Positions 1 to 32,562 of a stretch of DNA of 32,562 nucleotides are shown in pieces. Numbering within the stretch: the stretch's first letter is position 1; each line of letters begins with the position of its first letter. The DNA comes from Bacteroidaceae bacterium. Its GTDB lineage: Bacteria; Bacteroidota; Bacteroidia; Bacteroidales; Bacteroidaceae. Below the pieces are notes generated by a model, which saw only the letters and a program-made list of their open reading frames with translations, made no database searches and was not told the origin of the DNA. The stretch lies in contig JAFUSD010000155.1 in the NCBI GenBank assembly GCA_017480685.1, positions 1 through 32,562 on the forward strand, written 5' to 3'. The translations under genes and the position numbers were made by a program.

Positions 1-833
1 GATGCCCGCTACACTGTGTGTGGTGTCACAACCCCGAGGGTATCGACCCAAGGCCACAACGCATGTACACACGGAAAAAGTGCATAGGCTGCAAGACCTG
101 CGTCGATGAATGTCCAGTACATGCACTCAGCCTCACCCCCGACGGCATTCATGCCGACGAAAACCTGTGCCGACAGTGCCGTCACTGCGAAGAGGTGTGT
201 CCCACACTGGCCATGAAGTTCGGCGGCAAGGAGTGGAAGATGGACGCGCTGATGGAGGTGATAGAGAAGGAACGCATGGTGATGGAAGACAGCGGCGGCG
301 GAGTGACCCTCTGTGGCGGCGAACCCCTCATGCACCATGCCTACCTCACCGAGCTGCTCACCGAACTGGGACGGCGCCGGTTCCATCGATGTGTAGACAC
401 CACGCTATATGCCACCAAGGAAGTAGTGAAAGATGTGGCACAGCAATGCGAGCTGTTCCTCGTTGACATCAAGCACATGGATTCGGCCACACACCAGAGA
501 TATACAGGAGTGCCAAACGAACCCATACTCGAAAACCTCAGGATGATAGCCCAGATGGGGTGCGACTTCTTCATCCGCATACCACTCATCGACGGCATAA
601 ACGCCGACGAAAGCAACATCGAAGCTACAGCACGATTCCTCGCCACCCTGCCATGGAAGCGCAAGACAGTCAACCTGCTACCCTACCACGACATAGGACG
701 TGGCAAACACGAGAAACTGGGCACCACCTACAACCCCGACCACATCGACATGAGCACACCCACCGACGAGGTGCAACAGCAATGCATCGACACGTTTAAG
801 CAATACGGCATCACTGCAATCATAGGAGGATAA
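1..833 (+). CDS. Glycyl-radical enzyme activating protein (radical SAM), 5'-truncated by window edge
   Basis: This enzyme of the PflA family would use S-adenosylmethionine and a [4Fe-4S] cluster to place a glycyl radical on a partner enzyme. The reading frame is open from base 3 and begins inside the radical-SAM signature: bases 3-26 read CPLHCVWC, the CX3CX2C cluster motif, followed by HNPEG. The true start therefore lies upstream, and the GTG at 18 is not the start. Two ferredoxin-like cysteine motifs follow at about bases 81-119 (CIGCKTCVDECP) and 168-206 (CRQCRHCEEVCP), an insert typical of activases for enzymes other than pyruvate formate-lyase. A GGEP motif (LCGGEPLMHH) follows. The partner glycyl-radical enzyme is not in the window. 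The next gene starts 3 bases after the stop, so the two are probably cotranscribed. The family is clear; the substrate of the partner is unknown. Confidence 0.9.
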   Translation, partial: CPLHCVWCHNPEGIDPRPQRMYTRKKCIGCKTCVDECPVHALSLTPDGIHADENLCRQCRHCEEVCPTLAMKFGGKEWKMDALMEVIEKERMVMEDSGGGVTLCGGEPLMHHAYLTELLTELGRRRFHRCVDTTLYATKEVVKDVAQQCELFLVDIKHMDSATHQRYTGVPNEPILENLRMIAQMGCDFFIRIPLIDGINADESNIEATARFLATLPWKRKTVNLLPYHDIGRGKHEKLGTTYNPDHIDMSTPTDEVQQQCIDTFKQYGITAIIGG

Positions 834-836
834 GAC

Positions 837-1601
837 ATGTTGACACTCAGAAACCTGACCACCGGATACGGCACCAAGAGTGTGAGCAAAAACCTAAACG
901 CCACACTGCAAGAGGGACAACTCACATGCCTCATCGGCCCCAACGGCACCGGCAAGTCGACCCTGCTGCGCACCATCGCAGGATTCCTCAACGCAATAAG
1001 CGGCGACATCCTCATCGACAGCAAAACCACACAAAGCTACACCAGCAACGAGCTCTCACGACTCATAAGCATAGTGCTCACCGACAACACCCACATCCGA
1101 GGCCTTACGGCCTACGAGGTGGTAGGAATGGGCCGCAGCCCATACACCGGATTCTGGGGACGATTCACCCCACACGACCATGCCATCATAAAACAATGCA
1201 TGCAGCAGATGGGAGTGGAGCATGTGGCCGAACGGCCCATACAGACCCTGAGCGACGGCGAACGACAGAAGACGATGATAGCCAAAGCCATGGCACAAGA
1301 GACACCCATCATCCTGCTCGACGAACCGACCGCATTCCTCTACTACCCCAACAAGGTGGCGGTATTGCTTATGCTGCGCAAGCTGGCTCACGATACCGGC
1401 AAGACCATCCTGCTGTCGATTCACGACATCGACCTCGCACTGCAAGTGGCCGACTACATCTGGATGCTCGACGAAGAGAGCAACCTCATAAGCGGCACAC
1501 CACGCGCCCTGTGCAACGACGGAACCATCGCCCGACACATATCGAACGAACATATAGAATTCAATCCACAGACAATAACATTTAAGGTAAAAAACATATA
1601 A
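837..1601 (+). CDS. ABC transporter ATP-binding protein, FecE/BtuD type
   Basis: This 254-residue cytoplasmic ATPase should power import of an iron chelate, haem or cobalamin through a FecCD-type permease. Visible motifs are Walker A GPNGTGKST (34-42), signature LSDGE (138-142), Walker B IILLDEP (158-164) and the H-loop histidine (H196). The segment GMGRSPYTGFWG is characteristic of this importer subfamily. Oddity: the D-loop reads AFLYYPNK, where the usual aspartate after FL is Tyr169. The start is supported by AGGAGGA just upstream, and the gene begins 3 bases after the activase stop. No permease or binding protein is visible, so they must lie upstream of the window or elsewhere. The substrate cannot be named. 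Confidence 0.9.
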   Translation: MLTLRNLTTGYGTKSVSKNLNATLQEGQLTCLIGPNGTGKSTLLRTIAGFLNAISGDILIDSKTTQSYTSNELSRLISIVLTDNTHIRGLTAYEVVGMGRSPYTGFWGRFTPHDHAIIKQCMQQMGVEHVAERPIQTLSDGERQKTMIAKAMAQETPIILLDEPTAFLYYPNKVAVLLMLRKLAHDTGKTILLSIHDIDLALQVADYIWMLDEESNLISGTPRALCNDGTIARHISNEHIEFNPQTITFKVKNI

Positions 1602-1615
1602 TAACACAAGACGAA

Positions 1616-4123
1616 ATGATTAAAAGAACAACCACAACCATTCTGCTAGCAATGATGGCCACCCTGCTTGTTGCCATCCCAGCAAGAAAGAAACCATTCA
1701 CACTGACACAAGTAGACGGAAGCACAATGACCGTAAGACTTGTGGGCGATGAGACCATGCACTACTACACCACACTCGACGGAACACCACTGGTGAAAGA
1801 CACCAACGGCATGTATCGCCCAGCCACCTATTTCGAAACACAAAACATCAAGGCAAAGCATGCACAACGCATAATGAAACGCAACGCTGCACGTGCCAGG
1901 CGCACCGCAGCACGACGTGCCAAAGGAACATACACAGGCGAGAAGCGCGGACTCGTGATACTCGTCAACTTCAAAGACGTGAAGATGAAGTCGACCAGCA
2001 CAGTTGCAGCATTCAACGACCTCTTCAACCAAGAAGGCTACAACAAAAACGACCATATAGGCTCGGTGCGCGACTACTTCCTGGCACAGAGCTACGGTCA
2101 ACTCACCATCGACTTCGATGTAGTGGGTCCCTACACTCTGAGCCAGAACATGAAATACTATGGCGAGGATGACGTTGACGAGGAGGGCGAAGTTATCGAA
2201 GGTGCCGACCTCCACCCTGCCGAAATGATTATCGAAGCGCTGAAAAAGGCCAACGCAGACGTGAACTTTAAGGACTACGACTGGGATGGCGACGGAGAAG
2301 TGGACCAAGTGTATGTCATATATGCCGGTTACAACCAAGCACATGGAGCCGAGTCGAACACCATCTGGCCTCACGAATGGACACTCCAGGACGCACAGGC
2401 ATACGGCGACGGAACAGGCACACTCTTGCTCGACGGCGTAAGACTCAACACCTACGCATGCAGTAGCGAACTCATCGACATCACGGGCAGCAACATCACG
2501 ACCATCGGCACTGCGGTGCATGAATTCTCACACTGCCTGGGTCTGCCCGACTTCTACGACACCGACAGCCAGACCAACTTCGGCATGAATACCTGGAGCG
2601 TGATGGACAGCGGCTCATACAACGGAGAGGGTGAATGGGGCGAAGTGCCTGCAGGATACACCAGCTATGAGCGCATGTTTGCAGGGTGGCTCACACCCGT
2701 GGAACTCAACTCGCCATGCATCATTAACGACATGAAACCAATAAGCGAGACACCCGAAGCTTACATCATCTACAACGACAAGAACAAGGACGAATACTAC
2801 CTGCTCGAGAACCGTCAGCCAGAAGGCTTCGACTCCTACCTCTACGGTCATGGAATGCTTGTGGTACACGTCGATTACGACAAACAAGCGTGGGAGCAGA
2901 ACTCGGTGAACAACACAGCCAGCCACCAGCGCTGTACCATCATACCGGCCGACAACCAGTTCATGACTGGCTCATACAACGGACAGAAATATGCTACCAG
3001 CGACGACCTTGCAGGCGACCCCTATCCCGGCACATCGAAGAACAAATCGCTGACCGACACCTCCAAGCCTGCTGCCACACTCTACAATGCCAACACCGAC
3101 GGCAGCAAATACATGGGCAAGCCCATCGAGAACATCACCGAGAGCAATGGACTCATATCCTTCACCTTCATGGGTGGCATGACGATCGACGCACCTACCC
3201 TGCTGGCCGAAACCGACGTGACGAGCAACGCCTTCACCGCCAACTGGCAAACAGTGGAAAATGCCACCATGTATGAACTACAACTGAAGTACGCAACAAC
3301 CGTCAACATCGCCAGCATGCACGTACTTGCCGAAGACTTCAGCGGATTTGCATCATACAGCAACGACGGCACGAACGACATAGGCAGCAACCTCGACAAA
3401 TATATGCAGGTACAGGGTTGGACAGGATTCAAGGTCTACACCTCCGCCTCAAGGGTGAAGCTGGGTTCTGCAAGGGCAAACGGACGTCTCACATCACCAC
3501 TGCTCGATGCCCCGCAGACATCGCAAGTCACCGTTGTGCTGTCGGAAACCATATATAGCGGCAAAAGCGCTATCGATATTGATGTGATTCTCGTCGGGGC
3601 AGATGACACAGAACTGGCAAGCCAGACAGTGAAATCGGGCAAGGATGCACATATCATCACGTTTGACGGCATAAGTCAGAGCTACAAAGTCAAGTTCATG
3701 CCTGCAGACCGCATCTACATTGACAGAATCGACATATACGACGGAGCATACACTGCCGACCAGATTGCCGCCGACGGAGAAACCGGCTATGACAAGATTA
3801 CATCATTCACATCGGCCACTACCTCCTACACATTCACAGGCCTCGACCCCGATACCGAATACCTCTATCGCGTAAGAGCTGTGGTTAACAACTTCGGAGG
3901 CACGTGGAGCGAGTGGAAACTGCCCGCCTCATCATCTGTTACCACTGGCGACGTAAATCATGACGGCACCGTCGACACTCAAGATGTGCTGGCCATATAT
4001 CAGTGGATGCAGGCATCAGACGGCGATACTGCACCCGCCGGCACCCCCGAAGACGTAAACCACGACGGCCAAGTCGACACACAAGATGTGCTGGCTGTAT
4101 ATAAACTTATGCAAGATGAATAG
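1616..4123 (+). CDS. Secreted M6-family metalloprotease with C-terminal dockerin repeats (copy 1)
   Basis: This is an 835-residue exported zinc protease. A signal peptide covers about residues 1-20 (MIKRTTTTILLAMMATLLVA). An N-terminal propeptide-like region (about 24-105, DGSTMTVRLVGDE) is followed by the M6 catalytic domain from about 110. The zinc site is HEFSHCLGLPD, with H302, E303, H306 and D312, followed by WSVMD as a Met-turn candidate. A fibronectin-III-like segment occupies about 530-770. The C-terminus has two dockerin type I calcium repeats starting at D779 and D813, each DVNHDGxVDTQDVLA, 34 residues apart. The start lies 15 bases after the ABC gene stop with no promoter visible between them, so it may be read from the same transcript. 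A paralogue follows immediately. No cohesin partner is seen. Likely role: extracellular or surface proteolysis. Confidence 0.9.
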   Translation: MIKRTTTTILLAMMATLLVAIPARKKPFTLTQVDGSTMTVRLVGDETMHYYTTLDGTPLVKDTNGMYRPATYFETQNIKAKHAQRIMKRNAARARRTAARRAKGTYTGEKRGLVILVNFKDVKMKSTSTVAAFNDLFNQEGYNKNDHIGSVRDYFLAQSYGQLTIDFDVVGPYTLSQNMKYYGEDDVDEEGEVIEGADLHPAEMIIEALKKANADVNFKDYDWDGDGEVDQVYVIYAGYNQAHGAESNTIWPHEWTLQDAQAYGDGTGTLLLDGVRLNTYACSSELIDITGSNITTIGTAVHEFSHCLGLPDFYDTDSQTNFGMNTWSVMDSGSYNGEGEWGEVPAGYTSYERMFAGWLTPVELNSPCIINDMKPISETPEAYIIYNDKNKDEYYLLENRQPEGFDSYLYGHGMLVVHVDYDKQAWEQNSVNNTASHQRCTIIPADNQFMTGSYNGQKYATSDDLAGDPYPGTSKNKSLTDTSKPAATLYNANTDGSKYMGKPIENITESNGLISFTFMGGMTIDAPTLLAETDVTSNAFTANWQTVENATMYELQLKYATTVNIASMHVLAEDFSGFASYSNDGTNDIGSNLDKYMQVQGWTGFKVYTSASRVKLGSARANGRLTSPLLDAPQTSQVTVVLSETIYSGKSAIDIDVILVGADDTELASQTVKSGKDAHIITFDGISQSYKVKFMPADRIYIDRIDIYDGAYTADQIAADGETGYDKITSFTSATTSYTFTGLDPDTEYLYRVRAVVNNFGGTWSEWKLPASSSVTTGDVNHDGTVDTQDVLAIYQWMQASDGDTAPAGTPEDVNHDGQVDTQDVLAVYKLMQDE

Positions 4124-4156
4124 AAACCGAACTTGTACCCGAAGTCCCCTCCCTGG

Positions 4157-4279
4157 AGCCCCCTCCTATCCTCCCCAGGCCCCCCTCTTATCCCCCCAAG
4201 GGGGGATGATGCCATCCGGATGGAGTTCCTCCCCTTTGGGGGAGGATAGGAGGGGGCCTGGGGAGGTTAGGAAGGGGCT
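4157..4279 (+). repeat. Large GC-rich inverted repeat (CCCCTCC family) at the start of protease 2
   Basis: Bases 4157-4205 (AGCCCCCTCCTATCCTCC, then CCAGGCCCCC and on to CCAAGGGGGG) are nearly the exact reverse complement of about 4227-4279 (to GGGGAGGTTAGGAAGGGGCT). This gives a stem of roughly 48 bp closed by about 22 bases that themselves contain the 12-bp palindrome CCATCCGGATGG (4212-4223). A related copy lies at 9068-9148 and shares the central GCCAT-CGGA. The repeat is read in frame into the downstream protease. Confidence 0.85.
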
Positions 4280-6746
4280 CCTGACCATCGCCTTGGCTCT
4301 TGCCAGCACCTCCCTGTTTGCAATCCCTGCCACTCGCCAGCCCTTTTTCATGACACAGGCCGACGGCAGTTCGATGCTTGTGCGCCTTGTCGGCGATGAA
4401 CACATGCACTACTACGAAACAGCCGACGGCATCCCCCTTGTGAAGAACGACCGCGGCTTTTACAGGCCAGCAACATACTTCGAGGCCAAGACCATGAAAG
4501 CGCAGCGAGCTCGGCAGATACAGCGCCGCAATGCCCAACGAGCCAACCGCACACTGGGCAAGCGCTCTGACGGCACCTACATTGGCGAGAAACACGGCAT
4601 CATCATACTGGTGAACTACACCGATGTGAAGATGAAGTATCCACGTTCTGCGTTCGATGCCATGTATAACCAGCCTGGCTACAGCGAAAACGGACATATA
4701 GGCAGCCTCTACGACTACTTTCTGGAACAGAGCTACGGACTCTTCACCGTCAGATTCGACGTAGTAGGGCCCTTCACCCTGAGCCACCCCATGCAGTATT
4801 ACGGCAGCAACCTTGCCAGCGGAACCGACTCGCATGCCGGAGAGATGATTTGCGAAGCCATACACCTGGCTGACCCTCAAGTGAACTTTGCCGACTACGA
4901 CTGGGACGGCGATGGCGAGGTAGACCAAATCTACGTAGTGTATGCCGGCACCGGCGAGAACTACAGCGGAGCCGACGAGAACACCATCTGGCCACACGAG
5001 TCGTCGTTGTCGAGCAATAAGAATGCCTTGGCCGACGGCGAAGGCTCGATAACCGCCGACGGCGTAACCATCGACACCTACGCATGCAGCAACGAGTTGC
5101 AGCAAGACATGCAGACACTTTGCGGCATAGGCACGGCAGCCCACGAATTCTCACACTGCCTGGGACTGCCCGACATGTACGACACCAACGGACAAGAGAA
5201 CTACGCCATGTTCACATGGGACGTGATGGACGAAGGCTGCTACCTCGGCCATCCGTCCACTTCGGTGCCATGCGACTACACCACCTACGAGCGCATGTTT
5301 GCCGGATGGCTCACACCCACCGAGCTGACCGACCCCTGCGTCATCACGGGCATGGAGCCGCTGGCCATGAAACCCGAGGCATACATCGTCTACAACGACG
5401 ACAACCACAACGAGTACTATCTGCTCGAAAACCGTCAGCGGGTAGGCTTCGACTCTTACCTCTACGGCCACGGACTGCTCATACTCCATGTAGACTACGA
5501 CGAACTGATATGGGCCGACAACCGTGTCAACATCGACGCCACACACCAGCGCTGCACCATCATACCGGCCGACAACCAGTTTTGGAAGACAGACCAGGAG
5601 ACAGGCAAAAACTACATCGACCAGGAAAGCATCATGGGCGACCCCTATCCCGGATACACCGGCAACACATCGCTCACCGACACCTCCACCCCACCAGCCG
5701 CCATCTTCAACACAGCAGGCGCCACCCACTTCATGGGCAAGCCCATAGAGCAGATAACCGAGACCGACAACCGAATCTCGTTCCAGTTCATGGGTGGAGA
5801 ATATATCGAACCGCCACACGTGCTGAGCCCTACGGCAGTAAGCACCACTGCATTCACCGCCAACTGGCAGGCTGTAGACGGAGCAAAAGACTACACCATA
5901 CAGCTCAGATACAGCAACTGGGGCAGCATAGCCGACATGAAATTCCTGGCCGACAACCTCAACGGACTGGCATCAGCCACATCGGGCAACACCGACATAG
6001 GCACCACGCTCGATAACTACATGAACGCCCCAGGATGGACAGGCACACGCGTATATACCGCCAAACGCGCACTGCTGCTGGGCAGCCCCCGCATGGGAGG
6101 CACACTCACCTCGCCGCTATCGGGCACCCCAGTCACCAGCGTAGTAACCATCGTAGTCAATGCACGGCCGCTGGCAGCAAACACCGACACCAAGATGACC
6201 ATTTCGCTCATCGATGCCGACAACAAAGTGCTGGGCACACGCAGCATCACGTCGGCCAAGACCGAGAACACACTCACATTCACAGGAGTGAACAAACCAT
6301 TCAAGGTGAAGTTTGCACCAAACGGACAACACTACATACTCTCAATCTACATCTACGACGGCACCTACACAGCCGGACAAATAAAAGCCGGAGGCGTTAT
6401 AAGCTACGACAAGACCGACAACTACACAACACCTGCAACCAGCATCACCATCGACCAGCTTCGCCCCGATGCCACCTACTCATACAGGATACGCACCAAC
6501 ACCAACACGTCTATAAGCCAATGGACTCCGTGGTATTCGACAGCCGACAACATGCACGACGAGACACCCTGTGACGTGAACCGCGACGGCACCGTCGACA
6601 CACAAGATGTACTGGCCATATATCAGCGGATGCAGACATCTGAAAGCGACACATCCGCACCAGGCACCCCCGAAGACGTGAACCACGACGGCCAAGTCGA
6701 CACACAAGACGTGCTGGCAGTCTACAAACTCATGCAAGAAGAATAG
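4206..6746 (+). CDS. Secreted M6-family metalloprotease with C-terminal dockerin repeats (copy 2); start uncertain
   Basis: This is a paralogue of the preceding protease with the same order of parts: hydrophobic export segment (KGLLTIALALASTSLFA), propeptide (DGSSMLVRLVGDE), M6 catalytic domain with HEFSHCLGLPDMYD (zinc-site codons from 5142), FN3-like region, and two dockerin repeats (DVNRDGTVDTQDVLA and DVNHDGQVDTQDVLA). The 5' end is odd. The frame is open from 4086, inside copy 1, but the stretch before the signal peptide is coding only because the GC-rich inverted repeat is read through as SPLPGAPSYPPQ and onward. Alignment with copy 1 puts the ancestral start near 4260, where no ATG exists. 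Remaining in-frame candidates are ATG 4116, ATG 4206/4209 (used here, in the hairpin loop) and TTG 4236. The catalytic domain is intact; expression is in doubt. Confidence 0.85.
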   Translation: MMPSGWSSSPLGEDRRGPGEVRKGLLTIALALASTSLFAIPATRQPFFMTQADGSSMLVRLVGDEHMHYYETADGIPLVKNDRGFYRPATYFEAKTMKAQRARQIQRRNAQRANRTLGKRSDGTYIGEKHGIIILVNYTDVKMKYPRSAFDAMYNQPGYSENGHIGSLYDYFLEQSYGLFTVRFDVVGPFTLSHPMQYYGSNLASGTDSHAGEMICEAIHLADPQVNFADYDWDGDGEVDQIYVVYAGTGENYSGADENTIWPHESSLSSNKNALADGEGSITADGVTIDTYACSNELQQDMQTLCGIGTAAHEFSHCLGLPDMYDTNGQENYAMFTWDVMDEGCYLGHPSTSVPCDYTTYERMFAGWLTPTELTDPCVITGMEPLAMKPEAYIVYNDDNHNEYYLLENRQRVGFDSYLYGHGLLILHVDYDELIWADNRVNIDATHQRCTIIPADNQFWKTDQETGKNYIDQESIMGDPYPGYTGNTSLTDTSTPPAAIFNTAGATHFMGKPIEQITETDNRISFQFMGGEYIEPPHVLSPTAVSTTAFTANWQAVDGAKDYTIQLRYSNWGSIADMKFLADNLNGLASATSGNTDIGTTLDNYMNAPGWTGTRVYTAKRALLLGSPRMGGTLTSPLSGTPVTSVVTIVVNARPLAANTDTKMTISLIDADNKVLGTRSITSAKTENTLTFTGVNKPFKVKFAPNGQHYILSIYIYDGTYTAGQIKAGGVISYDKTDNYTTPATSITIDQLRPDATYSYRIRTNTNTSISQWTPWYSTADNMHDETPCDVNRDGTVDTQDVLAIYQRMQTSESDTSAPGTPEDVNHDGQVDTQDVLAVYKLMQEE

Positions 6747-6777
6747 AGAAGCAACCACAATAAGTACGTTTGGAAAT

Positions 6778-6862
6778 GAGGATATCCTCGCGAGGTCGTG
6801 AGGATATCCTTGCAACCCTTTGAGGATATCCTCGCAAGGCCGCGAGGATATCCTCATTTTTT
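6778..6862 (+). repeat. 22-bp-period palindrome array 1 (4 units) ending in a T-tract; possible terminator
   Basis: GAGGATATCCTC occurs at 6778, 6800 (last base T), 6822 and 6844, exactly 22 bp apart, with 10-bp spacers GCGAGGTCGT, GCAACCCTTT and GCAAGGCCGC. Each 12-mer is self-complementary, so neighbouring units can pair as a 12-bp stem with a 10-base loop. The last unit is followed by A and six Ts. The array begins 31 bases after the stop of protease 2, so a terminator role is plausible. Confidence 0.85.
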
Positions 6863-7004
6863 CACACACCCACACACATTCCCTCTCCCACTAGTCGGCA
6901 CACATTGCAACCGTAGGCACAAACTTTCACCTATTTTATTACTCACGCGCGTGCGAAGTGTGCTTTTTCTGCACATTCATACCGTTTCTTCCACAAAAAA
7001 TTAG

Positions 7005-7012
7005 TAATTTTG
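7005..7012 (+). promoter_or_regulatory. Bacteroidetes-type promoter (-7 box TAATTTTG) for etfBA-acd
   Basis: TAATTTTG followed by CAGTCGAAA matches the TAnnTTTG consensus and lies 135 bases before etfB. A 10-bp palindrome, CACGCGCGTG (6944-6953), lies about 50 bases upstream and could be a regulator site. Apart from array 1, the rest of 6747-7004 shows nothing recognisable. Confidence 0.7.
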
Positions 7013-7050
7013 CAGTCGAAATCATGACGAAGAACGCTTTCGTTGAGTCA

Positions 7051-7081
7051 GATGAGCAGAGTAAGCATGCTTACACTCATC
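7051..7081 (+). promoter_or_regulatory. Nested palindrome in the etfB leader
   Basis: A perfect 14-bp palindrome, GTAAGCATGCTTAC (7061-7074), is enclosed by GATGAG (7051-7056) and CTCATC (7076-7081). It lies in the predicted 5' untranslated region, about 40 bases after the presumed transcription start and 66 bases before etfB. It could be a DNA operator or an RNA stem; nothing in the sequence decides between these. Confidence 0.55.
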
Positions 7082-7146
7082 CATGACGAGAAAACGTATG
7101 AATTGATTCGAACGAATTATTCACTAAAAATAGTAAAAGTAAGATT

Positions 7147-7947
7147 ATGCTAAAAATCATTGTACTGGCAAAGCAGGTGCCCGACACTCACAACGTGGGA
7201 CCTGAGGCCATGACACCCGAGGGCACGGTCAATCGTGCTGCCCTGCCTGCTGTGTTCAATCCCGAGGACTTGAACGCACTGGAGCAGGCCATCCGTCTGA
7301 AAGAAAAGAATCCGGGCTCGACCATCACCATGCTGACCATGGGTCTGCCCAAAGCCACCGAAGTGCTGCGCGAAGGTCTGTATCGCGGTGCCGACTGTGG
7401 CATACTGCTCACCGACCGCGCCTTAGGCGGTGCTGACACCTTGGCCACCAGCTACTCGCTGGCCCAGGCTATCAAGAAGATAGGCGATTACGACATCATC
7501 CTCTGCGGACGTCAGGCAATCGACGGCGATACAGCACAGGTAGGTCCGCAAGTGGCCGAGAAACTGGGACTGACCCAGATTACCTACACCGAGGAGATAC
7601 TGGAGTGCGACAAGCATCACATCGTGGCACGCCGCCACATCGACGGCGGTGTCGAGACAGTGGAAGGACCTATGCCCATCGTGGTGACCGTGAACGGCAG
7701 TGCTGCTCCGTGCCGCAGCCGCAACGTGAAACGCATCATGGCCAACAAGCACACCGAGTTCACCGTGTGGGGTGCAGCCGACATCGATGCCGACCCAATG
7801 CAGATTGGCAAGGCAGGAAGCCCTACAAACGTGAAGGCCGTGAAGAGCATCGTGTTCAAGGCCAAGGAGTCGAAAACACTGACCAGCAGCGACGAAGATA
7901 TTGACAACCTGATGAAAGAACTTATAGAATCAAACACTATCGGATAA
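7147..7947 (+). CDS. etfB: Electron transfer flavoprotein subunit beta
   Basis: This 266-residue cytoplasmic subunit pairs with EtfA to carry electrons from acyl-CoA dehydrogenase. The start MLKIIVLAKQVPDT is typical, and the conserved nucleotide-binding segment RQAIDGDTAQVGPQ is at 122-135. Length is normal for the FixA/EtfB family. It is followed by etfA and an acyl-CoA dehydrogenase in the same direction, an arrangement like Bcd-EtfAB of anaerobes that reduce enoyl-CoA. Whether the ETF bifurcates electrons cannot be settled by eye. It has its own promoter and a roughly 130-base structured leader. The spacer to etfA holds a decayed GC-rich repeat. Confidence 0.95.
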   Translation: MLKIIVLAKQVPDTHNVGPEAMTPEGTVNRAALPAVFNPEDLNALEQAIRLKEKNPGSTITMLTMGLPKATEVLREGLYRGADCGILLTDRALGGADTLATSYSLAQAIKKIGDYDIILCGRQAIDGDTAQVGPQVAEKLGLTQITYTEEILECDKHHIVARRHIDGGVETVEGPMPIVVTVNGSAAPCRSRNVKRIMANKHTEFTVWGAADIDADPMQIGKAGSPTNVKAVKSIVFKAKESKTLTSSDEDIDNLMKELIESNTIG

Positions 7948-7952
7948 ATGAA

Positions 7953-8013
7953 AAGCCCCCTCACTACTCCCCTAAAGAGAGAGAGACTCGCACCGAAAGG
8001 AGCGAAAGGGGAC
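7953..8013 (+). repeat. Decayed CCCCTCC-family inverted repeat in the etfB-etfA spacer
   Basis: The spacer reads AAGCCCCCTCACTACTCCCC and ends AAAGGGGACTCCTAATG, a weak and diverged version of the copy at 9068-9148. It occupies most of the 81-bp gap between the two subunit genes. Confidence 0.5.
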
Positions 8014-8028
8014 TCCTAATGAAACGCT

Positions 8029-9066
8029 ATGAATAACGTATTTGTATATTGTGAACTGGAAGGCAACAAGGTTGCCGACGTAAGTTTGGAGCTTTGCACC
8101 AAAGGTCGCAAGCTCGCCAACCAACTGGGCGTACAACTGGAAGCCATACTTATCGGCACAGGTCTCGATGGTGTTGAAAAACAAGTAATACCCTACGGAG
8201 TTGACCGCGTCCACGTGTTCGACGACGCCCGCCTCTTCCCCTACACTTCGCTGCCACACACATCGGCAGTCGTAAACCTGTTTAAGGAAGAACAACCACA
8301 GATATGCCTGCTCGGCGCTACCGTCATCGGCCGCGACCTCGGCCCGCGCGTCTCGTCGGCACTGCATTCAGGACTCACCGCCGACTGCACCCAGCTCGAA
8401 ATCGACGACTTCGACATGAAGGTGAAGGAAGGCGACCAGTTCGTCGACAAGCACTACGAGAACCAGCTCATGCAGATTCGTCCTGCATTCGGAGGCTCAA
8501 TCATCGCTACAATCGTCAACCCAGAACACCGTCCACAGATGGCAACCGTGCGCGACGGAGTGATGAAGAAAGAAATTCTCGACCCCAACTACAAAGGTGA
8601 AGTCATCAAGCACGAAGTAGGCAAGTACGTGCCTGAGACCGACTACGTGGTACACGTGCTCGACCGTCACGTCGAGGCAGCCAAGCACAACCTCAAGGGA
8701 GCCAGCATCATCGTGGCCGGCGGCTACGGAGTCGGAAGCAAGGAAGGTTTCGACCTCATCTTCCGTCTCGCCAAGGAAATCCACGCCGAGGTAGGTGCCA
8801 GCCGTGCAGCTGTCGATGCAGGATGGATTGACCACGACCGCCAGATTGGTCAGACAGGAGTCACCGTACGTCCGAAGGTATATATCGCCTGCGGTATCAG
8901 CGGAGCCATACAGCACATCGCCGGCATGAAGGAGTCGGGCATCATCATCTCGATCAACAACGACCCCAACGCACCAATCAACCAGATTGCCGACTACAAC
9001 ATCTGCGGCAACCTCGAAGACGTTCTGCCAAAACTGATTAAGTATTATAAGAAGAATAATAAGTAA
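8029..9066 (+). CDS. etfA: Electron transfer flavoprotein subunit alpha
   Basis: This 345-residue FAD-binding subunit of ETF has an N-terminal domain (about 1-200) corresponding to the EtfA alpha/beta fold. The C-terminal FAD domain carries the expected motifs: GGYGVGSKEGFDLI from about residue 231, SRAAVDAGW near 262-270, GISGAIQH at 289-296, and SINNDPNAPI before the end. Its partner EtfB is upstream and the dehydrogenase is downstream, so the three should form one electron-transfer unit. The start ATG at 8029 lies 81 bases after the etfB stop, beyond a GC-rich repeat. The protein is complete and of normal length. Confidence 0.95.
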   Translation: MNNVFVYCELEGNKVADVSLELCTKGRKLANQLGVQLEAILIGTGLDGVEKQVIPYGVDRVHVFDDARLFPYTSLPHTSAVVNLFKEEQPQICLLGATVIGRDLGPRVSSALHSGLTADCTQLEIDDFDMKVKEGDQFVDKHYENQLMQIRPAFGGSIIATIVNPEHRPQMATVRDGVMKKEILDPNYKGEVIKHEVGKYVPETDYVVHVLDRHVEAAKHNLKGASIIVAGGYGVGSKEGFDLIFRLAKEIHAEVGASRAAVDAGWIDHDRQIGQTGVTVRPKVYIACGISGAIQHIAGMKESGIIISINNDPNAPINQIADYNICGNLEDVLPKLIKYYKKNNK

Positions 9067-9067
9067 A

Positions 9068-9148
9068 GCCCCCTCCTTACTCCCCCAAGGGGGAGAGGCA
9101 TGCGCCATACGGACAAAGCCCCTCCCCTTGGGGGAGGCGGGGGAGAGG
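9068..9148 (+). repeat. CCCCTCC-family inverted repeat in the etfA-acd spacer
   Basis: The left arm reads CCCCCTCCTTACTCCCCCAA then GGGGGAGAGG. The right arm reads CCCCTCCCCTTGGGGGAGGC then GGGGGAGAGG. The centre CATGCGCCATACGGACAAAG resembles the loop of the copy at 4157-4279. It fills the gap between etfA and the dehydrogenase and should form a strong hairpin in the shared transcript. Confidence 0.8.
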
Positions 9149-9161
9149 TAAACAATAAGCT

Positions 9162-10871
9162 ATGAACTCATACACAGACAACCCACAGATAAAGTTCCAC
9201 ATGGAACACCCACTGATGCAGCGCATCGTGGAACTCAAGGAACGCGGCTTCGAGGACAAGGACCAGTATGACTATGCTCCACAGGACTTCGAAGACGCAA
9301 TGGACAGCTACGACAAGGTGCTCGAAGTGGTTGGCGACATCAATGCCAACGTAATTGCACCCAACGCTGAAGACGTAGACAGCGAAGGACCTCACTGCGC
9401 CGACGGACGCGTGACCTACGCTGCCAAGACCTACGAAAACCTCGACGCAACACGCAAGGCAGGCCTCAACGGCATGACCATGCCACGCCGATACGAGGGC
9501 CTCAACCTGCCGGTGACCGTATATACCGCAGCCAACGAAATAGTCAGTGCAGGCGATGCCGGCTTCGAAAACATCTGGTCGCTCCAAGACTGTATCGAAA
9601 CACTCTACTGCTTCGGCAACGAAGAGCAGCGAAAGAAATACATACCACGCGTTTGTGCAGGCGAAACCATGTCGATGGACCTCACCGAACCCGATGCCGG
9701 CTCCGACCTCCAGTCGGTCATGCTGCGTGCAACCTACGACGAAAAGGAAGACTGCTGGCGCCTGAACGGTGTGAAGCGATTCATCACCAACGGCGACAGC
9801 GACATTCACCTCGTGCTGGCACGTAGCGAAGAAGGCACACGCGACGGTCGCGGACTCTCGATGTTCATCTACGACAAGCGCAACGGCGGTGTCAACGTGC
9901 GCCGCATCGAAAACAAACTCGGTATACACGGAAGTCCTACATGCGAACTCACCTACAAGAACGCCAAGGCAGAACTCTGCGGCGACCGCAAGCTCGGACT
10001 CATCAAGTACGTGATGTCGCTCATGAACGGAGCACGCCTCGGTATCGCTGCACAGAGTGTCGGCATACAGCAGGCAGCATGGGAAGAAGCCCTGGCATAC
10101 GCCAACGACCGCCGTCAGTTTGGCAAGGAAATCATCAACTTCCCAGCCGTTTACGACATGATAGCCACTATCCGCGCAAAACTCGACGCCGGACGCAGCC
10201 TGCTCTACCAGTGCTCACGCTACGTAGATATCTACAAGGCACTCGAAGACATCGCTCGCAGCCGCACACTCACACCCGAGGAACGTCAGGAGATGAAGAA
10301 GTACAGCCGCCTGGCCGATGCATTCACTCCGCTGGCCAAGGGCATGAACAGCGAGTTTGCAAACCAAAGCGCATACGATGCCATACAGGTACACGGAGGT
10401 AGCGGATACATGCAGGAATACAAGTGCCAACGACTCTATCGCGACGCACGCATCACCAGCATCTACGAAGGTACGACCCAGTTGCAGACAGTGGCTGCAC
10501 TGCGCTACATCACCAACGGAACCTACACCGACGTGATCAAGGCCACCACCGAGGAACTGAAAGCCAACGCCTGCGAGCACTGCACACCAGTCATCGCCCG
10601 CATCGAGGCCATGACCCAGAAACTCGAAGAAGCAACAGCACACGCCAAGTCGTTCGAGAACCAAGACGTCATCGACTTCTGCGGCCGCAAGCTCTACGAG
10701 ATGACAGCCTACACCATCATGGCACAACTCCTGCTGGGCGACACTCAGCGCAACGCCGACCTCTTCCAGAAGAGCCTCACCGTGTTTATCAACCATGCCG
10801 AGAGCGAGATTGCACGCCACTACAACTACGTGATGTGCATCACTCCCGAGACTCTCGAAGCTTACAAATAA
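9162..10871 (+). CDS. Acyl-CoA dehydrogenase family protein
   Basis: This 569-residue flavoenzyme oxidises acyl-CoA or, working backwards, reduces enoyl-CoA, with electrons passing through EtfAB encoded just upstream. Visible family signatures include the FAD-binding stretch MDLTEPDAGSDLQ, the substrate-side motif NGARLGIAAQSVGIQQAAWE, QVHGGSGYMQEY, and the catalytic-base region SIYEGTTQLQ with Glu436. It is much longer than classical 380-residue dehydrogenases, with about 100 extra C-terminal residues and an extended N-terminus, as in a long bacterial subfamily. No thiolase, hydroxyacyl-CoA dehydrogenase or crotonase is in the window, so calling it butyryl-CoA dehydrogenase would be a guess. 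A terminator follows 14 bases after the stop. Confidence 0.93.
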   Translation: MNSYTDNPQIKFHMEHPLMQRIVELKERGFEDKDQYDYAPQDFEDAMDSYDKVLEVVGDINANVIAPNAEDVDSEGPHCADGRVTYAAKTYENLDATRKAGLNGMTMPRRYEGLNLPVTVYTAANEIVSAGDAGFENIWSLQDCIETLYCFGNEEQRKKYIPRVCAGETMSMDLTEPDAGSDLQSVMLRATYDEKEDCWRLNGVKRFITNGDSDIHLVLARSEEGTRDGRGLSMFIYDKRNGGVNVRRIENKLGIHGSPTCELTYKNAKAELCGDRKLGLIKYVMSLMNGARLGIAAQSVGIQQAAWEEALAYANDRRQFGKEIINFPAVYDMIATIRAKLDAGRSLLYQCSRYVDIYKALEDIARSRTLTPEERQEMKKYSRLADAFTPLAKGMNSEFANQSAYDAIQVHGGSGYMQEYKCQRLYRDARITSIYEGTTQLQTVAALRYITNGTYTDVIKATTEELKANACEHCTPVIARIEAMTQKLEEATAHAKSFENQDVIDFCGRKLYEMTAYTIMAQLLLGDTQRNADLFQKSLTVFINHAESEIARHYNYVMCITPETLEAYK

Positions 10872-10884
10872 ACATCCACTCTGC

Positions 10885-10926
10885 TTGCCCTGCCACAGTT
10901 CAACACATTGTGACAGGGCAATTTGT
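10885..10926 (+). terminator. Intrinsic terminator of the etfBA-acd unit
   Basis: TTGCCCTG (10885-10892) pairs with CAGGGCAA (10914-10921), and the inner CACA pairs with TGTG. TTTGTAT follows. It begins 14 bases after the dehydrogenase stop. I see nothing recognisable in the next 200 bases, up to the symporter promoter. Confidence 0.7.
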
Positions 10927-11135
10927 ATCTATATGCAGAGGATGGCACCTGCTCCGTCATGGAGAATGTATGCTCGGTTCGTCAAGTAGGCTGTACAAGT
11001 CGGGTTGCATCACTGGTTGCCTGATAATAGAATGTTGATGCATTCCCAATATGCTTGTTTGGAGGGTTATGGTGCCAAATGTGTCAAAAATTCAAAAAGA
11101 ATATACATACACGCAATTTTTTATCAAAATAAAAT

Positions 11136-11170
11136 CGTTACTTTGCAGCCGAAAGGCATGCAAAGTAACG
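11136..11170 (+). promoter_or_regulatory. Promoter with overlapping 12-bp inverted repeat upstream of the GPH symporter
   Basis: CGTTACTTTGCA (11136-11147) is the exact reverse complement of TGCAAAGTAACG (11159-11170). The inner GCC-GAAA-GGC extends the stem, leaving one unpaired A. The left arm contains the promoter's TTACTTTG (-7 type box, one mismatch to TAnnTTTG), so the repeat spans the -7 box and the expected transcription start. T8 follows at about 11181-11188. The symporter starts 60 bases downstream. Confidence 0.7.
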
Positions 11171-11229
11171 TGTCATTGCGTTTTTTTTGAAATACGGAGA
11201 TAATCAAATCAATAATAACAGATAAAGAC

Positions 11230-12642
11230 ATGGAAACAAATCAGACTAATGCAAACAGCTTGAAGGGATTCTACAAGCTGAACTGGATGCAACGCATCGG
11301 CTTCGGTTCGGGCGACTTGGCTCAGAACCTCATCTTCCAAACAGTGGCAACCTATTTGATGATTTACCTTACGACGGTATTGAAGATCAACCTGGCATTT
11401 GTCAGCGGACTTATCCTCACGGTTCGTCTCGTCGACTGCTTCTGGAGTCCGGTAGTGGGACGCTATATCGACAACCGCAATCCTAAGTTGGGTAAGTATC
11501 GTGCCTACCTGCTCTATGGTGGCATTCCGCTCACCGTTGCTGCCTGCTTGCTGATGCTTCCTCAGGCTGCCACATGGTCGATGCCGATGAAGATGGTCTA
11601 TGCTGCAGCAAGCTACACGGTGCTGAGCATGATATATTCGGTGGTGAACATCCCTTACGGCTCGATTATGGCCAGTATGACTCGCGACAACGATGAAGTG
11701 CTCATCCTCACATCCACCCGTATGGTATGCGCCAACATTGGTCAGATTGTCGTTCAGGCTGGTTTCCCAATCGGACTTGCCATGTGTGTTCACACTGCAA
11801 TCGACTGGAATCAGGCTACGTTCATGGCTATCGGAACCATCCCTGCATTCATCATCCTGCCTTCGCTGCCTATACTGAAGAAGTGGTTGGGGAAGAAGGG
11901 GTTGTACTACACGCTCCTTTCTGTAGGCCTTGTCGGATTTGCTATATTGTTCGTCGTAGGTAAGTTCTTCGACGTGCAGAGTTGCAACACAATAGTTCAG
12001 ATAGCCAAGATCATGACCGGAGTGGGTCTGCTTGTTGGTTCGCTCATGTGGGCACTGGTGCCCGAGGTCATCACCGAGGCCGAATATCGCACGGGCAACC
12101 GTCCGGCAGCCACAGTCAATGCACTGGCCGGAGTTGCTTTCAAGGCCGGATTCTCTATCGCTGGTTGGATTACGCCGCTGGTAATGGGCATGATTGGTTT
12201 CAACTTCGTAAACGAAGAGTCGGCATTGCCTACCGACCCGACGGCATGGTTCACCGTGACATGTGTGTTTGCACTCATCGGTTTTGTGCTCCTTATGTTC
12301 TGTTTCATGGGTAGCAAGGAGAACATCACCACCACCCCCGAGAAGCCTGTATCGTTTGGCGAGATGTGGCAGGAGTTCAAAGCCAACAAGTGTCTGCAAC
12401 TGGTGCTCGGCATCTTCGTCGTAGTATTCCTCGCATCGTTTATTAGTGCACCGGTTAATGCATACTACGTGAAGCTGGCCAACTATTCAGAGATAGCACA
12501 GAATGCCCTGCTGCTCTTCACCACCATCATCCCGGCCTTACTGCTCGTGGTTGTAGGATATCTGGTTTATAAATATCCACTTACCGATGAGCGCCTCGAC
12601 GAAATCAACCGCGAAATCGAAGCAAGGGCTGGCAACAAATAA
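11230..12642 (+). CDS. MFS transporter of the glycoside-pentoside-hexuronide (GPH) cation symporter family
   Basis: This 470-residue inner-membrane symporter resembles MelB. About twelve hydrophobic segments are visible. The N-terminal signature QRIGFGSGDLAQN and the loop VVGRYIDNRNPKLGKYRAYL, with its conserved Asp, Arg and Lys, mark the GPH family, which imports sugars or sugar acids with sodium or protons. The substrate cannot be read from sequence. It is transcribed alone: a promoter lies upstream, and a palindrome array with T-tract lies 26 bases after the stop. No glycosidase is adjacent; the nearest sugar gene is the GH26 mannanase 4 kb downstream, in a separate unit. Confidence 0.9.
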   Translation: METNQTNANSLKGFYKLNWMQRIGFGSGDLAQNLIFQTVATYLMIYLTTVLKINLAFVSGLILTVRLVDCFWSPVVGRYIDNRNPKLGKYRAYLLYGGIPLTVAACLLMLPQAATWSMPMKMVYAAASYTVLSMIYSVVNIPYGSIMASMTRDNDEVLILTSTRMVCANIGQIVVQAGFPIGLAMCVHTAIDWNQATFMAIGTIPAFIILPSLPILKKWLGKKGLYYTLLSVGLVGFAILFVVGKFFDVQSCNTIVQIAKIMTGVGLLVGSLMWALVPEVITEAEYRTGNRPAATVNALAGVAFKAGFSIAGWITPLVMGMIGFNFVNEESALPTDPTAWFTVTCVFALIGFVLLMFCFMGSKENITTTPEKPVSFGEMWQEFKANKCLQLVLGIFVVVFLASFISAPVNAYYVKLANYSEIAQNALLLFTTIIPALLLVVVGYLVYKYPLTDERLDEINREIEARAGNK

Positions 12643-12668
12643 CGATACAAGTAAGCGTGGCTTCTGAC

Positions 12669-12752
12669 GAGGATATCCTCAACACCTTGTGAGGATATCC
12701 TCACAGCCCCTTGAGGATATCCTTGCGAGGTCGCGAGGATATCCTCATTTTT
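12669..12752 (+). repeat. 22-bp-period palindrome array 2 (4 units) ending in a T-tract; possible terminator
   Basis: GAGGATATCCTC occurs at 12669, 12691, 12713 (last base T) and 12735, exactly 22 bp apart, with spacers AACACCTTGT, ACAGCCCCTT and GCGAGGTCGC. The final GCGAGGATATCCTCATTTTT repeats the end of array 1. It begins 26 bases after the symporter stop. Paired units would form 12-bp stems with 10-base loops. Confidence 0.85.
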
Positions 12753-12830
12753 CATTCCGCACACTATGCCACCGCATCGGGCCCCTTCCAAGGATTATGA
12801 TTCAATGCATTTACCAGACAGCGATAACAG

Positions 12831-12880
12831 TAAATCGTCAAATCGTAAATGAATCGAAGAGTTCTAAAACATAAGAACTC
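12831..12880 (+). repeat. Inverted ATTTACG heptamer run and small hairpin
   Basis: AAATCGTCAAATCGTAAAT is the reverse complement of the heptamer run at 31640. It is followed by GAGTTCT (12859-12865) pairing with AGAACTC (12874-12880), and then AGAGCTTTTTT. The hairpin may be a weak terminator. The rest of 12753-12956 shows nothing recognisable. Confidence 0.5.
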
Positions 12881-12956
12881 CAAAACTTAAGAGCTTTTTT
12901 CACACTTCACCTTTAATTTTTAGCCATAAGTTTACTCTTATTCCGATTTTTATTTT

Positions 12957-12964
12957 TAACTTTG
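12957..12964 (+). promoter_or_regulatory. Bacteroidetes-type promoter (-7 box TAACTTTG)
   Basis: TAACTTTG matches TAnnTTTG and lies 92 bases before the 897-residue secreted protein gene. The leader contains a small stem, GTAGCA (12993-12998) with TGCTAC (13004-13009). Confidence 0.65.
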
Positions 12965-13055
12965 CCACGTCAAGTGTTTCGACGAATCCATAGTAGCATG
13001 GTCTGCTACAAACCATAACGGCATTACTTATAATCAGAATATAATTAATCATGAC

Positions 13056-15749
13056 ATGAAACGGAATCTACTTACACAAATCATCGGGCTCATCATGCTG
13101 ATAGCATGCACGGCAGTTGCCAATGCAGGCAGTCGCCACACCTTCACTTTCAACATCAGCCGCCCTGTCGATGCAGGCGAGCCCACACGGTGTGAGGTGA
13201 AGCCCACACTCGTCAAAAGCCTTATAGGCCTCTCTGCAAACAACCTCGGCTCAGCCCTGCTGCGTGCCGCGTGGACCAGTTCGACCGGCAAGGAGACGTT
13301 CTACGAAACCACAACATCTGACGTGGCAGACGAACGCGGCCACTGGTTTTCGAAAAATGGAATAGCCACCAACAAATCGAAAAGCTACTGCATTAAGGTG
13401 GTGTGGAATGCTCCTTCGTTCCTCGTAAGCCATAATGCTGAAGCTAATGCCGAGGAAGGCAACACATACACAGTGAAGGAAGCACTTATCAACGGCACCG
13501 ACACGATAGTGTATGTATTCAATGTGTCCATCGGTGCCGCGGGCTCCACCGCCTCTGTCACCGATGATCAACCGGCAGTCGTTGGTCGTAAAAGCCAGAC
13601 CGATGGGTGGCTCGTACGCCCCGTAGTACGCCAGAACGAGCAAGACCCGCGCCATGAGAACTTCATATCAGTGAGCGCAGGCGACCAAATCACCCTCGGC
13701 TGCGAGATTATCGACACCAAGACCTACACATCAGGCAAATACGCGTGGTCGAAGGTATCGTGGGATGCCAGTCAGAAGAAAGACGTGGTAAAGACCCTTC
13801 GCACCTATCGTAGCGACGATTTTGTGCTGACACAGAATGCAGAATACGACGACGGCGGCATGTATCGCGTCGTGGCACGTCTGTCGGATGCTGACGGCAA
13901 GGTGACCGTAGCGACCTACTACTTCTATGTAGACGTACAGACACAAGCCGGTGCCACATTCTGGGATTGGACTGGCGAGGTGCCACAAATCAGTTACGAC
14001 TTCCACACCGAATACCCCACACTCACCCCACCTACAAAAATCCACACCGTGAAGAAGAAGAACGGCCAGCCAGCCAACTACTATGCCGGCAAGTGGTGGT
14101 CGGTGTTCTGGGGCGACGACCTCAACGACGAGGTGGGCGGACAGGAGAAAGCCATGGAGGCAGCCAAGAACATGGTTGAGAAATACGATACCGACTTCGA
14201 ATACATATACGACCAGATAGGATGGCCGCCCAACCTCAGTGCACGCAACGGCTTCAAGTCGATGATCTACATCTTCGGCTCCGGACTTGCCAACGACAAC
14301 ACCAGCAAGACCGAGAAGGGCGGATATCAGAGTGCAACCACCGTCGACGGCCGCTCCTATGCATGTGTGTGGGCCAGCTATTATCCATTCTCGCGCTTCC
14401 GCTCCGATGCCGACCAGTTGTGGAGCGACGGCCACTATCAGCGCGAAGCCATGATACACGAAGGCATACACACCCTCTTTGCCGACCTCGGTGCATGTCA
14501 AGGCTCCAGCTGGTTCCACGAAGGTGGCAATGTGTGGCTGCAGCAGGAACTACACGTGCGTCGTGACAACTCCTACGAAACCACACCCGGATATCTCGGA
14601 GCAGGCAACGTGCTATGCCCCTTCATACCCATCGAGTGCTACTCGGGATGGTTGCAGGACGGCTCGTTTGGCGGACCTGCTGCACAGGGAGTCAACATGT
14701 ACAACGGCGGACAGCAGATATGCACGTGGCGCAACCTCATCGGAGGAGTGCAATACAGCGATGTCTTCCCCGTGGTATTCAGTTCTGTCTGCGGTTCGCA
14801 GTCGGTGGCATGGATATGGCGCTACTGCAAGAACCGTGTGCTCGAGACCATAGGCAGCCATATCGGCGACGAAGCAATGCGCAACTTCATCACCCAGTAT
14901 CGCGCACGCCTCGCACTATTCGACCTCAACGGATGGGACAACGGCTACCGCAACCTTGCCAACAACCACTTCGGAGTCACAGTCAAGGCCGAATGGTCGC
15001 CTTACTGGATAGACGTGGCACCATTCCGCCTCACTCCATATCAGACACTCGAACTCAACGACTCGGCCGGATGGATGGCACCCGACACACTCACCAACCC
15101 GGGATGGAGCGGAGCCAACATCATTCCGATACACGTGAGCGGCTCGGTGGCCAATGTAGAATTCCGCCCCGAAGACAGCCACATGCGAGCCCTGCTCTGC
15201 TACCGCACCAAAGACGGCAAGTGCTACTACAGCCGTCCATACTACTGCGGCAATATGAGTATCGACCTTACACCCGGCCCAGCCAACGGCGTCATCTTCT
15301 GTGTCGTCATCAACACCGACTATGATTATCTGGGCGAAGAACAGCGCAAGCACCACTGGGACTACCGCCTGCGACTCGGACAGGGAGCACTTGCTACTGC
15401 CGACCTGACCATAAAGTGGTATTTCTATGAAAACACACTGCGCGATGTAGATTTCGAGACAGGCATACAGTCTGTAGAGCGCGACTACAACGAGGTCAAC
15501 AACACCGACGGAGTGAAGATACTCTCGGGCTCAATCAGTGCCGGACAAAACCTGCAATTCGACCTCGGAGGCATCAATCCATCAGATGTCACGGTGCGCT
15601 TGGTGGGCATCTCTGGAGTAGTGGTTGGAAGCGGACGGCTTAGGGCCGACGGTTCGTTCACACTGCCAGGCAATCTGTCGCCAGGCCTCTACATCCTAAC
15701 CCTCGCATACGGCGAGAACCGCGATATAATCAAGATTATGGTCAAGTAA
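13056..15749 (+). CDS. Large secreted protein with putative zinc-metallopeptidase site and T9SS-like C-terminal domain
   Basis: I do not recognise this 897-residue protein with certainty; it may belong to the DUF6055-like group. Residues 1-24 are a signal peptide (MKRNLLTQIIGLIMLIACTA). An Ig-like region lies around 190-300 (SVSAGDQITLGCEI ... GGMYRVVARLSD). A central domain (about 330-680) contains AGKWWSVFWGDD and the sequence MIHEGIHTLF, an HExxH zinc-binding candidate with H468, E469 and H472. WFHEGGN follows, with E489 placed 17 residues after the second histidine, as a third ligand might be in gluzincins. The last 70 residues (DVTVRLVGISGVVVG ... LSPGLYILTL ... KIMVK) look like a type IX secretion sorting domain. 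It is monocistronic, with its own promoter and a 3' hairpin. A surface or secreted peptidase is the best inference. Confidence 0.75.
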   Translation: MKRNLLTQIIGLIMLIACTAVANAGSRHTFTFNISRPVDAGEPTRCEVKPTLVKSLIGLSANNLGSALLRAAWTSSTGKETFYETTTSDVADERGHWFSKNGIATNKSKSYCIKVVWNAPSFLVSHNAEANAEEGNTYTVKEALINGTDTIVYVFNVSIGAAGSTASVTDDQPAVVGRKSQTDGWLVRPVVRQNEQDPRHENFISVSAGDQITLGCEIIDTKTYTSGKYAWSKVSWDASQKKDVVKTLRTYRSDDFVLTQNAEYDDGGMYRVVARLSDADGKVTVATYYFYVDVQTQAGATFWDWTGEVPQISYDFHTEYPTLTPPTKIHTVKKKNGQPANYYAGKWWSVFWGDDLNDEVGGQEKAMEAAKNMVEKYDTDFEYIYDQIGWPPNLSARNGFKSMIYIFGSGLANDNTSKTEKGGYQSATTVDGRSYACVWASYYPFSRFRSDADQLWSDGHYQREAMIHEGIHTLFADLGACQGSSWFHEGGNVWLQQELHVRRDNSYETTPGYLGAGNVLCPFIPIECYSGWLQDGSFGGPAAQGVNMYNGGQQICTWRNLIGGVQYSDVFPVVFSSVCGSQSVAWIWRYCKNRVLETIGSHIGDEAMRNFITQYRARLALFDLNGWDNGYRNLANNHFGVTVKAEWSPYWIDVAPFRLTPYQTLELNDSAGWMAPDTLTNPGWSGANIIPIHVSGSVANVEFRPEDSHMRALLCYRTKDGKCYYSRPYYCGNMSIDLTPGPANGVIFCVVINTDYDYLGEEQRKHHWDYRLRLGQGALATADLTIKWYFYENTLRDVDFETGIQSVERDYNEVNNTDGVKILSGSISAGQNLQFDLGGINPSDVTVRLVGISGVVVGSGRLRADGSFTLPGNLSPGLYILTLAYGENRDIIKIMVK

Positions 15750-15803
15750 CACGTAAGAGCATTTACACCAAATATACCGTCAAACCTCATTACGACACTT
15801 CTT

Positions 15804-15857
15804 CATGTCGGTCTCATCACCATCTCACCCACTACTCATGGCGATGAGGCCGACATG
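15804..15857 (+). terminator. Long hairpin downstream of the 897-residue protein gene
   Basis: CATGTCGGTCTCATC (15804-15818) pairs with GATGAGGCCGACATG (15843-15857), with one G-U pair, and an inner CCAT/ATGG extends it. No T-tract follows, so it may be a processing or stability element rather than an intrinsic terminator. The rest of the 313-bp gap before the next gene is AT-rich and holds only the promoter at 16003. Confidence 0.5.
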
Positions 15858-16002
15858 GCCATTATCCACCTTGCCAAAACCGTCATGCATGAAATCACTA
15901 CTTTATAAATCATAGTTTTTAGGTTTATCACTATTTGTAGATATTTTTTACCGATGCATTACATTTTATGGATATAATTGATATGAGTAATGTTTTTTTT
16001 TG

Positions 16003-16010
16003 TATCTTTG
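16003..16010 (+). promoter_or_regulatory. Bacteroidetes-type promoter (-7 box TATCTTTG)
   Basis: TATCTTTG followed by CAGTCGAAAG matches TAnnTTTG and lies 53 bases before the small secreted protein gene. It probably drives that gene, the GH26 gene and perhaps fumarase. Confidence 0.7.
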
Positions 16011-16062
16011 CAGTCGAAAGAATAAAACAACAAGCAGAGAACAAGCGACAGATACATAAACT

Positions 16063-16512
16063 ATGAAACGAATCACAACAATTCTGATGCTGGCATTTGC
16101 CATATGCCATGCCACATCGGTAGAAGCCAAGAGCCTGGTGCTCGTCATGAGCGACAGCACCCGTGTTTATTTCCTGTTGGACGACACACCTGTCATGAAA
16201 TTCAACGGAGGCAACATCACGGTCGACACCAAAACATATGCGTTCACCGACATCGTGCGTTTCTACATCTCGGCCACCGACGACCCCAGCGGCATTGAGC
16301 AGCTGATGGCCAAGGAGGAAGTGAAATGGGAAGGCGGCACACTGCTGTTGCAAGGGAAGAAAGACGTCGAGGTGTACGACATTAACGGCCGCAAGCAGGA
16401 AGTGAAAGTCACCACCACGGCCGACAACACCTTCGTCGACACCAACAGCCTGCCCAAAGGCACGTACGTAATGAAAAGCGGAAAGACATCGCTGAAGTTC
16501 ATGAAGAAATGA
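16063..16512 (+). CDS. Small exported protein with T9SS-like C-terminal domain
   Basis: This 149-residue protein has a clear signal peptide (MKRITTILMLAFAICHATSVEA, about 1-22), then a short beta-rich body (SLVLVMSDSTRVYFLLDD). Its C-terminal half (VEVYDINGRKQEV ... LPKGTYVMKSGKTSLKFMKK) looks like a type IX secretion sorting domain. The mature part outside that domain is only about 70 residues, and I know of no function for it. It is first in a probable operon: the GH26 mannanase begins 13 bases after its stop, so it may be a surface partner of that enzyme. That link rests on position alone. Confidence 0.75.
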   Translation: MKRITTILMLAFAICHATSVEAKSLVLVMSDSTRVYFLLDDTPVMKFNGGNITVDTKTYAFTDIVRFYISATDDPSGIEQLMAKEEVKWEGGTLLLQGKKDVEVYDINGRKQEVKVTTTADNTFVDTNSLPKGTYVMKSGKTSLKFMKK

Positions 16513-16525
16513 CACGCAGTCAAGG

Positions 16526-18094
16526 ATGCGCACACTGATTTATACGATACTGACGGCATGCTGCATGTGCATAAGCACAGCGGCAGATGCTATGCGACTG
16601 GAGGCCGAGGCAGCCAACCATAGCAACTGCACGGTGGTGGCCGATAGTAAGTATTCAGGTGGTAAGGCATTGGAACTGACTGAAAACAACGCACGCATCA
16701 ACTTCGCATACAACGCCACGGAGCGCGGCAAGTATGATATATATGTAGGACATGATGCACTGTATGGCGACAAAATCGTGAACGTGACAATCAACGGGAC
16801 CAACGGCACATTCACCGCCAAAGGCCGGAGCGAGACGAAAGTGGGCACATACTTCATGCAAGAAGGCAACAACACCATCACGGTAATCCCCAGCTGGACA
16901 TGGTTCCGTATCGACTACATCAGAATCGAACCCAGCGAAAACACCTTGAAGTTCGACATATCGCCATGCCCAGTCGACCCCGATGCAACCGAGGCCGCAC
17001 GCCTCATGTACGACTTCCTCTACACCAACTTCGGCAAGAAAACCATAAGCGGCATCATGACCGGCGACATGAGTGGAGTGACCGGCAGCGACGTGCGCCA
17101 GCATCCCGACATGAAAGCCGTCTACAACGCATCGGGCAAGTATCCCGCACTGGTGGGATTCGACTTCATGAACACCACGGGCAGGAGCGAAGACACACAA
17201 TGGAACAAGGAATATACCGACGCTGTGATGCGACTGGCACGCGACACCTACCGCCGCGGCGGACTGCCCAACTTCACATGGCACTGGCGCGACCCCAGCC
17301 GCAAGACCGAGGAGTTCTACACCGACCAAAGTCAGATGAAGATAACCGACGCAATGAATGCCGACGGTACATGGAACACATCGTCAACCCTGTATAAATA
17401 CATACTGAAAGACATAAACACCGTGGCCACATGCCTGCTCGCACTGCAAAAAGACGGCATCGCATGCACATTCCGTCCACTGCACGAAGCAAGCGGCGGA
17501 TGGTTCTGGTGGGGACGCGAGGGAGCCAAACCTTTCAAACAACTCTATAAACTCATCTACCATCAGATGGTGGAAGTGAGGGGTGTGCACAACGTGATAT
17601 GGATATGGAATGCAGGCGAGAACGATGCCGACTGGAATCCAGGCGACGAGTACTACGACGTAGTTTCGGCCGACATCTACAACTCCAACTTCGACTATCA
17701 AAGCAACTACATCACCTTCGACCAACTGAAGCGCCTCACGGGTGGCAAGAAAATCATAGCACTGTCGGAAAACGGACCTATCCCCGACATCGACCGCGAA
17801 GTGGAAGAAGAAGCCGTGTGGTCGTGGTGGATGCCATGGTATCAGACATGGAACGGACGATTTGTCGACAAGACCAGTCGCGAACAATGGCAGAAATGCA
17901 TGAACGACCCACGCATCATAACCCTCGAGAGCCAAGCCACCGGATGGGGGACAGCACAGGCAATAGCCCCGATACCAGCAAACAAGAACAAGGAACCGAG
18001 GATATACAGCATGAGCGGACATGTGCTTAGCGACAAAGAGCAAGCTACGGGACCATACATCGAAGACGGAATAAAACGAATACAATCAGAATAG
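16526..18094 (+). CDS. Secreted CBM35-GH26 beta-mannanase
   Basis: This 522-residue exported glycoside hydrolase should cut beta-1,4-mannan or glucomannan chains. Residues 1-22 are a signal peptide. Residues about 24-135 resemble a CBM35-type carbohydrate-binding module (MRLEAEAANHSNCTV ... WFRIDYIRIEP). The GH26 catalytic domain follows: FRPLHEASGGWFWWG carries the acid/base Glu321, and ALSENGPIPD carries the nucleophile Glu415; WHWRDP and VIWIWNAGENDADW are further family signatures. The tail (PRIYSMSGHVL ... GPYIEDGIKRIQ) looks like a degenerate sorting domain. The start at 16526 follows AAGGATG, 13 bases after the small secreted protein. Mannan-oligosaccharide uptake genes are absent here. 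Confidence 0.92.
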   Translation: MRTLIYTILTACCMCISTAADAMRLEAEAANHSNCTVVADSKYSGGKALELTENNARINFAYNATERGKYDIYVGHDALYGDKIVNVTINGTNGTFTAKGRSETKVGTYFMQEGNNTITVIPSWTWFRIDYIRIEPSENTLKFDISPCPVDPDATEAARLMYDFLYTNFGKKTISGIMTGDMSGVTGSDVRQHPDMKAVYNASGKYPALVGFDFMNTTGRSEDTQWNKEYTDAVMRLARDTYRRGGLPNFTWHWRDPSRKTEEFYTDQSQMKITDAMNADGTWNTSSTLYKYILKDINTVATCLLALQKDGIACTFRPLHEASGGWFWWGREGAKPFKQLYKLIYHQMVEVRGVHNVIWIWNAGENDADWNPGDEYYDVVSADIYNSNFDYQSNYITFDQLKRLTGGKKIIALSENGPIPDIDREVEEEAVWSWWMPWYQTWNGRFVDKTSREQWQKCMNDPRIITLESQATGWGTAQAIAPIPANKNKEPRIYSMSGHVLSDKEQATGPYIEDGIKRIQSE

Positions 18095-18130
18095 GACAAT
18101 CACCAGAAAATATAAGAAAGATATACAGAC

Positions 18131-19783
18131 ATGGCAAAGAACGTAGAATTCAAGTATGCCCCGATGTTCCAAGTGGGCGAAGACAAGACGGAATACCGTC
18201 TGCTGACAAAGGAAGGTGTGACCGTAAGCGAGTTTGAAGGTCACGAGATAGTAAAAGTATCGAAAGAAGCACTGACCCTGCTGGCCCAGCAGGCATTCCA
18301 CGACGTGGAGTTCATGCTTCGCCGCGAGCACAACCTGCAAGTGGCAAAGATACTGCGCGACCCCGAAGCATCGGAGAACGACAAATACGTGGCACTGCAG
18401 TTCCTGCGCAATGCCGAGACAGCAGCCAAAGGCATACTGCCGTTCTGCCAAGACACCGGCACCGCAATCATACACGGAGAGAAGGGACAGCAGGTGTGGA
18501 CAGGATTTGAAGACGAGGAAGCACTGAGCCGCGGAGTGTACAACACCTTCACAGGCGACAACCTGCGCTACTCGCAGAACGCACCGCTCAACATGTACGA
18601 CGAAGTGAACACCCGCTGCAACCTGCCGGCACAAATCGACATCGAAGCCACCGAGGGTGCTGAATACCAATTTGTGATGGTAGCCAAAGGAGGTGGCTCG
18701 GCCAACAAGACCTACTTCTACCCCATGACCAAAGCCACGATACAGAACGAAGGCACACTGCTCCCGTTCCTCGTCGAAGAGATGAAACACCTGGGCACAG
18801 CTGCATGTCCACCCTACCACATCGCATTCGTCATCGGCGGCACATCGGCCGAGAAAAACCTGCTAACCGTCAAGCTCGCATCAATCAAATACTACGACAA
18901 CCTGCCAACCACAGGCGACGAGACAGGACGCGCATTCCGCGACATCGACCTCGAGCAGAAACTGCTGAAAGAAGCATATAAGATAGGCCTCGGTGCACAA
19001 TTCGGCGGCAAATACCTGGCACACGACATACGAGTCATACGCCTGCCACGCCACGGAGCATCATGCCCGATAGGCATGGGAGTGAGCTGCTCGGCCGACC
19101 GCAACATCAAGGCAAAAATCAACCGCGACGGAATATGGATTGAAAAGATGGACGCCAACCCATCCGAACTCATACCAGAAGAACTCCGTCTGCCAGGCGA
19201 AGGAGGCAAGGGAATCGAGATAGACCTCAACCAAGGCATCGACGCAGTGCGCAAGGAACTCACCAAATACCCCGTATCGACACGCGTCAACCTCAAAGGA
19301 ACCATCATCGTGGCACGCGACATAGCACACGCAAAGTTGAAGGCACGACTCGATGCCGGCGAAGGAATGCCACAATACTTCAAAGACTACCCAGTGCTCT
19401 ATGCCGGACCTGCCAAGACACCAGAGGGCTACCCATGTGGCTCGATGGGACCAACCACAGCCAACCGCATGGACCCATACGTAGATGAATTCCAAGCCAA
19501 CGGAGCAAGCCTCGTGATGATAGCAAAGGGCAACCGCACACAACAAGTGACCGACGCATGCAAGCGCCATGGCGGATTCTACCTCGGAACCATCGGAGGC
19601 GTGGCTGCAGTGCTCTCGCAAAGCAGCATCAAGAGCATCGAATGCGTGGAATACCCAGAACTCGGAATGGAAGCAATATGGAAAATCGACGTCGAAGACT
19701 TCCCTGCATTCATACTCGTTGACGACAAAGGCAACGACTTCTTCAAACAACTGAAGCCATGCCAAGGATGCACAATCTTGTAA
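18131..19783 (+). CDS. Class I fumarate hydratase (iron-sulfur)
   Basis: This 550-residue oxygen-sensitive [4Fe-4S] enzyme interconverts fumarate and malate, the step before fumarate reduction in succinate-producing anaerobes. Length and sequence match FumA/FumB throughout. Cluster ligands are predicted at C106 (PFCQDTGT), C226 (GTAACPPYH) and C320 ([10 protein letters not shown]), which correspond to the E. coli FumA ligands. The N-terminal alpha domain and the C-terminal beta domain (from about residue 370, [11 protein letters not shown]) are both complete. It starts 36 bases after the GH26 stop with no clear promoter between, although its metabolic role is unrelated. Hairpins lie downstream. 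Confidence 0.96.
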
Positions 19784-19816
19784 ATAACAAAAAAAAAACG
19801 GAAAGGAAGTTAACAG

Positions 19817-19892
19817 GAAGTTAAAGGGACAATACTTACCCTCAGTAACATTTGTCCTTTTAACTTCATGAGCGAAGCGATAACTTCGTTTT
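19817..19892 (+). terminator. Double hairpin between fumarase and frr
   Basis: GAAGTTAAAGGGACAA (19817-19832) pairs with TTGTCCTTTTAACTTC (19852-19867), 16 bp with one G-U pair. A second small stem, CGAAG (19873-19877) with CTTCG (19884-19888), runs into TTTT. It probably ends the fumarase transcript. No TAnnTTTG box is obvious before frr, so partial read-through is possible. Confidence 0.55.
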
Positions 19893-19934
19893 AACTCCCC
19901 TTCTATTCCCTTCATCATAAAACCCTAAAATAGA

Positions 19935-20498
19935 ATGAACGAAGAAGTAAAGCAATACCTCAGCGCTGCCGAAGAAGACATGGAGATGGCAGCCATGAAC
20001 CTCGAAGAGAAACTGAGCCGCATCCGAGCCGGACGCGCCAACGTACACATCCTCGACGGCATCCGCGTCGATTCATACGGAGCCATGATGCCACTGTCGA
20101 ACGTAGCAAACCTCTCAACACCCGATGCACGCTCAATAGTCATCAAACCCTGGGACCGCAGCATGTTGAAGGTCATAGAGAAGGCCATCATCGACTCGCC
20201 TGTAGGCATCATGCCCGAGAACAACGGCGAGCAGATACGTCTAGGCATACCCGTACTGACCGAAGAGCGCCGTAAAGAACTCTCGAAACAATGTTCCACA
20301 CTGGCCGAGCAAGCCAAGGTGAGTGTGCGCAATGCACGCCGCGATGCAATCGAGAAACTGAAGAAGAGCGTGAAGAACGGAGTGCCCGAAGACGTAGAGA
20401 AAGACGCCGAGGAGCAATGCCAGAAGATACACGACAAGTACATCAAGAAACTGGAAGCCATGCTCGACGAGAAGAACAAGGAAATCATGACAGTATGA
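19935..20498 (+). CDS. frr: Ribosome recycling factor
   Basis: This 187-residue cytoplasmic factor acts with EF-G to split the post-termination ribosome. The sequence is typical across its length: the helix-bundle segment [15 protein letters not shown], the hinge domain with [14 protein letters not shown] and [19 protein letters not shown], and the C-terminal helices with [28 protein letters not shown]. Length is normal. Its stop codon overlaps the start of rsgA (TGATG), so the two ribosome-function genes are probably translationally coupled. Confidence 0.97.
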
Positions 20499-21433
20499 TG
20501 CATGGCATCGTAATAAAAAACACAGGCAGCTGGTACACCGTCAAGACCGACGATGGCCAATTGGTGGATTGCAAGGTGAAAGGCACCTTTCGCCTTAAAG
20601 GCATTCGCTCAACCAATCCTGTCGTCATCGGCGACCTTGTAAGCATACTGCCGGGAACCGACAACACTGCGCTCATCGACTCAATCGATGAGCGCAAGAA
20701 CTATATAGTGCGCAAATCGATAAACCTGTCGAAACAATCACACATCCTGGCAGCAAACCTCGACCAGTGCTTCCTGATAGTGACCATCGCACATCCAACC
20801 ACATCGACCACTTTCATTGACCGCTTCCTCGCTACGGCCGAAGCATACAGCGTGCCAGTCGTAATCATTTTTAACAAGACAGACACCTACAATGACGATG
20901 ACCGCGAACTGATGGAGGGCATGACCACACTCTACGAAACGGTGGGATACCAATGCCTCAGCATCTCGGCACTAACCGGCGAAAGCATGGAAAAAGCAAA
21001 AGAGATGTTAGAAGGAAAGGTCACACTACTGTCGGGCAACAGCGGAGTCGGAAAATCAACATTCATCAACCAAATCATACCCAACCTCAACCTACGAACC
21101 GCCGACATAAGCGATGCATACGACACAGGACGGCATACAACCACATTCTCCGAAATGTATGAACTCCCTGCGCCCAACTCATACATAATCGACACACCAG
21201 GCATCAAGGGATTTGGAACCATCGACATGGAACGTGAGGAAGTAGGGCATTATTTCAAAGAGATATTCCGCTTCTCAGCCGACTGCCGTTTCAACAACTG
21301 CACACACACACACGAACCCGGATGCGCAGTAATAGCCGCACTCAACCGCCACGACATAAGCCAAAGCCGATACAACTCATACCTCTCCATACTCGAAGAC
21401 AAGACAGAAGACAAGTATCGGAAACCTTTCTGA
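20498..21433 (+). CDS. rsgA: Ribosome small subunit-dependent GTPase A
   Basis: This 311-residue GTPase assists late 30S subunit maturation. It has an N-terminal OB fold ([16 protein letters not shown]), a circularly permuted GTPase domain with NKTD (G4) before the P-loop GNSGVGKST (180-188), then DTPGIKGFG (G3). The C-terminal zinc knuckle reads [14 protein letters not shown]. The frame is open further upstream inside frr, but similarity begins at MHGIVIK. The ATG at 20498 (or 20495) overlaps the frr stop, so it was chosen. A bidirectional terminator lies downstream. Confidence 0.95.
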
Positions 21434-21440
21434 CATAAAA

Positions 21441-21474
21441 ACAAAAGGCAAAGGAAAACAAAAGGCAAAGGAAA
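21441..21474 (+). repeat. Tandem duplication of a 17-bp purine-rich unit
   Basis: ACAAAAGGCAAAGGAAA occurs twice in direct succession just after the rsgA stop. It is likely replication slippage; no function is visible. Confidence 0.75.
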
Positions 21475-21499
21475 ACAGAAGCGAGAAGACAAAGAAAAA

Positions 21500-21536
21500 C
21501 GAAATGCAAGAACCGACAATGGATTCTTGCATTTCG
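21500..21536 (+). terminator. Bidirectional terminator between convergent rsgA and the HIT gene
   Basis: CGAAATGCAAGAA (21500-21512) pairs perfectly with TTCTTGCATTTCG (21524-21536), 13 bp with an 11-base loop. It is flanked by A-rich sequence on the left and CTTTG on the right. It lies between genes that converge, so it can serve both. Confidence 0.85.
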
Positions 21537-21571
21537 CTTTGTATGTCACATCATCTACGAATTTCCGGAAA

Positions 21572-21970
21572 CTACTTCATGAATTCGCGGTAGATTGCAT
21601 CGGCTGTTGCCTGCATCTCTTCTGCCGTAAGCTGCAACTTAGGATTACTAAAATTCATGTCGCGCTCCGACTGCATCGGAATGAGATGGATATGTGCATG
21701 AGGCACTTCAAGTCCCAGCACTGCCTCACCTACCTTAACACATGGGAATGCAGCCTTGATAGCTTGAGCCACATGCTTGGCAAACTGCTGGAATCGACCA
21801 ATCTCATCATCGTCCATATCAAAGATATAATCAACTTCACGGCGAGGAATACATAGTGTATGCCCCTTCACCAATGGGTTAATATCAAGAAAAGCATAAA
21901 ACTCATCGGTTTCCGCACACTTGTAGCTTGGTATCTCACCCTGAGCTATACGTGAAAATATGGTTGCCAT
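21572..21970 (-). CDS. HIT-family (histidine triad) nucleotide hydrolase
   Basis: This 132-residue cytoplasmic protein carries the histidine triad PHAHIHLIP near its middle, which is the HxHxHxx active site for hydrolysis of nucleoside phosphoramidates or related nucleotides. The N-terminus (TIFSRIAQGEIPSYKCAET) and LVKGHTLCIPRREVDYIFD are standard for the Hint-like branch. It follows greA by 41 bases in the same direction and probably shares its transcript. The precise substrate is unknown. Confidence 0.93.
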   Translation of the reverse strand: MATIFSRIAQGEIPSYKCAETDEFYAFLDINPLVKGHTLCIPRREVDYIFDMDDDEIGRFQQFAKHVAQAIKAAFPCVKVGEAVLGLEVPHAHIHLIPMQSERDMNFSNPKLQLTAEEMQATADAIYREFMK

Positions 21971-22011
21971 AACTGAATTGTTGATGTTAAAACTGTTTGA
22001 TTATATCCTTA

Positions 22012-22476
22012 TTACACTGATATATTTGTAATCTCAAGTTCGATGACACCCTGAGGAATCTTGATTGATGCAATATCACCGACTTTCTTACCGAGCAGCC
22101 CCTGTGCAATAGGTGTGGCTACTGATATCTTGTTTTCGCGCAGGTTGGCTTCGCTTTCGCTCACGATGGTATAGGTCATGACCATGCCGGTCTTGACGTT
22201 TTTCATCTCTACGCGCGAGAGTATCTGCACACTATCGGTCTGCACTTTCGACGTGTCGATAATCTTTGCATCGGCCAAGATGGCTTTGAGCTCGGCAATC
22301 TTGGTCTCGAGTTTGCCTTGTGCTTCCTTGGCTGCGTCGTATTCTGCGTTTTCGCTGAGGTCTCCCTTTTCGCGTGCTTCCTGGATTTGGCGTATGACCT
22401 CTGGGCGTTCTACTTCTTCAAGTTGTTTTATTTGGGCTCGAATTTTCTCGTAGCCGTCGATTGACATGTATGCCAT
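22012..22476 (-). CDS. greA: Transcription elongation factor GreA
   Basis: This 154-residue factor enters the RNA polymerase secondary channel and stimulates cleavage of backtracked RNA. The N-terminal coiled coil carries the acidic tip GDLSENAEYDAAKEAQ, with D39 and E42 in the catalytic positions. The C-terminal FKBP-like domain (GMVMTYTIVSESEANLRENKISVATPIAQGLLGKKVGD) is complete. It is the first gene of a two-gene minus-strand unit with the HIT protein, with its own promoter and a leader of about 115 bases. Confidence 0.96.
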   Translation of the reverse strand: MAYMSIDGYEKIRAQIKQLEEVERPEVIRQIQEAREKGDLSENAEYDAAKEAQGKLETKIAELKAILADAKIIDTSKVQTDSVQILSRVEMKNVKTGMVMTYTIVSESEANLRENKISVATPIAQGLLGKKVGDIASIKIPQGVIELEITNISV

Positions 22477-22509
22477 ATTGTTTTAGTTTATTTAATATAT
22501 AATATATAC

Positions 22510-22606
22510 AGCCATCCGTATGGCTAATCAATAAGAATCCCGACACCCTTCCTGTGTGTGTGGAGTGTCGGAACTCTTTTTACCTTTATTTGCGCCTGCA
22601 AAGTTA
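22510..22606 (-). promoter_or_regulatory. greA promoter and leader with two hairpins
   Basis: On the minus strand the -7 box TAACTTTG is the complement of 22599-22606. The leader then contains CCGACAC/GTGTCGG (22540-22546 with 22565-22571) and AGCCAT/ATGGCT (22510-22525). The first stem is followed by TTTTT on the plus strand, so it could also stop plus-strand transcripts. Confidence 0.6.
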
Positions 22607-22673
22607 CGAAATAAAAATGAATAAGGGGTTATAAAATGGTGAAAAAATGGGGGTATGACGCAAAAAATGCTGT

Positions 22674-24980
22674 TTATTCTTTTACCACGAGGAACTTTGT
22701 GGCAACTCCGCTGTGGCCTTCGCTATCGGTGGCAAGCACGTAGTATATGCCTGACGCAACTCGTTGTCCGTTGGATGTGGTGCAGTTCCAGGTGTATTGT
22801 CCGCCGGTTGATGTGCCTTGATGCACGAGGTGTCCGGCTGCATTGACTATCTTCACGTGGGTTCCCGACATAAGTCCTTTGATGATGACGTGCCCTCTGT
22901 ATTCGGGGCGTACGGGGTTGGGGTATACCTTCACGAGGTCTTTGTCGAAACGTTCCTCGGGGTCGGTTGCATTGCCCATATACGACACGAGGCCTGCTGC
23001 CGTTGCAAAATACACTTCGCCCGTTGAACCGTTGATGTCTACATCGTAAATGTAGTTTGATATGAGGGGCGAGTTTTCGGTGGTGAAGTGCTGGAGCACT
23101 TCGCTTCCATCGTCATTGGTGAGGTATACTCCGTTTCCAAATGTGCCAAACCACTTGCGATTGCCTCCATCTACTGCCATACACCTCACATCAATCTCGC
23201 CAAGCAGGTAGTCGGCATAGTTGGTACCGTCGTTGCGTGGTACTTTGGGTTGGGTGAATGTGAAGTCGGCATTGAAGAAGTTCTGAGGACTATAGGTGAC
23301 AAACGTACCCCAGTTGCTGCCAATCCATATAGCTCCGGTGAGGTCTTCGCGTATGAAGTTGAGGTAGTTTATTTCGTATGTAGTTCCATCTTGATTGGTT
23401 ATTACGTTCATGAATCGCTGGCGGTCGTCGGAGCGTTGGTTGAGTGTGCCATTGGTATCGAGCACAAACACTCCGCCACTGTTGTTTGATGCTGATATAT
23501 GACTTGTAATCCATGCCCATCCGCGCTGGTCGAACATGATATCGTTGACGCCCGGATGACGTGCTATTTCTTCCAGGTAGTAACCTACCCAGGTGCCGTC
23601 ATGCCGACGAATCCGAACTATCGTGTCGGTTAAGGTATTCGTCATCCACAGGTTCTTGCTGCCGTCGTACTCCAGAGCTGCCACTCTTATATAGTAGCCT
23701 GCATCTTCGCTTTTTGGCAATATGGATTTGAGGGGAGAGTTGGTGTGGTCGAGGTGCAGGGTGTATTTGTAGTCGTTATACTCCACCAGACCTATTGCAG
23801 CACCTACTATATGATGCTGACTGTCGTCGGGGTCTTGCACAATGGCAAGTGCGTTTTTGAAGAAACCGTCGCCCACTTCTTCACGCAGTTTTTCTTCTTC
23901 GAAGTTGGTCCACACACCATTCTCATACTGCATGACAGTGTAGGTACGATTAATCTCGGGCAATTCGCGTGTACCGCCCACGGCCAGCAGGCGGCCGTCG
24001 TATATTTTCATGGAATAGAAGTAGTTGCGGATGGGGCTGTTGGGGATGATTGAAGAGACGGTGGGTGTGAAGCCGTCGGTGGTGTCGAAGGTGTAGCCTT
24101 TCAGGCCTTCAGTGCCGCATGCAGCCCAGTAGGTGTTGCCTTGTTTGCATAGGCCGACGATGCCTGGATTTGGGTAGCGGTTGATGTTGCGGGAAGCATC
24201 GAGGGTGACTATCTCGTCGGCTCCGAAGCAGAAGAGCAGTCCGTCGATAAGGCTGAAGGTGGTGAAACGGGCGCTGTCGACATATCCTACGGTCATTTTC
24301 TCTTTGTCGGATATGTAGCGCAGCTGTAACCATGTGGGAATGATGACGTAGGTGCCGTCGACATTGAATATCTTCTGGAATGGTGTCGTAGTCTTGCATA
24401 TCCAGTTGCTGGCATCGAGCAGGTTGTCGCCCAAGCGTCCGGTATAGAATCCATCAGGCGTAGCAGCTATGATGGTGCCGTCGTCGATGATGATGGATGT
24501 GACGATGTGACCAAAGCTATAGGTGTTGGATATCACGCGCCGGCGGGTGTCGAGCACCACGATGCCCGAGTTGGTGGATATGTAGACATCGCTGCCCGAG
24601 ACGTATGTGCTGTTGAGAGTCTTGTCGGTGAGTGCCGACTCTTTCAGGTCGGGCATATTGTAGACCTCGCCATCGGCATTCATAAGGTCGATGTTGCCTG
24701 TGGTGTAGATGACTACGAGACTGTGGGTGGATGGCACGGCAACTATGTCGTAGATGCCGTTATCGCTCAGCGGATACACCTTGTCGTAGGTCTCGACCTG
24801 TGTGTCGGAGGGGTTGTAGCTGTAGAGTCCTCCGTCGGACAGTACGTAGATTGTCGACTCAAACACCACGGTCTTGGTTGCATTGTGGTAGGCATTATAT
24901 ATTTTCCAATCGCCGTATGCAGCGTGTGTCGGCACCGAGGCGATATATAGGATAGCTGCTGCGATAACTGTTCTTAACAT
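22674..24980 (-). CDS. porZ: Probable PorZ: beta-propeller surface protein of the type IX secretion system
   Basis: This 768-residue protein has an export signal (MLRTVIAAAILYIASVPTHA), two stretches of propeller-like repeats (for example GLYSYNPSDTQVETYDKV, WMTNTLTDTIVRI, AIWIGSNWGTFV, GNRKWFGTFGNGVYLTNDDG) of the two-component-regulator propeller type, and a T9SS C-terminal domain from about residue 681 (VKVYPNPV ... GQRVASGIYYVLATDSEG). Length and domain order match PorZ of Porphyromonas gingivalis (about 776 residues), which works with PorU in attaching T9SS cargo to lipopolysaccharide. Other propeller proteins with such tails exist, so the name is probable rather than certain. It lies 130 bases after the yitT-rdgB fusion, probably in the leuS transcript. 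Confidence 0.7.
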   Translation of the reverse strand: MLRTVIAAAILYIASVPTHAAYGDWKIYNAYHNATKTVVFESTIYVLSDGGLYSYNPSDTQVETYDKVYPLSDNGIYDIVAVPSTHSLVVIYTTGNIDLMNADGEVYNMPDLKESALTDKTLNSTYVSGSDVYISTNSGIVVLDTRRRVISNTYSFGHIVTSIIIDDGTIIAATPDGFYTGRLGDNLLDASNWICKTTTPFQKIFNVDGTYVIIPTWLQLRYISDKEKMTVGYVDSARFTTFSLIDGLLFCFGADEIVTLDASRNINRYPNPGIVGLCKQGNTYWAACGTEGLKGYTFDTTDGFTPTVSSIIPNSPIRNYFYSMKIYDGRLLAVGGTRELPEINRTYTVMQYENGVWTNFEEEKLREEVGDGFFKNALAIVQDPDDSQHHIVGAAIGLVEYNDYKYTLHLDHTNSPLKSILPKSEDAGYYIRVAALEYDGSKNLWMTNTLTDTIVRIRRHDGTWVGYYLEEIARHPGVNDIMFDQRGWAWITSHISASNNSGGVFVLDTNGTLNQRSDDRQRFMNVITNQDGTTYEINYLNFIREDLTGAIWIGSNWGTFVTYSPQNFFNADFTFTQPKVPRNDGTNYADYLLGEIDVRCMAVDGGNRKWFGTFGNGVYLTNDDGSEVLQHFTTENSPLISNYIYDVDINGSTGEVYFATAAGLVSYMGNATDPEERFDKDLVKVYPNPVRPEYRGHVIIKGLMSGTHVKIVNAAGHLVHQGTSTGGQYTWNCTTSNGQRVASGIYYVLATDSEGHSGVATKFLVVKE

Positions 24981-25004
24981 AGTGTCGGTGGGTTGTTACA
25001 GATT

Positions 25005-25094
25005 GATTTATGATTTACGATTTACCATTTACCATTTCCTTTCCGGTTCGTGCCTCCACCCCTTTTGTGAAGTAATGAGGGGTTAGGGGAGGTT
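25005..25094 (+). repeat. ATTTACG heptamer run followed by a CCCCTCC-family inverted repeat
   Basis: The spacer between porZ and the yitT-rdgB fusion reads GATTTATGATTTACGATTTA then CCATTTACCATTT. It is followed by CCTCCACCCCTTTT pairing imperfectly with GAGGGGTTAGGGGAGG. The same pairing of two repeat families occurs at 31.64-31.88 kb. Confidence 0.65.
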
Positions 25095-25110
25095 TTACCA
25101 TTTGCCTGCG

Positions 25111-26610
25111 TCATTTCTTGTTGAGGAATTCGCACAGCTGCTGTACTGCCCTGGCGCGGTGGCTTATGTTGTTTTTCACGTCGGCTCCCAACTGGGCGAA
25201 TGTCTCGGTATGACCTTCGGGCACGAATATAGGGTCGTAGCCGAAGCCTTGCTCGCCTTGGCGCTCGAGGGCTATATGACCTTTCACCACACCCTCAAAG
25301 GTGTAGCGCCCGCCATTGTATATGAGGGCAATGGCTGTGCGGAACTGTGCCGTGCGGTCGTCCTTGTCGGCAAGGTTGGCAAGCAACTTGTTCATGTTGG
25401 CTTCGTTGTCATGACCGTCGTCTGAGGCGTATCGGGCTGTATGCACTCCGGGCTCGCCGCCCAGTGCTGCACATTCAAGGCCGGTATCATCGGCAAAGCA
25501 ATCGAAGCCGTAGTAGCGCTTCACAAACTCGGCTTTCTGCATGGCATTGCCCTCGATGGTGTCGGATGTTTCGGGCAGTTCCATGCGGCAGTTGATGTCG
25601 TCGAGACTGCGAATTTCAAACTTGTCGCCCACCATCTTGCGCACTTCCTCGAGTTTGTGCTCGTTGTTGGTAGCGAAGACGAGTGTAGGTTTGGCTGCCT
25701 TCAGCTTTGCTTTCATCGGGTCGAATCCCTCGCCATACACACCCTGAACATTGGCCATCGACACGAAGCAATAGGGGTCGACCGACTTTATCATCTGAAA
25801 TATCTGCTGCGCTTCGCGTTTGCGCACGAGACATACCACCACCTTGCGCTCGGTCTTGGTATACCATCCCTGGCCGTCGAGCACAGTCACTCCGCGCCCT
25901 GTGGTGTTGATTTTATCGGCTATCTTGCGGTAGTTGCGCGAGAAAATCATGAATTGCACCGACTGACGAGTGCGGTTCATCGAGTAGTCGAGGGTGATGC
26001 CGGCGATGATGAAGGTCACGAATCCGAACACTATCTTCTGCCATGCTACCGTCTCGCCATATTTGTCGACAAACACGAAGTATGACGACGAGATGATGAT
26101 GCAGTCGCACAGCATGATGACCTGTCCGAGCGATATGTCTCGATACTTGTGTACGATGGCTGCTATGATATCTGTTCCGCCCGTACTGCCGTCGTGTGAG
26201 AAGCAGATGCCAAGTCCGATACCCTCGAACACGGCTCCCAACACCACTGCCATGAACGTCTGGTCTTGCACCAGGCGCGGCAGGTTGCCGTCGGCATCGA
26301 GCACCAATCGCTGCAAGAGCCACATGTAGAAGGTGAGGAAGAGCACGCCGTAGATGGTCTTCACACAGAATTTCCATCCCAATATCTTGACGGCTGCAAG
26401 CAGCAGGGCCAAGTTGATGATGAGGTAGGAATTCTGTACCTCAAAGCCGGTGGCGAAGAAGATGAGCGATGCAATACCGGTCACTCCGCCCGATGTCACC
26501 TCGTAGGGCAGCATGAAGAGCGTTACGCCTGTGCCGTAGATGATGAGTCCGATGGTGATATAGATATACACCGACAACTCGCTCCAGATGATTTTAGCTT
26601 TCTGTCCCAT
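25111..26610 (-). CDS. Fusion of YitT-family membrane protein and RdgB/HAM1 dITP/XTP pyrophosphatase
   Basis: One uninterrupted 499-residue frame holds two usually separate proteins. Residues 1-298 are a YitT/DUF161 membrane protein with several hydrophobic segments up to about 207 and a C-terminal DUF2179 domain ([20 protein letters not shown] ... [17 protein letters not shown]). From M299 (codon 25714-25716) the rest is a complete RdgB of about 200 residues with [11 protein letters not shown] (313-323), DDTGLE (374-379), FGYDPIF (456-462) and SHRARA (483-488). RdgB removes deaminated purine nucleotides such as dITP and XTP. ATG 25716 could also be an internal start giving free RdgB. It lies 10 bases after leuS, so the genes are cotranscribed. 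Confidence 0.92.
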
Positions 26611-26620
26611 CCTTCATGCT

Positions 26621-29470
26621 TTATTTTGCTGGCTTTAATACCACGTTTATCATCTTGCCTGGCACCACGATGACCTTCACCACACTGAAGCCCTCGGTCC
26701 ATTTCTTCGACTGTGGGTCGGCCAGTGCTGCATCGATTATCGTCTGTTGTTCGGTGCCTACGGGGAACTCCATCGGGAATCGTGCCTTACCGTTGAAGGC
26801 CACCATCATCTTCATCGAGTCTTCCTTCAGGTAGTCCTCGCACAGTTGCGGCCACTGTGCATCGCACACCGAGGTTTCGTGGCCCGTTGCCTCCCACAGT
26901 TCTTCGCTCAGGTGTGGGGTGAACGGAGCCATCAGCACAGCCAGTTGCTCTGCGATGGCGCGGTTGCGGCTCTTGAGCGATGCGAGTTCGTTGAGGCATA
27001 TCATGAATGCAGCCACCGAGGTGTTGAACGAGAAGTTCTCGATGTCTTCGCTCACTTTCTTTATCAGTTTGTGCAGCGAGCGCAGTTCGTCGCGCGATGG
27101 TTCGGCATCGGTGAGTGCCAGTTTGCCGTCTTTGTCGAAGAAGAGGCTCCACACCTTCTTCAGGAAGCGGTGGCAACCGTCAATGCCGTTGGTGTCCCAT
27201 GGCTTGCTCTGTTCTACAGGTCCGAGGAACATCTCATACAGGCGCAGGGTGTCGGCACCGAAACGCTCTACAATCATGTCGGGGTTCACCACGTTGTACA
27301 TCGATTTCGACATCTTCTCGATGGCCCATCCGCAGATGTATTTGCCGTCTTCGAGTATGAACTCGGCTGTGTTGTATTCCGGACGCCATGCCTTGAAGGC
27401 TTTGAGGTCGAGTTGGTCGTTGGTCACGATGTTCACGTCGACGTGTATCGGTGTAACGTCGTATTGGTCTTTCAGTCCGTAGCTCACAAAGGTGTTGGTG
27501 TCCTTGATGCGATAAACGAAGTTGCTGCGACCTTGTATCATGCCTTGGTTGATGAGTTTCTGGAATGGCTCTTCCTTCACGCTCACTCCGAGGTCGAAGA
27601 GGAACTTGTTCCAGAATCGGCTGTAAATCAAGTGGCCTGTTGCATGTTCGCTACCACCTACATAGAGGTCTACATTCTGCCAATAGTTGGCAGCCTCGGT
27701 GCTCAGCAGTGCCTGGTCGTTGTGTGGGTCCATATATCGCAGGTAGTAGGCCGACGAGCCTGCAAAGCCTGGCATGGTGTAGAGTTCGATGGGGAATACG
27801 GCCTTTTGGTCGATGAGTGTGTTGTCCACAATTTTGCGGTTCACCTCGTCCCACGCCCATCGGGTTGCATTGCCAAGTGGCGGCTCTCCTGTCTCGGTGG
27901 GCAGGAACTTGTCGACTTCGGGCAGCATGATGGGCAGGCACTCTTCGGGCACCATCTGCGGTATGCCGTTCTTGTAATATACAGGGAATGGTTCGCCCCA
28001 ATATCTCTGACGTGAGAAGATGGCATCGCGCAGGCGGTAGTTCACCTTCACACGACCGAGGTTGTGTCCTTCAACATATTTCTTTGTAGCGGCAATGGCT
28101 TCCTTCACTGTAAGTCCGTTGAGCGAGAGGTCGCAGTAGGGTGTTGCATCCTTGCGTGGCGAGTTGGTCACGATGCCTTCCTTGGCATCATAGCTCTCTT
28201 CGCTCACGTCGGCACCCTCGATGAGTGGGATGATAGGCAGACCGAAATGGCGGGCAAAGGCATAGTCACGCGAGTCGTGAGCCGGCACTGCCATAATGGC
28301 TCCGGTGCCATATCCTGCAAGCACGTATTCGCTTATCCATATCGGGTTCTTCTCGCCGGTGAAGGGGTTGATGGCATACGAGCCGGTGAACACTCCTGTC
28401 ACCTTGTGGTCTATCTGGCGTTCGCGTTCGGTGCGGCCTTTCACGTATGTCAGGTATTTCTCCACTTCTGCCTTTTGTTCGGCTGTGGTCACTTTGTCGA
28501 CGAGTTCGCTCTCGGGTGCCAGCACCATGAAAGTCACTCCGAACATGGTGTCGGCCCTGGTGGTGAAGATGGTGAATGTCTCATCGGTGCCGGCAATTTG
28601 GAAACGCACTTCAGTTCCCTCTGATCGGCCTATCCAGTTGCGCTGCGTTTCCTTTATCGAGTCGCTCCAGTCGATGGTGTCGAGACCGTCGAGCAGTCGC
28701 TGGGCGTAGGCACTGACACGCAGACACCATTGGCGCATCTTCTTCTGTTCTACGGGATATCCGCCGCGCACACTCACTCCGTCGACCACTTCGTCGTTGG
28801 CCAACACGGTGCCAAGCTTCGGGCACCAGTTCACCATCGTCTCGCCCATGAAGGCTATGCGGTAGTTCATCAGTGTGTCGCTCTTCTGCTTTTCGTCCAT
28901 GGCGCGCCACTCAGCGGCGGTGAAGCTGAGTTCCTCGGTTTGTGCCACGTCGAGTCCCTCGGTGCCTTTCTCTTCGAAGTGGCTTATGAGACGTTCGATG
29001 GGTTGAGCCGACTGGCACTTGTTGCAATAGAACGAGTTGAACATGCGCTGGAATGCCCATTGTGTCCAGTGGTAGTATGCGGGGTCGCATGTACGCACTT
29101 CGCGGTTCCAGTCGAACGAGAAACCAATCTTATCGAGCTGCTCGCGATAGCGGTTGATGTTCTCCACGGTCGTCACCTCGGGGTGCTGTCCGGTTTGTAT
29201 TGCGTATTGCTCGGCAGGGAGTCCGTAGGCATCATAGCCCATGGGGTTGAGTACGTTGAAGCCTTGCAGACGCTTGTAGCGTGCATATATGTCGCTGGCT
29301 ATGTAGCCGAGTGGATGGCCCACATGCAGTCCTGCACCCGATGGGTAGGGGAACATGTTGAGCACATAGAATTTCTTCCTTTTTGTATCTTCGCTCACAC
29401 GATAGGTTTTTTGTTCCACCCATCGCTGCTGCCATTTCTTTTCGATGTCTCTGAAATTGTATTCCATCAT
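26621..29470 (-). CDS. leuS: Leucyl-tRNA synthetase
   Basis: This 949-residue class I aminoacyl-tRNA synthetase charges leucine tRNA. The HIGH-type motif is HVGH (49-52) within [16 protein letters not shown], and KMSKS is at 719-723. The CP1 editing domain is present ([21 protein letters not shown] and [16 protein letters not shown]). An anticodon-binding domain follows KMSKS. Length is normal for Bacteroidetes. The start is either of two adjacent ATGs (29470 or 29467). It is the first gene of a minus-strand unit with the yitT-rdgB fusion and probable porZ. The promoter lies about 65 bases upstream. Confidence 0.97.
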
Positions 29471-29534
29471 ATGATATTTGCGATTTTACGATTTACTATT
29501 TATTTTTAGGAAGCTTTATCCGCATTCCAGTTTG

Positions 29535-29542
29535 CAAAGATA
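29535..29542 (-). promoter_or_regulatory. leuS promoter (-7 box TATCTTTG, minus strand)
   Basis: The complement of CAAAGATA reads TATCTTTG, followed by CAAACTGG. It diverges from the plus-strand promoter at 29618. The leader contains ATTTACG-type sequence at about 29478-29500. Confidence 0.7.
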
Positions 29543-29617
29543 CGAATAAAATCGCATATTATGTAGCAAGACACGGTGTTTATTTGTTTTTTTCTTGTCT
29601 GCGTAAGATTAATTCTG

Positions 29618-29625
29618 TAAATTTG
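29618..29625 (+). promoter_or_regulatory. Promoter (-7 box TAAATTTG) for the broken lipoprotein gene and the BspA-like gene
   Basis: TAAATTTG followed by CAGTCAT matches TAnnTTTG, with TTG at 29595-29597 in a plausible -33 position. It lies 32 bases before the ATG at 29657. Confidence 0.7.
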
Positions 29626-29656
29626 CAGTCATAACAATCAAATATATTTCAGCTTT

Positions 29657-30019
29657 ATGCATAAACAATCTTTTTTAGGTACACTCGCAGCAGCTTTTTT
29701 GCTCTTGCACCTATCTCATCATGCACTGATGAAGAAACGGTAAATAACAACTTCGAGATGTTTACGTATGCCAGTCCAACATTAAGCGTTAATTCCGAGT
29801 CTGGTGGAATTCCATCTCGGCCATAGATATACACTGAGAAGCCTTGCAGAAATAGGAGAGAATCTGCCGCACGTTATTGTTGGATATCCAGGTGACAATG
29901 GAAATCATTATGTTGTGGCATTCAAAATGACAGGCTATAACTCGTTGGAAATATGGGACCCCGCATCAGTAAACAATGTAAGTATGCCCATACATGTTAT
30001 TCAAGCAATAGTTTTCTGA
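29657..30019 (+). pseudogene. Broken lipoprotein with papain-like (C39-type) C-terminal remnant
   Basis: From ATG 29657 the frame gives MHKQSFLGTLAAAF, a signal-peptide start, and then stops at 29741. One base added at the T6 tract 29695-29700 joins it to FFALAPISSC-TDEET, a lipobox with its cysteine, which runs to a stop at 29824. A third open segment (29786-30019, in the frame of the ATG) encodes LPHVIVGYPGDNGNHYVVAF followed by SLEIWDPAS, which resembles the His and Asp end of a C39-like peptidase domain. The middle of such a protein is missing. This looks like a decayed secreted lipoprotein with an intact promoter. The stop lies 2 bases before the BspA-like gene, so the pair was once coupled. 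Confidence 0.6.
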
Positions 30020-30021
30020 TT

Positions 30022-31632
30022 ATGAAGTTAAGATTGATATTACTTAATTACATCCTTCTACCGCTCTGCTGCATGGCGCAGGATGCTGGTCACAACGATT
30101 TGTGGTTAAGCATGTATGGTGAACCTATATCGTTTGTAGTCGATGGCATTCGGTTTACTACAAATGGCGGACGCGAAAATAATTGTATGACGGTCAGTGC
30201 ATCTGCATATATTCCCGAGGCCGACAGCTGTAATAATTTAGATATTGCCTTTTATGTGGCGTCAGACACTCTGCTTGTGCCGCATACCGTCGATTTCGAT
30301 GGTCGGACATACGTTGTAACAGCTATTTCCTCTCATGGTTTTGAAGGCTGTGGCTACATACGACATCTGATAATAAGCAACGGTGTCCGCCGAATTGGTC
30401 GCATGGCATTTGGGGGATGTATGGCTCTTGAATCAGTCAGTATTCCAGCATCAGTCAGTTTGATTGACAGAAATCCTTTTGCAGGATGTGTCGTTTTAAA
30501 GCATATAACTGTCGACCGACAGAACGAGTGGTATGGGTCGGAGAGCGGTGGTGAAAACATTGTAGTGGAAAAAAAGTCGAACTGTGTTGTGGTGGGCAGT
30601 GCACAGTCGATAATTCCCTCAAACATAGTGACTATAGGCATGCAGGCATTTTCAGGATACTGCCTTCAATCTGTACCGAAACTGCCCGAGGGACTTGTTT
30701 CTATAGAAGGTGGTTGCTTCGAGAACTGCCAAGGACTGAACGGACTGCAACTTCCTGAATCGCTTAGGACGATAGAGAATCAGGCATTTGCGGGTTCGGA
30801 CATTGAGTCAGTCCACATACCTGCTGGAGTGAAGCAAATAGGCGAGGGAGTGTTTATGAGGTGTAACAGGCTTCATGCCATAACCGTAGATTCGCATAAT
30901 GATATCTATGATTCCAGACAGGAGTGCAATGCCGTCGTTGAGACATTATCATCACGATTGGTGTCGGCATGTCTGTCATCGACTATACCTGACGGCATCC
31001 GCGAGATAAGCGACTATGCTTTTGGGGGTCTGTCGGGAGTGACACAAATAGTATTACCCAAGAGTGTATCAAGTATATCGCCACTTGCATTTGCCGGATG
31101 TCACAGTCTTTCACGCATAACGGTGGACAAACACAATGTCAGATATGATTCGAGGGACAATTGCAATGCTGTGATCGAAACCTCGACCCAGCAACTGGTC
31201 ATCGGATGTGGTGCCACCAATATTCCATCAAGCATAAGAAGCATAGGGCCCTCGGCTTTTGCAATGACCTCATTGCCAGCTACACTAATCTTGCCAGCAG
31301 GTATTACGGAGATTGGGGATTTTGCCTTCGAGCAATGCTCGGGACTCTGCAATATCCTGCTACCATCTACCTTGAAAACCCTTGGGCAAGGGGCGTTTGC
31401 CGGATGCAAAGAACTGCGCAGTGTGTACATACCTTCCAATAGCATACGGGTTATTTCGAGATGGACATTTATGGATTGTATCAACCTCGAGCAAATACAT
31501 ATTCCATCAGGGTGCGAAAATGTTGACGCATCTGCATTCAGCGGCTGTACTAAACTGAAACGACTGACATATGAATCGCCCGACACACATGTGCCTGATG
31601 ACTTGAACACCGAGCGTACCACAATATTCTGA
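30022..31632 (+). CDS. BspA-like leucine-rich-repeat surface protein
   Basis: This 536-residue exported protein has a signal peptide (MKLRLILLNYILLPLCCMAQ) and then repeated LRR_5/BspA units of about 23 residues, each with a core like L.SV.IP.SV..IG..AFAGC. Three longer modules interrupt them at regular intervals, each ITVD..N..YDSR..CNAVIET...LV.GC...IP..I..I, with the first one diverged. Such proteins bind host or bacterial surfaces in related species. The frame is open upstream to 29953, but ATG 30022 begins the signal peptide. No T9SS sorting domain or lipobox is visible, so how it is anchored is unclear. Base composition looks more AT-rich than in the genes to the left. Confidence 0.88.
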   Translation: MKLRLILLNYILLPLCCMAQDAGHNDLWLSMYGEPISFVVDGIRFTTNGGRENNCMTVSASAYIPEADSCNNLDIAFYVASDTLLVPHTVDFDGRTYVVTAISSHGFEGCGYIRHLIISNGVRRIGRMAFGGCMALESVSIPASVSLIDRNPFAGCVVLKHITVDRQNEWYGSESGGENIVVEKKSNCVVVGSAQSIIPSNIVTIGMQAFSGYCLQSVPKLPEGLVSIEGGCFENCQGLNGLQLPESLRTIENQAFAGSDIESVHIPAGVKQIGEGVFMRCNRLHAITVDSHNDIYDSRQECNAVVETLSSRLVSACLSSTIPDGIREISDYAFGGLSGVTQIVLPKSVSSISPLAFAGCHSLSRITVDKHNVRYDSRDNCNAVIETSTQQLVIGCGATNIPSSIRSIGPSAFAMTSLPATLILPAGITEIGDFAFEQCSGLCNILLPSTLKTLGQGAFAGCKELRSVYIPSNSIRVISRWTFMDCINLEQIHIPSGCENVDASAFSGCTKLKRLTYESPDTHVPDDLNTERTTIF

Positions 31633-31638
31633 CAAGGG

Positions 31639-31724
31639 ATTTACGATTTGACGATTTACGATTTATTATAGGAGGTAGCGGGGGGCTGAGTTATTTACGA
31701 TTTGCGATTTATTTACGATTTAGC
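31639..31724 (+). repeat. ATTTACG heptamer runs
   Basis: GATTTACGATTTGACGATTT and ATTTACGATTTGCGATTTAT-type runs occur either side of a GGAGGTAGCGGGGGGC stretch. The first run matches the inverse of 12831-12849. Confidence 0.75.
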
Positions 31725-31746
31725 TATTTGTTTATTTCCTTTCGGA

Positions 31747-31880
31747 TTAGGTCCTCCTCCCCGCAAGCCCCAATCCTCTCCCCTCTCTCCCTCGGGGGAG
31801 TGCGAGGGGGAGAAGAACGGATTTTGTCCCCCCTCAGTCCCCCGCAGGGGGATGACGGGGGAGATAAGAGAGGGGTTATA
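31747..31880 (+). repeat. CCCCTCC-family repeat cluster
   Basis: Two adjacent GC-rich inverted repeats are present: CCTCTCCCCTCTCTCCCTCG with GGGGGAGTGCGAGGGGGAG, then CCCCCCTCAGTCCCCC with GGGGGATGACGGGGGAG. They are of the same type as the copies at 4157, 9068 and 25050. Confidence 0.7.
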
Positions 31881-31919
31881 AAACACAAAAGAGGGACCAT
31901 CACTGGCGCCTCTTCGTCA

Positions 31920-32060
31920 TTACTAACCTTAAAATTAATACCTAATCAAATCCTTTTTTTTACAATCTTTTCCTTAACTAATACTTACTGAAAAAATTAC
32001 CTTACTTAATACCTATTGATATCCTTATTAACAATAAACCTTATATCTTAAACTAAAACC
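31920..32060 (+). other. AT-rich gene-free tract with degenerate CCTTA-TTAATACCTA units
   Basis: CCTTAAAATTAATACCTAAT, CCTTAACTAATACTTACTG and CCTTACTTAATACCTATTG recur at roughly 30-45 base spacing, and a fourth, weaker copy follows. No reading frame of note is present on either strand. I see no gene anywhere in 31633-32562. Confidence 0.5.
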
Positions 32061-32114
32061 TATTATGAATTCTTTCTGGTGTCGTTCGGAAGGCTCCCCT
32101 TCGTTTTGACGCTG

Positions 32115-32122
32115 CAAAGGTA
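32115..32122 (-). promoter_or_regulatory. Lone minus-strand promoter (-7 box TACCTTTG)
   Basis: The complement of CAAAGGTA reads TACCTTTG, followed by CAGCGTC. It points left into the gene-free AT-rich tract, which begins with a small stem GAAGG-GGAG-CCTTC. No downstream coding sequence is present before the end of the BspA-like gene, so it may drive a small RNA or be a relic. Confidence 0.5.
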
Positions 32123-32399
32123 CGGACTATTCTGAAACTCACCAAATCTTTTCATCTTTTTCGGTCGATTTTCTTTGTTTTGTTGATTTACATCAAGCGT
32201 TGTAAGCGAACACTTGCAAAAAAACACACTTTTTTGACATTTTCAAAGCATGAGGAGACTGGCACGAAAAGCAGGAGTCGTAAACGCCAATATATAGTAA
32301 TCCGACCTAAAACTATGCACGATGAATCAGTCTGAGACACGACGTAGCAGCACGAGCCGATTTATGACAATGGAAACGTATGCAGAGGCACAGATTTAT

Positions 32400-32521
32400 G
32401 ACGATATCCTCGCAGGCGGTTGACGATATCCTCGCAGGCTGTTGACGATATCCTCGCAGGCCGTTGACGATATCCTCGCAAGGCGTTGACGATATCCTCG
32501 CAGGCTAATGGTGATATCAAC
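32400..32521 (+). repeat. 22-bp-period array 3 (5 units plus a degenerate sixth)
   Basis: GACGATATCCTC occurs at 32400, 32422, 32444, 32466 and 32488, with a decayed GGTGATATCAAC at 32510, all exactly 22 bp apart. Spacers are GCAGGCGGTT, GCAGGCTGTT, GCAGGCCGTT, GCAAGGCGTT and GCAGGCTAAT. All five full units carry the same C at position 3, which breaks the perfect palindrome seen in arrays 1 and 2. No T-tract follows. Confidence 0.85.
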
Positions 32522-32562
32522 TGCTTTTTATCTACCCACAACACTGGGGCTACGAGGACTAC

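What the first reader, a model, noticed from the sequence alone, without database searches (positions are those of the whole stretch)
6778..6862. Phased array of a 12-bp palindrome after protease 2, ending in a T-tract
Four GAGGATATCCTC units sit at an exact 22-bp period (about two helical turns), so all would lie on one face of the DNA. Because each unit is its own reverse complement, any two units can pair in RNA as a 12-bp stem; units 3 and 4 give a hairpin directly before ATTTTTT. The array could be a tandem terminator with alternative folds, or a cooperative protein-binding site. The repeats and period are seen in the sequence; the function is inferred. It resembles no repeat class I can name.
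Basis: partly seen in the sequence, partly recalled or inferred. Interest (0 to 1): 0.7.

Follow-up and report, generated by a model that had tools for sequence, protein, structure and literature searches.

The report
Two-turn palindrome arrays between genes
This bacterial genome carries an estimated 160 short DNA arrays, mostly four to six near-mirror-image 12-letter sites spaced 22 letters apart between genes, and several related species show the same spacing with different site sequences; the arrays are likely docking strips for a paired DNA-binding protein, predicted to mark boundaries between genes.

Summary
The array is real (unit 2 is one base off) and is one of three in the window. About 160 arrays are estimated genome-wide (66 in 775,645 bp, scaled by pattern count). 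Neighbouring units lie 22 bp apart in 224 of 234 cases, nearly always between genes; the 12-bp core is conserved (0.96 identity between neighbours), the 10-bp spacer is not (0.76). None of 16 other same-genus genomes carries the two-unit pattern, but some have a private core at the same step: GAGTGCGCACTC in two sister species, GGTGTACACC and CTTGCTAAA in two others. In 80 named loci from relatives, 22 bp is the commonest tandem period (19 of 61 hits). The period recurs; the sequence does not.

A pure terminator role is disfavoured: T-tracts show no clear polarity to transcription and are as common on poorly folding arrays, and divergent gene pairs hold arrays about as often as tandem ones. 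I favour duplex DNA bound by a dimeric protein (inferred, 0.4); a selfish repeat is close behind (0.3). Closest known: the 23-nt BrickBuilt minisatellite-MITE of Porphyromonas gingivalis.

The parts
6778..6855 (.). Array 1: four 12-bp units at 22 bp (unit 2 is GAGGATATCCTT), 10-bp spacers
6856..6862 (+). ATTTTTT tract directly after array 1
   Evidence: terminator-like hit 6821-6856
12669..12746 (.). Array 2: four units at 22 bp (unit 3 is GAGGATATCCTT)
12747..12752 (+). ATTTTT tract directly after array 2
   Evidence: terminator-like hit 12712-12747
32400..32499 (.). Array 3: five GACGATATCCTC units at 22 bp, near the contig end; a TGATATCA palindrome follows one step further
   Evidence: RNA fold no better than shuffles on the plus strand
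4350..6746 (+). Gene before array 1: M6 peptidase with a dockerin domain (start by the home-made gene caller)
7147..7947 (+). Gene after array 1: electron transfer flavoprotein, beta-type (etfB; ETF domain)
11230..12642 (+). Gene before array 2: MFS sugar transporter
13056..15749 (+). Gene after array 2: no confident Pfam domain (weak DUF4859, under the cut-off)

Best explanation
The array is one copy of a dispersed intergenic element, mostly four to six 12-bp palindromic or near-palindromic sites spaced 22 bp apart, and it likely works as double-stranded DNA: each site would be held by a dimeric protein, and the spacing of about two helical turns would set the dimers side by side on one face so that they bind cooperatively. 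Shown: the anatomy, the copies in sampled stretches, the conserved core and variable spacer, the period, placement between predicted genes away from start codons, the lack of clear polarity to transcription, and other private cores at the same period in relatives. Inferred: that a protein binds, that it is dimeric and cooperative, and that the bound array serves as a boundary between transcription units. Birth by local duplication in 22-bp steps, followed by spread of one unit through the genome, is inferred from a few relatives.
For: 224 of 234 distances between neighbouring unit hits are 22 bp, without selecting arrays first. Core identity between neighbouring units 0.964 against 0.758 in spacers. 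Exact 12-mers do not stand alone in 405,458 bp; with one mismatch allowed 11 of 314 hits do. The double variant GACGATATCGTC is seen once against 13 expected in 58 arrays. Same 22-bp step with other private cores in G014/G015, G001 and G008. Period 22 dominates in same-genus stretches (16 of 19 hits; 13 of 19; shuffled controls none). GAC polarity is random to transcription (8 same, 7 opposite), and variants that RNA wobble pairing would tolerate are not favoured (14 against 22).
Against: No binding protein was found or sought by experiment. Array sites are often not shared with sister species: of own-array gene sides compared, 9 of 14 (5') and 4 of 9 (3') have no array in the sister, as expected of a repeat without a site-specific role. 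Once 120 bp before the next start is excluded, placement in tandem gaps is uniform (p 0.25). The G008 core is not palindromic, and 35 of 49 noncoding arrays of relatives lack a significant inverted repeat. Flanking palindromes are not in phase with the arrays (12 of 68, p 0.21). The lack of double variants could also come from tandem copying. Outward T-tracts (47 of 116 ends) are better explained by termination.
Confidence: 0.4

Rival explanations
1. A selfish or neutral dispersed repeat (REP- or MITE-like minisatellite): the core is kept because some trans-acting enzyme needs it for spread, and the array has no host role. It piles up wherever intergenic DNA tolerates it.
For: Private to one species or a sister pair with high copy number. 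Gain and loss at matching sister sites. Occupancy rises with gap length and not clearly with gene orientation. Starts are avoided, otherwise uniform placement. BrickBuilt in P. gingivalis is described as such an element (PMC4596501).
Against: No mobilising enzyme found: no Y1 transposase in G000, G008, G014 or G015 (other enzymes not searched). No shared leader, tail or long terminal repeat in the 116 flanks. Selfishness alone does not predict the same 22-bp step with unrelated cores in several species. A weak link of array sites between sister species at gene 3' sides (3 of 7 or 8 against 1 of 26 or 27, p 0.02-0.03 after correction).
Confidence: 0.3
2. A bidirectional intrinsic terminator: units pair in the transcript as strong hairpins and the outward T-tracts end transcription from either side.
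For: Window arrays 1 and 2 fold with z -8.8 to -10.6 on either strand and are called terminator-like (9 such hits in the region against 5.9 in shuffles). Arrays other than the mostly-GAC ones have median RNA z -7.9, n=44 (simple shuffles). Outward TTTT at 47 of 116 ends against 6.6% background, p 2e-25. Median 40 bp after the upstream stop in 35 tandem gaps.
Against: T-tracts are hardly commoner downstream than upstream (17 and 13 of 39). GAC-rich arrays, which fold much less (median z -3.2, n=14), have as many T-tract ends (19 of 44) as GAC-free ones (21 of 54). Spacers pair less than controls, at their own ends and nested (z -7.1). 16 of 66 arrays lie between divergent genes, where no gene ends. 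No wobble bias. Hairpins do not need a fixed 22-bp step.
Confidence: 0.25

Closest known systems
BrickBuilt minisatellite-MITE of Porphyromonas gingivalis (PMC4596501; abstract and passages seen)
   Same: Species-restricted, intergenic, tandem repeats near two helical turns (23 nt), with conserved and non-conserved parts of the unit; predicted long stem-loops; change in repeat number between strains.
   Different: BrickBuilt has 19 copies with leader and tail segments ending in small inverted repeats and 1 to 22.8 repeats; here an estimated 160 arrays of mostly 4-6 units, 22 bp, no shared leader or tail, and a palindromic core.
REP elements and their clusters (GTAG/CGTC families; PMC3733652, passages seen)
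   Same: High-copy intergenic palindromic repeats with a likely species-restricted spread.
   Different: REPs are stem-loops of 20-40 bp with a GTAG or CGTC tag, mostly single or in head-to-head pairs; here loopless 12-bp palindromes in strict 22-bp tandem, and no Y1 transposase in the own genome.
Intrinsic transcription terminators (general knowledge)
   Same: Arrays 1 and 2 have a strong stem followed by a T-tract.
   Different: Array 3 does not fold; no clear polarity with transcription; arrays between divergent genes.
Plasmid iterons (recalled; no call)
   Same: A few phased direct repeats of about 22 bp with a sequence private to each replicon, bound cooperatively by a protein.
   Different: Iterons form an origin beside a rep gene; here arrays are scattered through the chromosome, and none of the 7 window proteins scanned is a replication initiator.

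Membership tests
REP element (GTAG/CGTC) | Stem-loop of 20-40 bp with an unpaired GTAG or CGTC tag | tested here: not met
   Units are loopless 12-bp palindromes with 10-bp variable spacers. One variant, GAGGATATCGTC, happens to end in CGTC, but no tagged stem-loop is present.
REP element (GTAG/CGTC) | Y1 (RAYT) transposase in the genome (for GTAG REPs; CGTC REPs lack one) | tested here: not met
   PF01797: 0 matches in G000, G008, G014, G015; matches in 6 of 17 genus genomes. The own genome is 90% complete.
BrickBuilt MITE | Tandem repeat with a conserved and a variable part | tested here: met
   Core 0.964, spacer 0.758 identity between neighbours; but 22 and not 23 nt.
BrickBuilt MITE | Leader and tail segments with inverted-repeat ends | tested here: not met
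   In 116 flanks no 10-mer beyond the first 8 bases is shared by more than 2; signal is in positions 1-6 and, weakly, at 17.
Intrinsic terminator | G+C-rich hairpin followed by a T-tract | tested here: inconclusive
   Met by window arrays 1 and 2, not by array 3; outward TTTT at 47 of 116 ends.
Intrinsic terminator | T-tract on the downstream side of the gene that ends there | tested here: not met
   17 downstream against 13 upstream of 39 tandem arrays.
Intrinsic terminator | RNA 3' ends at the site | not testable with these tools
   No RNA data for this organism.
CRISPR array | Repeats of 21 bp or more with longer unique spacers (definition recalled) | tested here: not met
   12-bp repeat, 10-bp spacers, 121 distinct among 201.
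CRISPR array | Adjacent cas genes | not tested
   7 window proteins scanned with Pfam, none Cas; no search of the genome for cas genes.
Plasmid iterons | Adjacent replication initiator gene | not tested
   Only 7 window proteins scanned, none an initiator; the genome was not searched for initiators.

The most novel reading that the evidence does not exclude
A class of intergenic arrays in which the two-turn step (21-24 bp), not the sequence, is what persists: a dedicated machinery would duplicate local DNA in fixed two-turn steps (for example by paired nicks two turns apart and fill-in), some arrays would then spread through the genome, and each species would read its private core with its own fast-evolving dimeric protein, so that sister species differ genome-wide in the core (GATATC against TGCGCA) while the GA(G/C)-N6-CTC frame stays.
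Probability: 0.22. Interest if true: 0.85.

Novelty: new variant of a known kind. Interest (0 to 1): 0.62.

Why it matters
In the sampled contigs (most of them chosen among contigs known to carry arrays) 35 of 76 gene-to-gene gaps of 400 bp or more hold such an array, yet the papers listed by nine searches gave no description of it in what I saw. If a two-turn period with species-private cores is general in this family, it gives a direct test of what constrains intergenic DNA in gut Bacteroidales: RNA hairpins, a co-evolving DNA-binding protein, or a duplicating enzyme with a 22-bp stride.

Tried and rejected
Restriction site: GATATC is not depleted outside arrays (103 seen, 115.5 expected). 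DNA-uptake-type dispersed single sites: exact 12-mers do not stand alone in 405,458 bp, and 11 of 314 one-mismatch hits do. REP with Y1 transposase: none in G000. Known RNA family: no Rfam match in the window at gathering score. Phage or plasmid origin: no match in viral contigs for two dialects, nor in plasmid and phage records for array 1. Rearrangement hot spot: adjacency is conserved in sisters in 4 of 20 array gaps against 7 of 20 long gaps without array (p 0.48); short gaps 49 of 68; in other genus members 0 of 15 and 0 of 5. In-phase flanking palindromes: own 12 of 68, G015 4 of 23, not significant.

Corrections made on the way. (a) Shared array sites in sisters: the first 3'-side table, 5 of 9 against 1 of 26 (p 0.002), held one spurious sister hit (a GTAAATC microsatellite), one convergent pair counted twice and one weak generic own hit; corrected p 0.02-0.03. 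The 5' side is not significant (5 of 14 against 6 of 30, p 0.29). A stricter test with conserved gene pairs had 20 gaps of 100 bp or more: one own array, none in the sister. (b) Scaling by length gives 241 arrays per genome, too high because contigs were chosen from lists of array-bearing contigs; scaling by pattern count gives about 159, the figure used here. (c) The 201 of 209 spacings come from arrays defined by at least two 22-bp steps; the unselected figure is 224 of 234. Gene calls are from a home-made codon-score caller, not a standard annotator.

Full report
OBSERVATION. The window holds the array as described, except that unit 2 is GAGGATATCCTT. There are three arrays, not one: 6778-6855, 12669-12746 and 32400-32499. 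With up to 2 mismatches 13 unit sites are found against 0.99 expected.

GENOME. The window is contig C50 of a 2.83-Mb draft genome. A two-unit pattern that allows steps of 18-22 bp occurs 416/382 times (forward/reverse), reversed control 0/0. In 775,645 bp of own stretches (the window and 40 stretches) 66 arrays of three or more units and 3 of two units were found. Most of these contigs were chosen from lists of array-bearing contigs, so I scale by pattern count (332 of the 798 pattern hits lie in these stretches) and not by length: about 159 arrays per genome, not 241. Without defining arrays first, 224 of 234 distances between neighbouring unit hits are 22 bp, 9 are 23 and 1 is 44. In 58 arrays (window, L031-L050, L186-L205) unit numbers are 3 (4 arrays), 4 (27), 5 (16), 6 (10) and 7 (1). 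Two of the 58 overlap a predicted gene (home-made gene caller).

ANATOMY. Among 267 units the commonest are GAGGATATCCTC (99), GACGATATCCTC (62) and its reverse complement GAGGATATCGTC (38), GAGGATATCCTT (27) and AAGGATATCCTC (20). Neighbouring units agree at 0.964 per core position and 0.758 per spacer position; between arrays the central bases are near 1.0 and the spacers about 0.45. Spacers are directional: at four of five mirrored positions their ends pair less often than shuffled ones, and nested spacers pair less than control, 0.401 against 0.572. Exact 12-mers do not stand alone in 405,458 bp; of 314 hits with at most one mismatch, 11 have no other within 120 bp. The double variant GACGATATCGTC is seen once where independence predicts 13 (twice in the tandem arrays of the larger sample). 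Outward TTTT lies within 10 nt at 47 of 116 ends against 6.6% of intergenic windows. Beyond the first six bases there is no shared flank except a weak signal at position 17, perhaps a decayed further unit in phase.

PLACE. In 35 tandem gaps the median distance is 40 bp to the upstream stop and 238 bp to the next start. This looks like attachment to gene ends, but once 120 bp before the next start is excluded the placement is uniform (mean 0.44, p 0.25). Of gaps of 200 bp or more, 16 of 42 divergent, 35 of 98 tandem and 5 of 24 convergent hold an array (p 0.32). T-tracts lie downstream in 17 and upstream in 13 of 39 tandem arrays; GAC polarity is random to transcription (8 and 7); variants tolerated by G-U pairing are not favoured on the RNA strand (14 against 22, p 0.24). 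T-tracts are as common on arrays with at least half GAC units (19 of 44 ends) as on GAC-free arrays (21 of 54; p 0.68), although mostly-GAC arrays fold much less well (median z -3.2, n=14, against -7.9, n=44). These results weigh against an RNA terminator as the kept function. Window arrays 1 and 2 nevertheless fold very well (z -10.6 and -10.3 on the plus strand; array 3 z -0.04) and could terminate transcription.

RELATIVES. The two-unit pattern is absent from 16 other same-genus genomes (many are incomplete). GAG-N6-CTC three times at 22 bp, searched in 151 family genomes, hits the own genome (83/83), G015 (67/67, core GAGTGCGCACTC) and one site in G106 with another unit; the reversed control hits three genomes with 1, 1 and 2 sites. 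Of 118 genomes of the phylum only the own genome matches. With GAG or GAC allowed, of 16 genus members G014 has 66/90 and G015 127/167, two others one each; reversed control 1/2 in G001 and 3/0 in G015. G001 has GTGTACACC at 22 bp 89/101 times and the other 16 genomes searched none. G008 has CTTGCTAAA at 22 bp 16/9 times and four others none; its unit has a conserved part and an 8-base variable part, and is not palindromic. In UBA1391 one unit gave 2 overlapping hits at one place only. Without assuming a sequence, three exact 8-mers at a constant period of 12-70 bp gave 22 bp in 16 of 19 hits in 20 same-genus stretches (312,769 bp; some arrays count as two hits), 4 of 5 in 20 other genera of the family (352,576 bp), and 19 of 61 in 80 named loci (1,344,997 bp; next 21 bp with 7); coding repeats were not removed. 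Autocorrelation gave 13 of 19, 1 of 6 and 18 of 59, shuffled sequences none. Outside the family, 1 of 4 arrays in 13 stretches of the class and 0 of 1 in 7 stretches of the phylum was at 22 bp. Not every relative has arrays: none in the 43 kb of G003 or the 49 kb of G010 held. Some relatives use 21, 23 or 24 bp. Of 49 arrays at 21-24 bp judged noncoding by the home-made test, 14 have a significant inverted repeat in the consensus unit and 35 do not; combined p 1e-10.

SISTER SPECIES. G014 and G015 have 99-100% protein identity in two window genes and about 91-93% DNA identity in larger coding blocks, yet the intergenic stretches looked at hardly align. At matching gene sides one finds the other dialect (L187 with L069; L300 with L307; L032 with L313), another unit (L191 with L067; L042 with L314), or no array (for example L187:15951 with L304, L288 with L313). 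No array in the sister is the commoner outcome on 5' sides (9 of 14) and holds for 4 of 9 on 3' sides (before correction). In L314 the sister's ACATGTAAT array begins at the gene's own last codons and stop; the own species has the same gene end without that array, so this array looks born in place. The corrected 3'-side association of array sites is weak (p 0.02-0.03); the 5' side is not significant.

READING. A 22-bp step with free sequence, a conserved core with a variable spacer, rarely a single unit, and no clear polarity to transcription point to duplex DNA and a repeating protein on one face. About 11 bp per turn in supercoiled cellular DNA is recalled knowledge, so 22 bp is about two turns. 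No protein was found, so this remains an inference. A selfish repeat without host role is close behind, and both could be true.

LITERATURE. Nine searches listed no paper that, from title and abstract start, describes this array; the 12-mer is in no held paper. BrickBuilt (PMC4596501; abstract and passages) is nearest. PMC3733652 (passages) defines GTAG and CGTC REPs. PMC5771137 (passages) and PMC7366714 (passages) did not describe it in the passages seen.

Noticed in passing
window 25005-25037, 29476-29502, 31638-31734, 12830-12850: Tandem GATTTAC/GTAAATC heptamers, also in sister G015 (L307 near 16300); another repeat family of the intergenic DNA.
   Followed up: no
window about 31750-31880; L237 and L238 after the MFS gene; L307 near 16180-16300: CCTCCCC...GGGGAGG hairpin-like repeats between genes, apparently alternative intergenic elements in the sister species.
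   Followed up: no
window 12643-13055 against L237, L238, L239, L241: After the MFS transporter gene the next gene differs: in G003, G011, G014 and G015 the same other gene follows (looks like a GH10 xylanase by eye, untested), while the own genome has the array and an 897-aa protein.
   Followed up: partly
L187, L190, L191 against L067-L069: Coding blocks about 92% identical between sister species but intergenic DNA mostly unalignable: very fast intergenic turnover.
   Followed up: partly
L069 19511-19653; L315 near 8960-9100: G015 carries a second 22-bp dialect (GGACTGACAGTTTAC-type units) besides its TGCGCA arrays.
   Followed up: partly
L039 1404-1577; L320 18450-18830; L256 about 950-1250: Composite elements: decayed GATATC or GTGCAC units flank A+T-rich TTTGCGACGCAAA-like palindromes; steps of 22 within the GATATC units, 64 and 43 bp across the middle.
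   Followed up: partly
L191 and L205, 22 bp before the arrays at 5539 and 5059: Palindromes AAGGACGTCCTT sit exactly one step outside two own arrays: the core with both central bases changed and the palindrome kept.
   Followed up: no
L151, L153-L156, L158-L160, L182: MAGs named Fibrobacter encode an EtfA 73-79% identical to this Bacteroidales protein: gene transfer, misnaming or misbinning.
   Followed up: no
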